Shown: positions 1 through 53,068, numbered from the stretch's first letter. The stretch is 53,068 nt of DNA from Vulcanimicrobiota bacterium (GCA_027306785.1 DAHUZB010000011.1:1-53068); one strand, 5' to 3'. Notes: generated from the sequence alone by a model not told the origin. Numbers and translations are program-made.

Positions 1-1383
1 CGACCTCGATCCGCGCCCCCAGCGCGCGCGCGTCACGCACGACACTCCTAGCACGACGCCATCCGCACGCAACGCTGCACGGAGTTCGCCGGGATCGATC
101 GCGCTCGGCGCAATGCCGCGTTCGCACGCTATCGCTGCAGCGGTTCCCGCTGCCTGTCCAAGCGTCATCACCGTCGGCGTGAGCCGCGTCGATGCAAGCG
201 CTTCGTGCGTGGTCGAGATGCAACGGCCCGCGACGAGCAATCCTTCGCGCCGCGCGGGCACCAGGCACCGATACGGAATCTCGTACGTCGCGCCCGCGGG
301 CAGACGATAGGTGGTCGTTCCGCTCCCCGAGGGATTGTGAATGTCGATCGGATAGGCGCTGCGCGCCACGGCATCGTCGAAGGTGCGTCCCTCCAGAATA
401 TCGCCGGCGCCGAGCGTGTAGCGCCCGACGATGCGCCGCGATTCGCGTATGCCGACCTGCGCCCCCGTCGCCGCGAGACGCGCCTGCGCGAATCCCGGCA
501 CGCGTTCGCGGAAAAATCGCAGCAACTGCATGACTTGAAGGCGCGCCTCCACCTCCGCGCGCGTGAGATCGACGGGATCGAGCGGATCGACGTTCGTCAC
601 GCGCGTCATGTTCACGGTCACCTCGTCGGCATAGGGCGAGATGAAGAACGAGACGAGCTCGCGCGGGATATCCACGAGACCGTCGCGCTGCGCCTCGTGC
701 CAAAGATCGTAGAGTCCGGCGACCGCGGTAAGCGCGGGCGCCGTACGCTCGCGCACGTCCAGGCTCGAGCGCATCTGCTCCGGGTGCATACGTACGTATG
801 CAGCGAGCACGTCGAGATCGACGTGACTCAAGCGGAACATCAGGCTCGCGGGTTGCACGCGTCCGCGTTCGTCGCCTTGCTGCGTCTCGACGCCCGCCGA
901 CGCGGCCACGTACGCATCGGCCGTCGCATCGATCACCGACGTCGCGCGGTAGCTGCGCTCGCCGCCGACGGTTGCGACCGTCACGCCGCTCACCCGCTCG
1001 CCCTCGCACTGCGCCGACAGAAACCAGGCGTGCAGCAGCAACTCGACGCCCGCTTCGCGCATCATCTCGAAGAGCAGCGCTTTGTGGATCTCGGGATCGA
1101 ACGGCGTGATCGTCGGCACGTAGTCCGACGCGTCGTGCACGTGTCCGGGCGAACCGCCGCGGCGCATCAGGCGCTCCACGATCTCCTGCGCGATGCCGCC
1201 CACCACGCGCTCGGACCCGGAATGAAAGGTCATCCAAGGACCGACCATCGCGGCCGTCGCGGTACCGCCGAGAAAGCCGTAACGCTCGATCAGCAACGTG
1301 CGCGCACCGCGCCGCGCCGACGCGAGCGCCGCCGCACAGCCCGCATTGCCTCCTCCGACGACGAGAACGTCATGCTCGCGCAT
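1..1383 (-). CDS. FAD-dependent oxidoreductase (FAD_oxidored family), 3' end outside window
   Basis: The reading frame is open from an ATG at 1383 down to base 1, so about 461 codons are visible and the stop lies outside. The N-terminus is a Rossmann FAD-binding motif (VLVVGGGNAGCAAA, residues 6-19) followed by a glycine-rich GGTATAAMVGP stretch, as in the PF12831-type flavoproteins that oxidise unknown small substrates. Near the C-terminus a second FAD-contact block, LLVAGRCISTTHEA, and a TLGQAAGTAAAIA helix complete the fold. The visible length is close to the usual family size (430-480), so little is likely missing. There is no signal peptide, so it should be cytoplasmic. The substrate cannot be read from sequence. 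It is transcribed away from the DUF4870 gene, with only 33 bases between the two starts. Confidence 0.85.
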   Translation of the reverse strand, partial: MREHDVLVVGGGNAGCAAALASARRGARTLLIERYGFLGGTATAAMVGPWMTFHSGSERVVGGIAQEIVERLMRRGGSPGHVHDASDYVPTITPFDPEIHKALLFEMMREAGVELLLHAWFLSAQCEGERVSGVTVATVGGERSYRATSVIDATADAYVAASAGVETQQGDERGRVQPASLMFRLSHVDLDVLAAYVRMHPEQMRSSLDVRERTAPALTAVAGLYDLWHEAQRDGLVDIPRELVSFFISPYADEVTVNMTRVTNVDPLDPVDLTRAEVEARLQVMQLLRFFRERVPGFAQARLAATGAQVGIRESRRIVGRYTLGAGDILEGRTFDDAVARSAYPIDIHNPSGSGTTTYRLPAGATYEIPYRCLVPARREGLLVAGRCISTTHEALASTRLTPTVMTLGQAAGTAAAIACERGIAPSAIDPGELRAALRADGVVLGVSCVTRARWGRGSRS

Positions 1384-1416
1384 GACGAGCGCCCTTCGCT
1401 GCCGAAGGCCGCGATC

Positions 1417-1824
1417 ATGCAGACGCAGATCGGCGAGAACGACCGCACCTGGGCGATCTACGCGAACGCCGCGGGGCTCTTGGCCTTCACCAACATTCCC
1501 TTCGCGAACGTCGTCGGGCCGCTCTTGATCTGGCTGAAGGTGCGCAACGATCCCGCGATGCCGTTCGCCCGCGAACACGCGCGCACGGCGCTGAACTTTC
1601 AGATCACCTGGTCGCTGATCTTCATGCTCGTCGTGGGCATCTTCGTCGATCTCGCGTTCACGACGCGCGGCTGGATCGCGATGGCGCCGCTCGTGATCTG
1701 GCCGCTCCTCGGCGGAGCACTCCTGCTCCTGCTCGTCAACGTCGTGCTGTGCATTCTCGGCTGCCTGCGCGCATCGGATCTGCGCGCGTTCGCAAATCCG
1801 ATCGCGTTTCCGTTCGTTCGGTAG
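1417..1824 (+). CDS. DUF4870 (Tic20-like) small membrane protein
   Basis: A 135-residue protein with three or four hydrophobic segments. The pattern matches DUF4870: an N-terminal AGLLAFTNIPFANVVGPLLI segment, a charged loop containing FAREHARTALNFQITW, then two long hydrophobic helices. The family is widespread, has no known enzymatic role and sits in the cytoplasmic membrane. The ATG at 1417 gives the natural N-terminus (MQTQIGENDRTWA); the frame stays open far upstream, but there it reads antisense to the FAD oxidoreductase and is arginine-rich nonsense. The methyltransferase follows 55 bases later on the same strand. Confidence 0.8.
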   Translation: MQTQIGENDRTWAIYANAAGLLAFTNIPFANVVGPLLIWLKVRNDPAMPFAREHARTALNFQITWSLIFMLVVGIFVDLAFTTRGWIAMAPLVIWPLLGGALLLLLVNVVLCILGCLRASDLRAFANPIAFPFVR

Positions 1825-1879
1825 AACGGTCGCTCGCCTGCAAGGCGTCGGCGTATCGAAGTGACAACATCTGCGCGCG

Positions 1880-2593
1880 ATGTCGATCTACGCACGCTCC
1901 GCCGCTTTCTACGATGCACTGCAGCGCTCGGCCGGGCGCGACTACGCGGCCGAAGCCGCGCTCGCGCACGAGTCGATCGTCGCGCGCACGCGCAGCGGCG
2001 GGAACGCCCTGCTCGACGTCGGCTGCGGCACCGGACGGCATCTCGACTATCTGCGCGAGTGGTACGCCTGCGAAGGGCTCGACGTCGACCGCGCGATGCT
2101 CGGCATCGCGCAGGCACGACTGCGCGACGTGCCGCTCCACGCGCAGGACATGATCGGATTCAACCTCGGACGACGCTTCGACGCGATCGTCTGCCTGGGC
2201 GGGACGATCGGCTATGCGCCCAACGTGCGGCTGCTCGAACAGACGATGGAGACCTTCGCGCGACACCTCCACCCGGGCGGCGTGCTCGTCCTCGAGCCGT
2301 GGCTCCAACCCTCGCAGTGGCGTGAGGGAGAGATCGACGCCACCTTCGCCGACGAGCCGGAGCTCAAGGTGGCGCGTATGAGCGTGCACCGCCGCGACGG
2401 GAACGTCTCGATCCTCAACTACAACTATATGGTCGCGGCCGCCGACGGCGTGCGCACCTTCAGCGAGCCGCACCGCCTGGTGCTCTTCACCGACGAGGAG
2501 TACCGGCGTGCCCTGACCCGCGCGCGCTTCGCGGCCGACTTCGTCACCGCGGACGACGCGGGACACGGCCGCTACGTCGGCATTCGAGCGTAA
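1880..2593 (+). CDS. class I SAM-dependent methyltransferase
   Basis: A 237-residue protein with the SAM-binding motif I LLDVGCGTGRHLDYL (about residues 43-57), an acidic motif II end (CEGLDVDRAML) and a motif around FDAIVCLGGTIGYA. The post-motif segment HPGGVLVLEPWLQP is typical of the family. Length and the N-terminal SIYARSAAFYDAL resemble the small sugar N-methyltransferases of the DesVI/TylM1 type, but no aminosugar pathway is nearby, so the substrate is unknown. The ATG at 1880 is the first sensible start. The amino-acid permease begins 42 bases after its stop; a short hairpin (CCCGA/TCGGG, 2615-2628) lies between them. Confidence 0.85.
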   Translation: MSIYARSAAFYDALQRSAGRDYAAEAALAHESIVARTRSGGNALLDVGCGTGRHLDYLREWYACEGLDVDRAMLGIAQARLRDVPLHAQDMIGFNLGRRFDAIVCLGGTIGYAPNVRLLEQTMETFARHLHPGGVLVLEPWLQPSQWREGEIDATFADEPELKVARMSVHRRDGNVSILNYNYMVAAADGVRTFSEPHRLVLFTDEEYRRALTRARFAADFVTADDAGHGRYVGIRA

Positions 2594-2635
2594 ATACAGG
2601 GGGCGGCCCGCCAGCCCGAGTATTCGGGTCCCTTA

Positions 2636-4099
2636 ATGCTGCTACAACGAGTAAAGCCTCTCGAACGCATCCTGGCCGAAGGCGGCGACGAGACAAAAGG
2701 CAACAGTCTCAAGAAGACCCTCGGTGCCGGGTCGCTGATGGCCATGGGCATCGGCGCGATCATCGGCACGGGCATCTTCGTCCTCACCGGCGTCGCCGCG
2801 GCCACGCGCGCCGGCCCCGCACTGACGATCTCGTTCATCGTCGCGGGTATCGTCAGCGCCTTCGCGGCGCTCTGCTACTCCGAGGTCGCGAGCCGCATTC
2901 CGATCGCCGGCAGCGCCTACACCTTCGCGTACGCCTCGCTCGGCGAGTTCATCGCCTGGATCATCGGGTGGGATCTCGTCCTCGAATACGCGCTCGGCGC
3001 CGCGACCGTGAGCATCGGATGGTCCGGCTACTTCGTGACGTTCTTGAAGAACGTCTTCGGCCTCGTCATTCCGCCGCAGTTCCAACAGAGCTACTGGGAA
3101 CAGGCAACGAACGGCGCGATCGTCCACGGGAGCGGATTCATCAATCTTCCGGCGTTCGCGATCATCTGCCTCATCGGCGTGCTGCTCTATCGCGGCACCC
3201 GCGAATCGGCGCTGGTGAACAACATCATCGTCGTGGTGAAGGTCGCGATCGTGCTGTTCTTCATCGCGCTCGGGCTCGGCCACGTAAACACCGGAAACTG
3301 GACCCCGTACTTCCCGTACGGCGTGCAGGGCATGCTCGGCGGTGCGGCCTTCATCTTCTTCGCCTACATCGGCTTCGACGCGGTCTCGACTGCCGCCGAA
3401 GAGACGAAGAATCCGTCGCGCGATCTTCCGATCGGCATCATCGGCAGCCTCGCGATCTGCACCGTTCTCTACATCATCGTGGTCGCGATCCTCACCGGCA
3501 TGGTTCCCTACAAGCTGCTCAACGTCGCATCGCCCGTCGCCTTCGCGATGGATCACGTCGGCATGGGTTGGGCGAGCGCCGTCATCTCGCTCGGCGCGCT
3601 TGCGGGACTCACGACGGTGCTGCTCGTGATGATGTTCGGGCAGACGCGCGTCTTCTTCGCGATGTCGCGCGACGGACTGCTTCCCGCGGTCTTCTCGAAG
3701 GTGCATCCGAAGTTCCGCACGCCGGGACTCTCCACGATCATGTTCACGATCTTCATCGCGCTCATCGCGGCCTTCACGCCGATCGGCATCGTCGGCTCGC
3801 TGACGAACATGGGCACGCTGATCGCGTTCATCCTCGTCTCGATCGCGCTGCCGATCATCCGCAAGCGCTATCCGAACACGAAGGGCTTTACGGTGCCCTT
3901 CGGTCCCTACCTCATCCCGACGCTCTCGGCGCTCACCGCCGCCGGGCTGATCTTCTCGCTCCAATACGGGAGCCCGACCTGGTTCGGCATCCCCGCGCCC
4001 TGGCTCGGATTTCTCGTCTGGCTCGTACTCGGCTTGGGCATCTACTTCGCCTACAGTCGCAGCCATAGCACCGTCGGCAAGGAGAGCTCCGGCTCGTAG
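2636..4099 (+). CDS. APC-family amino acid permease (cationic amino acid transporter-like)
   Basis: A 487-residue integral membrane protein with about 12 hydrophobic segments. The first helix carries the APC signature GIGAIIGTGIFVLTG (about residues 38-52), which forms the unwound substrate-binding helix. GSAYTFAYASLGEF and FFAYIGFDAVSTAAEETKNP are the conserved TM3 and TM6-loop motifs of the CAT/YfnA branch, which imports amino acids by proton symport or exchange. The length matches the family. The start at 2636 has no obvious Shine-Dalgarno (upstream CGGGTCCCTTA), but residues 1-30 fit the usual short cytoplasmic N-terminus. A strong hairpin terminator follows 19 bases after the stop. The specific amino acid cannot be told. 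Confidence 0.9.
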   Translation: MLLQRVKPLERILAEGGDETKGNSLKKTLGAGSLMAMGIGAIIGTGIFVLTGVAAATRAGPALTISFIVAGIVSAFAALCYSEVASRIPIAGSAYTFAYASLGEFIAWIIGWDLVLEYALGAATVSIGWSGYFVTFLKNVFGLVIPPQFQQSYWEQATNGAIVHGSGFINLPAFAIICLIGVLLYRGTRESALVNNIIVVVKVAIVLFFIALGLGHVNTGNWTPYFPYGVQGMLGGAAFIFFAYIGFDAVSTAAEETKNPSRDLPIGIIGSLAICTVLYIIVVAILTGMVPYKLLNVASPVAFAMDHVGMGWASAVISLGALAGLTTVLLVMMFGQTRVFFAMSRDGLLPAVFSKVHPKFRTPGLSTIMFTIFIALIAAFTPIGIVGSLTNMGTLIAFILVSIALPIIRKRYPNTKGFTVPFGPYLIPTLSALTAAGLIFSLQYGSPTWFGIPAPWLGFLVWLVLGLGIYFAYSRSHSTVGKESSGS

Positions 4100-4118
4100 C
4101 CGTCGCGTGATCCGAACG

Positions 4119-4149
4119 AAAAGAGCCGCGCTTTGTGCGCGGCTCTTTT
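4119..4149. terminator. bidirectional rho-independent terminator
   Basis: A 13-bp perfect stem (AAAAGAGCCGCGC / GCGCGGCTCTTTT) with a 5-base loop TTTGT. The A-run on the left and T-run on the right give a U-tail in both directions. It lies between the convergent permease and hydantoinase genes; its right arm ends one base before the hydantoinase stop, so it serves both. Confidence 0.93.
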
Positions 4150-4150
4150 C

Positions 4151-6241
4151 TTATGCCGAACGCGCGACGGTGAGGAACGCGAGCGGCTCGTCGTCGAGCC
4201 GGCCCGCCACCTCTTCCCGCGCGAGCACGATCGCTTGATCGACGCTCGCGAGGCCGCTGAAATCGGCGATGCGTCCGCCATGCAGCACGTAGAGTGCGGG
4301 GAGCGCGCGGCCGACATCGCCGAAGGTGGTGTGCGCTTCGAGCGTCTCGCGCAGCGCGACGGTGAGATTGCCGACGCGCGCGCGGCGGATCGAGGCATCG
4401 CGCAGCGCGAAGCGCACGATCGCGCGATCGTCGACGACGCGCAGATCGTTCGCACGGCGATAGAGCGTCAGCGCGGGCGTGGCGTCGATCCGTTCGAGAT
4501 GCTCTACCGCGGTGCGCAGGGAGCGGGCCGCTGCCGCGGCGCGTTCTGCCTCACCGCTCGCCCCGCGCGCCGCCGCTTCGACCATTGCGGTCGCACCGCT
4601 CGCCGTCGCGCGGACGCGATTGCGTTGCGCGTCGATCTCGACGATCACATCCACGCGCTCGGGCGCGGCGCCCGCCGCGATCACGCGATCGGCGGCCTCG
4701 CGTCGGATGCGCACGATATCCTCGGGCGACGGATCGACGATCGTGCGTTCGACGACGTCGCGCACGAGCGCGAGCGCCACGCCGATCGGCGAGATCACCT
4801 CGGCGTCGCGCGCGATACGATACTCCACGCCCATCGCCTCGGCCACGAACGGCACGAGCGCCGCCGCGCCGCCGCCGCCGCCCACGAAGACGAGCGTATC
4901 GCGCGGGAGTTCGTAATCGGCGAGCAACTCATCGACGCAGGCGCGCACCTTCGCCGTACCGAGTTCGAGCATGCGCCGCGCGAGCGCGCGCGGCTCACCG
5001 CCGAGTTCGCGAGCGAGGATCGCGAACGCCGCGAGCGCCGCGTCGGCGTTGCCGCGTGCGAACGCATCGACCGGCACGTAGCCGAGCAGATTGCTCGCGC
5101 ACGTCGGCGTCACGGTCGCGAGCCGTCCGTCGCGCAGCCTCAGACGCAGATAATCGGACGGATCGTGCGGCGTGGGTGCGAAGCGCTCGAGCCGCGCGCC
5201 CTCGAGATCGTTCGACTGCAGAAACGAGGCGTACGCGCAGCCCGCGATGTGGGCGGAGCGCGGTCCCACGTCGATGATCTCGCGCGCGTCGGCGCGCGGC
5301 ACGCTGCCGCCCGCGATGCCGAGCGTTCGCGAATCGATCGTTCGCAGCATCGTCCGATGACCGCCGATCCGCGCCGGGCGCATCTGCGGCATTCCCGCGC
5401 GAATCGCGGAGCAGTCGACGCTCGTGCCGCCCACCTCCATGAAGATGCCGTCGGTGACGTTCTCGTAGAGCAGCGCGCCCGCCACGCCCGCCGCCGGGCC
5501 CGAGAGCATGGTGAGAATCGGGCGGCGCTCCACTTCGCGCACATCCATCACGCCGCCGTCGCTGCGCATGATCATCAGCGGAGCGGTGATACGCGCGCGC
5601 GCAACCGCATCGGCCGTCATGCGCGCGGTGCGCAGCATCTTCGGCAGGATCGCCGCATTGAGCGCGGCGGTGCGCGTGCGGGCGCGCAGCCCGTACATGG
5701 TGGTCACGTCGTGCCCGCTCGTGGCGAAGAGGCCGCGCGCCCGCGCCGCCTCCACCGCCGCCGCTTCGCGAGCCGGGTCGTCGACGCCGAACGGTGCGCT
5801 CACCGCGATCGCTTCGCAGCCGCGCGCCGCGAGCGCATCGAGTGCCTTCGCAAGCGCGGCTTCATCCCGCGCGCGCGCATGGGCGAACGCCGGATGGAAC
5901 GCGATCCCCGGCGCGAGCGCGACCGGCGCGAACCGCATCTGACGCCGCGCATACCAGCCGCCGCCGATGCCCAGCACGCCGACCTGCGCCACGTCGCCTT
6001 CGAGCAGCGCATTCGTCGCCTGCGTGGTCGAATGCGCGATGAACGCGACGTCGTGCGCTTCGACGCCGCTCTCGCGCAGCAGCCGCTCCATCCCGGCGAC
6101 GATCCCCGCGGCCACACCCTCCGGCGCATCGTGCGTGGTCGGCACCTTCACGCGCGCCACCAGCGCACGGGTGGCAGCATCGATCGCAACGACATCCGTG
6201 AATGTGCCGCCCACGTCGACGCCCAAACGCAGTTTGGTCAT
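4151..6241 (-). CDS. hydantoinase/oxoprolinase family protein (HyuA/OplA-A type)
   Basis: A 696-residue protein of the ATP-dependent hydantoinase/5-oxoprolinase A family. The N-terminus has the actin-like phosphate-binding motif LGVDVGGTFTDVVAID (Hydant_A_N, residues about 5-180). The central Hydantoinase_A domain shows MRSDGGVM, the LSGPAAGVAGA motif and EVGGTSVD. The C-terminal part carries a second glycine-rich nucleotide motif (LVFVGGGGGAAALVPF). These enzymes open lactam or imide rings such as 5-oxoproline or hydantoins with ATP, usually with a HyuB partner; no HyuB gene is in the window. It is the last gene of the five-gene operon, starting 9 bases after the beta-lactamase-like gene, and ends at the shared terminator. 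Cytoplasmic; substrate uncertain. Confidence 0.88.
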   Translation of the reverse strand: MTKLRLGVDVGGTFTDVVAIDAATRALVARVKVPTTHDAPEGVAAGIVAGMERLLRESGVEAHDVAFIAHSTTQATNALLEGDVAQVGVLGIGGGWYARRQMRFAPVALAPGIAFHPAFAHARARDEAALAKALDALAARGCEAIAVSAPFGVDDPAREAAAVEAARARGLFATSGHDVTTMYGLRARTRTAALNAAILPKMLRTARMTADAVARARITAPLMIMRSDGGVMDVREVERRPILTMLSGPAAGVAGALLYENVTDGIFMEVGGTSVDCSAIRAGMPQMRPARIGGHRTMLRTIDSRTLGIAGGSVPRADAREIIDVGPRSAHIAGCAYASFLQSNDLEGARLERFAPTPHDPSDYLRLRLRDGRLATVTPTCASNLLGYVPVDAFARGNADAALAAFAILARELGGEPRALARRMLELGTAKVRACVDELLADYELPRDTLVFVGGGGGAAALVPFVAEAMGVEYRIARDAEVISPIGVALALVRDVVERTIVDPSPEDIVRIRREAADRVIAAGAAPERVDVIVEIDAQRNRVRATASGATAMVEAAARGASGEAERAAAAARSLRTAVEHLERIDATPALTLYRRANDLRVVDDRAIVRFALRDASIRRARVGNLTVALRETLEAHTTFGDVGRALPALYVLHGGRIADFSGLASVDQAIVLAREEVAGRLDDEPLAFLTVARSA

Positions 6242-6250
6242 CGCTCCAAG

Positions 6251-7066
6251 TTATTGGAGCGGGAAGAGTTTGGTTGCTTCATCGACGGCTCGCGTGACGT
6301 CGGCGAGAATCGCGTCGCGCTCGGCGGCGGTTCCGCGTGCGTCGTGCAGCATCGCGACCACGAGAACGGTGCGCCCGTTGATCGTGATGAGCCCCGCGTC
6401 GTTCGCCGCCGACGCGCTCGTGCCCGTGACGTGCGCCACGTAGGTTTGCCGCGGCAGTCCGGCACGAAAGCGTTCGGGATCGCTACGCACGCGCGAGAGC
6501 TGCGCGAGAAACGATGCGCGTGAGGACGACGAGAGCACATTCCCCGAAAAGAGCTTCGAGAAGAACGTCGCGAGCGCGCGCGGCGCGGCGGTGCCGCCGT
6601 CGTCGGCGGCTACCGTGATACCGTCGAGACCGTCGTTGCGCAGGTCGGCATTCACCGCGCTCGTTCCGCCGAGGATACGCAGCAGTTCGCCGGTTGCACC
6701 CGCGTCGTGCGCCTGCAAACTACGCGCGATGAGCTCGCGCGCGCTCGGAGCGCTCGGATCGGTACCGATCGGCGTATCCGGAGCGAGCCGGTGACGATCG
6801 ATGCGTTCGTAAGCATCGAGCGCGATCGCCGCGTTCTGCACCTGCGCCATCGGAAGCTGCACGTCGGCGTTTCGCTCCACGTGCACGCCGGTCGCCGCGT
6901 CGATGACGACGACGCCGAGCGTTGCGCCCAGACGCTTCGCCGCATCGACCGCGGCGTCCAGACGCGTCGCGAGCACGCCGCGTTCGGAGAGCGGCGTCTG
7001 CATCGGCGTCACGATCGGCCCCGGCGTGAGGAAAAGCTGCTGCGCGAGGAGCAGCGCACCGATCAC
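6251..7066 (-). CDS. class A beta-lactamase-like protein lacking catalytic motifs
   Basis: A 271-residue protein whose layout follows the class A beta-lactamase / serine hydrolase fold: ATLGVVVIDAATG strands, a helix after LPMAQVQN, an AHDAGATGELLRILGG helix and a VTGTSASAANDAGLI strand. Each catalytic motif is changed. The SxxK box reads Q75-V-Q-N78, SDN reads H120-D-A122 and KTG reads V213-T-G. Catalysis by the known mechanism is therefore not expected; a binding or regulatory role is inference. The hydrophobic N-terminus (IGALLLAQQLFL) may be a short signal or anchor. The start is GTG at 7066, overlapping the dipeptidase stop in GTGA, which points to translational coupling. Confidence 0.75.
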   Translation of the reverse strand: MIGALLLAQQLFLTPGPIVTPMQTPLSERGVLATRLDAAVDAAKRLGATLGVVVIDAATGVHVERNADVQLPMAQVQNAAIALDAYERIDRHRLAPDTPIGTDPSAPSARELIARSLQAHDAGATGELLRILGGTSAVNADLRNDGLDGITVAADDGGTAAPRALATFFSKLFSGNVLSSSSRASFLAQLSRVRSDPERFRAGLPRQTYVAHVTGTSASAANDAGLITINGRTVLVVAMLHDARGTAAERDAILADVTRAVDEATKLFPLQ

Positions 7067-8445
7067 GTGTGAAGCTCCCCGAGTTCGCCGTAGAGCACCG
7101 CCATCGTCTCGATGCCGCCGAAGAACTGCGCGAGACTGAATTTTTCGTTCGGCGCGTGAATGTGATCGTCGGGGAGACCGACGCCGATCATCACCTGCGG
7201 CAGTTTGAGAATCCGATCGAAGCTCGCGACCGGACCGATCGATCCGCCGGTGCCGATGTAGACGGGCGCCTTGCCGAAGCCGGCCTCCATCGCGCGCCCC
7301 GCCGCGGCGATCGCGGGATGCGTGCGGGCGATGACGACCGCGGGCACGTCGCCGTCGGAGGTGATCTCCACGCGCACGCCCGTCGGCGCCGTGCGCGCGA
7401 TGAACTCGGTGACGATCCGGCGCACGGTCTTCGGATCTTGCGTGCCGACCAGGCGCGCGGAGATCTTTGCCTTCGCGAAGCTCGGAATGATCGTTTTGCT
7501 ACCCGGTCCCTGATAGCCGCCCCAGATGCCGTTGCACTCGAGCGTCGGGCGGAACCACATGCGTTCGAGCGGCAATCGCCCCTGCTCGCCCGCGAGCGCG
7601 GGGACGCCGAGCAGCGCCGCCTCGCGCGCTTCGTCGAAGGGGAGCGCGCGCAGTTCCGCATCCTGCTCCGCGTCGAGATCGGGCACGCCGTCGTAAAATC
7701 CCGGCACCGCGACGCGCCCGTCGGCGTCTTTGAGCGCCGCGATCATGCGCGCGAGCGCTTCGATCGGATTGCGTACGATGCCGCCGTAGTACCCGCTGTG
7801 CAGATCGTCGGTCGGGCCGTGAACCGCGATCTCCCAATGGACGAGCCCGCGCACGCTCGTGGTGAGCGAGGGCACGTCTTCGGCATAGACGGCCGTGTCG
7901 CTGATCACCGCGAGATCGGCGGTGAACTGCTCTTTGTAACGCGCGAGCGCCGCTTCGAAGTTCGGCGATCCGATCTCTTCTTCGCCTTCCACGATCACCT
8001 TGACGTTGATCGGCAGCGCGCCGCGCGTGCGCATGTGCGCTTCGATCGCGGCCAGGTGCATCAGCACCTGTCCCTTATCGTCGACCGCTCCGCGTCCGTA
8101 GATGTTGCCGTTGCGCACCGTGCCTTCGAAGGGCGGCGACTCCCAGAGCTCCACCGGGTCGACCGGCTGCACGTCGTAGTGGCCGTAGATCAGCACCGTC
8201 GGCTTGCCCGGCGCTCCGAGCCACTCGCCGTACGCGAGCGGGTTGCCGTCGGTCTCGAGCAAGCGTGACTGCAGACCGATCTCCGCCATGCGCGCGACGA
8301 GCCGCTCGCAGCAGCGGCGCACGTCGCCCACGTGCGCGGGATCGGCCGAGATCGACGCAAGCGCGATCCACGCTTTCAATTCGTCGAGGTACGCATCGCG
8401 ATGTTCGTTGCAGTAGGCGTGGAGATCGGTCGGAATGCTGGACAT
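7063..8445 (-). CDS. M20 family metallo-dipeptidase (carnosinase/PepV-like)
   Basis: A 460-residue M20 peptidase. Metal ligands are visible: His and Asp in VLIYGHYDVQPVDP, the bridging Asp in GRGAVDDKGQ, the EGEEEIGSPN general-base and metal Glu pair, and the final His in DDHIHAPNEKFSL. The dimerisation domain lies between (about residues 190-320). The length fits the dipeptidase branch (450-480) that splits dipeptides, including beta-Ala-His or dipeptides with D-residues. The ATG at 8445 (MSSIPTDLHAY) is chosen because the frame upstream reads antisense through the permease's PDZ region. It follows the permease gene by 8 bases and overlaps the next gene by 4, so it is in mid-operon. Cytoplasmic. 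Confidence 0.9.
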   Translation of the reverse strand: MSSIPTDLHAYCNEHRDAYLDELKAWIALASISADPAHVGDVRRCCERLVARMAEIGLQSRLLETDGNPLAYGEWLGAPGKPTVLIYGHYDVQPVDPVELWESPPFEGTVRNGNIYGRGAVDDKGQVLMHLAAIEAHMRTRGALPINVKVIVEGEEEIGSPNFEAALARYKEQFTADLAVISDTAVYAEDVPSLTTSVRGLVHWEIAVHGPTDDLHSGYYGGIVRNPIEALARMIAALKDADGRVAVPGFYDGVPDLDAEQDAELRALPFDEAREAALLGVPALAGEQGRLPLERMWFRPTLECNGIWGGYQGPGSKTIIPSFAKAKISARLVGTQDPKTVRRIVTEFIARTAPTGVRVEITSDGDVPAVVIARTHPAIAAAGRAMEAGFGKAPVYIGTGGSIGPVASFDRILKLPQVMIGVGLPDDHIHAPNEKFSLAQFFGGIETMAVLYGELGELHT

Positions 8446-8453
8446 GGCGCCTT

Positions 8454-10475
8454 TCACGAGGTCGGGGTGATGGCGCTCGGCACGAACGGCGCACCGAGCT
8501 GAAAATCGTAGGTCTTCCCGCTGCGTTCGACTTCGAAGCGGTGAGGCTTGCCGTCGTACGCACGCAGCTCCGTCTGATAGGTGCCGTACTCCCACCAGAA
8601 CTTCCCGTCGAGCTTATCGACGATGTCGTCGGTGCGCATGCCGGCCGCATAGGCGGGGCCGCCCGCCCGCACGTAGGCCCGCATGTAGCCGTCGACGGTC
8701 TTGAAGAGCGCGTAGAAATAGGTGGGCGGATCGGTCGGCGACACGGCGAGCCCGCGCTCGAAGAGCGCGGCGGCGCGGCGCGGTCGACGCAGGGCCCAAG
8801 CACGTAGCCGAGCCACGCCTTCGCTCGCAAGCGCGCGGGCGCGAGCGGCGGTCGGCGCACCCGGCGCCGTTGCGTGATCGTGCCATTCGTCAACGATCCA
8901 GCCGCCGCAGTCCTCGAGACGCAGCCCGATATCGAGATCGGTACCTTCGATCAGCGTGAACGTCGACGCCGAGACGTAGAGATATGCGGCGTACGGCTTC
9001 TCGGAGCAATCGCTTGCGTTCGGATCGGCGTGCACGCGCATGGTGCGATAGCCGTCACGCGCGAGCTCGTCGTCGACGAGCGATGCCGCCGCGCGCGCGA
9101 GCGGCGAGCCGTCGTCGTCGATCGCGATGCGATGCGCCGCGCTCGGCGGCGCGAAGAGCCCGAGCGGCGCCGCATCGGCGTACGCGGGGGGAATCAGCGA
9201 TGCGAACGCGCGCTCGCCGAAGAGCGCGTTGCCGAATAGCACGATGGCAAGCGTCGCCGCGGTCGCCACGCCCATCTGCCACGGGAGCGTGCGGCGCGTG
9301 ATCGTATCGATCGGCACGCCGGTGAAGTTGGCGACCCACACGTTTGCGGTATTGGTGGGATCGCAGACGTTCTGCACCTGCACTACCGCCATTACCGCGG
9401 CGACCAGAATCGCGGGCGGCAGCGTATGCGACGCGAGCAGCACGGTGAAGATCGCGATCCCCACGCCGAAGGGATTGAGCGGCCCGCGATAGAGTACGAG
9501 CGGACTCAACAGGCCGAAGAGCACGACGAACGCGACCGGGTTACGCACCCACGGCCCGGCGAACGGCGCGAGCGCGGCGGCGAAGTGCGGCGTGCGCGTC
9601 GCGACGAGCAGCATCCCGATCCCGATGAAGAGCAGCACCGCGGGGGCGACGTCTTCCACGCCGCGGATCGCGGCGGCAACCAGCGTCGGGATCGCGCGTC
9701 GCGGCTGCGTCACGAGCACGCCGAAGAGCGCGGAGAGGATGAACGCGATCGTCGGATCCAGGTGCAGCACATAGTAGAGCGCGAGCGGAAGCACCGGGGT
9801 GAGCAGCGCGATCGCGGGGACCCGCGGCGCGCGGGCCTCCTCGTCGCCCTTCACCGCCCAGGTCGCATACCCGCGCTCGCGTCGAAACGCGACGAAGGCA
9901 TAGAGCACGAGCGCGCATGCGTCGATGGCGGCGAGCACGATCGCATAGTGCGTTAGCGCTTGCGGCGCCACGCCGAAGTAGTGCGTGTAGAACGTCCAGT
10001 TGACGATGTTGAAGATAAAGCCGAGCGCGAACGAGAGCAGAAAGAGCGTCGCCGCGATCGTGCGCGGCACGCCGGTCGTCATCATGATGGGCAGCACGAT
10101 CGATCCGACCATGATGATCGCGCCGAGTCCCGAGAGCGAGGTAAAGAGCAGCGCGACGATCGCGCAGAGCGCGAGCGCGAGCGCGAGCGGACGCTCGCCG
10201 CCGTACTCCGCCGCCAGGTTCACGAGTGCGCGCGCGATCCCGGTATCCATCGTCACGCGGCCGAGCAGCGCGCCGAAGATCACCGCCACGTACACGCCCG
10301 CGAGCGATGTGGCGCCGGTGGTGACGATGGTGCCGACCTGCGGGAGCGGAATCCCCGCGACCAAGCACATCGCGACCGTCATCGCCGGGATCGCGAAGAT
10401 GGCGGGCATCCAACGCAGCGACATCATCACCGCGAAGGCCGCGAAGAGCAGCAGTAGCGCGATCCCGACGATCAC
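8454..10475 (-). CDS. ion-transporter-like permease with C-terminal PDZ-like domain
   Basis: A 673-residue protein with two parts. Residues about 1-430 form some 11-12 hydrophobic helices with repeated inverted halves, resembling the GntP/DcuC/CitM group of anion permeases (SLSGLGAIIMVGSIVLP; NVCDPTNTANVWVANFTGVP). Residues about 450-673 are soluble: a segment with ASDCSEKPYAAYLYVSAS, then a PDZ-like domain (AYVRAGGPAYAAGMRTDDIV; LRAYDGKPHRFEVERSGKTY). I know of no permease family that normally carries such a tail. Start is GTG at 10475, overlapping the hexosaminidase stop by 4 bases. Gene order suggests import of products made by the hexosaminidase, but substrate and exact family are unproven. 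Confidence 0.75.
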   Translation of the reverse strand: MIVGIALLLLFAAFAVMMSLRWMPAIFAIPAMTVAMCLVAGIPLPQVGTIVTTGATSLAGVYVAVIFGALLGRVTMDTGIARALVNLAAEYGGERPLALALALCAIVALLFTSLSGLGAIIMVGSIVLPIMMTTGVPRTIAATLFLLSFALGFIFNIVNWTFYTHYFGVAPQALTHYAIVLAAIDACALVLYAFVAFRRERGYATWAVKGDEEARAPRVPAIALLTPVLPLALYYVLHLDPTIAFILSALFGVLVTQPRRAIPTLVAAAIRGVEDVAPAVLLFIGIGMLLVATRTPHFAAALAPFAGPWVRNPVAFVVLFGLLSPLVLYRGPLNPFGVGIAIFTVLLASHTLPPAILVAAVMAVVQVQNVCDPTNTANVWVANFTGVPIDTITRRTLPWQMGVATAATLAIVLFGNALFGERAFASLIPPAYADAAPLGLFAPPSAAHRIAIDDDGSPLARAAASLVDDELARDGYRTMRVHADPNASDCSEKPYAAYLYVSASTFTLIEGTDLDIGLRLEDCGGWIVDEWHDHATAPGAPTAARARALASEGVARLRAWALRRPRRAAALFERGLAVSPTDPPTYFYALFKTVDGYMRAYVRAGGPAYAAGMRTDDIVDKLDGKFWWEYGTYQTELRAYDGKPHRFEVERSGKTYDFQLGAPFVPSAITPTS

Positions 10476-12400
10476 GGTGCGCCTCCGGCGACGCCGAGCA
10501 CCGCATCGAGCGGCGGGAGCGTCTTGGTCTTCAGGTAGTCTTCGTAGGTGACGCGATCGATCGCATCGGCGCGCTCGATCGCGCGCTGCGCGTCGAGATG
10601 GTAGCGCTCGAGGTTGCTCGCGAGGTGCCCGGTGCGGCTCTCGTAGCGCCAGGCGCGCGCGTAGAGCGGCGCGAGCATCTCGTCGGTATCACGCTGTTCC
10701 CAAAACCAGTACTTGCACCAAAACAGATCGCGCACCGCATCGTGCGGGTGCACGAGCGCGTCCGCATAGTAGGCGCGCACTTCGCGCGCGATCTGGTAGC
10801 GGCGTCCGAGCGCGTCGTACCGACGCGCGGCAAGCAGCATCACCGACGCGGCGTTCGCGTGCAGCGGCGGGTGCGCGTAATACAGATCGCGCTCGGCCTG
10901 CTCGGCTTCGAGCCGAATCGTGCGCAGCGACGCGTCCGAAAACTTCGCCTGCAGCACCGGATCGAACGGATCGTCCCAAAACAGCTTATCGCTCGCGTCC
11001 GGCAGTTGTGCGTCGATCCCGCCCAGCAATGCGGCGTCGCGCGCGTAGCGCGGGTCGTTCACGCCGAAGAACGCATGCGGAAACGCGGCGGCGAAGTCGG
11101 CGCGCGATCCGTCGGTGCTCCACGCCGCCGACGCCGCATAGAGCACCGGGTACCATGTCGCTTCGTAAAGCGTTTCGCCGTCGTCGTGCCACACCGTCTG
11201 AAAGAGCCCGAGCACGTGTGCCGCCTTGCCTTCGGCGATGAAGCGCTGCTCGTTCGGCAGCGCGGCGTGCAGATCGGGAAAGATTTCGTTCCAATTATTC
11301 GCGCCCGGCGCGACCATCTGCGCGAGCCCCCCGCGCGCGATCGTGCGAATGTACGGCTCGAAGCTCTTCTCCGCGCCGTAATGCCAGTTCACGATCACCG
11401 CGTTCTTGGGCAGGTGCGCCATGATCGAGGGATCGGCTTCGATGCCGTCGTCCCAGAGCATCACGCGCGCGCCGGAAGGCGCGATGATCCGCGCCATCGC
11501 GTTCACGTGCGCGGCGTAGACCGCGGAACGTCCGCCGTGCCGCGCAACGTAGGCCGTCGTTTGACCTTCGCCGAGGGTCGCGGTTTCGTCGGAGCCGATG
11601 TGAAAGAACGGCGGATGCGGCACCGCCTGCAGTTCCTGCGTGATGATGCGCGTGAGGTACTGCAGCGAGAGCGGCACGTTGGGCGAGAGCAGGAAGCCGT
11701 GCGGAAACTCGGCGGCCGACGCGTACTGCTCGATGCGCAGCGTGTTGTGCATGTGCGCGAACGTCTGCTGCTCGGGGATGAACGCCACGTGATAGCGCGC
11801 GGCGTACCGTGCGAGTTCCCCGAGTTGCTTCGGCGTGATCCCGTCGAGCGGCGCGGGCAACGGGTCGGTGGGGCTCAGAAAGACGCTCTCCATGTACGGC
11901 GAGTAGCCGTTCATCTTGAATGCGGCGATGGTGCGGATCCGCTCTTCGAAGTAGCGCATCGTCGGCAGCGGTCCGCGCGAGACGTCGTCGGAGAGAATCC
12001 GCCAGCGCAACTGCGGTGCGTCGGCGATCGCCACGCACGGCAGTCGATGCGCGTTGCCCACGCGCTGCGGCAGTTGCGCGAGCGTGGTCACACCGTAGAA
12101 CGCGCCGTCGCTATCGCTGCTTGCGATCGTCACGCCGCGATCGTCGATCCGGAGGCGATAGCCTTGCGCGGGCAGCGCCGCGTCGCGCACGAAGCGGATC
12201 GCCGCCCCGGTTGCGGGCCGCGGCACCGGGATGCCGAGCGCGCGCCACCGCTCGCGCAAGAGATCGTACGCGCCGGGATCGACGTCGGCGGCGATCGTGG
12301 CGGGGGTCGCGACCGAGCCCGCGGCACAGGGGACGGCCCGCACCGACGCGGGGCGCGGAAGCACGTGGATGGCCGCGAGCGCCAGGATCGCACCGAACAT
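10472..12400 (-). CDS. exported glycoside hydrolase family 20 (beta-N-acetylhexosaminidase-like)
   Basis: About 642 residues. The N-terminus from the ATG at 12400 (MFGAILALAAIHVLP) looks like a signal peptide ending near ASVRA. A GH20b-type domain (about 40-150) precedes the TIM barrel. The catalytic Asp-Glu pair is present in FFHIGSDETATLGEG, as required for substrate-assisted cleavage of terminal GlcNAc or GalNAc; ILSDDVSRGPLPTMRYFEERI is the usual barrel entry, and VMLWDDGIE and VIVNWHYG are later barrel strands. ATGs at 12430 and 12439 are also possible, but the 12400 start gives the cleanest signal peptide. First gene of the five-gene operon; only 37 bases separate it from the divergent FecR gene. 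Confidence 0.85.
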   Translation of the reverse strand: MFGAILALAAIHVLPRPASVRAVPCAAGSVATPATIAADVDPGAYDLLRERWRALGIPVPRPATGAAIRFVRDAALPAQGYRLRIDDRGVTIASSDSDGAFYGVTTLAQLPQRVGNAHRLPCVAIADAPQLRWRILSDDVSRGPLPTMRYFEERIRTIAAFKMNGYSPYMESVFLSPTDPLPAPLDGITPKQLGELARYAARYHVAFIPEQQTFAHMHNTLRIEQYASAAEFPHGFLLSPNVPLSLQYLTRIITQELQAVPHPPFFHIGSDETATLGEGQTTAYVARHGGRSAVYAAHVNAMARIIAPSGARVMLWDDGIEADPSIMAHLPKNAVIVNWHYGAEKSFEPYIRTIARGGLAQMVAPGANNWNEIFPDLHAALPNEQRFIAEGKAAHVLGLFQTVWHDDGETLYEATWYPVLYAASAAWSTDGSRADFAAAFPHAFFGVNDPRYARDAALLGGIDAQLPDASDKLFWDDPFDPVLQAKFSDASLRTIRLEAEQAERDLYYAHPPLHANAASVMLLAARRYDALGRRYQIAREVRAYYADALVHPHDAVRDLFWCKYWFWEQRDTDEMLAPLYARAWRYESRTGHLASNLERYHLDAQRAIERADAIDRVTYEDYLKTKTLPPLDAVLGVAGGAP

Positions 12401-12437
12401 GCGGGGGAGTTTAGCGGCGCCTCTGAACATTTCCGGC

Positions 12438-13268
12438 ATGAAGACGCACGCGTTCGCCCGCCCCGCGCTGCTGCTCGCGGCGCTCTGCGCATCGGCCGCG
12501 CTTCCGGCGGGCGCCTCCGCCGACAAAGAGCTGCAGAACGTGAAGGGCTCGGTGCGCTACGCGCATCCGCACGGCGCCGCGCAGCCCCTCGCCCCGAAAG
12601 CGATGGTGGTGCTCGCCGATCGAGACGTCGCGATCACCGGCGCGGCCTCGCTTGCGGACGTGACGCTGCCCGACAGCTCGCAGGTGGAGGTGGGCGCCGA
12701 CAGCCGCGTGCAACTCGGCTTCTTCAACCAAACCGACATCGCGCACGCGAAGTTCGTCATCTACGACGGCAAGGTGCGCTTCACGGTGCGTCATCCGCAG
12801 GGCGCGAAGGCGAGCTACACCTTCGCAACGCCCACCGCGTCGATCGCGGTGCGCGGCACGCAGGGCGATATCGAGAGTTCCGCAGACGATCTGCGCGTGA
12901 ACGTCTACGAAGTCTGCGATCCGAACGAGCCCGTGACCGTCACCACGTCGGGCGGCGCCTCGTACGATCTGCACGCGGGACAGTCGCTCGTCGCCCGACT
13001 GGTCGACGGCATCGTCCGCGCCAAGGTGGAGCAGCTCACGCAGCAGATGATCGATCGTTTCTCCCCCGATTTCGGGGTGCCGACCAGTTGGGATGCGGCC
13101 AAGGGCGAGATCGTGAGCACGGTACAGAACCAGGCGTCGAGCGCACTCGATAACGCGACCGGCGGGTACGGGAGCGAGATTTCGGGCGCGCTCGGAGGGC
13201 TGTTCGGCCACAAGCACGCGGCACCGACGCCGAGCGCATCACCGCGATCGGCATCCTGCACGCACTGA
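12438..13268 (+). CDS. exported FecR-domain protein
   Basis: A 276-residue protein with a classic signal peptide (FARPALLLAALCASAALPAG, ending near ASA). The middle carries a FecR-type beta domain: DVTLPDSSQVEVGADSRVQL and later TPTASIAVRGTQGDIE, which is the PTATVGVRGT-like signature of the family. Stand-alone exported FecR domains without a TM segment are common and are thought to bind ligands or act as structural proteins rather than regulate a sigma factor. The C-terminus is Ser/Pro-rich. No sigma factor is adjacent. The start has no clear Shine-Dalgarno. It is divergent from the GH20 operon. Confidence 0.8.
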   Translation: MKTHAFARPALLLAALCASAALPAGASADKELQNVKGSVRYAHPHGAAQPLAPKAMVVLADRDVAITGAASLADVTLPDSSQVEVGADSRVQLGFFNQTDIAHAKFVIYDGKVRFTVRHPQGAKASYTFATPTASIAVRGTQGDIESSADDLRVNVYEVCDPNEPVTVTTSGGASYDLHAGQSLVARLVDGIVRAKVEQLTQQMIDRFSPDFGVPTSWDAAKGEIVSTVQNQASSALDNATGGYGSEISGALGGLFGHKHAAPTPSASPRSASCTH

Positions 13269-13278
13269 CGCGCGTGCG

Positions 13279-13683
13279 TCAGGCCGCCGCTTCGCCGGAC
13301 TGCATCTCGCGATCGCGCGTATCGAACGCGCGCGCCACGTCGTCGAGAAATGCGGGGAGCGCGGCGGCGTCGAGCTGCGACGCGCGTTCGGCAAGCTCGA
13401 GCAACCGCAGATCGTTCTGCGCCACGCGCTCCAATTTGGCACCGTCGAGCACCTGGTATTCGAAGACCTTGAAGGCGAGCTGATTGCGAAAGGCGGCGCG
13501 CATGATCGCGTCGTTCAGGCGGGCGGCGAGCTCGGGGGCAAGGCCGGTCAGGCGCGTCCGCGCGAGCGCGAGCGCTTCGCCGAGGTACGAGCGCACCTGC
13601 TCGTCGGCCAGGCGGCGCGCATCTTGATCCGCATAGCCCGCAAACGCCGAAATTTTGGTGGCTAACACCGCCGCTGCATCCAT
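13279..13683 (-). CDS. conserved-looking helical hypothetical protein
   Basis: 134 residues, predicted almost entirely helical, rich in Ala, Leu and Arg, without signal peptide or membrane segment. I do not recognise a family. The ATG at 13683 is the natural start. Codon use (GC-rich third positions) matches the neighbours, supporting real coding. It lies between the FecR protein (convergent, 10 bases apart) and the divergent cyclase-like gene (55 bases between starts), so it could share a promoter region with the latter. Confidence 0.6.
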   Translation of the reverse strand: MDAAAVLATKISAFAGYADQDARRLADEQVRSYLGEALALARTRLTGLAPELAARLNDAIMRAAFRNQLAFKVFEYQVLDGAKLERVAQNDLRLLELAERASQLDAAALPAFLDDVARAFDTRDREMQSGEAAA

Positions 13684-13738
13684 ACGAGCCTACGTTTGAC
13701 GGGTACCGAGCGGGCGCCTCGGGAAATCTCGGGGGAAG

Positions 13739-14821
13739 ATGGCGGCAGTCCTGGTCCTCGCGCTCGTGGCCGTCGCGGGCGCGGCGCTTTATGCCCGGAG
13801 CCTGTTCAAGCGGTTCGCGCTCGCGCGTGAAGAGCACCGCCGCGTGCTCGCGCTCTTCTCCCGTTACGTCCCCGCCCCGGTCGTCGAGGATCTGCTCGCG
13901 CGCAAAGACCCGCGGCTCTTCGAAGCCCGCGAGTATTACGCCACGATCCTCAACGTGCGCATCCGCGAGTTCGCGCTCTTCGCCGAATCGCTCTCGCCCG
14001 AAGAGACGTTGCGCTATCTCAACGAGTTCTATACGATCGTCGGGCAAGCGGTGCAGCGCCATAAAGGCATGATCGAGAGCCTGCGCGGCGATACGGTCGT
14101 CGCGCTCTTCGGCGTGCTCGTCGACGAGCGGTTTCAGGAAGAGCGCGCGCTGCGCGCGGCGCTCGACGTCATGCGCATGATGAGCGCGATGTCGTCGCGC
14201 TGGGCCGCGCAGGGGCGCAAGCCGCTCGAGGTGGGCATGGGCGTGAATTCAGGCAAGATCGTAGCGGGCGACACCGGATTCAAAGACCGCCGCGAGTTCT
14301 CGATCGTCGGCAATCCCGCGCACGTCGCGGCGCGCTTGGAGGCCGCCTCGGAAGAGCTGCGCGCCTCGATCGTCGCCTCGGAGAGCACCTACGATGCCGT
14401 GCGCGATCTCTTCGTCGGGGTGCCCACCTCGTCGCTGCCGCTGCGCGGCCTGCGTCGCCTGCAGAATGCGTACATCGTGCGCGGGCTCACGCGCCGCGCG
14501 AGCGAGGACGATCTGCTCACGCTGCCGTCGCAGCGCGCTTTTCGCGATACCGTCGTGCGCTCGTACGAAACGCCCGAAGCCCCGGCCGTGGAGCCCGACG
14601 CCTACGCGGCGCCCGGCGAAGCGCGCGAGGAGCCCAAACGGTACGAGGCACCGCCCGTCGCGCCGATCTCAAACGCCTTCGACGCGGCGAGTACGGGACA
14701 TCCGCTCGAATTCACGCGTTTCTCGCGCCTCGACGACAACGCGCCCGCGCTCCCCGAACCCCCACCCATCCAAGGAATCTATGAAGACGATCAAGGCCCG
14801 CCGATCCAGCTTCCGCCGTAG
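13739..14821 (+). CDS. class III nucleotidyl cyclase-like protein, degenerate active site
   Basis: 360 residues: an N-terminal membrane anchor (residues 1-20), a short linker, a cyclase homology domain (about 62-235) and a proline-rich tail. The fold is clear from SPEETLRYLNEFYTIVG, SLRGDTVVALFG and PAHVAARLEAAS. Compared with active class III cyclases, the first metal Asp is Arg74 (VRIREF), the purine-selecting Lys is Ser114, the second metal Asp is kept (D118), the substrate Asp is Ser188, and the transition-state Asn is His195 while Arg199 is kept. Cyclase activity is therefore unlikely; a regulatory or scaffold role is inference. The GGGGGAAG before the ATG is a ribosome site. Its last 41 bases overlap the cupredoxin gene. 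Confidence 0.82.
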   Translation: MAAVLVLALVAVAGAALYARSLFKRFALAREEHRRVLALFSRYVPAPVVEDLLARKDPRLFEAREYYATILNVRIREFALFAESLSPEETLRYLNEFYTIVGQAVQRHKGMIESLRGDTVVALFGVLVDERFQEERALRAALDVMRMMSAMSSRWAAQGRKPLEVGMGVNSGKIVAGDTGFKDRREFSIVGNPAHVAARLEAASEELRASIVASESTYDAVRDLFVGVPTSSLPLRGLRRLQNAYIVRGLTRRASEDDLLTLPSQRAFRDTVVRSYETPEAPAVEPDAYAAPGEAREEPKRYEAPPVAPISNAFDAASTGHPLEFTRFSRLDDNAPALPEPPPIQGIYEDDQGPPIQLPP

Positions 14822-15359
14822 CGCACTCGGCGCGCTCGTTCTCGCCGCGTGCACGGCCGCATCCGCGAGCGCGGCGACGATTCGCGGCGCAACCGATGCC
14901 GCGGCCCTCTGGGTGAGCGCGCCCGGCGCGGTACCGGCACCGACGACCGTCGAGATGCGCAACTCGCACCGCACCTTCATTCCGCCCTTCGTCATCATCG
15001 CCGAAGGCAGCTCGGTACGCTTTCCGAACGACGATCCGTTTTATCACAGCATCTACTCCGCGTCGAAGGCCGATCCGTTCGACATCGGCTACTACGGCCC
15101 GGGGCCCGGCAAGAGCGTCGCCTTTCCGAACCCCGGCATCGATCAGGTGCACTGCCACATCCACGCGAGCATGCACGCGGTCATCGTCGTCGCCGACGGT
15201 CCCTTCGCGCAGAGCAGCGGCGGACGCTACGAGATCGACGGCGTCCCGGCGGGCACGTTCGTGCTGCACGCGTGGGACCCGACGCACGGCGAGCGGTCGA
15301 TGACGGTCGTCGTGCCCGCCGCGAACGCGACGGTGACGAAGGACGTGCGCGCGCGCTAA
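14781..15359 (+). CDS. exported cupredoxin (plastocyanin/methylamine-utilisation-like)
   Basis: 192 residues. The start at 14781 is set by AAGGA at 14772-14776 and overlaps the cyclase-like gene by 41 bases in another frame. The N-terminus has a Tat-like FRRSALG and a hydrophobic stretch; LAAC at 21-24 could alternatively be a lipobox. The cupredoxin domain (about 35-140) has a complete type 1 copper set: His89 (FYHSIY), Cys125, His128 and Met131 (CHIHASM). Residues 145-190 add a small beta domain resembling carboxypeptidase regulatory repeats (EIDGVPAGTFVLHAW). It probably carries electrons outside the cytoplasmic membrane. Its end overlaps the convergent HD-GYP gene by 4 bases. Confidence 0.85.
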   Translation: MKTIKARRSSFRRSALGALVLAACTAASASAATIRGATDAAALWVSAPGAVPAPTTVEMRNSHRTFIPPFVIIAEGSSVRFPNDDPFYHSIYSASKADPFDIGYYGPGPGKSVAFPNPGIDQVHCHIHASMHAVIVVADGPFAQSSGGRYEIDGVPAGTFVLHAWDPTHGERSMTVVVPAANATVTKDVRAR

Positions 15360-16603
15360 CCGGCGTCGGCGCGCTGCGCGAGGCGGCGGCCGAAGAGGAT
15401 CTCGCGCTGCTCCGGCAGCGTGATGCCGCCCGCGTCGATGAGCGCGACCATCGCTTCGACGCAGCGGCGATCCCACTGCACGTCGATCCCGGCCAGCAGG
15501 CGCCCGCGCGCTTCGTCGAGCGCGAGCCGCGCGCGATACGGACGGTCGGTGGTCATCGCATCGAACGTGTCGGCGACGGCGATCACGCGCGAGAGCAGCG
15601 GAATCGCATCGCCCGCGAGCCCGGCCGGATAGCCCTTACCGTCCCAGCGCTCGTGGTGGTGCAGCACGCACGGCGTGATCGCGGCCATCGCTTCGACCGG
15701 CCCGAGAATCTCGCGCGCGATCGTCGGATGCGCCTGGATGATCTCGCGCTCCTCGGGATCGAGCGGGCCCGGCTTGAGCAGCACCGCGTCGGGAATGCCG
15801 ATTTTGCCGAGATCGTGCAGCAGCGCCGACCAGCGTACGATGTCGATCTGCGTCGCTCGCAGCCCCATGCGCTGCGCGATCGCGACCGCGTACTCCGAAA
15901 CGCGCAGCGAGTGACCCGCGGTGTAGGGATCGCGCTGATCGACGATCGAGGCGATGCCCTCCATCGTCTGCAAAAACGTCTTTTCCGCGGCGTCGCGACG
16001 TCGATTCAGCTCGCGCTGCGCCGCGATCGCGAGGGTGAGCAGCGAGAGGAAGATCACGATACACGCGACGAGCGTCGCGACCACGACGAATTGCGACTCG
16101 CGATTGGTTTCCGCGTTGAGCTGCCCGAGCGAAACGTCGATCGCCGCGACCGCGAGATACCCGTTGCCGGTCGGCGATGCAAGCGGCACGAAGACCGTCT
16201 CCATCTCCTGCCCGCCGACGCTGCGCGGCGCGGTCTCGAGCAGATTTTGCAATTCGATCGCGCGCTTGACGTTCGCCACCTCATTGGGCGCGAGGATGGG
16301 ATCGAGTGCGGTTCCGTCGGGGCGGTAGAGGCGCACGCCGGCCACGATCGCTTGGAAGTTCTCCACGTTGCGCACGGCGGCATCGATGCGCGCGCGATCG
16401 CTCTCGGTGAACGATCCGGAGTGCGCGTACTTATCGAGCGAGGGCTGCAGCGTCGCCGATGCCTGACCGACCGCGGTCGCGATCAGATCGCGCTGCAGCG
16501 CGGCGATGTGCACGCGCGTGAACGCGATCGAGAGCACGACCGAGATGCCGACCGCGACCGCGAGCAGCACGGCGGCAAAGCGAACGAGAAAATCGACGCG
16601 CAC
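15356..16603 (-). CDS. HD-GYP domain c-di-GMP phosphodiesterase with extracytoplasmic sensor
   Basis: 415 residues: TM1 (about 8-29), an extracytoplasmic sensor region (30-170; sCACHE-like, with VRLYRPDGTAL), TM2 (172-196) and an HD-GYP domain (about 205-400). Metal and signature residues are all present: His231, the HD pair 263-264 (HDLGKIGIPD), His292, HH 316-317 and the GYP motif at 324-326 (DGKGYPAGL). The family hydrolyses c-di-GMP to pGpG or GMP. Start is GTG at 16603, 10 bases after the ferritin-like gene, so the two may be co-transcribed. No diguanylate cyclase lies in the window. Confidence 0.92.
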   Translation of the reverse strand: MRVDFLVRFAAVLLAVAVGISVVLSIAFTRVHIAALQRDLIATAVGQASATLQPSLDKYAHSGSFTESDRARIDAAVRNVENFQAIVAGVRLYRPDGTALDPILAPNEVANVKRAIELQNLLETAPRSVGGQEMETVFVPLASPTGNGYLAVAAIDVSLGQLNAETNRESQFVVVATLVACIVIFLSLLTLAIAAQRELNRRRDAAEKTFLQTMEGIASIVDQRDPYTAGHSLRVSEYAVAIAQRMGLRATQIDIVRWSALLHDLGKIGIPDAVLLKPGPLDPEEREIIQAHPTIAREILGPVEAMAAITPCVLHHHERWDGKGYPAGLAGDAIPLLSRVIAVADTFDAMTTDRPYRARLALDEARGRLLAGIDVQWDRRCVEAMVALIDAGGITLPEQREILFGRRLAQRADAG

Positions 16604-16613
16604 GCGAGCGTGC

Positions 16614-17141
16614 TTACTTCACGAAGCCCGACGGATAGGGCGGAAAGGCTCCGAGCGCCTGCGCGAGCGCCCCGACGTGCACGGTCTCGACGCCGAGAAT
16701 CGATCCGATAACGCCCGCGAGATCGCGATCCTTCAGCTCGGGAATCACCGAGAGATAGGTACTCGCGGCCTTCTTCTCCACGTCCTGCGCGAAATACAGG
16801 ATGCCGTTCTCGCTCGTGAGCTGCGGATAGTGCAGCTTTGCGGTCTTGGTCGACGGCGTTCCGCCGCCCGCCTCCACCGCCGCGATCAGTGCCGCGAGAT
16901 GCATCTGATGATCCCGCTTGAAGATCGCCGCGACCGCCGCGATCTTAGGCGAAAGCAGCTTGGTCGCGGCGGCATCATCGTAGGCTTTGATGCCCGCGCG
17001 TTCGAGTTCGATCGCGGCGTTGAGTGAGGAGAGATCCCCGGGATCGGCGCCGGCGGCCCGAGCGACGACCCGATCGAGCAGCGCGAGACCGCTCGCACCG
17101 ATCCCCGAGGCAATGAGAAAGCGCGCGCGTGAGAGGCTCAT
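16614..17141 (-). CDS. exported ferritin-like domain protein
   Basis: 175 residues with an N-terminal export signal (SRARFLIASGIGASGLALL, cleavage near ARA). The rest is a four-helix ferritin-like bundle of the Ferritin_2/DUF4439 kind: IELERAGIKAYDDA (Glu), FKRDHQMHLAAL (His), DVEKKAASTY (Glu) and ILGVETVHVGAL (Glu-x-x-His) supply the expected helix ligands. Such exported ferritin-like proteins are common in desiccation- or stress-tolerant bacteria, but their metal content and activity are mostly unknown. It lies 10 bases before the HD-GYP gene on the same strand and 20 bases after the sirtuin gene, so the three could be one transcript. Confidence 0.8.
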   Translation of the reverse strand: MSLSRARFLIASGIGASGLALLDRVVARAAGADPGDLSSLNAAIELERAGIKAYDDAAATKLLSPKIAAVAAIFKRDHQMHLAALIAAVEAGGGTPSTKTAKLHYPQLTSENGILYFAQDVEKKAASTYLSVIPELKDRDLAGVIGSILGVETVHVGALAQALGAFPPYPSGFVK

Positions 17142-17161
17142 ACGGATTGATTATCGGCGCG

Positions 17162-17890
17162 CTAGCTGGGAAATCCGTCAAGTTCCGCGACGATTCGCGG
17201 CAACACCTCGCTTGCGGGCCCGCGGAGCACGCACGCGACGCGCTCGGAGATGGCGGTCGCCTCCGGGTTGATCTCCGCCACGAAGGCGTCGCGGGCGTAG
17301 CGCGTGGCGAGCGCCGCGGCCGGGTAGACCACCGCACTCGTTCCGACGACCAGGATCACCTCGGCGCGTTCGGCCGCCGCGACCGCCCGGCGCCAGGCCT
17401 CCGGCGGCAGCGGTTCGCCGAACCAGACGATATCGGGGCGCATCCGGCCGCCGCACGTATGCTCGATCTGCTCGAACGGCAAGCCGCTCGCATCGAGCTC
17501 CCGCTCGTAGCCGCAACCGGTGCAGCGCGCGATGCGCAGGCTGCCGTGCAGTTCGAGCAGATTGCGCGTGCCCGCCCGCAGGTGCAGCGAATCGACGTTC
17601 TGCGTGGCGAGCGTGAAATCGAGGTAGCGCGTCTCGAGCTCGGCGAGCGCGCGATGCCCGGCATTCGGCTGCGCGCGGCGATGCGCCGCGTTGCGCTCGT
17701 TGTACCAGGTCCACACCAACTGCGGGTCGCGCTCGAACCCGGCGGGCGACGCGAGCTCTTCGACCCGGTGCGTGCGCCACAGGCCGCCGACGCCGCGAAA
17801 CGTCGGCAGGCCGCTCTCGGCCGAGATGCCCGATCCGGTGAGCACCGTGACCGAGCGCGCCGTTCGTAAACGATCGATCAATTCGCGCAT
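17162..17890 (-). CDS. cobB: Sir2-family NAD-dependent protein deacylase
   Basis: 242 residues, typical bacterial sirtuin length. The NAD-binding motif TGSGISAESGLPTFRG (18-33), TQNVD (96-100) and catalytic His115 (LHGS) are intact. Tyr63 and Arg66 (WYNER) match the Tyr-x-x-Arg pair of SIRT5/CobB-type enzymes that accept succinyl or malonyl groups. The zinc site shows Cys123, Cys126 and Cys146, but the usual third Cys three residues before CGG is Glu143, with His144 next to it. The enzyme removes acyl groups from lysines and makes O-acyl-ADP-ribose. It is divergent from the ECF sigma gene; starts are 96 bases apart. Confidence 0.9.
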   Translation of the reverse strand: MRELIDRLRTARSVTVLTGSGISAESGLPTFRGVGGLWRTHRVEELASPAGFERDPQLVWTWYNERNAAHRRAQPNAGHRALAELETRYLDFTLATQNVDSLHLRAGTRNLLELHGSLRIARCTGCGYERELDASGLPFEQIEHTCGGRMRPDIVWFGEPLPPEAWRRAVAAAERAEVILVVGTSAVVYPAAALATRYARDAFVAEINPEATAISERVACVLRGPASEVLPRIVAELDGFPS

Positions 17891-17986
17891 GCGCGTGCCT
17901 TCGCTTCGAGCGTGCGGGAATCTGCCGCGGCGCTCCGCGCGTTACCTCTTCGAGGGCACGGCGGAATCGGAGCGAAGGGTAGGCCC

Positions 17987-18523
17987 GTGGAGCTTGACGC
18001 CGGAGACCTCATCGCCAAGGTGCGCGCCCGCGATGCGGACGCCTTCGAGGCACTGTACGACGCTTATCATCGTCTCGTCTACGGGGTGGCGATGCGGATG
18101 CTGGGAGATGCTTCGGCCGCTCAAGACGTGACGCAATCGGTATTTTTAAAAGTGTGGAGTTCACCAGATCTCTTTCGCAGCGGAAACTTCTCCGCGTGGA
18201 TCGTCCGCGTGACGCGTAATCGCGCGCTGGACGTCCTGCGATCGCGCAACGCGCATCCCGAAGTCGAACTCCCCGAAGCGCTCCCGGAGACCGACGCGAT
18301 CGAGGACGTCGCCTTCGCGCGGCTCGACGCCGCCGCGGTACGCAACGCGCTCGACGACCTGCCGCCCGAACAGCGGCAGCCGATCGAGCTCGGCTTTTTC
18401 GGCGGCATCACGCACGACGAGATCGCACGCCGTACCGGGATTCCGCTCGGCACGATCAAGACGCGCATCCGAACCGGTCTGCGCAAGCTGCGCTCGTCGC
18501 TGGAAGGTGCGGTGAACGCATGA
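17987..18523 (+). CDS. ECF-type sigma-70 factor
   Basis: 178 residues from the GTG at 17987, chosen because GAAGGGTAGG lies just upstream and residues before it look unlike a sigma N-terminus; the frame opens further, to 17912. Region 2 (about 10-80) contains AFEALYDAYHRLVYGVAMRM and the FLKVW promoter-melting helix; region 4 (about 115-170) contains LPPEQRQPIELGFFGG followed by the HTH ITHDEIARRTGIPLGTIKTR. Together with the overlapping RskA-type gene this is close to the SigK/RskA arrangement (ECF19 type), in which the anti-sigma holds the sigma factor at the membrane until a signal arrives. The last bases form ATGA with the anti-sigma start. Confidence 0.93.
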   Translation: MELDAGDLIAKVRARDADAFEALYDAYHRLVYGVAMRMLGDASAAQDVTQSVFLKVWSSPDLFRSGNFSAWIVRVTRNRALDVLRSRNAHPEVELPEALPETDAIEDVAFARLDAAAVRNALDDLPPEQRQPIELGFFGGITHDEIARRTGIPLGTIKTRIRTGLRKLRSSLEGAVNA

Positions 18524-19242
18524 ACGCCTCGCACGACGCCATGCTCGACGACGTCGCCGTCTACGCGCTCGGCACGATGAGCGCGGCCGACGCGCAGCGC
18601 GTGCGCGAGCATCTGCGCGACTGCGCGGAATGCCGCGCCGAATACGAAGCGCTCGCGCCCGCCGCAGCGTCGCTCGCGCTCGCCGCCGAGGACGCCGCCG
18701 CCGTACCGAGCGAGCTCATGAAGAGCCGCATCATGCGCGAAGTGCGCCGCGAGGCGGCGCCCGCCGCCGATCCGCCGATACGCCGCGCGCGCCCGTGGGC
18801 CGCGTATCTCGTTGCCGCGGCCTGCCTTGCGTTCGCGGTCTATTCGTCGCTCGTCAACCTCTCGCTCGAACGGCAGCTCAAGCAGGTACAGACCGCGAGC
18901 ACGGGCGTGAGCGACACGACGGTCGCCGATCTCACCAACCCGAGCGCGCAGCGATTTCCGGTCAACGGCGGGGTGATCGTGCGCGTGCACGATCGTCTCT
19001 ACCTCGCGATGCACGACATGCCGAAGCCGCCGCAAGGAAAGGTGTATCAGGCCTGGACGCTACCCAAGGGCAGTAAGAAGATGGCGCCCTCGGTCACGTT
19101 CGTCCCGAATGCGAGCGGCGGCGCCGTGGTCGCACTCCCGGTCGATGCACGCATCACGACCGCGGTGGCCGTGAGCGTGGAGCCCGTGGGCGGCAGCCTG
19201 CAGCCGACCAGCAAACCGGTACTCGTCGAACAGTTCGGGTGA
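18520..19242 (+). CDS. membrane anti-sigma factor, RskA type with zinc-finger
   Basis: 240 residues. The cytoplasmic ASD has a ZAS zinc motif H31-x3-C35-x2-C38 (EHLRDCAEC). One TM segment lies at about 92-113. The outside part (120-240) is the anti-sigma-K factor RskA domain (QGKVYQAWTLPKGSK, FVPNASGGAVVALP). It should sequester the upstream sigma factor and release it after intramembrane proteolysis; redox sensing by the zinc cysteines is possible but unproven. Start overlaps the sigma stop (ATGA) and its own stop overlaps the GNAT start, so the three are translationally coupled. Confidence 0.92.
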   Translation: MNASHDAMLDDVAVYALGTMSAADAQRVREHLRDCAECRAEYEALAPAAASLALAAEDAAAVPSELMKSRIMREVRREAAPAADPPIRRARPWAAYLVAAACLAFAVYSSLVNLSLERQLKQVQTASTGVSDTTVADLTNPSAQRFPVNGGVIVRVHDRLYLAMHDMPKPPQGKVYQAWTLPKGSKKMAPSVTFVPNASGGAVVALPVDARITTAVAVSVEPVGGSLQPTSKPVLVEQFG

Positions 19243-20069
19243 TGGCGGTTCGCACCGAGCGCATCTCGCCCGCGCGTGAAGGGGCGGCGCTCGCGTATCT
19301 CGCGGCGTCGCCGTACGAGCACGTCTTCCTCGCCTATGTGGTGCTCTTCGATCTCTCGCCGACGACGCGCGAGGCGATCTACGTGGCGCTCGACGCCGAC
19401 GAGCGCGTCACCGGCGTCGGCTATTTCGGGCGACAGACCGTGCTTGCCGCAAGCGACGACGAGACCGTGGCCGCATTCGCGGAGATCGGCGCACGCTATC
19501 ACGGCGAGCGCATGATCGTCGGACCGCGCGAAACGATCGCCGCGTACTGGAGCCTGGTCGCGCAGTGGCATCCCGCGCCGCGGCTCGTGCGCGATCGCCA
19601 GTACGTGATGATGCTCGATCGCACGACGCTCAAGCCCTACGAACACCGCGTGCTCGCGCGCAAAGCGCGTATCGATGAATGGACCGCCGTCGCCGACAAT
19701 TCGGCGCAGATGATCACGGGCGAACTCGCGTACGATCCGCGACGCTCGTCGCCCGAGTTCACGGCGAACGTGCGCACGATGATCGAGCGCGGCGTGTGGT
19801 GGGTGGGTGAATCGCTCGGGCGGCTCTGCTTCTTCTGCAATATCGGACCGTGGAGCCCGCAGACCGCCCAGCTCCAGGGTATCTGGACGCCGCCCGAGAT
19901 GCGCGGAAAAGGACTCGCGACGGCGGCGCTCGGCGCGGTCTGCGATCGCCTTCTCGGCATGACGCCGACGCTCTCGCTCTACGTCAACGATTTCAACGAG
20001 CGCGCGATCGCGCTCTACGACCGCGTCGGCTTCAGCACCGTCGCGGAGTTCCAGACGATCCTATTTTAG
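19242..20069 (+). CDS. GNAT acetyltransferase with N-terminal DUF4081-like region
   Basis: About 275 residues; ATG at 19242 shares one base with the anti-sigma TGA, and a GTG directly before it is an alternative start. The N-terminal half (about 1-120) resembles DUF4081, and the C-terminal half is a GNAT domain with the acetyl-CoA pyrophosphate loop in PPEMRGKGLATAAL and the late LYVNDFNERAIALYDRVGF motif. GNAT/DUF4081 proteins acetylate small molecules or protein amines; the acceptor is unknown. Its place in the sigma/anti-sigma unit suggests stress-linked expression. Convergent with a small membrane protein, overlapping by 9 bases. Confidence 0.85.
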   Translation: MAVRTERISPAREGAALAYLAASPYEHVFLAYVVLFDLSPTTREAIYVALDADERVTGVGYFGRQTVLAASDDETVAAFAEIGARYHGERMIVGPRETIAAYWSLVAQWHPAPRLVRDRQYVMMLDRTTLKPYEHRVLARKARIDEWTAVADNSAQMITGELAYDPRRSSPEFTANVRTMIERGVWWVGESLGRLCFFCNIGPWSPQTAQLQGIWTPPEMRGKGLATAALGAVCDRLLGMTPTLSLYVNDFNERAIALYDRVGFSTVAEFQTILF

Positions 20070-20234
20070 CCGATCCTCGATCGAGTGCACTCCGCTCTCG
20101 ACGGCGCGTTCGCCGCGCATCAAGAGCCCCACGATCCAGCGGATCGTCGCGTAGACGCCGATGACGGCGAACACGAAGATGATAAAAAACACCCACGCGG
20201 CCGTGGCGGCAAGATGAGCGAGCGTATGTTCCAT
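20061..20234 (-). CDS. small single-span membrane protein (57 aa)
   Basis: A short open frame from ATG at 20234 to TAG at 20061. It encodes 57 residues with one strong hydrophobic segment (TAAWVFFIIFVFAVIGVYAT, about residues 10-29) followed by a basic, then mixed-charge tail ending in EDRLK. The composition looks like a genuine small membrane protein, not an antisense shadow, and it fills the gap between the GNAT and CrtI-like genes. It is divergent from the latter, with 41 bases between starts. No family recognised. Confidence 0.6.
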   Translation of the reverse strand: MEHTLAHLAATAAWVFFIIFVFAVIGVYATIRWIVGLLMRGERAVESGVHSIEDRLK

Positions 20235-20275
20235 AGTGCGGAACCGCTTGGCCGCTCGCGTGGTTCTGACCTGTG

Positions 20276-21727
20276 ATGTCCGGCCTCGACGACGTGCACG
20301 TGATCGGCGGCGGCGTTGCGGGGCTCACCGCGGCGGCGCTGCTCGCGCGCGCCGGAGCGCGCGTTACCGTGTACGAGCACCACAACGTGCCCGGCGGCTG
20401 CGCCGCGTTCTACCAGCGCGACGGCTATCGCTTCGACGTGGGAGCGACCGTGGTCAACGGTTTCGGCGAGCGCGGCATCCATCGCCGCGTCTTCGGCGCG
20501 CTCGGCGTGGAGCTCGCCCCCGATCCCGTCGCTCCGGCGATGGCGGTGCATCTGCCCGATGCGAGCATCACGCGCTACGGCGACGCGCGCTGGATCGCCG
20601 AGCGACGCGCCGCCTTCGGCGACGACGCCGAGCCGTTCTGGCGCGCACAGGAGCGCATCGCCGACCGCGTGTGGAGCTTCGCGGCCGGGCTGCCCGTGCT
20701 GCCCGTCGACCTGCGTAGCGCGGCGCACCTGGCGCGCGTCTTTCGCGCGGAGCATCTGCCGCTGCTCGCGATGCAGGGGCGCAGCATCGCCTCGCTGATC
20801 CCGCGCGACGCATCACGGCGTCTGCGTACGTTTATCGACGTGCAGTTGCTCATCACGGCGCAGGCGCAGGCGCGCGACGTGGATCTCGCCTTCGGCGCGA
20901 CCGCGCTCGATATCGCGCGCGAAGGCACGTACCACTTGCCCGGCGGGATCTCCGACATCGCGACCGCGCTTGCGCGCGCCGTGCGCACGCACGGCGGACG
21001 CATCCGCTACAACACCGACGTCGTGCGCATCCGCACCGGACGCCGCGGCGTCGAGGCGCTCGAACTGCGCGGCGGCGAGCGCATCGCGGCGAACCGCGTG
21101 GTCGCGGCGATTCCGTACGAAAACGTGCTTGGGCTGCTCGGCCGCGAGATACCGTCCGATCTGCGCACGCGTCAGCGCTGGAGCGCGGTAACCGCGTACG
21201 TGGGGGTGGCGCCCGGTGTCGTGCCCGACGACGCGGTGCTGCACCACCAGATCGTCTTCGACGACGCGCTGCCGCTCGGCGAGGGCAACTCCGCATTCGT
21301 CTCGATCTCCGGCGCGGGCGATCGTGCCCGTGCGCGTAACGGCGGGCGCGCGATCACCGTCTCCACGCACACCGATGTCGGCGCATGGGAGACCGCGCGC
21401 GCGAACGGTACGCTCGATGCGCGCAAACGCGAATACGCCGCGCGTCTGCATCGTGCGATCGAGCGCGCGCTCGGCACGCGCGTCTCGCCCGAGATCTTCG
21501 AACTCGGCACGCCGTTTTCGTTCGAGCGCTACACGCTGCGTCATCGCGGTATGGTGGGCGGCACGCCGCAGATGCGCGCAAGCGCGAATCTGCTCGCGCG
21601 CTCGCATCGCACCGGCGTGCGAGGGCTCGTGCTCTGCGGTGACACGGCGTTTCCGGGGCAGAGCACGGTCGGCGTCACGCTCTCGGCGATCAACGCCGCG
21701 CGCGCGCTCGGCGCCGTTACGGTGTGA
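20276..21727 (+). CDS. phytoene desaturase-like (CrtI/CrtISO family) FAD oxidoreductase
   Basis: 483 residues from the ATG at 20276 (a GTG three bases earlier is possible). N-terminal dinucleotide fold VHVIGGGVAGLTAAALLARAG with the family follow-on PGGCAAFYQRDGYRFDVGAT; the C-terminus has the second FAD block GLVLCGDTAFPGQSTVGVTLSA, typical of the CrtI/CrtISO/RetSat group. YHLPGGISDIATAL is the conserved central motif. These enzymes desaturate, isomerise or saturate polyene chains. No phytoene synthase or other carotenoid gene is nearby, so the substrate remains open. Convergent with the DUF302 gene, overlapping 11 bases. Confidence 0.85.
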   Translation: MSGLDDVHVIGGGVAGLTAAALLARAGARVTVYEHHNVPGGCAAFYQRDGYRFDVGATVVNGFGERGIHRRVFGALGVELAPDPVAPAMAVHLPDASITRYGDARWIAERRAAFGDDAEPFWRAQERIADRVWSFAAGLPVLPVDLRSAAHLARVFRAEHLPLLAMQGRSIASLIPRDASRRLRTFIDVQLLITAQAQARDVDLAFGATALDIAREGTYHLPGGISDIATALARAVRTHGGRIRYNTDVVRIRTGRRGVEALELRGGERIAANRVVAAIPYENVLGLLGREIPSDLRTRQRWSAVTAYVGVAPGVVPDDAVLHHQIVFDDALPLGEGNSAFVSISGAGDRARARNGGRAITVSTHTDVGAWETARANGTLDARKREYAARLHRAIERALGTRVSPEIFELGTPFSFERYTLRHRGMVGGTPQMRASANLLARSHRTGVRGLVLCGDTAFPGQSTVGVTLSAINAARALGAVTV

Positions 21728-22118
21728 CGATCTTCTCGATCAGCGTCGCGATCGCGCGATCGATCTGCTCGGCTCGGTCCGTCAGCCCGTTCGCCGCGTA
21801 AGCGTCGCGTAGCGCCGCGAGCGAGCGATACGCCACCTTCGTCGAGCCGTCGTCATCGCGCCAGACCAGAATCTTCAGCGGCAGTTCGAGCGCGAAGAGC
21901 GGCACCGCTTGCATGACCGCCGTGCCCACCTGCGGATTGCCGAAGATGAAGAGCGTCGTCGGCCGCAACGGCAAACCCACGCTGCGCGCCGCGGCGGCCT
22001 GATCGATTTCGGCGAAGATCGTCTGTCCGACCTGACGCAGCATCGTTCGCGTGGCTTCGACCGTATCGGCGAACCCGTGCACGCTCGTGCGCACGATGAT
22101 TCCGTCGCCCTCCTTCAT
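21717..22118 (-). CDS. DUF302 domain protein
   Basis: 133 residues, almost wholly a DUF302 domain: IIVRTSVHGFADTVEATRTM, then FAEIDQAAAARSVG and RPTTLFIFGNPQVGTAVM, which is the family hallmark (a Phe/Gly/Asn/Pro loop after a beta strand). DUF302 proteins are small cytoplasmic or exported domains of unknown function. This one has no signal peptide. Its start overlaps the GMC oxidoreductase stop in ATGA, so it is the last gene of that operon. Confidence 0.88.
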   Translation of the reverse strand: MKEGDGIIVRTSVHGFADTVEATRTMLRQVGQTIFAEIDQAAAARSVGLPLRPTTLFIFGNPQVGTAVMQAVPLFALELPLKILVWRDDDGSTKVAYRSLAALRDAYAANGLTDRAEQIDRAIATLIEKIVTP

Positions 22119-23725
22119 GCGAGCGGCTTCGGCATCGTGCCGGTAAGCGTTTTTGCAAGCAGCGACGCGTTACGCGCGACGATGCCGTAGATCGAGAGCT
22201 GCGGATTCGCGCCGATGCTCGTGGGAAAGGCGGAGCCGTCGAGCACGTAGAGGTTCTCGACCTGATGGTGACGGCCGTCGCCCGCCACGACCGAGCTCGC
22301 CGGATCTCCGCCCATGCCGCACCCGCCCATCACGTGTGCGCTCGTCACGAACGCGCGCAGAATCTCCATCGGGAACGCGTCGATCATCGCACGCGCTTCC
22401 TTTGCCGATGTCGCCGGATGCGCCGCCTCGTGCAGCGGCATCACCTGCGCGGCGCCCGCCGCAAACTGGATATCGGCCATCGTGTGCAGCGACCGGCGCA
22501 AACCGTCCCACACGTAGGGCGTGATCGGATAGTCGAGCAGCGGCGTGCCGTCGCCGCGCAGTCCGACCGTGCCGCCGATGCTCTCGGGGTGGAAGCCGTC
22601 GCGCATGAGCGCGATGATCGCCTGGATCTTGGGGAACTGCGACATGATCGCGGCGTGGGCGCGTCCGAAGCCCGGCGTGACCGTCGCCATCAGCAACGGA
22701 TGGATCGGCGGCACCTCGAGTTTGTAGCCGATCGGTCCGTCGATCGGCTGCGTGTGCAGAAAATGATCGCTGTAGATCGACTGCGGCGCACCGGCAAAAC
22801 CGTCGACCGCGTCGGGCATGATCGCCGCGGAAACCGAGACCGGATGCAGGAAGGTGCGCGTGCCGAGCGTTCCGTGCGGATTGGGCGCGCCGCTGCGCAA
22901 GAGCAGCGCGGGCGTATTGATCGCGCCGCCCGCCGCCACATAGGTTTTTGCGCGCACGCGCACCGTATACGCGCCGGGGGCAAGCCCGCTTGCGTCGAGG
23001 GCGGCGCATTCCAGGTGCTCCACGCGATCGCCGTTGAAGACGAACCGCTGCGCGCGCGCGCGGCTGAGCAGCGTCGCACCGTGCTGCAGCGCCGCCGGAA
23101 TCGTGGTGACGAGCATGCTCTGCTTGGCGTTCGTGGGGCAGCCGGTCCCGCAGTAGCCGAGGTTGTAGCAGCCGCGCACGTTGCGGGGAATCACCGCGGT
23201 CGGCACGCCGATCTTCGCGGCGCCGCGACGCAGCGCGTCGTTGTTCGCGTTCGGCGGCTCGTTCCACGGATGCACGCCCAAACGACGCTCCATCATCGCG
23301 TACCACGGATCGAGATCGGCGCGCGAGTAGTCGTGCAGGCCGAAGTGCTCGCGCCAGTAGTCGAGCGTTTCGGGCGGCGTGCGAAAGCTGCTCGTCCAAT
23401 TCACCGTGGTCGAGCCGCCGACGGCGCGCCCTTGGAGGATCACGATGCCTTTGTCTTTGGTACGGCGTCCCGCCGACTCCTGATAGAGCTGCGGATACGC
23501 TTCGCGCTCGAGCATGTGAAAATCGCTCGAGCTGCGCAGCGGGCCTTCCTCGATCATCAGCACGGAGAGCCCCGCGCGGCTCAAGATCTCCGCGGCGGTG
23601 CCGCCGCCCGCGCCGGTTCCGACGATCGCGACATCGCACTCGAAGGTGCGGTCGGCGGTGAAGGTCGAGGCGTCGTACGCCTTCCAACCGTGGGCGAGTC
23701 CGTCTTTCCAGGGGTCGTGAATCAT
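22115..23725 (-). CDS. GMC-family FAD oxidoreductase
   Basis: 536 residues. FAD-binding motif VAIVGTGAGGGTAAEILSRA (about 32-51), the GMC signature region with GRAVGGSTTVNW, and the C-terminal catalytic block with His (AHVMGGCGMG) and Asn (SIGANPQLS) separated by NLYVLDGSAFPTS. The protein resembles the membrane alcohol/sugar dehydrogenases and long-chain alcohol oxidases that pair with a gluconate-dehydrogenase subunit 3-like partner. The partner gene lies directly upstream, overlapping by ATGA. It has no signal of its own; in related systems the small subunit carries the export signal. A CGTGCPTNAKQSM stretch adds cysteines that could bind metal. Substrate unknown. Confidence 0.9.
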   Translation of the reverse strand: MIHDPWKDGLAHGWKAYDASTFTADRTFECDVAIVGTGAGGGTAAEILSRAGLSVLMIEEGPLRSSSDFHMLEREAYPQLYQESAGRRTKDKGIVILQGRAVGGSTTVNWTSSFRTPPETLDYWREHFGLHDYSRADLDPWYAMMERRLGVHPWNEPPNANNDALRRGAAKIGVPTAVIPRNVRGCYNLGYCGTGCPTNAKQSMLVTTIPAALQHGATLLSRARAQRFVFNGDRVEHLECAALDASGLAPGAYTVRVRAKTYVAAGGAINTPALLLRSGAPNPHGTLGTRTFLHPVSVSAAIMPDAVDGFAGAPQSIYSDHFLHTQPIDGPIGYKLEVPPIHPLLMATVTPGFGRAHAAIMSQFPKIQAIIALMRDGFHPESIGGTVGLRGDGTPLLDYPITPYVWDGLRRSLHTMADIQFAAGAAQVMPLHEAAHPATSAKEARAMIDAFPMEILRAFVTSAHVMGGCGMGGDPASSVVAGDGRHHQVENLYVLDGSAFPTSIGANPQLSIYGIVARNASLLAKTLTGTMPKPLA

Positions 23726-24195
23726 GCGATCCTCGGCGGGCCGGGGTAACCGATCGCGGGCCAGGCGTCGTTTGCGCCGTACCAGCCCGCGTAGACGAGT
23801 TGATGCAAGGCCTGATAGCCGCTGCGAAGCAGCGTCGCGTTGCTGGTGCGCCAGCGTTCGAGAAACGCCGCCACCTCGGGCACCGAGGCGCGCTCCCACG
23901 GGCCCACGCCCGCCACGAACCGCCGCGTGAGCGGAAATTCGAGCAGGCCGAAGAGCTGCGAGACTTCGCCCTGAACGGCGGGCGGAAGCCCGGCGATTGC
24001 GACATCCACGCCCTGCACCGCGCGCGCGAGCGCGGCATCGCGGGCCGGACCGCTCGCGGGAACGACGCCGTCGAGGATCGCCGCCGCGATCGCCCGGATT
24101 GCCGAACCGCGGTCGGCGGGCGCCGCGCATCCGCCGAGCGCGAGGAGCAGCGTGCCGCCTGCACCCGCTTTCAAGAGTTCGCCGCGCGTCATCAT
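23722..24195 (-). CDS. gluconate 2-dehydrogenase subunit 3-like lipoprotein
   Basis: 157 residues from ATG 24195 (ATG 24192 and TTG 24201 also possible). The N-terminus TRGELLKAGAGGTLLLALGGC is a lipoprotein signal with lipobox LGGC, rather than a clear Tat signal. The remainder is helical and fits the Gluconate_2-dh3 family (AIAAAILDGVVPASGPARD; FLERWRTSNATLLRSGYQAL). Such subunits are needed for export and stability of the flavin subunit. It overlaps the GMC gene by 4 bases and follows DUF1003 by 6, so it sits inside the operon. Confidence 0.8.
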   Translation of the reverse strand: MMTRGELLKAGAGGTLLLALGGCAAPADRGSAIRAIAAAILDGVVPASGPARDAALARAVQGVDVAIAGLPPAVQGEVSQLFGLLEFPLTRRFVAGVGPWERASVPEVAAFLERWRTSNATLLRSGYQALHQLVYAGWYGANDAWPAIGYPGPPRIA

Positions 24196-24201
24196 CTGCA
24201 A

Positions 24202-24663
24202 TTATACATCGGTCAAAAGCGTCGCGATCGCTGCTTTGAGATCGCCGACGTCGGCTTGCGTGCGCTCGGCGAGGCGCAGCAGCAACTGCTCCTGCACCTG
24301 CTGGTGGTAGAGCAAGCGCGAGATATGATCGTGATCGCTCTCGGCCCGCAGTTCGGCGTATTCGCTCGACTGCCGCTGCGCGACCGCGATGATGAACATC
24401 ATCACGAGCTGGATCACATTCGAGCACGTGAGCAGAAAGGCGAATGGGTAGGGATCGAGCCGGGTGATCTGCCCGACGATGATCCAGAGCGTCTGCACGA
24501 TGATGACCAGAAAGAGCGCCGCGGGCGCGCCGGTCGCGTCGGAGATGCGCTTGCACAGGCGCTCGACGCCGGAGAGCCGGGCGGCGTTGGCGGCGTTGAC
24601 ATCGGTCACAAGGGGGTGGTCCTCGACCGTTGCCATGCTCGGGAGCGTAACCGTCGTATCCAT
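24202..24663 (-). CDS. DUF1003 membrane protein
   Basis: 153 residues from ATG at 24663 (ATG 24636 is an alternative). Two hydrophobic segments, PAALFLVIIVQTLWIIVGQI and PFAFLLTCSNVIQLVMMFII, separated by RLDPYP, form the DUF1003 core; a long charged helix with VAQRQSSEYAELRAESDHDH follows. The family is broadly distributed with no proven function. It is the first gene of the GMC operon by spacing. The longer open frame to 25041 is antisense to the next gene and was not used. Confidence 0.85.
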   Translation of the reverse strand: MDTTVTLPSMATVEDHPLVTDVNAANAARLSGVERLCKRISDATGAPAALFLVIIVQTLWIIVGQITRLDPYPFAFLLTCSNVIQLVMMFIIAVAQRQSSEYAELRAESDHDHISRLLYHQQVQEQLLLRLAERTQADVGDLKAAIATLLTDV

Positions 24664-24723
24664 GGCCGCAGATTCCGCGTCCGCGCGCGGAATGCCGCTC
24701 GCTCCGGCGAAAGGACTAACAGT

Positions 24724-25431
24724 ATGATCGGCCTCTCGCACATCGCTTTGAACGTGACGCTCTGCAGCGCGATGACGCGCCGCGGCCCCGATACGCCGAT
24801 CGACGTGCGGGTGCGCCTGATCAACCGCATCGACAAGCCCGCCTACGATCACACGTTCCGCATCACGCGCGGCTACGCGGACCAGCGGATGATCGATTTC
24901 AACGCGCCGTTCGGCGTGTACGGGCTCGTGATGTCGTCGAAGCAGTTCGGCTGCAACGGCACCGACTGGCTGATGATTCTCCCCGATCACGATCGCACGA
25001 TCAACGAAACGCTCGTGGACGGTCGCCCGACTGTGACGCATCCCACGCTGATGGTCGGCTCGCTGCCCGCCTCATTTTCGTACGCGAATCCCACGGTCGC
25101 ACTCTTCGATAAGAGCCAGGCCTGCAACACGCCGGTCGGCGATCCGCTACCGCTCAAGACCGTGGTGGAGAACGATCAAAACGCGTTCTACGTGTGGATG
25201 TATCCCGACGCCTCGCTCGCGCCGCACGCGCCGGTGGTCGTGACCGTGCAACTCACCGCCGCCGACGGCGAGAACCACTACGTGCGCCTGAAGGTGCCGT
25301 TCCCCACGCCGTGGCGCGGATTCCCCGAAACGTGGGAGTTCAACATCAGCGAAAACACGATCGACGGCCTCTCGCAGGAAAAGACCGGAACGCTGCTCTG
25401 CCCGCGCATCTACGAAACGAGCGCGGGGTAG
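24724..25431 (+). CDS. hypothetical protein, likely beta-rich
   Basis: 235 residues from the ATG at 24724, preceded by AAAGGA at 24709-24714 region as ribosome site. No signal peptide. Sequence is rich in beta-branched and aromatic residues (VRVRLINRIDKPAYDHTFRI; PHAPVVVTVQLTAADGE), suggesting a beta-sandwich. Four cysteines are spread through it. I recognise no family. It is divergent from the DUF1003 operon (60 bases between starts) and is followed by the AT-rich Fic promoter. Confidence 0.6.
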   Translation: MIGLSHIALNVTLCSAMTRRGPDTPIDVRVRLINRIDKPAYDHTFRITRGYADQRMIDFNAPFGVYGLVMSSKQFGCNGTDWLMILPDHDRTINETLVDGRPTVTHPTLMVGSLPASFSYANPTVALFDKSQACNTPVGDPLPLKTVVENDQNAFYVWMYPDASLAPHAPVVVTVQLTAADGENHYVRLKVPFPTPWRGFPETWEFNISENTIDGLSQEKTGTLLCPRIYETSAG

Positions 25432-25491
25432 CGTTCCGGGGGCTTCAACCCCGCAAAGATCGGCCGGGGGATCGGCCAGATTGCCTGGCAT

Positions 25492-25517
25492 TTTATAGTA
25501 TTTTGCCGTAATATAAA
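25492..25517 (+). promoter_or_regulatory. AT-rich imperfect inverted repeat / promoter of fic gene
   Basis: TTTATAGTA and TAATATAAA form 9-base arms with one mismatch around an 8-base centre, in an AT-rich patch that stands out from its GC-rich surroundings. TAATAT at 25509-25514 could be the -10 box, placing the transcript start within a few bases of the ATG at 25524. Operator and promoter functions are inferred from position only. Confidence 0.4.
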
Positions 25518-25523
25518 GCACCT

Positions 25524-26738
25524 ATGGGGCGCAATACTTCGGCCAAAATGCCGCGCGAAAACCCGCAGCGGATTGAACCCGCCCTCCTGGATTCCGCCCC
25601 AGCGCGCGTGGCCGACCTCATCGCGGAGATTTCCGCCGTCTCGGCGCGCCTGACCGGGGCCCTCCATCCGCGCACGGCCGCAAGCCTGGCCCACCTCGTG
25701 CGCATCATGAACTCCTATTACAGCAATCTCATCGAGGGGCACAACACGCGTCCGGCTGAGATCGTGCGCGCCTTGGCCGGAGAGTTCGACACCGACGAAT
25801 CACGCCGTAACCTTCAGGCGGAAGCTGCAGCGCACGTTCGCGTACAAGAGCGCATCGATCGACTCGCAGCCGACGGGCGACTTTCGCATCCGGCCGACGA
25901 AGCGTTTATCCGCGAGCTGCACGCCGAATTCTATCGTGATGCACCGCGTGCGATGCTACTCGTTCGCGGTCGCGACGGCGAGTATGCAATGGAGCCCGGC
26001 ACCTTTCGATCGATCGTCGCACAAGACGTTGCCGTGGGCAGACATCAACCGCCGTCCGGCCCCTACGTAGCGGAATTCATGAGGTATTTTTCCGAGCGCT
26101 ATCGCCTCGACGGGTTCGGCATGGCGATGCGCATCATGGCGATGCCCGCCGCACATCACCGTCTCAATTACATTCATCCCTTTCCCGATGGGAATGGGCG
26201 TGTGAGCCGCCTGATGAGTCACGCGATGGCACATGCATCCGGCATCGGCGCGCACGGCTTGTGGTCGATCTCACGCGGATTGGCGCGCGGTCTCGGCGAT
26301 CGTTCGCAGTACAAACGCATGATGGATTACGCCGATTCACCACGTGAGAGCGATCTCGACGGCAGAGGCAATCTCTCCCTGCGCGCACTGATCGATTTCA
26401 CCACTTGGTTCCTGGAGGTCTGTCTCGATCAGTTGCGCTTTATGAGCGAGCTGTTCGAGCTCGATGGGCTTGCGAAGCGGCTGCGCACGTGGGCCGAACG
26501 CGACGATCGATTCAAACCCGAGGTCGGCCGCCTCTTGGAAGAGGCTGCGATTCGCGGCGAATTTGAACGCGGCGAAGCATCTCGTATCACCGGCCTACCT
26601 GAACGGACGGCGCGGCGCGTGCTCAACGAAGCATGCGCCGCGGGCGTCTTGGCATCGGACACGCCGAAGGGTCCGGTCTCGTTGCGCTTCCCTCCCGACG
26701 ACGCCGAAGCAATGCTCCCGCGCCTCTTTCAAACCTGA
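25524..26738 (+). CDS. Fic-domain protein (class II, self-inhibited AMP transferase type)
   Basis: 404 residues. N-terminal helical region with the inhibitory motif S67-NLI-E71-G72 (SYYSNLIEGHNT), which blocks ATP in class II Fic proteins. The catalytic loop is complete: H218-PFPDGNGR-VSR (residues 218-229). The C-terminal part (about 310-400) contains a winged-helix-like region (EFERGEASRITGLPERTARR). Fic enzymes usually attach AMP to Ser, Thr or Tyr of target proteins; the fused HTH suggests DNA-linked self-regulation, as in many stand-alone bacterial Fic proteins. No antitoxin gene is adjacent, consistent with internal inhibition. GC looks lower than in neighbours, hinting at recent gain. 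Confidence 0.9.
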   Translation: MGRNTSAKMPRENPQRIEPALLDSAPARVADLIAEISAVSARLTGALHPRTAASLAHLVRIMNSYYSNLIEGHNTRPAEIVRALAGEFDTDESRRNLQAEAAAHVRVQERIDRLAADGRLSHPADEAFIRELHAEFYRDAPRAMLLVRGRDGEYAMEPGTFRSIVAQDVAVGRHQPPSGPYVAEFMRYFSERYRLDGFGMAMRIMAMPAAHHRLNYIHPFPDGNGRVSRLMSHAMAHASGIGAHGLWSISRGLARGLGDRSQYKRMMDYADSPRESDLDGRGNLSLRALIDFTTWFLEVCLDQLRFMSELFELDGLAKRLRTWAERDDRFKPEVGRLLEEAAIRGEFERGEASRITGLPERTARRVLNEACAAGVLASDTPKGPVSLRFPPDDAEAMLPRLFQT

Positions 26739-26763
26739 TCGTAGCAGCTCCTCAGGTCGCAGC

Positions 26764-27738
26764 CTACCGCTGTCCCAAAGGCACGACGACGGCGCGGAAT
26801 GCTTCGGTCGGCGCATTCCATGCTTCCGCAATCGCCGAGAGCGGATACGTCTTGGTAGGAATCTCGATCGCGCCGTCTGCGATCAACTGCATGTATCGCG
26901 GAATCTGCTGCATGATCTCCGCGAGCGACGCCGACCCGACGCCGCTGCCGAAGATACGGATACGCCGGCTGCGCAGCAACGACGCAGGGACGCGCGCATC
27001 GGCTCCGGCGGTCTCGCCGATTTGCACGTACGCGGTCTCTGCGGCGTGCGCGTCCATGCCGCTCCGTGCCAGTGCCGCGAAGACCGTCTCCGCGGGTGCG
27101 CCCCAGAGAAAATCGAGGACGATGTCGGGATCGGCGCCGCGGAGAGCATCGATGAGAGCTGCCGCATCGGCAGCGGCGTCACCCGTAATAGCAACGCACT
27201 CGGCACCCAGCGCGGCTGCGCGTCGCAGCGCCGCCGCATTCCGCCCGAGGCCGATGATGCGCGTCGCACCGAGCCTTCGCGCGTGCTGCACGGCGAGCAT
27301 TCCCGCCATCCCGGTCACGCCCACGACGACGATCGTAGCGAGCGCGCCGCCTTCGGCGAGGCGTGCGTTAAGCGGCAGCCACGACGCGAGACCCGGATTG
27401 AGGCCCGCCGCGATCTTCACCGGGTCTGCTCCGTCAGGCAGCGCAATTCGCATCCACGTCGGAACGGCGAGTCGCTCCGCGAACGTACCGTACGGAGCCT
27501 TCACGAAACCCGTAACGATCAGCTCCCCGGACGCGGTGCGCGCGACCGCATCGATACCGGGAATCAGCGGCCACGCCGCGGTGCTGCCGTAGTGCGCTCC
27601 GCTTGCGAGCGATCGAACGACGGGATGCACTCCGGCCGCAACGAGGTCGACCAGTTCGTAGCCGTCTCCCGTGACCGGATCCGGGAACTCACCGTATTCG
27701 GGCGTCGCGCCCGCGCGCTGTATGATGGCGGCTTTCAC
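26764..27738 (-). CDS. MDR-superfamily zinc-free oxidoreductase (quinone oxidoreductase-like)
   Basis: 324 residues with an N-terminal GroES-like domain (IPGIDAVARTASGELIVTGF; APYGTFAERLAVP) and a Rossmann domain (VVVGVTGMAGMLAVQHARRLGA, about residues 136-157). It lacks the Cys/His zinc ligands of alcohol dehydrogenases, so it belongs to the quinone-oxidoreductase side, using NADPH on quinones, enones or aldehydes. It is convergent with fic (25 bases between stops) and lies next to tRNA-Sec. GC content is lower by eye than the chromosome average here, like fic. Confidence 0.85.
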   Translation of the reverse strand: MKAAIIQRAGATPEYGEFPDPVTGDGYELVDLVAAGVHPVVRSLASGAHYGSTAAWPLIPGIDAVARTASGELIVTGFVKAPYGTFAERLAVPTWMRIALPDGADPVKIAAGLNPGLASWLPLNARLAEGGALATIVVVGVTGMAGMLAVQHARRLGATRIIGLGRNAAALRRAAALGAECVAITGDAAADAAALIDALRGADPDIVLDFLWGAPAETVFAALARSGMDAHAAETAYVQIGETAGADARVPASLLRSRRIRIFGSGVGSASLAEIMQQIPRYMQLIADGAIEIPTKTYPLSAIAEAWNAPTEAFRAVVVPLGQR

Positions 27739-27786
27739 GGCGGACTCACCTCATGGGAGCAGACGGATGCGCGCATCGAGTGAATG

Positions 27787-27880
27787 TGGCGGGAGCGTGT
27801 AGGAATCGAACCTACCAGCCGCCTTGCAGCGGCCTCAGCGATTTTGAAGACCGTGCGAGCCACCAGACTCGTACGCTCCC
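27787..27880 (-). tRNA. selC: tRNA-Sec (anticodon UCA)
   Basis: The minus strand folds into a selenocysteine tRNA of 94 bases. The acceptor stem has 8 bp (GGGAGCGT / ACGCTCCC), followed by discriminator G and an encoded CCA. The D stem has 6 bp (CGAGTC / GGCTCG) with a 4-base loop TGGT. The anticodon loop is CTTCAAA with UCA in the middle. The variable arm has a 6-bp stem (GGCCGC / GCGGCT, one wobble pair) and loop TGCAAG. The T arm is GTAGG-TTCGATT-CCTAC. The 8+5 acceptor/T stack and long D stem are diagnostic of bacterial tRNA-Sec. CTATAC about 12 bases upstream may be a -10 box. Confidence 0.97.
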
Positions 27881-27935
27881 ACGACACCTGACGGTATAGC
27901 GCGGGGCGCGCGCATCCACCTGCGCGACGGAGCGA

Positions 27936-28361
27936 CTAGCAGCCGCGATCGAGTGATCGGTACACGGTTTCGAGCTGCTTCGCGGTCTTCGGCGCGATCA
28001 TCGGATCGTCGTGACGGATTGCGTTCCGATCAAAGAAGCCGCCGCCTCGAATGCGCTTCGTCCAGGCGCCATGCTTCTTGACGAGCAGCGCCATGACGCC
28101 CGACTCCTCGTTGCAGAAGCCGACCAGCGCATACGGGCCCGCGACAGCGGCGCCGTCGATGCGCCACTGCGCACCTTTCGTCGGGCCGGCAGGCGGTGCG
28201 AAGGCGAAGAACGCCTTCTTCTCAGCGGCCGTTGCCGGGCGAGCCGTGGGCGCCGGGTGCGGCGCAGACGTGCCCCGGGCGCTTGCCTGCGCTTGCACAA
28301 CGAAGCCGGTAGACAGCGCGGCGGCGGCAACGGCAAGCACGAGAACGCGTCGCAGATACAT
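27936..28361 (-). CDS. small exported hypothetical protein
   Basis: 141 residues from the ATG at 28361, selected because AGGTGG lies 9 bases before it and because it begins a good signal peptide (YLRRVLVLAVAAAALSTGFV, cleavage near AQA). An ATG at 28382 would add seven residues. The mature part has an Ala/Pro-rich linker, then a compact domain (GAQWRIDGAAVAGPYALVGF) ending RSLDRGC with two cysteines in all. No family recognised. Divergent from the lipoprotein gene; the 86 bases between hold both promoters. Confidence 0.65.
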   Translation of the reverse strand: MYLRRVLVLAVAAAALSTGFVVQAQASARGTSAPHPAPTARPATAAEKKAFFAFAPPAGPTKGAQWRIDGAAVAGPYALVGFCNEESGVMALLVKKHGAWTKRIRGGGFFDRNAIRHDDPMIAPKTAKQLETVYRSLDRGC

Positions 28362-28447
28362 ATGGAACACCCACCTCATCATCAGACGTTTGATGCATGC
28401 GTTTTGCCGGGATACTGCGCGCCCCTGTTTGCGGGTAGGATGATCCT

Positions 28448-28930
28448 ATGAAGCTCTTCGCTCGCATCGCCGGCGCCGCGTCGGTGCTCCTCGCCGCCGC
28501 CTGCACGCACGCACCGGCAGCCCACGCGGCCGCCCAAGCCGCCGCCGCATCGCCCGCGGCGGCAACGCCCGCCGCGCAGCGTCCCTGCACGCCGTCGCAC
28601 CCCGCGCCCACGATGCTCTACCCGATGAACGGCGCAAAGGACGTGCCGCCCGGTCCCTTCACGCTGGTCCTCGCCTACAGCTTCGGCACGAGTCTCGAAC
28701 TCACGACGGCGGAAAGCACGACGCCGCTTCCCGGCGTGAAAGTCAACGCGCCGGTGCCGAGCCCGCTCCCCTCACCAGCCGCCACGCCGGAACCGGGATA
28801 CACCCGCTACGGCTACGCGATTCCCGCGCTCGCGCCGCACACCACGTACACCGTCGCCGCGCACTTCATGCCGGTCGATCCGGGCTGCACCGCGGCGAGC
28901 GTGACGATCGGCACGTTTACCACGCGTTAG
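28448..28930 (+). CDS. putative lipoprotein with Ig-like domain
   Basis: 160 residues. Signal peptide with lipobox LLAAAC (Cys about residue 19) preceded by AGGATGATCCT as ribosome site. An Ala/Pro-rich spacer is followed by a domain that begins MLYPMNGAKDVPPGPFTLVL and ends YAIPALAPHTTYTVAAHFMP; this pattern resembles bacterial Ig-like or Big_5-type domains. Likely surface-attached; function unknown. Its stop overlaps the convergent DUF4126 gene by 4 bases. Confidence 0.65.
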   Translation: MKLFARIAGAASVLLAAACTHAPAAHAAAQAAAASPAAATPAAQRPCTPSHPAPTMLYPMNGAKDVPPGPFTLVLAYSFGTSLELTTAESTTPLPGVKVNAPVPSPLPSPAATPEPGYTRYGYAIPALAPHTTYTVAAHFMPVDPGCTAASVTIGTFTTR

Positions 28931-29493
28931 CCTGCGCCGCGCACGCTCGCGTATGCGCGGCGCGCGAACGTGAAGAGCAGCGCGCTGAAGATCAGCGCGA
29001 GGATCGCGAGCAACAGCGGCGCGATGAACGCGAACGCCGATGCGCCGATCGCGCCCGCGTCTTCGACCGTGCTCACCACCGGATTGCCGAATCCCGCGGT
29101 CGTGAGCGTGGATGCGCCGCGTACGGTTGCGACGCCCGCGTGCACGCCGAGGGCGTTGAGCGCGCCGACGATCATCAGAAAAATCAGCATCTCGTTCGAT
29201 TGCGGATGCACGGTGCCGCCCACGATGATCGCGGCGGCGGCGGGCTTCACCACGACTTGCAGCACGTGCAGCGCGTGATCGAGCACCGGCACCTTATCGC
29301 CGAGCATCTCCGCGAGCGCGACGGCGACGAGCACCCACATCGCGATCGGCGAAGCGAGCCACGCGAACGCGGCGGGCGGATGCAGCAGGCCGAGGTGCGT
29401 TGCGATCGCCACGGCGGCAAGCGCCGACATCGCGCGCACGCCCGCGGCGGTCGTCAACGAATAGGCAATGGCGTATTGCGTCGCGGCATCCAT
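28927..29493 (-). CDS. DUF4126 membrane protein
   Basis: 188 residues with about five hydrophobic segments. The features of DUF4126 are visible: TTAAGVRAMSALAAVAIATH, LAEMLGDKVPVLDHALHVLQ (the Glu/Asp-containing loop) and PAAAAIIVGGTV. A family of unknown function in the cytoplasmic membrane. TATAGT lies about 12 bases before the ATG at 29493 and may be the -10 box, leaving almost no leader. Divergent from the histidine kinase. Confidence 0.85.
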   Translation of the reverse strand: MDAATQYAIAYSLTTAAGVRAMSALAAVAIATHLGLLHPPAAFAWLASPIAMWVLVAVALAEMLGDKVPVLDHALHVLQVVVKPAAAAIIVGGTVHPQSNEMLIFLMIVGALNALGVHAGVATVRGASTLTTAGFGNPVVSTVEDAGAIGASAFAFIAPLLLAILALIFSALLFTFARRAYASVRGAG

Positions 29494-29558
29494 GACGGTC
29501 GCTTAACTATATCACGCAGGACGGATGCGCGAGGCGGGGTAAGCACGCGAGCAAGGCC

Positions 29559-30845
29559 ATGACGTTTTTCGATACGGAGGCCACGGGTGACGGCGAGCTG
29601 CTCGCGCGACTGTTGGGGATCACCTACGAGATTCTCCACGCCGACGAGATCGCGCCCGCCCTCGAATCGATCGCGCGCGCGATCTCCGAGCTCTTCGGAT
29701 TCGCGTATGTCTCGATCGTAGCGGCCGACGCGCCCGGCGGTGAGTTGTACCGGCGGGTGCTCTTCGGTTTTCCATCGGAGGTCGCCGCACGTCGCCTGGG
29801 CGAGCACATCGATCGGGCCGCCGTCCTGCAGATCCTCCCGCCCACCTCGGAAGTGCTGCCCAACTGCTTCTACAATCCCGCCGAGCGCGAGATCGATTGG
29901 GAGAGCAGCATCTACACCGGCGACCTGCCGCGCGACGAGCCCCGCAGCGCGCCCGATGCCTGGCACGAGCGCGACTCGCTCACGCTCGTCCTGCCCGACC
30001 GCGACGGCAACATGCTCGGCTATCTCTCCGTGGACGGCCCGCGCGACGGCCGCGTGCCCACGCTCGAAACGCTGCGCCGCATGCAGCTCTTCGTAAACCT
30101 CACCGGGCTCGCGCTCGCGAACGCGCGGGCGCACCACGCCGAAATCTCGCGCAGGCAGCTGCTCGAGGAGAACGTGCGCCTGCAGAACGAGTTCTTCAGC
30201 ATGGTCTCGCACGAGGTGCGCTCGCCCCTCGCCGCGATTCGCGGCACCACCGCGCTCTTGCAGACGCATTTCGAGACGCTCGGCGTGGAGCGCCGGGCCG
30301 AGCTGCTCGGCGTGCTCGACACCTCGACCTCGCGCCTGAGCTCGATCTTCGAAGACGTGCTACTGCTCTCGCGGATGGATGCGGGTCGCCTCTCGCTGCG
30401 CATCGAGCCGGTCGGCACCGTCGCCGTCATCGAAGAATCGCTCGCGCGGGCGCGCAGCGAGCACCGCGACCGCACCTTCAACGCCGCCTACCTGGAGCCG
30501 GTCCCGGCGATCCTGGCCGACGCCGGGCGCACGATCCAAGTGCTCGCAAACCTGCTCTCCAACGCGGTCAAGTACAGCTTTCCGGGTACCCCCGTCCACC
30601 TCGACGTGAAACCCGGGAGGCACCGGGTCACGATCTCGGTCGTCAACGAGGGCCCGGGCATCGAGCCCGCCGACCACGAGAAGCTCTTCACCCGCTTCGG
30701 GCACCTCTCGTCGGGCGAGGGCTCGACCGGCCTCGGCCTCTACATCTGCCGGGAGCTGCTCTCCAAGATGAACGGCACGATCGGCTTCGAAAGCGAGCCC
30801 GGGCGGCACACCGCCTTCTGGTTCAGCCTGCCGCGGGCGTCCTGA
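29559..30845 (+). CDS. GAF-domain sensor histidine kinase
   Basis: 428 residues, no membrane segment. A GAF-type sensor (about 25-190) precedes a HisKA domain with phospho-acceptor His218 ([14 protein letters not shown]) and an HATPase domain with N-box [10 protein letters not shown] (331-340), G1 NEGPGI and G2 GSTGLGLYI. All catalytic boxes are intact. It is an orphan: no response regulator is adjacent. AAGG before the ATG at 29559 is the ribosome site. TypA follows 60 bases later with its own start region. Confidence 0.92.
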
Positions 30846-30905
30846 TGACCCGCCTTAATCTTAAGAAGTAGCGGCGGAGGCCGTTTTCGTGGTACAACCT
30901 GGGCC

Positions 30906-32732
<1,827 letters not shown>

Positions 32733-34430
32733 TTGATCGCCTCGGCGGCACTCGTGCTCGCGCTCGCATCCGTAGCGCAGCCCTGTCGAGTGCCGCCGCA
32801 GGCGATGATCGTCCTCGAAAGCGACGCGCCGAGCGTCACGGAGAGCGACATCGCGATCTTCGATCTCGCCGACGCATCGCGCACCTGCAGCATACCCGTT
32901 CCCGGCGGCCCGTCGCCCGCGATCGCGGTCTCCCGTGACGGTACGATCTACGCGGCGATTCAGCCGCACAAAGAGACCGAGTTCACCACCGACGCCGGGC
33001 ATCTCGACGTCTACAGTCCGAACGGACGGCTGATCCATCGCATCAGCCGCGGACTCGCCGGGATCTGGGACCTTCAACTCGACGACGCGCACCATCGCCT
33101 GTACATCGAAGTCGGTACCGGTACCGTCGTCGACGGCGCCGTGCTAACCGGTCGTGAAACGGTCGTCGTGTACGACGCCGAGACGCTGCGGCCGCTGCAC
33201 CGGTTCACGCCCGACGATGACGACTTTCGCGCGTACGCGCTCTCGCCCGACGGTGCGATCCTCGCGATGGGCTACGAGCCGCTGAATAAAAAACCGCACA
33301 TCGATCTGATCGACACGGCCACCTATCGTGTGATACGGCGGATCGAGACGCCGGTAGAGCAGCTCTGGTTCACCGGGAACGTGCTGCACATTTCCTCGCA
33401 GCACTACGATGCCTCGATGCGCGTACCCGGCGGTACGCCTGCAGTCGGCCCCACGCCGTCGCCCGAACCCGCGGCCGCGATCGACGGCATCGTATACGCC
33501 GAGCACGACGGCGACTTCGCCCTTCCGGGGCAAGGCGTGATGCACACGACGTACACGCGCACGCGCCTCGCCGACGGCGCGACGCTCCCGCCGATCGTTG
33601 CCGACGGCATCGACGGCCCGTTCTTCGTCGTGCATCCGAGCGCGGCCATCGCCGCCGCGACGCCCGGGCCGGAGCTTGCACCTCTCCGCTTTCCTTCGGC
33701 TGCGCTCCTACGGGCGGACGCGGGAACGCGCGCAGGCATCGCGTTCGATGACAGCGTGAACGACACGCACTACGAGTATCTCGGCGATCTCGCACGCAGC
33801 GAGTCGCGCGACGGCACCGTGACGGTCGTCGATTGCCGCGCGGGAATCGCGTACGTCGCGAATACGCAGGTGCGGCAGTACTACACGCTTGCGATGGATC
33901 CGCTACCGACGAGCACCCCCACGCCGATGCCGGTGCTCTCGCCCGCAGCGCGCGCGCGGATCGCACGCGCGTATCCGCAGCTTACGAGCACGATCAGCGT
34001 AACGATGATCCCGCCCTCCGCGCGGCACGTGCCGACGGCGAGCATCGCCTATCGTGCGACAGAGGTTATGCGCTACGGTTCGCAGAGCGCGACGATGATG
34101 AGCGATCGCGAATACGCCGTGCTCCCGATGGGCGCCCCGTCGTGCGCGAATCGCACGTTCGCGCACGAACCGCCCGCTATCGTGCCGGGACGAGACGTTG
34201 CGCTGCACGACCCGCTCGGCGCGATCCTCGCCATGAGCGGCGATTCCGAAGGAGCGCGGCTTCCGCGCATTCCGCACGGCGCGTTCCTGGTGTATGCCGA
34301 GAGCCAAGAACCCTCGGGCCCTCCGCGTACGCTCGTCCACCTGACCGGAATCAGCAGCGTTCCCGTGAGCGCCTTCGCGCGGTTCGCGCCTCCGGCAGGA
34401 TATCTGCAGATCCCCGCGCCGAACTACTAA
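32733..34430 (+). CDS. exported beta-propeller-like hypothetical protein
   Basis: 565 residues if started at the TTG at 32733, directly after the typA stop. This start gives a signal peptide (IASAALVLALASVAQPC); the next ATG (codon 25) would lose it. The N-terminal half has repeated beta-rich units (SPAIAVSRDGTIYAAIQPHK; RAYALSPDGAILAMGYEP) like YVTN/WD-type propeller blades. Proline-rich linkers with PTPSPEP break the chain. The C-terminal half is not recognised. TlpA-like gene follows 4 bases later, so the pair is probably co-transcribed. Confidence 0.65.
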   Translation: MIASAALVLALASVAQPCRVPPQAMIVLESDAPSVTESDIAIFDLADASRTCSIPVPGGPSPAIAVSRDGTIYAAIQPHKETEFTTDAGHLDVYSPNGRLIHRISRGLAGIWDLQLDDAHHRLYIEVGTGTVVDGAVLTGRETVVVYDAETLRPLHRFTPDDDDFRAYALSPDGAILAMGYEPLNKKPHIDLIDTATYRVIRRIETPVEQLWFTGNVLHISSQHYDASMRVPGGTPAVGPTPSPEPAAAIDGIVYAEHDGDFALPGQGVMHTTYTRTRLADGATLPPIVADGIDGPFFVVHPSAAIAAATPGPELAPLRFPSAALLRADAGTRAGIAFDDSVNDTHYEYLGDLARSESRDGTVTVVDCRAGIAYVANTQVRQYYTLAMDPLPTSTPTPMPVLSPAARARIARAYPQLTSTISVTMIPPSARHVPTASIAYRATEVMRYGSQSATMMSDREYAVLPMGAPSCANRTFAHEPPAIVPGRDVALHDPLGAILAMSGDSEGARLPRIPHGAFLVYAESQEPSGPPRTLVHLTGISSVPVSAFARFAPPAGYLQIPAPNY

Positions 34431-34434
34431 CCGC

Positions 34435-35184
34435 ATGAAGCGTATCGCTCTCTTTGGCGCACTTGCACTCGCGCTGATGGGCGCCATGCCCGCAGCGAAC
34501 TTCAACCCCGCGGCCCTCACCGTCGGCAAGCCCGCCGTGGATCTGCCGGCTCATGCCGGGAAGCCGCTCGCGATCGTCGCCTTCGCCTCGTGGTGCGTCG
34601 GCTGCATCGACGAATTGCCGCGCGTACTCGCCGATTATGCGAAACTCAAAGACCGTGTCGACTTCCTCGGCGTCGACTACCTCGACAATCCCAAGGCGGG
34701 CGAGGCGCTCGTGGCGCGCTTCCACATTCCGTTCCCGGTGGTGATCTCGCAGCCGCTTGCGAATGCACCGACGCCGCCTCCGAACGACGCGGCGATGGCG
34801 CCCGATTCGATGGTGCTGCACGGGATCACCGCAGCGATGCTGCCCGCGCTCGCGCCGAAACTCACCGCGCATCTTCCGCCCACGCTGGCCGCGACACTCC
34901 GCGATGTCGCGGCGTTCTGCGCGAAGCACGATGCGGCGACCTGCGACGAGTACGCGGCATCGAAAAACGTTACGCTCGACACCGATCGCGAAGCGCGCGC
35001 CGATAGGCTGCCCACGGCTCCATCGCCGACGCCGAGCGCGGCGCCCGCCGGAAGCGGACCGATTTCGCTGCCGCACCTCTTCATCGTCGACGGCAGCGGC
35101 GTCGTGCGCTTCGACGAGACCGGCTACGACAGCGCGAACGACACGCTGCTCACCGATCTCGCGAAGCTCGGCATCTCACCGTAG
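34435..35184 (+). CDS. TlpA-like thioredoxin-fold protein with large insertion
   Basis: 249 residues: signal peptide (1-20), thioredoxin strand and active site FASWCVGCIDE (Cys54 and Cys57), and the cis-Pro strand LPHLFIVDGSG with Pro213. In TlpA/ResA proteins the active site and cis-Pro lie about 70-90 residues apart; here they are about 155 apart. The extra piece (about 105-208) holds helices, a Pro-rich linker (PSPTPSAAPAG) and two more cysteines (162, 170). It should act outside the cytoplasmic membrane as a thiol oxidoreductase. It follows the propeller-like gene by 4 bases and overlaps the convergent MFS gene by 9. Confidence 0.82.
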   Translation: MKRIALFGALALALMGAMPAANFNPAALTVGKPAVDLPAHAGKPLAIVAFASWCVGCIDELPRVLADYAKLKDRVDFLGVDYLDNPKAGEALVARFHIPFPVVISQPLANAPTPPPNDAAMAPDSMVLHGITAAMLPALAPKLTAHLPPTLAATLRDVAAFCAKHDAATCDEYAASKNVTLDTDREARADRLPTAPSPTPSAAPAGSGPISLPHLFIVDGSGVVRFDETGYDSANDTLLTDLAKLGISP

Positions 35185-36756
35185 CGCGGGCTCTTTCAGC
35201 GGTTCGAGCTCGCCGCGCAGCGGCGGGAGCGGCGGCGGTACCGGTGCGGGTGCGACGCGCGGCGTCGTCGTGCGCGGGAGAATCATCGGCAAGAACGCCG
35301 CGGCCATCGTCGCGAGGGCGAAGAAGCGCGTCGCGTCGACCGCGGCCAAGTTCGATGCCTGCTGCGCGACGAGTTCGCTCAGCACGCCGATCGCCTGCGA
35401 CCCGTGCTGCTCGATCGCCGAAGCTACCGCGACGCTATGACGCGTGACCGAGCTCGCGAGATCGTTCAGCGACGAATCGAAGCCGCGATCGAGCAGCGTC
35501 GCCGCGTAGGCCGAGCCGACCGAGGCGCCGATCTGCTGTACCAGGCGCGTGAGCGCGAGCGCGGCGGGAATATCTTTCTGCGGCACGCGCTTGAAGAGCG
35601 CGACCGAGAGCGGCACCCAGATAAAGGCGTAGCCCACGCCGCTGAGCGCCTGGGTGAAGACGAGCGCCATGAACGGCGTGTGCGTCGTCATCACGAAGGT
35701 CTGGAGCCACGTCGCGAACCCGGCGACAAACGTGCCGACGATCGCGATCCAGCGCATATCCCAATGCGCCTGCGACGTCACCCACGTGGTGACCGGATAG
35801 AGCATCACGAGCACGCCCGCGCGCACCATCAAGAGCAGGCCCGCGAGCGTGGTGGTGAAGCCGAGCGATTCTTGCGTCCACTGCGGCTGAATGAAGACGA
35901 GCGCGAAGATGCCGCCCGCGATCGCGAAGTAGATGATCGAGAGTCCCCAGACCGTGCGATCGCGGAAGACGCGTAGCGCGATGCCCGGCGTCTTCGTGCC
36001 GTAGAGTTCGTAGAAGACGAACGCGACCAGTGCTACCACCGCGGCGAGCGCGGTGAGCGTGATGCGCGTGCTGTCGAACCAGCCGTTGCGCTCACCTTCG
36101 TCGAGCACGTATTGCAGGCAGCCGAGGCCGATTGCGAGCAGCGCGACGCCGAAGACGTCGAACGGAATCCGGCGCGGCTTTTCGGGGTCGCGCACGAAGA
36201 GCATCACGAGAATCGTCGCGGCGATCCCCGGCAGCAGATTCACGAAGAACACCCAGCGCCAGGTGAGATTGTCGGTGAGAAATCCGCCGAGCGTCGGCCC
36301 GATCACGGGGCCGATCACGACCGCGAGCGCAAAGAGCGATTGACTCTTCGCGAGCTCTTTGGGCGGGAACGTATCGCGGATGATCTGCTGCGCGGGCACC
36401 ATCAAGCCGCCGCCGAACGCGCCCTGCACGAAGCGCAGCGCGATCTCGGTCGTGGTGTCGTTGGCGAGGCCGCAGAGCACCGAGGTGACGGTGAAGCCCG
36501 CGATCGAGATCGCGAAATAATTGCGACGCCCGAGCAGCGTTTGGAACCACGGCGAGAGCGGGATGATGATGACGTTCGCGATGATGTAGGCGGTGACGAA
36601 CCACGCGCCCTCGTCGGTGGATGCGCCGAGCGATCCGTCGATCGTCGGTAACGCCACGTTGACGATCGTGGTATCGGCGAGTTGCATGAGGGCGGCGAGC
36701 ATCACGGCGACGACGACGAAGTTGCGCCGGATGCCGTATTCGATCACATTGGACAC
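35176..36756 (-). CDS. MFS transporter, DHA2 (EmrB/QacA-like, 14 TM) family
   Basis: 526 residues from GTG at 36756. Family motifs: LADTTIVNVALPTIDGSLG (motif D1 in TM1), LGRRNYF loop, and RWVFFVNLLPGI after TM6. About 14 hydrophobic segments. These are proton-driven exporters of drugs or other hydrophobic compounds, often with an EmrA-type partner, which is absent. The start is chosen because GTG begins the usual short cytoplasmic N-terminus; the frame upstream runs into the helical gene. It lies 7 bases after that gene, and both are divergent from an ArsR-type regulator, a common arrangement for controlled efflux. Confidence 0.9.
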   Translation of the reverse strand: MSNVIEYGIRRNFVVVAVMLAALMQLADTTIVNVALPTIDGSLGASTDEGAWFVTAYIIANVIIIPLSPWFQTLLGRRNYFAISIAGFTVTSVLCGLANDTTTEIALRFVQGAFGGGLMVPAQQIIRDTFPPKELAKSQSLFALAVVIGPVIGPTLGGFLTDNLTWRWVFFVNLLPGIAATILVMLFVRDPEKPRRIPFDVFGVALLAIGLGCLQYVLDEGERNGWFDSTRITLTALAAVVALVAFVFYELYGTKTPGIALRVFRDRTVWGLSIIYFAIAGGIFALVFIQPQWTQESLGFTTTLAGLLLMVRAGVLVMLYPVTTWVTSQAHWDMRWIAIVGTFVAGFATWLQTFVMTTHTPFMALVFTQALSGVGYAFIWVPLSVALFKRVPQKDIPAALALTRLVQQIGASVGSAYAATLLDRGFDSSLNDLASSVTRHSVAVASAIEQHGSQAIGVLSELVAQQASNLAAVDATRFFALATMAAAFLPMILPRTTTPRVAPAPVPPPLPPLRGELEPLKEPALR

Positions 36757-36763
36757 GGTACGC

Positions 36764-37096
36764 CTACGCGAACACGGGTGCGGGCAAAAGGTCTGCGTTT
36801 TCGGCGGCGATCCGCGCAAAGAATTGGGCGGCGCGCCGCTCGCGCTCGCCCAGACGCAGGAGCGCGACCGTGGATCCGCCGTCGCTGCCGAGGGTCTCGG
36901 CAGCTCGCACGAAGGCCGACCAGGCCTCGTCGCCGCCGTCGCGCAGGGCGCGCTGGTAGGCGGCAGTCACGTCGGCCGCTTCCCTGCGCAGGGAGGCCGC
37001 ATAGGATCCGAGCACCCGAGCCTGGGCGCGCACCTCGGCGAAGGAGCGCTCCGCGTCGGCCGAGAGCCCGCTGCTGGACGAATCCGCGCTAGGCAT
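36764..37096 (-). CDS. helical hypothetical protein upstream of MFS exporter
   Basis: 110 residues from the ATG at 37096. The protein is predicted to be helical throughout, rich in Ala, Arg and Glu, without signal or membrane segment. I do not recognise it. It is the first gene of a two-gene unit with the MFS exporter. Its start lies at the edge of the palindromic operator, and TTGTAC boxes upstream leave a very short leader, so it could be translated from a nearly leaderless transcript. Confidence 0.6.
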   Translation of the reverse strand: MPSADSSSSGLSADAERSFAEVRAQARVLGSYAASLRREAADVTAAYQRALRDGGDEAWSAFVRAAETLGSDGGSTVALLRLGERERRAAQFFARIAAENADLLPAPVFA

Positions 37097-37097
37097 A

Positions 37098-37130
37098 GTA
37101 CAATACATCTTGTACAAAAGAATAGTACAA
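37098..37130. promoter_or_regulatory. divergent operator with GTACAA/TTGTAC repeats
   Basis: GTACAA (37098-37103), TTGTACAA (37110-37117) and GTACAA (37125-37130) form two overlapping inverted repeats: GTACAA-N6-TTGTAC and TTGTAC-N9-GTACAA. They sit in an AT-rich patch between the divergent ArsR-like regulator and the hypothetical/MFS pair. Likely binding site of that regulator; the boxes also resemble -35 elements on the minus strand. Confidence 0.6.
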
Positions 37131-37151
37131 CACTTCTTTTACTGTCAAGAG

Positions 37152-37514
37152 ATGACGAACGAGACAATCGCTACCGCCGCCGAGACCGCGCACCGGGAGC
37201 TCTGGTACCCCGAGCGCGAGGACATCACCATCTACGGCATCCTCGCGGCGCTGAGCGACCCCACGCGCCTGGAGATCGTGCGCACGCTCGCGCGACACGA
37301 GGAGCGCTGTCCGTTCGATTTCCTGGATATCACGAGCAAGCAAAATCTCACCCATCACTTCAAGGTGCTGCGCGAGGCGGGCCTGATCAAATCGCGCTAC
37401 GAGGGTCGCAAGAAGTTCGTCTGGCTGCGGCGCGATGTGCTCGACGAGCTCTTTCCCGGACTGCTCGACGGCGTGCTCGGCGCGCTCGACGCGACCTCGG
37501 AGCCGCGCCCCTAG
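37152..37514 (+). CDS. ArsR-family HTH regulator
   Basis: 120 residues from the ATG at 37152 (AAGAG just before). The winged HTH is clear: ILAALSDPTRLEIVRTLARH, recognition helix region SKQNLTHHFKVLREAGLIKS and wing YEGRKKFVWLRRD. Typical ArsR/SmtB metal cysteines (ELCVCDL) are absent; one Cys lies in EERCPFDF. It resembles the non-metal HTH_20-type repressors that sit beside MFS exporters. It is divergent from the exporter pair across the GTACAA operator, so it probably represses both sides. Its stop overlaps the convergent retropepsin gene by 4 bases. Confidence 0.88.
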   Translation: MTNETIATAAETAHRELWYPEREDITIYGILAALSDPTRLEIVRTLARHEERCPFDFLDITSKQNLTHHFKVLREAGLIKSRYEGRKKFVWLRRDVLDELFPGLLDGVLGALDATSEPRP

Positions 37515-38653
37515 GGCCTCGGGAGCCGGTCGGTGAGCCGCAGCGTGACCACGCGGTCGCGATGCGCGCGCCGAATCGTGTAGCTCACGCGATTCGCGCG
37601 TAGCGCTTCGCGCAGTTGCGCGATGTCGAGCGCCGCGAGTGGGTAGCCGTTGATTTTCACGAGCACGTCTCCGGCGATGATCCCGGCGCGCGAAGCGGGC
37701 GAATCGGGAACGACGGCGATCACGCGAAACCCTCCATCGGCAAGACGCGTCGCGATAGCACCGGTGCTGTGCTCCGGCACGTACGCATCGAGCAGCGCGT
37801 TCGGCGTAAAATCGACGCGGCTTCGCGGATAATCGATCGTGAATACGAAGCGGCGTAACACATCCACGCCGACGTTGCCCGCGAGCGCACGATCGGCGAG
37901 CACACCGGTCTTCGCGAAGGAGAGCGTGGTGATCTCGTTGCGCACCTCCGCGCCGCCGATCGCAAAACGATGCACGCGCACATCGGCTCCGCGCTGCATG
38001 CCGCCGACGCCCGCGAACATGACCGGCACGCGCCGCGGATAGCGTTCGGCGAACCGATGCGCCGCGGTAAAGGCGGCCGTGAGGGTGAGATCGCCGTCGT
38101 CGCCCGTATCGAGTTGGAATGCCCCCGGAATGCCGTCGACGCGCGCGTGCACGACGGGCGTGCCGCGCGAAAGATCGGCGGAGACCGCGACCGCGCGCCG
38201 CGGCTTGTGATAGGCCGTCGGCGCGGTCAAGGTGAGCCGGTGATCGCGCAGATCGACGGTCACGGCATAGCGCGCAAGAAACGAATAGCCGAGCATCCCG
38301 TCGATCGTGCCGTAGTCGCCTTGATACGTCACGTCGGGCGGCATCGGAATGATCGCCGCCGCAACGTTCGTTTCGAGCGCATCGGCGACACCGACGGAGC
38401 GCAGCGTGACGCGTTGCACGCTCATCCGGGCGCCGACGCCGGTGGCGTGCAGCACGCCGCTTCCGGCCAAGCCGAGACGCCGCGCGCACTGCGGCGTGAT
38501 GACGGTGATTCCGGCGCCGGTGTCCACCAGAAAATGGAAGGGCCCCTTGCCGTCGATCATCGTCGAGACGGCGCCCAGACGATCGATGCGAGCGCTCACG
38601 GCCGACGGAGCGGGAACCGACGCGATGGTTGCGGCGAGCACGGCGGCAAGCAT
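37511..38653 (-). CDS. tandem retropepsin-like aspartic protease with PDZ domain
   Basis: 380 residues. Signal peptide-like N-terminus (LAAVLAATIASVPAPSAVSA). Two retroviral-type aspartic protease domains: the first with F-L-V-D44-T-G-A-G, the second with Q-L-D182-T-G-D-D-G. One chain can thus supply both catalytic aspartates, as in eukaryotic pepsins, although the second DTG is followed by Asp rather than the usual Ser/Ala. A C-terminal PDZ domain (about 300-378: VVPDSPASRAGIIAGDVLVK) would bind peptide ends. Likely acts outside the cytoplasmic membrane. Start ATG 38653 shares one base with the upstream regulator's stop, so the two are co-translated. Confidence 0.85.
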   Translation of the reverse strand: MLAAVLAATIASVPAPSAVSARIDRLGAVSTMIDGKGPFHFLVDTGAGITVITPQCARRLGLAGSGVLHATGVGARMSVQRVTLRSVGVADALETNVAAAIIPMPPDVTYQGDYGTIDGMLGYSFLARYAVTVDLRDHRLTLTAPTAYHKPRRAVAVSADLSRGTPVVHARVDGIPGAFQLDTGDDGDLTLTAAFTAAHRFAERYPRRVPVMFAGVGGMQRGADVRVHRFAIGGAEVRNEITTLSFAKTGVLADRALAGNVGVDVLRRFVFTIDYPRSRVDFTPNALLDAYVPEHSTGAIATRLADGGFRVIAVVPDSPASRAGIIAGDVLVKINGYPLAALDIAQLREALRANRVSYTIRRAHRDRVVTLRLTDRLPRP

Positions 38654-39225
38654 CAGTGCTGCTCCGCAAGCGGAAAGTACGCGACGGTGAGATTGTGCGC
38701 GGAGGCATCGCCGTATGCGGATTCGGCGTGTTCGATGTGCTCCAGAAGCGTTTCGATCTCGCCTTTGAGGCGATGCGCCCGCTCGGCGGTAAGATGCACG
38801 ACCTTGCGCGTGAGGATGGCGCTCGCCCCGTCGGCAAATGCCCCGGATCGCGCGCTGCGCTCGGCTTCGACGCGGGTGCCGTCGAGAACTGCGGCCAGCA
38901 TACCGTCGATCGCCGTCGTCGCATCGTCGAGTGCGAGCAGCGAGCGATCCACGCGAAACGCGCGCGCCGCGGCGCGGTACTGCTTCTCCGCAATCCCCGA
39001 GACGATCCGCGTCGCCGCCACGACGATGAGCGCGTGGCGCTCGAGGAGGTCGAGATGGTAGTAGAGTTTGCCCACCGGCATCCCGAGCTGCCCGGCGATC
39101 TCCTTGGCGCTGCGGGCCTCTTCGCGAACCGCCGCCAGCAGCCGCAGACGCAGCGGGTCGGCCAGGAGACGCAGCGTTTCCAGGTCTCCGATCGTCTGCT
39201 CCGCCGATATTCTAATATTTTCCAC
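38653..39225 (-). CDS. ArsR-like winged-HTH regulator with C-terminal effector region
   Basis: 190 residues from GTG at 39225. N-terminal winged HTH (LRLLADPLRLRLLAAV; AKEIAGQLGMPVGKLYYHLD) followed by an about 110-residue helical region (VDRSLLALDDATTAIDGMLA) of the type seen in HTH_20/YjeB-like regulators. No Shine-Dalgarno precedes the GTG; the AT-rich upstream (TATTTAAATA) looks like a -10 box close to the start, hinting at a leaderless transcript. A perfect inverted repeat overlaps the first codons, so self-repression is likely. It is coupled to the retropepsin-PDZ gene. Confidence 0.85.
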   Translation of the reverse strand: MENIRISAEQTIGDLETLRLLADPLRLRLLAAVREEARSAKEIAGQLGMPVGKLYYHLDLLERHALIVVAATRIVSGIAEKQYRAAARAFRVDRSLLALDDATTAIDGMLAAVLDGTRVEAERSARSGAFADGASAILTRKVVHLTAERAHRLKGEIETLLEHIEHAESAYGDASAHNLTVAYFPLAEQH

Positions 39226-39247
39226 TATTTAAATAAATTAGAATATC
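39206..39247. promoter_or_regulatory. perfect inverted repeat, putative operator of the HTH regulator
   Basis: GATATTCTAA (39206-39215) and TTAGAATATC (39238-39247) are perfect 10-base arms, 32 bases (about three helix turns) from arm to arm. The left arm lies within the regulator's first codons and the right arm just upstream of its probable promoter. The sequence is strikingly AT-rich for this genome. An operator for two dimers or a looping dimer is inferred. Confidence 0.6.
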
Positions 39248-39289
39248 AGCCGCCGGACGTCAACCCCGGGCGACGAGGGAGGGAGGGGC

Positions 39290-39313
39290 CGAAGCTCGCT
39301 TATGCGAGCTTCG
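39290..39313. terminator. hairpin at the 3' end of the amidase operon
   Basis: A perfect 10-bp stem (CGAAGCTCGC / GCGAGCTTCG) with loop TTAT, spanning the amidase stop codon. No U-run follows on the minus strand (CCCCTCCC), so it may be a weak or factor-assisted terminator, or an mRNA 3' stabiliser. Confidence 0.45.
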
Positions 39314-40691
39314 GTCGTTTCGTGTGGAAGGAGGTGCGCGCCTGATAGGCGCGCGCGATGCCCGCGAGCTTCATCTCGCCCCAGGCGCTGCCGATAAAGC
39401 CGAGCCCGGTCGGCAATCCGTGTTCACCGAAGCCGTTCGGCACGCTCATGCTCGGAATGCCCGAGAGGTTGCCGGGCGTGACCGGATCGATCTCGCCGGG
39501 CGTATCGGGATAGACCTTGTCGAACGATTCGTCGATGGGATACGCGACGGTGGGAAGCGTGGGAAAGACCACCGCGTCATACGGTGCAACCGCCGCGCGC
39601 ACCGCCGGATCGAGCTTCGCGCGCACGCGCATCGCATCGACGTAGTCGACCGCGAGCGTTGCGTATTGCGAATATCCGCCGATGCGATCGTCGGGATTCG
39701 CAAGCTCGCGCGCGCGTCCGCTCTCGATGAGATCGCGGAACGCCGATGCGCACTCGCCGTTAATGAGCGCGGTGATGACCGCGCCGTACGGACCGTGCGG
39801 AAGTTCCACGTTTTCGTGAACGTCGGCAAACTGCCGAAGCACCGCGAGCGATGCCTCGAAGTTCTTCTTGACCGCGGGCTGTACTTTGCCCGTCGCCTTG
39901 GCGAAGACGCCGATCTTCGGACGTCCGCGCAGCGCCGCGAAGGGCTTGGTCCGAGCCGTCGTATCGCGCGGATCGGCACCGGCGATCAGCCGCAGCACGA
40001 GCGCGGCGTCACGCGCGGAGCGCGCCATCGGCCCGAGCTTATCGGAGCTCCACATCAGCGCCATCGCGCCGTACCGGCTCACGCGACCGAAGGTCGGACG
40101 CAGACCGGAGACGCCGCACATCGCCGAGGGTGTAAGGATCGACCCGTTGGTTTCGGAGCCGATCGCGAAGCCGACGAGGCCCGCCGCCACGCAGGCGCCG
40201 GGTCCGCTCGAGCTGCCGCCGCTCCAGTAGTCGCGATTCCACGGCGTGCGACCGGGACCGGTGAACGATGCATCGGCGCTGTTGTAGCCGAACCCGCCGG
40301 CGAGCTCCACCATGGCGAGCTTGGCAACGAGCACCGCGCCCGCACGATTGAGCTTTTCGACGACGGCGGCGTCGTAGTGGAAGACCTGATCTCGATACGG
40401 CGCCGCACCCCACGTGGTGGGGGCGCCGACCGCGGCGAGCAGATCCTTCACGCCGTACGGCACGCCGTGCAGCGCGCTCTTGCGATCGCCGCGTGCGAGC
40501 GCCGCGTCGGCGGCCTTCGCTTCGCGCAACGCGCGTTCGTGCATGATCGTCACGACCGCGTTGAGCGAAGGCCCGTAGCGTTCGAGACGATCGAGGTAGA
40601 GCTTGGTGAGCTCGACCGAACTGACGCGCTTCTTCGCGATCAGCGAGCCGAGTGTGGTTGCATCGGAAAACGCGAGGTCGTCGTTCGTCAT
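39300..40691 (-). CDS. amidase signature family enzyme
   Basis: 463 residues. The Ser-cisSer-Lys triad is visible: Lys82 (YGVKDLL), cis-Ser in GGSSSG (about 158-163) and nucleophile Ser184 in SETNGSIL. The AS family hydrolyses amides (fatty amides, aryl amides, mandelamide, Glu-tRNA amide in GatA). GatB and GatC are absent and the motif differs from GatA (GSDTGGSIR), so it is a stand-alone amidase; substrate unknown. No signal peptide. Start overlaps the stop of the small exported protein in ATGA. It ends the TonB receptor operon. Confidence 0.9.
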   Translation of the reverse strand: MTNDDLAFSDATTLGSLIAKKRVSSVELTKLYLDRLERYGPSLNAVVTIMHERALREAKAADAALARGDRKSALHGVPYGVKDLLAAVGAPTTWGAAPYRDQVFHYDAAVVEKLNRAGAVLVAKLAMVELAGGFGYNSADASFTGPGRTPWNRDYWSGGSSSGPGACVAAGLVGFAIGSETNGSILTPSAMCGVSGLRPTFGRVSRYGAMALMWSSDKLGPMARSARDAALVLRLIAGADPRDTTARTKPFAALRGRPKIGVFAKATGKVQPAVKKNFEASLAVLRQFADVHENVELPHGPYGAVITALINGECASAFRDLIESGRARELANPDDRIGGYSQYATLAVDYVDAMRVRAKLDPAVRAAVAPYDAVVFPTLPTVAYPIDESFDKVYPDTPGEIDPVTPGNLSGIPSMSVPNGFGEHGLPTGLGFIGSAWGEMKLAGIARAYQARTSFHTKRPKLA

Positions 40692-41002
40692 CCGCCCACC
40701 TCGAATTGCGGCGTCGGCGGATCGGCGTTGATCAGGCCGTGGCCTTTCGGACGCAGATCGCCGCCCAACGTGTAGAGTTGATCGATGCCGCCCGCGATCT
40801 CGTCGAGTTGCGCATCGGTGAGCGACGAATCGAATCGTTTCATACGCTCGGCGAAGGCTCGCGCGGCGGGAGAGGGCGCCGGCGTCGCGCTCGGTGACGG
40901 AGCGGGCGACGGCGCGGATTGGGCCTCAACGGACGTGGGCGCGAGTAAACTCGCGCCCACGAGACCCGCTGCAGCCAAGAACTGCTTGCGAGTGCTTTCC
41001 AT
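40688..41002 (-). CDS. small exported protein coupled to amidase
   Basis: 104 residues from the ATG at 41002. N-terminal export signal (STRKQFLAAAGLVGASLLAP, cleavage near VEA), similar to Tat signals but with only one Arg (Arg-Lys). A Pro/Ser-rich linker (about 27-48) precedes a short helical domain (FAERMKRFDSSLTDAQLDEI) that resembles small subunits found beside amidases or oxidoreductases. Function unknown. It follows the surface lipoprotein by 7 bases and overlaps the amidase by 4. Confidence 0.75.
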   Translation of the reverse strand: MESTRKQFLAAAGLVGASLLAPTSVEAQSAPSPAPSPSATPAPSPAARAFAERMKRFDSSLTDAQLDEIAGGIDQLYTLGGDLRPKGHGLINADPPTPQFEVGG

Positions 41003-41009
41003 TGTGGAT

Positions 41010-42167
41010 CTACCCGTGCGTAGCCGTCGTCGGCAGTCCGATCGAAAGATCCGCCTGTCCGTTCGCACCGACGATCGTCGGCGTCTCCGACGTGTTCGTC
41101 GGCGGAGCCGATTCAAGCGCCGGATAATCGAACGAGATCGGGGTCACGATGTACGTGTCACCCTTCGCGATACCCGACGTACCGGGCAGGGTGAACGACT
41201 GCGCCCCGGTTCCCATCACTTCGACGGTGAAGTACGAGCTGCTCGTAACATCTTCCACGAAGATCAGGGTTTCCGTGACACCGGCACCGACCGTGACCGT
41301 TCCGCTGAACCCGCCGGTGGTCTCGGTGAGAGCACCGAGCACCGGGGCCGGAAGCGGCGTAACGCTCGCGAGGGTTGCCGACGCGGTGAACGACTGGGCG
41401 GCCGCGTTCGACGGCGTGACCGCAACGTTCTCCGTATAGGTTCCGGCGACCGGCGTTGCTTCGAACGCCGTGAAGCCCGGCGAGTAGCCGGCGAAGCCGC
41501 CGACGCCCGTCGGGAGTGCTGGCGTCGCCGGCGGGCCCATCAGGTAGAGCCCCTGGTTGGCGGGAGCCGCGCCGAAGGGCTGCGGCCACCACGGCAATGC
41601 TCCGGTCGCGCCCGCTGAGGACGGAACCCACGGCGCCGGAGATCGCGAGGTAGCCTGGGCGTTGTACGCCGAGGAGGTGAAGCCGTTTCCGGGCGTGTTG
41701 TTGGGATTGCCCGGGAAGAAGCCCTCGACGCCCTGCTGGTCGCTGTTGAGCGGTGCGAGCCCGTACGAGAACACGCCGGTAAAGGTACCGAGCGTGGTCT
41801 TCGCAGGGGTCACCGAGACGTTCACCTGCGGCGAGGAGCTGATCGTCGAGGTCCCCGCATCGACGCTCGTGCCGTATGCACCGCCGAGCGAGGCCGGAAC
41901 GGTGAATCCGGCCGGGCCGCTGATCGACGGCGTGTCCGCAAGCACGATTGAGAGGCCGTTCGTTCCACGCAGGGTCGAGACGACATTCAAGCCGGTTGAC
42001 GCATCGGCCGCGTTGTAGGCGACGCCCACGGCAAGCTGGAGCTTGCCGGTGATCGTCGGCTGCGAGGTGGACGGGACTGCGCCACCGTTGGTACCGCCAC
42101 CGCCGCCGCACCCCGCAAGGAGTGCAGCGACGGAGATGGCGGCAGTTGCTCGAGTGAGGTTTTTCAC
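41010..42167 (-). CDS. surface lipoprotein, Gly/Ser/Thr-rich, partner of TonB receptor
   Basis: About 385 residues from GTG at 42167 (GAGGTG is suitably spaced; TTG at 42170 is an alternative). Lipobox LLAGC followed by GGGGG, as seen in surface-exposed lipoproteins. The mature protein is of low complexity, rich in Gly, Ser, Thr and Pro, with predicted beta domains (GTFTGVFSYGLAPLNSDQQG; ETLIFVEDVTSSSYFTVEVM). No named family recognised. Ten bases after the TonB receptor gene, suggesting an uptake partner that captures the ligand outside, by analogy with SusD-like or other receptor-coupled lipoproteins (inference). Confidence 0.75.
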   Translation of the reverse strand: MKNLTRATAAISVAALLAGCGGGGGTNGGAVPSTSQPTITGKLQLAVGVAYNAADASTGLNVVSTLRGTNGLSIVLADTPSISGPAGFTVPASLGGAYGTSVDAGTSTISSSPQVNVSVTPAKTTLGTFTGVFSYGLAPLNSDQQGVEGFFPGNPNNTPGNGFTSSAYNAQATSRSPAPWVPSSAGATGALPWWPQPFGAAPANQGLYLMGPPATPALPTGVGGFAGYSPGFTAFEATPVAGTYTENVAVTPSNAAAQSFTASATLASVTPLPAPVLGALTETTGGFSGTVTVGAGVTETLIFVEDVTSSSYFTVEVMGTGAQSFTLPGTSGIAKGDTYIVTPISFDYPALESAPPTNTSETPTIVGANGQADLSIGLPTTATHG

Positions 42168-42177
42168 CAATACACCT

Positions 42178-45100
42178 CTAGATCTTGACCGAGTAGTAGA
42201 GATAGAACGAACGTCCGATACCGTTCGGGAGATTTACGAACGCGCCGTTACCGCCGAACGCGCCCAAGTACTGCTGGTTGGCGAACGGAACCTGATAATC
42301 GACCGCGTGGTAGCTGTACCCCGTCAGCGGTCCCGCGACGCCCGTCGCGATCGGCTGGTAGCGGTCGTTCAGGAACGTTCCGTTCGACTGGTAGTACTTA
42401 TTGAAGATGTTCTCGACATCGAGACCGATCTTGTAGTTCCCCTTCGGCGGCGAATATTCGAGCGTGATGTTCGCGTAGAAGTTCGGCTTGGTCAGCTTTC
42501 CGCCCGGGCTCGACGTCTCGCTGTTGCCGCGAGTCGCGATCACGTTCGGATTGAAGACCGAACCGGGGTTCATCGGATCGACGTAGAGCGCCGGCCCGAG
42601 GCCCGACGACTGCGCCGCACCGCCCGGCTGCACGTTGGTGTTGGGAACGTTCACGCCTTGATTGTTGATCAGCGCGGCAGTTAACGTACCGTTACCGATC
42701 GGATAGCCGATGTCGTAGCTGAAGCGCGGGTTGATGCGCCAGCCGTTCTTCGTGCGATACGTCAGGCCGAGCGTCGTCTGGAACGGCGACAGGAAGCCGA
42801 CGCGGTATTCGTTGCCGGCGAGCACCGACGCATACGGAATGCTCGGGAAGAAGTCTTCGCCCGACGTCGTCGGAAGCACCGACGAGAACTCGTTCACGTA
42901 GGTCATCGTCCACTGGGCCGAAAGGCCGGTGGCCGATTCGCGCGTGATGTTCACGTCGACACCGTCGCCGAACTCCTTACCGAGGTTCGTCGCCGATGCC
43001 GGTCCGAAGATGACCGTGCCGTTCTTGATGACCGGCTGGCCGTTCGCGTTGAGCAGCGGCTGCGCAACCGTCGCTTCGGTGTTGTTCTGACGACGGAGCC
43101 ACGGCGCGATGCTAACCGCGACACCGTTCAGGATGCCCTTCGTGAACTGATGCTGCAGCGTGACCTGGTAGTTGTTCGAGGTCATCGGCAGAATCGGCTG
43201 ATACGGAAGGCCGAAGAGGTTCTGCGACGCCCAGTAGAGTTCCGAGGCGTAGTTCGTGCAGGCGACCTGATATGGCGCGAAGCCGCACGACGCGACATTG
43301 GTTCCGGACTGTCCGCCCACCGTCGGGATCGCGTACGCGTTGTTCGGGATACCCAGGAACGCCGAGTTGTAGAGACTGTACGGGGCGAGCTTCGCATAGG
43401 CGGCGTAATTATCGAGCGAGTAGCGATCGTCGATCAGGCCGAGCAGCGGGAACGACGCCGCCTTATCGTACGTGAAGCGAATCGCCGTATTACGCGCGAT
43501 CTGCCACGAGATACCGACGCGCGGTTCCAGCACGCTCGGGTGGATCATCGCGTTCGTGATGTTGCTAAAGTTCGGCGTGAACGGACAGTTGCCCGGGCCG
43601 ATCGGGGTATTCGTGTTGTAGTTCGGGTTGGCCGGAGCCGACGCCGGGTTGTACAGGAAGGTACAGTCCGACTGCAGTCCGGGCGTCGGAAGACCGACGA
43701 AGTCGGCTTTCTCGAGACGCAGGCCGACCGAAGCATTGAGGCGATCGTTGAACGAGATCTTATCGTTGATGTAATACGACGTATCGCGACGGTTGAGATC
43801 GCTGTTTTGCGTCGAATACGGAACGGTCAGCTGAGCCGCGTTCGGAAACGCACCGTAGGCATAACCGCACGTGCCGGGACCGAACGGGCAGTTCGGATCG
43901 TTCGGGCTGATGAAGTCGTACGGGGTGAACAGCGTGGGGTTGTTGACCAGGTATGACAGGAAGCTGTAACCCGACGCATTGAAGGCGTAAATCGGGTGCA
44001 GCCAGCGGTAGTCGTAGCCGACTTGCACCAAGTTCTTTTCGTTGATCTGCTTCTGCAGTTTGATCGATCCGCCGAGGCTGTGACCGCCCTGCTGCAAGAA
44101 GAAATCACCGTAGCCGAGCGAGTTCGTACGCGCCGTCGGGAAGTCGAACGTCGTCGTCGCGTTCACGCTGTAGAGATCGGCCGACAGGAACGTCGACGGA
44201 TTGATGATCAGCGTGTAGCCGAGCTTGTACGATTCATTCGGCTGATAGTACGTTTCAGCCGTACGATTCGCTTGTGCGAGCGTCTCCGTCGGCGAGGTCT
44301 GATTGGGATAGAGCGGCGTGATCGCCCCGAGCTGCGCCGGGCTGAGGCCGTAAACGCCGCCGTAGAAGTTCAGGAAATACGGGTTGCAGCTCTGGAAGCA
44401 GAGGCCGTTCAGACCGCCATATCCCTGATAGAAGTTGTGCTGCGCGATATCCGCCAGGAACTGAATCGCCTGATTGTGATTCTTCCCGAAGCGGAAGACG
44501 AAGTTGTTCAGGAACTCTCGGTCGGATTCGAGCAGCCCGCTGAACGATGCACCGATTTGGTTCGCCGGATAGTCGCCGTTGCCGATTTTCGGCTCGGAGT
44601 TTGCACCCGCGAACGCCGCATAATCCGAATACGTCCCGTTCGGCGCGGCGAAGCTGATGTCGGCGTTCATACCGTGGTCGAAGCCGGGTCCGCCGACGCG
44701 GAACTCGCCGTCCGAAGCGCCCGGATAGGTGCCGCGCTTGGCAACGAGGTTAATGACACCGGTACCGTTGGATTGCACCGAAGCGTCACCGACGCCGGGG
44801 GTCAACTGCGCCGACGCAAGGCCGGAGCCCGGAAGCGAGAGAGAGTTGACGAACTGGCCGGTGAAGGCATCGGTATACGGAATGCCGTCGAACGTGAAGC
44901 CTTCTTCGTTTTCACGGCCGCCGTGGATGACCGGATAGCCGCTCGAGTCGTAGCCGACGCCGGGCAGCGACGTGATCAGGTTCGACTCGCTCGTGTTGAG
45001 GTCGGAACCCTGCAGATTCTGCACCTGCGTCGCATTGACGGTGTAGGTGTCCGCGGTCTGTTCCGGCTGGAACGCACTTGCCGCACTACGAGCCGTCACT

Positions 45101-45483
45101 TTCGCAATAGTCTTCAGGCTCTTCGTGAGTTTCGTGTCGACCGTGACCGTCTGGTCGGCGAACACCGTAACGCCGGTAACCTCGCTCGTGTCGAAGCCGG
45201 CTTTGACGAACGACGCGGTGTAGGTATCCGCGAACACACCGGTGATCGCGTAGAAGCCCTTGGCGTCGGTCGAGCTCTTATAGGTGCCGCTCGGGGCGGC
45301 GAGAGTAACTGCTACATCCGCGATCGGGGCACCGGTTGAGCCGGTGACGCGGCCGTGGACGACGCCGGTCGTTCCGGCGAGTGCTGGAGTGAGCGTTGCT
45401 ACAATGCAGGCAACCGCCGCGGCACTAGCTGCGACGGTCCTGACGGCAGCAAACGCGCGCCTCCACACGCGAGTAAGCTCCAT
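42178..45483 (-). CDS. TonB-dependent receptor, Oar-like with carboxypeptidase regulatory domain
   Basis: 1101 residues. Signal peptide (about 1-36), then a carboxypeptidase regulatory-like domain (about 38-115: VVHGRVTGSTGAPIADVAVT), a plug domain (about 140-260: NLITSLPGVGYDSSGYPVIH, ENEEGFTFDGIPYTD) and a 22-strand type barrel ending in YLYYSVKI, with a C-terminal aromatic/hydrophobic pattern fit for BAM insertion. No TonB box is certain. Such Oar-type receptors import large or complex ligands (peptides, glycans, metals). First gene of a four-gene operon with lipoprotein, small exported protein and amidase; AGGGAG lies 10 bases before the ATG at 45483. Confidence 0.93.
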   Translation of the reverse strand: MELTRVWRRAFAAVRTVAASAAAVACIVATLTPALAGTTGVVHGRVTGSTGAPIADVAVTLAAPSGTYKSSTDAKGFYAITGVFADTYTASFVKAGFDTSEVTGVTVFADQTVTVDTKLTKSLKTIAKVTARSAASAFQPEQTADTYTVNATQVQNLQGSDLNTSESNLITSLPGVGYDSSGYPVIHGGRENEEGFTFDGIPYTDAFTGQFVNSLSLPGSGLASAQLTPGVGDASVQSNGTGVINLVAKRGTYPGASDGEFRVGGPGFDHGMNADISFAAPNGTYSDYAAFAGANSEPKIGNGDYPANQIGASFSGLLESDREFLNNFVFRFGKNHNQAIQFLADIAQHNFYQGYGGLNGLCFQSCNPYFLNFYGGVYGLSPAQLGAITPLYPNQTSPTETLAQANRTAETYYQPNESYKLGYTLIINPSTFLSADLYSVNATTTFDFPTARTNSLGYGDFFLQQGGHSLGGSIKLQKQINEKNLVQVGYDYRWLHPIYAFNASGYSFLSYLVNNPTLFTPYDFISPNDPNCPFGPGTCGYAYGAFPNAAQLTVPYSTQNSDLNRRDTSYYINDKISFNDRLNASVGLRLEKADFVGLPTPGLQSDCTFLYNPASAPANPNYNTNTPIGPGNCPFTPNFSNITNAMIHPSVLEPRVGISWQIARNTAIRFTYDKAASFPLLGLIDDRYSLDNYAAYAKLAPYSLYNSAFLGIPNNAYAIPTVGGQSGTNVASCGFAPYQVACTNYASELYWASQNLFGLPYQPILPMTSNNYQVTLQHQFTKGILNGVAVSIAPWLRRQNNTEATVAQPLLNANGQPVIKNGTVIFGPASATNLGKEFGDGVDVNITRESATGLSAQWTMTYVNEFSSVLPTTSGEDFFPSIPYASVLAGNEYRVGFLSPFQTTLGLTYRTKNGWRINPRFSYDIGYPIGNGTLTAALINNQGVNVPNTNVQPGGAAQSSGLGPALYVDPMNPGSVFNPNVIATRGNSETSSPGGKLTKPNFYANITLEYSPPKGNYKIGLDVENIFNKYYQSNGTFLNDRYQPIATGVAGPLTGYSYHAVDYQVPFANQQYLGAFGGNGAFVNLPNGIGRSFYLYYSVKI

Positions 45484-45580
45484 CTAATGGCTCCCTTTAG
45501 GGAAGTGAATGGTAAAACCGCAGGTGACTGGTAGCATAGCTGCCAGGACCTTCGGTTAATCCATCTTAACAGAACCGGAG
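45484..45580 (-). promoter_or_regulatory. promoter and leader of the TonB receptor operon
   Basis: TAAGAT (45568-45563 on the minus strand) is a plausible -10 box. The leader then contains a hairpin with CTGG / CCAG and AGC / GCT pairs at 45546-45528, and a ribosome site GGGAG at 45495-45491. No known riboswitch class was recognised. The remaining bases to 45637 hold nothing else that I can support. Confidence 0.4.
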
Positions 45581-45637
45581 CCGAAATGGGTTTCGTTCAG
45601 AAGCTTTTTTTAGGTTCGGAGTTGACCGAGGTCGCCG

Positions 45638-48265
45638 TCAAACGGGTACATTCGACGATTCGCCGGTTGCAAAGGTTAGCATACCGGCCATGTCATCGAA
45701 GCCGACACGAACCGTGTCGCCGTCGTGCACCTCGCCCGCGAGGATGCGGCGGCCGAGCGGCGTCTCGAGCTCCTTTTGGATCGTGCGCTTGAGCGGACGC
45801 GCGCCGTAGCTCGGATCGTAGCCCGCCTTGACCAGATGTCGCGCCGCCGCCGCGTCGAGCACCAGGGTGATCCTGCGCTCCGCCAGGCGCGCGCGAAGCC
45901 GACCGAGCTGGATCTCGACGATCGATCCCAGCTGCTCCTCGCTCAGTGCGTGGAAGACGATCGTCTCATCGACGCGATTCAAGAACTCGGGACGGAAGTG
46001 CGCGCGCAACTCCTCCATCACGGTCGCCCGCATGATCGCTTCTTCCGCGCCGCCGAGCGCGCCGCGATATTCGAGGATGCGATGGCTGCCGATATTCGAG
46101 GTCATGATCACGATCGTGTTGCGGAAGTCCACCGTGTGGCCTTGCCCGTCGGTCAGCCGCCCGTCGTCGAGAATCTGCAAGAACACGTTGAACACGTCGT
46201 GGTGCGCTTTCTCGATCTCATCGAAGAGGATCACCGAGTAGGGACGGCGCCGCACCGCTTCGGTGAGTTGACCGCCCTCTTCGTAGCCGACGTATCCCGG
46301 CGGTGCGCCGAGCAGACGCGCGACCGTGTGGCGCTCCTGATACTCCGACATGTCGATCCGAATGAGCGCGCGTTCGTCATCGAAGAGATAGTCTGCGAGC
46401 GCGCGCGCGAGCTCGGTCTTGCCCACGCCGGTCGGGCCGAGGAAGATGAACGAGCCGATCGGACGATTGGGATCGGCGAGACCCGAGCGCGAGCGCAGTA
46501 CCGCCTCGGCCACCGCGTCGACCGCTTCATCCTGGCCGATGACGCGCTTGTGCAGCTCGTCCGCGAGGTTGAGCAGCTTCTGCTTCTCGCCTTCGAGTAG
46601 CTTCGCTACCGGAATGCCGGTCCAGCGCCCGATCACCTCGGCGATGTCGCTCTCGTCCACTTCCTCTTTCGAGAGTCGGCCGCCGGGCGCACTTTGCAGG
46701 CGCTGCTCTTCGGCCGCGAGCTCCCTTTCGATCGCGGCGAGACGCCCGTACTTCAACTCCGCGACGGTATTGAGATCGTACTGGCGTTCCGCCTGTTCGA
46801 TCTGCAACTTGGTCGAGTCGATCTGCTCGCGCAGTTCGCGCAGACGGAGCGAAGCCGAACGCTCAGCCTCCCAGCGGATGCGCAGCGTGTGCTGTTCCTC
46901 GCGCAGCTCGGCGAGTTCGCGTTCGAGCGCATCGAGCCGTTCGCGACTCGCACGATCCTCTTCTTTTTTGAGCGCCTCGCGCTCGATCTCGAGCTGCATC
47001 ACGCGTCGTGATACCTCGTCGAGTTCGGTCGGCATCGAATCGATTTCGGTACGCAGCTTGGCCGCGGCTTCATCGACCAGATCGATCGCCTTGTCGGGCA
47101 AGAAGCGATCCGCGATGTAGCGATTGCTCATCGTCGCGGCCGCGACGAGCGCGCTGTCCTTGATACGCACGCCGTGGTGCGCTTCGTATTTCTCGCGCAG
47201 CCCGCGCAGAATGGAGATCGTATCTTCGACGCTCGGCTGATCCACGAAGACCGGCTGAAAGCGGCGCTCGAGCGCGGCGTCCTTCTCGATGTACTTGCGG
47301 TACTCATCGAGCGTGGTCGCGCCGATCATGTGCAGTTCGCCGCGAGCGAGCATCGGTTTGAGCAGGTTCCCCGCATCCATCGCGCCCTCGGTCTTGCCCG
47401 CGCCGACGACGGTGTGCAATTCGTCGATGAAGAGCACGATCTGCCCTTCGCTATTGGAGACGTCTTTCAACACGGCTTTGAGGCGCTCTTCGAATTCGCC
47501 GCGATACTTCGCGCCGGCGATCAGCGCTCCCATGTCGAGCGAGACCACGCGTTTGTTCTTCAAACCCTCCGGCACGTCGCCGCGAACGATGCGCTGCGCG
47601 AGGCCTTCGACGATCGCGGTCTTACCGACGCCGGGGTCGCCGATGAGGACGGGGTTGTTTTTGGTGCGGCGCGAGAGCACTTGCACGATGCGACGAATTT
47701 CGTCGTCGCGCCCGATTACCGGATCGAGCTTGCCACGCTCGGCTTCGAGCGTGAGATCGCGCCCGTAGCGCTCGAGCGATTTATAGGTGCCTTCGGGGTC
47801 TTTCGTGGTGACGCGCTGGTTGCCGCGGACGTCGCGCAGGGCTTGCAGCAGTTTATCGCGCGTGATGCCGGCTTCGCGGAAAAGTTGGCCGACCGCGCCG
47901 GATGCTTGCGACATCGCGAGCAGCACGTGCTCCACCGACGTATAGTCGTCTTGCAGCGCTTGGGCCTCGGTCTCGGCCGTTGCCATCACCCGCCCGAGTT
48001 CGGGCGAAAGCGTCACCTGAGCCGAATCGGCATTACTGCCGGAGAGCCGCGGGAGCTTGCCGATCGCGGCGTCGGCGGCGCGGGCGATCGCCTTCGGGTC
48101 GGCGCCGGCCTTAGCGAGGATGTCCGGCGCGATGCCGCGCTCCTGCTCGAGCAGGGCGGCCAGCATGTGCTCGGGGGTCGTCTGGGTGTTGTGTTCGTGC
48201 AAGGCGCGGGTATATGCCCCGTTGAGCGCATCCGAGACGCGTTCGGTCATTTTTTCGACGTTCAT
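45638..48265 (-). CDS. clpB: ATP-dependent disaggregase ClpB
   Basis: 875 residues, normal for ClpB. Clp_N double repeat (1-145: [20 protein letters not shown]), NBD1 with Walker [10 protein letters not shown] and Walker B VLFIDELH, the long coiled-coil middle domain (about 400-530, [20 protein letters not shown]) that sets it apart from ClpA/ClpC, and NBD2 with GPTGVGKTE. It lacks the ClpP-binding loop of ClpA/X. It works with DnaK to resolve aggregates. The upstream region shows no CIRCE or HAIR inverted repeat that I can recognise. ATG at 48265. Confidence 0.97.
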
Positions 48266-48336
48266 GGCTACTTAATTCTACCGCTATTCCGGCGAAAAAG
48301 TTGCAGGGCTACCCTGCCAAGGGAAGACGGCAAGGC

Positions 48337-48384
48337 TTGACATAATAGGCAATATATCGTAGGCTACTTATATATCATAAGCTA
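48337..48384 (+). promoter_or_regulatory. yceI promoter with direct and inverted repeats
   Basis: TTGACA (48337-48342) and TAGGCT (48360-48365) are a -35/-10 pair with 17 bases between. TATATCGTAGGCTA (48353-48366) is repeated as TATATCATAAGCTA (48371-48384) with two changes, 18 bases apart. CTTAT-ATATC-ATAAG (48367-48381) is an inverted repeat just after the -10. This is the best promoter in the window and a likely regulator target. Confidence 0.7.
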
Positions 48385-48402
48385 TAGGAGCAGTTCTGCC
48401 TG

Positions 48403-48942
48403 ATGTCCACATTCAATCTCGACCCCACCCATTCCAGCATCGAGTTCACCGTCCGTCACATGGTGTTCTCGAAGGTTCGCGGCACGTTCACCGCCTTCAC
48501 GATCGATCTCGATATCGACGATGCGACCAACCTTCCCACCTCGGTCGAGGCCTCGATCGACGCGGCCTCGGTCTCCACCAACGTCGCCGACCGCGACGCA
48601 CATTTGAAGTCGCCCGACTTTTTGGATGCGGCGCAATTCCCGAAGCTGACGTTCGCGAGCACCTCGGTCACGGGTACCGCGGACGCAATGACGATCGCCG
48701 GAAACCTGACGATTCACGGCGTCACCAAGCCGGTCTCGCTCTCGGCAACCTTCGACGGACGCGGTAAGGACCCGTGGGGCAACGATCGCATCGCCTACAG
48801 CGCGAATGCGAAGATCAACCGCAAGGATTTCGGTTTAACCTGGAACCAGGCACTCGAAGCGGGCGGCGTGCTCGTCGGCGAGGATATCGAGATCGCGCTC
48901 TCTATCCAAGCCGTCCGCGCAGGCCAACCCGCCGCAGTCTAA
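48403..48942 (+). CDS. YceI-family protein
   Basis: 179 residues with the whole YceI lipocalin-like barrel: FNLDPTHSSIEFTVRHMVFS, the RGTFTAFTIDLDID strand, SPDFLDAAQFPKLTFASTSV and NLTIHGVTKPVSLSATFDG are the family's conserved strands. No signal peptide, so a cytoplasmic member; these bind isoprenoids or similar lipids and are often induced by base or osmotic stress. AGGAG at about 48386-48390 is the ribosome site. Divergent from clpB, convergent with the BNR protein. Confidence 0.93.
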   Translation: MSTFNLDPTHSSIEFTVRHMVFSKVRGTFTAFTIDLDIDDATNLPTSVEASIDAASVSTNVADRDAHLKSPDFLDAAQFPKLTFASTSVTGTADAMTIAGNLTIHGVTKPVSLSATFDGRGKDPWGNDRIAYSANAKINRKDFGLTWNQALEAGGVLVGEDIEIALSIQAVRAGQPAAV

Positions 48943-48956
48943 CCCGCGCTAGCGGG
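48943..48956. terminator. short hairpin between convergent yceI and BNR genes
   Basis: CCCGC-GCTA-GCGGG forms a 5-bp stem directly after the yceI stop and across the stop of the convergent gene. No U-run follows on either side, so a terminator role is uncertain. Confidence 0.25.
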
Positions 48957-51945
48957 CCCCGGCAATCCGCTTGAAGCCGGCATCGATACCCGCATACGCG
49001 CGGGCGATCGATGCCGCTTCTTGCAGTTGCGCTTGGTTCGGGCCCTGGTACGAGCTGCTCAACCGCGAGAGCAAGTCCAGAACGCGCTCGCGCAGTTGTG
49101 CCGGCCCTTCGAGGTCCTCGATGTTCTTCGGGTCCAGCGTGAGCCGGTGGCGGAACGCAAGGAGTCCCGCCGCTTCCTGGCCGTGCGCGTGCTTCAGGCG
49201 CGCATCGATCGTATTGAGCATCGCGTCGATCCCGCTCAACTCGCTATTGAGTTGTGAGACCGCCGCGTAATGCTCTTGGTAAGGAGCCGGCGAGGTGCCG
49301 GTCCGCGGATCGGGCTTCACGACGACCGGTTGCGCCGTCGTCGTGCCGTCGACGGTCAGGCGAACCGTATAGGTTCCCGGAACCACGCGCGCGCCGGCGT
49401 TGGGGAAGGGTTGATTCGCAAGGAACGTGCCCTTCCACGGGGTCGGAGCGTCCTCGTTCAGATCCCACGACGTCCGGTTCATCCCGACGTGCATCGGAAC
49501 GTCCTTGCCGGTGAGATGGCGCACGACGCGCCCGCTCGCATCGACGATGTCGATGGCCGCGTGCTTGGGAGCGCGCGCGAGATAGTACGTGATCAAGGCA
49601 CCGTACGGAGTATTGGTGCCGACGAAGTCGTTACTCGGTAGCAGCGGCTTGGTGAAGGTATGGATCGGCGAAGCCGTCCAGGTGAGGTAGGTTGGGCGAA
49701 CGGCGAAGAGCGTCATCGCCGTCGTCCGCGCTTTGGCCCATTCCTGGAGCGGGCGCAGATCGTCGAAGATCCAGATGCCGCGACCGTGCGACGCCACCAA
49801 CAAGTCGTCCGCATCGGGCTGAATCTCGAGATCGTAGATAGCGGTGGCGGGCATGTTCAGTCGCAGCGAGTGCCAGTGGCCGCCGCGATCGAACGAAACG
49901 AACACGCCGCGCTGCGTACCGGCATAGAGCAGGTTCGGATCGACCGGGTCTTCGCGGATGCTCCGCACGAAGAAGTCGCGCGGCAGATTCCCGGCAATCG
50001 ATTTCCAGGTTTTGCCGTAATCGTCGGTGAGGAAAATATAGGGATGGTCGTCACCGCTCATATGGCGATCGACCGCAATATAGGCCGTGCCGGCCGAATA
50101 ATGCCCCGGCTCGACGGTCGGCACCCGCCCGAACGACGGCATCGCCGCAGGCGTGACGTTCGTCCAGTGCGCGCCGCCGTCGCGCGTGAGCTGTACGACG
50201 CCGTCGTCCGTGCTCACCCACATCAGCCCGCCGGCGAGTTTCGAGACGCCGATATCGAGGATGGTATCCGAAGTTTCGGCACCCGATTCGTCGCGCGTTA
50301 TCGGGCCGCCGGTGTGCCCCTGATGGGCCTTGTCGTTACGGGTAAGATCGGGACTGATCGCCGTCCAGGTTTGGCCGTGGTCGGCGCTCTCGAAGACGAC
50401 GTTCCCGCCGACGAGCGCCTTGCCGTCGTTGGTAAACGTGATGGGCGATTCCCAATTGAAGCGATACTTCAACGCCGACGCGGCTTCGTCGCCGTTGATC
50501 TCCGCGTCGGGAGAGACTTCGCGCGCGTCCAACGTGCGAACGTCACTCAAAAAGACCTGCCCGGTATCGGACGCCGTCGAGGTGGACCAGACCAGGTTCG
50601 GATCTTTCGGGTCGTAGACGGCCCACATGCCGTCACCCGGCGCGATCGTGTACCAATCGCGATTGAGCACGCCGACACCGTTGGTGGAGCTGGACGGCCC
50701 GCACCACGTATTGTCGTCCTGCAAACCGAAGCACACGTTGTAATACGGCAGCGTGTGGTCGAAGCCGATGCGATACGGCTGCGCGAAGGGCAGATCGTAT
50801 GGTTGCCACACGCTCTGCATGCTATCGTTGGACATCACCACCGCTTCGTCGCTCGCGATCGCCACGCGCCGCCCGTCGTGCGACCACCAGACGAAGTGAT
50901 AATCCCATCCGGCCGCGAGCGCGACCGGCTTGAACGTTTTACCGCCGTCGGTCGTCATCGACAGGACCAGCGAGACATTGATGAGCCGATTCGGGTCGGC
51001 CGGGTCGACGTAGATGCGATTGAAGTAGAACGGGCGTGCGCCCAGCAACGGGTTGTGCGGCATCGCCTTCCACGTGACGCCTTCGTTATCCGACCGCCAG
51101 AGTTCGCCGTGTTTGGCTTGAATGATCGCATAGACGCGGTTCGAGGTGCCGGCGGCGAGGCCGATGCGGCCGATGATGCCGCCCGGCAATCCATGGCCGG
51201 TGAGTTTCTGCCACGTCGCGCCGTTATCGGTCGAACGATAGATCGCGTCGAGCGGGCCGCCGCTGCTCATGTGCCACGACGAGCGGCGGAACTGCCAGAT
51301 GCCCGCGAACAGCGTTGAAGGATGGTCCGGCGAGCGCACCAGATCCGACGCACCGCTCGAAGGCCCGACGTACAGCGTATGCGCCCAGTGCGCGCCTGCA
51401 TCGTGGGTCACGTACACGCCGCGGGAGTGGCTGTCGGCAAAAGGGTTGCCGAGAACGCCGACCGCCACCGTGCGCGTGTCGCGCGGGTCGATCGAGATGC
51501 GCGCGATCCGTTGCGACGATGCGAGGCCGGCATGGTGCCAGGTCTTACCGCCGTCGGTCGAATGCCAGAGCCCGTCGCCGCTCTCGGACGTGTTGCGCGG
51601 ATAGGCCTCGCCCGTACCGACCCAGACGTCGTTCGCGTTTTTCGGCGAAACCGCAATCGCACCGATCGGCGCGACCGGCTGCCGGTCGAACACCGGACGC
51701 CACGACACGCCGCCGTCGGTCGATTTGAAGACGCCGCCGCCGGCACCTCCGGCGTAGTACACCATCGGGTCGGTATCGCTGCCCGCGATTGCCGTCGCGC
51801 GGCCCCCCGCAATGGCGGGGCCGATCGCTCGATAGTGCAACGCTGCGAACGCAGCCGAATCCGTGTCCGCGTTAGCGGCGGTCACGGTGCAAAGCGGCAA
51901 AACCAACGCGGTCATGCCAAGGAGGGCGACGCGTAAACCGTTCAT
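48949..51945 (-). CDS. large exported BNR/sortilin-like beta-propeller protein
   Basis: 998 residues with a signal peptide (ALLGMTALVLPLCTVTAANA). Repeated BNR/Asp-box signatures: GVFKSTDGGVSWRPV, GLWHSTDGGKTWHHA, AIYRSTDNGATWQKL, VFESADHGQTWTAI, FLTDDYGKTWKSI. They form one or two six/seven-bladed propellers of the VPS10/sortilin type up to about residue 730. A C-terminal beta domain (ITYYLARAPKHAAIDIVDAS) resembles FlgD Ig-like units, followed by a helical tail (ELSGIDAMLNTIDARLKHAH). Proteins like this are often annotated as glycosyl hydrolases but lack proven catalysis. The start at 51945 gives the signal peptide. Confidence 0.85.
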   Translation of the reverse strand: MNGLRVALLGMTALVLPLCTVTAANADTDSAAFAALHYRAIGPAIAGGRATAIAGSDTDPMVYYAGGAGGGVFKSTDGGVSWRPVFDRQPVAPIGAIAVSPKNANDVWVGTGEAYPRNTSESGDGLWHSTDGGKTWHHAGLASSQRIARISIDPRDTRTVAVGVLGNPFADSHSRGVYVTHDAGAHWAHTLYVGPSSGASDLVRSPDHPSTLFAGIWQFRRSSWHMSSGGPLDAIYRSTDNGATWQKLTGHGLPGGIIGRIGLAAGTSNRVYAIIQAKHGELWRSDNEGVTWKAMPHNPLLGARPFYFNRIYVDPADPNRLINVSLVLSMTTDGGKTFKPVALAAGWDYHFVWWSHDGRRVAIASDEAVVMSNDSMQSVWQPYDLPFAQPYRIGFDHTLPYYNVCFGLQDDNTWCGPSSSTNGVGVLNRDWYTIAPGDGMWAVYDPKDPNLVWSTSTASDTGQVFLSDVRTLDAREVSPDAEINGDEAASALKYRFNWESPITFTNDGKALVGGNVVFESADHGQTWTAISPDLTRNDKAHQGHTGGPITRDESGAETSDTILDIGVSKLAGGLMWVSTDDGVVQLTRDGGAHWTNVTPAAMPSFGRVPTVEPGHYSAGTAYIAVDRHMSGDDHPYIFLTDDYGKTWKSIAGNLPRDFFVRSIREDPVDPNLLYAGTQRGVFVSFDRGGHWHSLRLNMPATAIYDLEIQPDADDLLVASHGRGIWIFDDLRPLQEWAKARTTAMTLFAVRPTYLTWTASPIHTFTKPLLPSNDFVGTNTPYGALITYYLARAPKHAAIDIVDASGRVVRHLTGKDVPMHVGMNRTSWDLNEDAPTPWKGTFLANQPFPNAGARVVPGTYTVRLTVDGTTTAQPVVVKPDPRTGTSPAPYQEHYAAVSQLNSELSGIDAMLNTIDARLKHAHGQEAAGLLAFRHRLTLDPKNIEDLEGPAQLRERVLDLLSRLSSSYQGPNQAQLQEAASIARAYAGIDAGFKRIAGAR

Positions 51946-52025
51946 GTGCGGAGCATACGGGCAAAGCGCGCAAAACCTTTGTTCGCGGCGGGCCGGAGCG
52001 ACGCGTTGCCGAACGGTGCCAGAGT

Positions 52026-53068
52026 ATGGACATAGTCACGGGAGCGATTCGCGCGTACTACCTCTTCGACGTCGCCGACACCATCGACTTAGCCACGCTG
52101 CGCACGATCGAAGGCGAAGGCCTCGCCCCCGCCGACATCCCCCTGCGTCCGCACGCATCGAGCGCGTACCTCAGGCTCGAGGTTCCACCACTCGTCGCGC
52201 GGTTGCCCGATGCGGAACTGGGCGATCTGCGCTGCAGCGTACGCGTGAAGCTATTCGACTACGGCGTGATCTCGCTGCGCCTTTCGTTCGATGCGAGCGG
52301 GGACTGGGAGCGCATGGCCGCGCTCTCCGCGCGTCTGCGCAAAGACGAGGCCGTCGCGGCCTACGCACAGCGCATCACCACCCGCATTTGCCAGGAACTC
52401 GGCGAAGCGCTCGACGATCCGCACGACACCCTCATGGAAGACTACCAAGTGATCGACATCGAGCGTTGCGCCCCGCCGGTCGATGCGCAGACGCTCCTCG
52501 CCCAGCACCCGGCCCAACTGGCGAATCTGCTGCTCGGCGAAAGCTCGGAGCTCGCTCGCGCCGAAATCGACGAGACCCTGCGCGTGCGGTTTTCGTATTT
52601 TGCCGACGATCTCACGATCGTCCAATGGGATACGGCGTTCGTCTTCGACCGGCGCGAAAGCAGCGACGCGATTCAAGACATCCTCGAGTTCGCCAACTCG
52701 CAGCTCCTCGAATTGCGCACCTACGACGCCCAGCTCGATCGCGAACTCGATATCATCTACAAACTGCAGCCCGGCGGCGCCGGGAGTTCCATGCTCGGGC
52801 GCCGCGAAGCCGACCAAGCCGCCCGCCTGCGCTACACGATCGTCGACGTGCTAGAGATCATCGATCGCTCCAGCAACGCGCTCAAAATCGTCGGTGATGC
52901 CTACTACGCGCGCATCTATCGCGCCGCCGCCGCGCGTCTGGGCCTGGCCGACTGGCAGAAGCAGATCGACACGAAGCTCGCAAGCGTCGAAGACATGTAT
53001 CGCTTTTTCATCGATCAGTCGCGCGGCCGCCGGGACGCGTTCCTCGAAACGATCGTCATCGTGCTGAT
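52026..53068 (+). CDS. RMD1/DUF155-like protein, 3' end outside window
   Basis: The ATG at 52026 opens a frame that stays open to the end of the window (347 codons). It begins MDIVTGAIRAYYLFDVADTI, has the family core VKLFDYGVISLRLSFD (compare the FxYGVVVF strand of RMD1/DUF155 proteins) and a C-terminal helical region (DVLEIIDRSSNALKIVGDAY; MYRFFIDQSRGRRDAFLETI) that normally leads into a last TM segment, cut off here (IVIVL). RMD1 relatives act in mitochondrial translation in eukaryotes; bacterial members are unstudied. Assignment rests on motif pattern and is moderate. Confidence 0.65.
   Translation, partial: MDIVTGAIRAYYLFDVADTIDLATLRTIEGEGLAPADIPLRPHASSAYLRLEVPPLVARLPDAELGDLRCSVRVKLFDYGVISLRLSFDASGDWERMAALSARLRKDEAVAAYAQRITTRICQELGEALDDPHDTLMEDYQVIDIERCAPPVDAQTLLAQHPAQLANLLLGESSELARAEIDETLRVRFSYFADDLTIVQWDTAFVFDRRESSDAIQDILEFANSQLLELRTYDAQLDRELDIIYKLQPGGAGSSMLGRREADQAARLRYTIVDVLEIIDRSSNALKIVGDAYYARIYRAAAARLGLADWQKQIDTKLASVEDMYRFFIDQSRGRRDAFLETIVIVL

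Follow-up and report, generated by a model that had tools for sequence, protein, structure and literature searches.

Operons described for the recycling of MurNAc and anhydroMurNAc combine murQ with genes for a MurNAc/GlcNAc kinase, AnmK, NagZ and a serine hydrolase. The other described systems close to the locus studied here are the DctM/TRAP and DASS/CitMHS/AbgT elevator carriers, the ATP-dependent HyuAB lactamases (caprolactamase CapAB, 5-oxoprolinase and N-methylhydantoinase) together with the acetone/acetophenone carboxylases, and the class A beta-lactamases. We analysed a window of 53,068 nucleotides from a soil bacterium of the Vulcanimicrobiota; it opens contig C10 in a 3.1 Mb draft genome (G000) whose nearest named relatives are Candidatus Eremiobacterota/Vulcanimicrobiota genomes from metagenomes. 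An initial annotation had described five packed genes of the window, encoding GH20, permease-PDZ, M20 dipeptidase, beta-lactamase-like and oxoprolinase proteins, as one operon that could take apart a GlcNAc-peptide ligand. The observation was right and its boundaries were wrong. With a probability of about 55%, resting on comparative evidence throughout, the window holds the upstream half of a locus for amino-sugar salvage, the likeliest substrates being peptidoglycan fragments (GlcNAc/MurNAc sugars, possibly with short peptides).

Re-reading the open reading frames of the window confirmed five co-directional genes on the minus strand with the coordinates first given, and gaps of -4, +8, -4 and +9 bases in the order GH20 to HyuA, the last gene; the +8 gap before M20 becomes -4 if an alternative GTG at 8457 is used as start. 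The cluster is convergent with an amino-acid permease (APC) gene at 2636-4099 on the plus strand (PF13520), which lies outside the transcript. A scan detected no sigma-70-like promoter inside the five-gene cluster; since 0.9 would be expected by chance alone and such a scan lacks power at a GC content of 66%, this absence is weak evidence. Transcription of the five genes as a single unit, as annotated, is likely. At the junction of the beta-lactamase-like gene (Bla) and HyuA, a candidate translational-coupling hairpin (a stem of 8 bp whose loop contains the stop codon of Bla) is present in the window and missing in relatives, and was therefore set aside as probably due to chance.

To define which genes stay together, 149 genomes of the phylum were scanned for the permease, with matches in 121, and neighbourhoods were counted at 43 loci, all from the window's own family or the sister one. 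At 38 of these loci no more than 150 bp separate the permease from the GH20 gene upstream of it, and at all 43 the distance is at most 2.5 kb. The PDZ part lies within 300 bp of the permease at 42 loci, and at 41 HyuA is found downstream, no further than 9 kb away and on the same strand. The adjacency of GH20, permease and PDZ in nearly all of these relatives is more than chance packing. GH20, permease-PDZ and HyuA are three members of a conserved unit that is best read as an amino-sugar salvage locus. M20 is found within 1 kb at just 16 of the 43 loci and Bla at 4; both are later additions. Thus the neighbourhood search bore out the proposed linkage for GH20, permease-PDZ and HyuA and not for M20 and Bla, and the five genes do not form one conserved unit. 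In the sister family (L069 and L070) the order GH20-permease-PDZ-HyuA-FAD oxidoreductase-ImmA-like-BadF kinase-NanE is contiguous with no gene between, permease and PDZ being separate, overlapping genes (PDZ ORF of 253 amino acids); the order HyuA-FAD oxidoreductase-kinase-NanE recurs in genome G118 and in Acidobacteria (L171). Pairwise distance matrices of GH20, permease, HyuA and M20 agree at r of 0.74-0.93. Those of the APC gene agree with the locus genes at 0.61-0.80, and the high values therefore mostly reflect shared ancestry. A gene of ~245 amino acids occupies the Bla slot in many relatives; it was considered as a diverged Bla and rejected, being a class I methyltransferase.

The initial annotation missed the remaining members of the locus (FAD oxidoreductase, kinase and NanE), which are separated from the five genes by an inserted gene and by the end of a contig. 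A FAD-dependent oxidoreductase (1-1383, minus strand, PF12831), which runs off the contig, lies beyond the APC gene, and contig C32 opens in a second copy, 90% identical to it at the DNA level, after which come genes for an ImmA-like protein, a BadF kinase and NanE. The APC gene is absent between HyuA and the FAD oxidoreductase in L069/L070 and in L052, which suggests that its insertion split the ancestral locus. A hexosaminidase, a sugar kinase and an amino-sugar-phosphate epimerase are found in one conserved neighbourhood, contiguous in the sister family. The best solved relative of the kinase is a MurNAc/GlcNAc kinase, and its specificity for GlcNAc versus MurNAc is not assignable from sequence (PMC10465942). 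A NagA-like gene is present elsewhere in the genome, below the curated cut-off.

The first gene, GH20 (10472-12400, minus strand), encodes a beta-N-acetylhexosaminidase-like protein with matches to PF02838 (1.2e-16) and PF00728 (5.7e-9); the catalytic Asp-Glu pair (D271-E272) and HxG are invariant among 16 sequences. An upstream start at 12430 gives a better signal peptide than that at 12400, and by inspection the signal peptides of relatives L139 and L148 are clear, in agreement with the annotated export. The permease-PDZ gene (8454-10475, minus strand) combines a permease with no Pfam family and a weak PDZ match. Its membrane part (9216-10475, residues about 1-420) is assigned to DctMQ by profile and to the ion-transporter superfamily, with weak CitMHS, DctM and GntP matches in relatives. 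The predicted model (pLDDT 87.9) has the fold of DctM/SiaM, its best Foldseek matches being an MleN model, SiaQM, IseQM, NaDC1, YdaH and VcINDY, so that the protein is predicted to be an elevator carrier with the fold of carriers for anionic substrates (carboxylates, sialic acid), which upholds the annotation as a permease. MurNAc is a carboxylate. The C-terminal part (8454-9180) resembles, in the model and by Foldseek, LptE/PelC and then PDZ domains of periplasmic proteins, and is probably extracytoplasmic. The likeness to the DctM/TRAP and DASS/CitMHS/AbgT carriers lies in the predicted fold of the membrane part, whereas the permease differs from them in having no sequence family assignment and in its fused LptE-like/PDZ domain; neither a DctP binding protein nor a DctQ small subunit was recognised among the annotated neighbouring genes. 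The third gene (7063-8445, minus strand) matches the dipeptidase model PRK08201 (NCBIfam) at 525 bits against a cut-off of 441; it is accessory, with a lineage-specific position.

The family calls of the initial annotation hold by profile, with qualifications for the last two genes. Bla (6251-7066, minus strand) belongs by sequence to the class A beta-lactamase fold family (PF13354, 1.4e-22), but unlike class A beta-lactamases it has lost every catalytic motif: SxxK reads QVQN, SDN reads HDA, KTG reads VTG, and the Glu166 region is deleted. Among eight Bla copies, only those of L095 and L108 keep SxxK, SDN and KTG. The dN/dS of Bla is 0.37-0.44, compared with 0.13-0.23 for the neighbour genes, indicating relaxed constraint with the frame still open. 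Bla is a rare, fast-evolving insertion, a catalytically dead pseudoenzyme and a late, decaying passenger.

The last gene (4151-6241, minus strand) encodes a HyuA-like ASKHA ATPase (Hydantoinase_A PF01968, 3e-58; Hydant_A_N, 1e-25), the only HyuA of the genome, whose clade is conserved in Vulcanimicrobiota, Acidobacteria and Bacteroidota alike. The model (pLDDT 86.5) matches NMHase, Apc, acetone carboxylase and CapA by Foldseek. The fold, the P1 motif with its Asp, and the equivalents of Lys32 and Asp302 of CapA are shared with the HyuAB lactamases and the acetone/acetophenone carboxylases. The differences are three. First, a search for HyuB (PF02538) gave no match in G000 nor in G097, G108 and G029, while the same search found matches in other relatives and in 6 of 14 control genomes; HyuB is also absent from 6 of 10 permease carriers of other phyla. 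Second, Glu269 stands at the position of CapA Asp295 (the phosphate-2 Asp), invariant in 21 of 21 aligned members; the CapA D295A mutant retains 0.4% conversion (PMC8453981). Third, GxxPGP, the adenosine motif of CapA-type enzymes (PMC8453981), is replaced by VGPRSAHIAGCAYA, of HIAG type. Because of these three features the label oxoprolinase, with its lactam-opening activity, is unsupported. Tentatively, and at somewhat less than even odds, we propose that the HyuA clade is a new, HyuB-independent type of ATP-dependent enzyme that, alongside the FAD oxidoreductase, acts on an amino sugar or muropeptide brought in by the partner permease, an undescribed step of cell-wall sugar use in at least three phyla.

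From gene order, conservation, families, predicted folds and catalytic residues we infer substrates and an order of steps by which the cluster probably scavenges sugars of dead cell walls. The exported GH20 would take off a terminal N-acetylhexosamine outside the cell, and the elevator-type permease, fused to its periplasmic LptE-like/PDZ domain, would bring in the anionic amino-sugar product. In the cytoplasm, HyuA and the FAD oxidoreductase would modify this product in a putative step, the BadF-type kinase would phosphorylate the sugar, and NanE would epimerise the 6-phosphate into the GlcNAc-6-P pool, from which NagA may continue. M20 may trim dipeptides that come along.

Further links to peptidoglycan run through MurQ. 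The locus itself contains no MurNAc-specific enzyme; MurQ and AnmK belong to another operon, located on contig C9, with the order NagZ-serine hydrolase-AnmK-kinase-MurQ; behind it come genes for a membrane protein of 122 amino acids, probably LrgA, and for a fusion of LrgB with DUF4127. The order NagZ-serine hydrolase-AnmK-(kinase)-MurQ-DUF4127 was traced in three more genomes, so that the MurQ operon ends in DUF4127 in four genomes of Vulcanimicrobiota; one of them lacks the kinase. In other phyla DUF4127 adjoins permease-HyuA. On a Deinococcus plasmid, NanE forms the C-terminal part of a protein annotated as MurNAc-6-P etherase (MurQ), and BadF kinase and serine hydrolase genes follow this fusion. 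In two genomes of Bacteroidota, MurQ has an M20 homologue (43-44% identity) as its neighbour. MurQ scores above cut-off in 10 of 10 other-phylum genomes searched, compared with 5 of 14 unrelated controls, and is also found in G017, a genome without the permease. These MurQ, DUF4127, NanE and M20 links fall short of proof that the locus handles MurNAc. NanE and GlcNAc 2-epimerase indicate ManNAc, which is not a peptidoglycan component, and this counts against MurNAc, as do the lack of a MurNAc-specific enzyme in the locus and the MurQ of G017. The main rival, which we consider rather unlikely, is that the substrate is chitin or GlcNAc oligomers, GH20 freeing GlcNAc, the permease importing it and the kinase making GlcNAc-6-P. 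Equally compatible with this reading are the GH20 and GH3 hexosaminidases, a GntR-UTRA regulator and the kinase, with its relationship to GlcNAc kinases. However, the annotated neighbouring genes include none recognised as coding for a chitinase or a chitin-binding protein, the permease fold matches anionic-substrate carriers, DUF4127 and M20 homologues are tied to MurQ, and such a route needs no HyuA, FAD oxidoreductase or NanE.

A profile scan of named genomes also located the permease in Acidobacteria and Bacteroidota, with parts that vary by locus. Its neighbours there are DUF4127, HyuA, FAD oxidoreductase, ImmA-like, BadF kinase and NanE. Acidobacteria loci add GH20, two GH3 enzymes, TonB receptors and the GntR-UTRA regulator; in Bacteroidota, DUF4127-permease-HyuA-FAD oxidoreductase-ImmA occurs with SusC/SusD, GHL10, GlcNAc 2-epimerase and a ROK regulator. 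The cluster is old, and both phyla have it in part. We found no report of the gene cluster or of DUF4127 in the literature. In distant families of Vulcanimicrobiota, permease-HyuA, the widest-spread pair of the locus, stands alone, without GH20 or sugar genes nearby. This counts against amino-sugar salvage, since the pair may handle something else: permease-HyuA could be a transporter and an ATP-dependent enzyme whose substrate is a small acid or a lactam, with GH20, M20 and Bla merely co-transcribed. The coming and going of M20 and Bla is in line with such loose neighbours, but in three phyla the pair is accompanied by GH20, kinase, NanE, GH3 and GlcNAc 2-epimerase, and we regard this alternative as improbable. 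Less probable still, with only a slight chance, is a sialic-acid/ManNAc route, in which a sugar resembling sialic acid would be taken up, with NanE or GlcNAc 2-epimerase downstream; the permease fold is near sialic-acid TRAP membrane subunits, among others, and both epimerases occur in the clusters, but N-acetylneuraminate lyase is above the curated cut-off in none of 10 genomes and no sialidase was recognised near the locus. The five-enzyme pathway first suggested (GH20 action, uptake, splitting of dipeptides by M20, a step by the Bla-fold protein and pyroglutamate opened by an oxoprolinase) can practically be discarded, since, packed as the five genes are, Bla is rare and dead and HyuA lacks HyuB, GxxPGP and Asp295. 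The suggested muropeptide use finds partial support in the amino-sugar/peptidoglycan salvage context (BadF kinase, NanE, FAD oxidoreductase, DUF4127, MurQ). In favour of salvage stand the GH20-permease-PDZ-HyuA conservation, the kinase and NanE on C32, the MurQ links and the carboxylate/sialic-acid carrier fold.

Much carbon and nitrogen in soil is present as cell-wall sugars, whose use by uncultivated soil phyla is poorly known. The locus offers testable roles for HyuA without HyuB, DUF4127, the PF12831 oxidoreductase and the unnamed permease, and Pseudarcicella hirudinis (LMG 26720, L172) is at hand as a cultivated carrier of locus genes. To our knowledge, an elevator permease with a PDZ domain, HyuA and a FAD oxidoreductase are found in no described recycling operon. 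The locus resembles the MurNAc/anhydroMurNAc recycling operons in joining genes for an amino-sugar hexosaminidase, BadF kinase, peptidase and serine hydrolase in one neighbourhood, and in having parts tied to MurQ in relatives and other phyla; it differs from them in lacking MurQ and in adding these three proteins.

The starts of GH20 and of a divergent FecR-domain gene lie only ~20-40 bp apart (window 12400-12440), leaving hardly any space for two promoters. The FAD oxidoreductase gene is present in two copies (window 1-1383 and L183:3-704, the latter opening a second contig of the same genome) that are 90% identical in DNA, which is the likely cause of the contig break at this gene.

On contig C9 of the genome, MurQ is directly followed by the gene for a membrane protein of 122 aa, which is probably LrgA, and then by one for a fusion of LrgB with DUF4127 (L182:8946-11521). 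MurQ releases D-lactate, hence a role of LrgAB in lactate transport is conceivable. In two Bacteroidota genomes, a homologue of the M20 dipeptidase is encoded immediately 5' of MurQ (L194:9065-11342 and L198:7145-9387), and on plasmid pDEIPE01 of Deinococcus peraridilitoris MurQ and NanE are fused in a single protein, with genes for a BadF kinase and a serine hydrolase coming next (L192:9074-11577).
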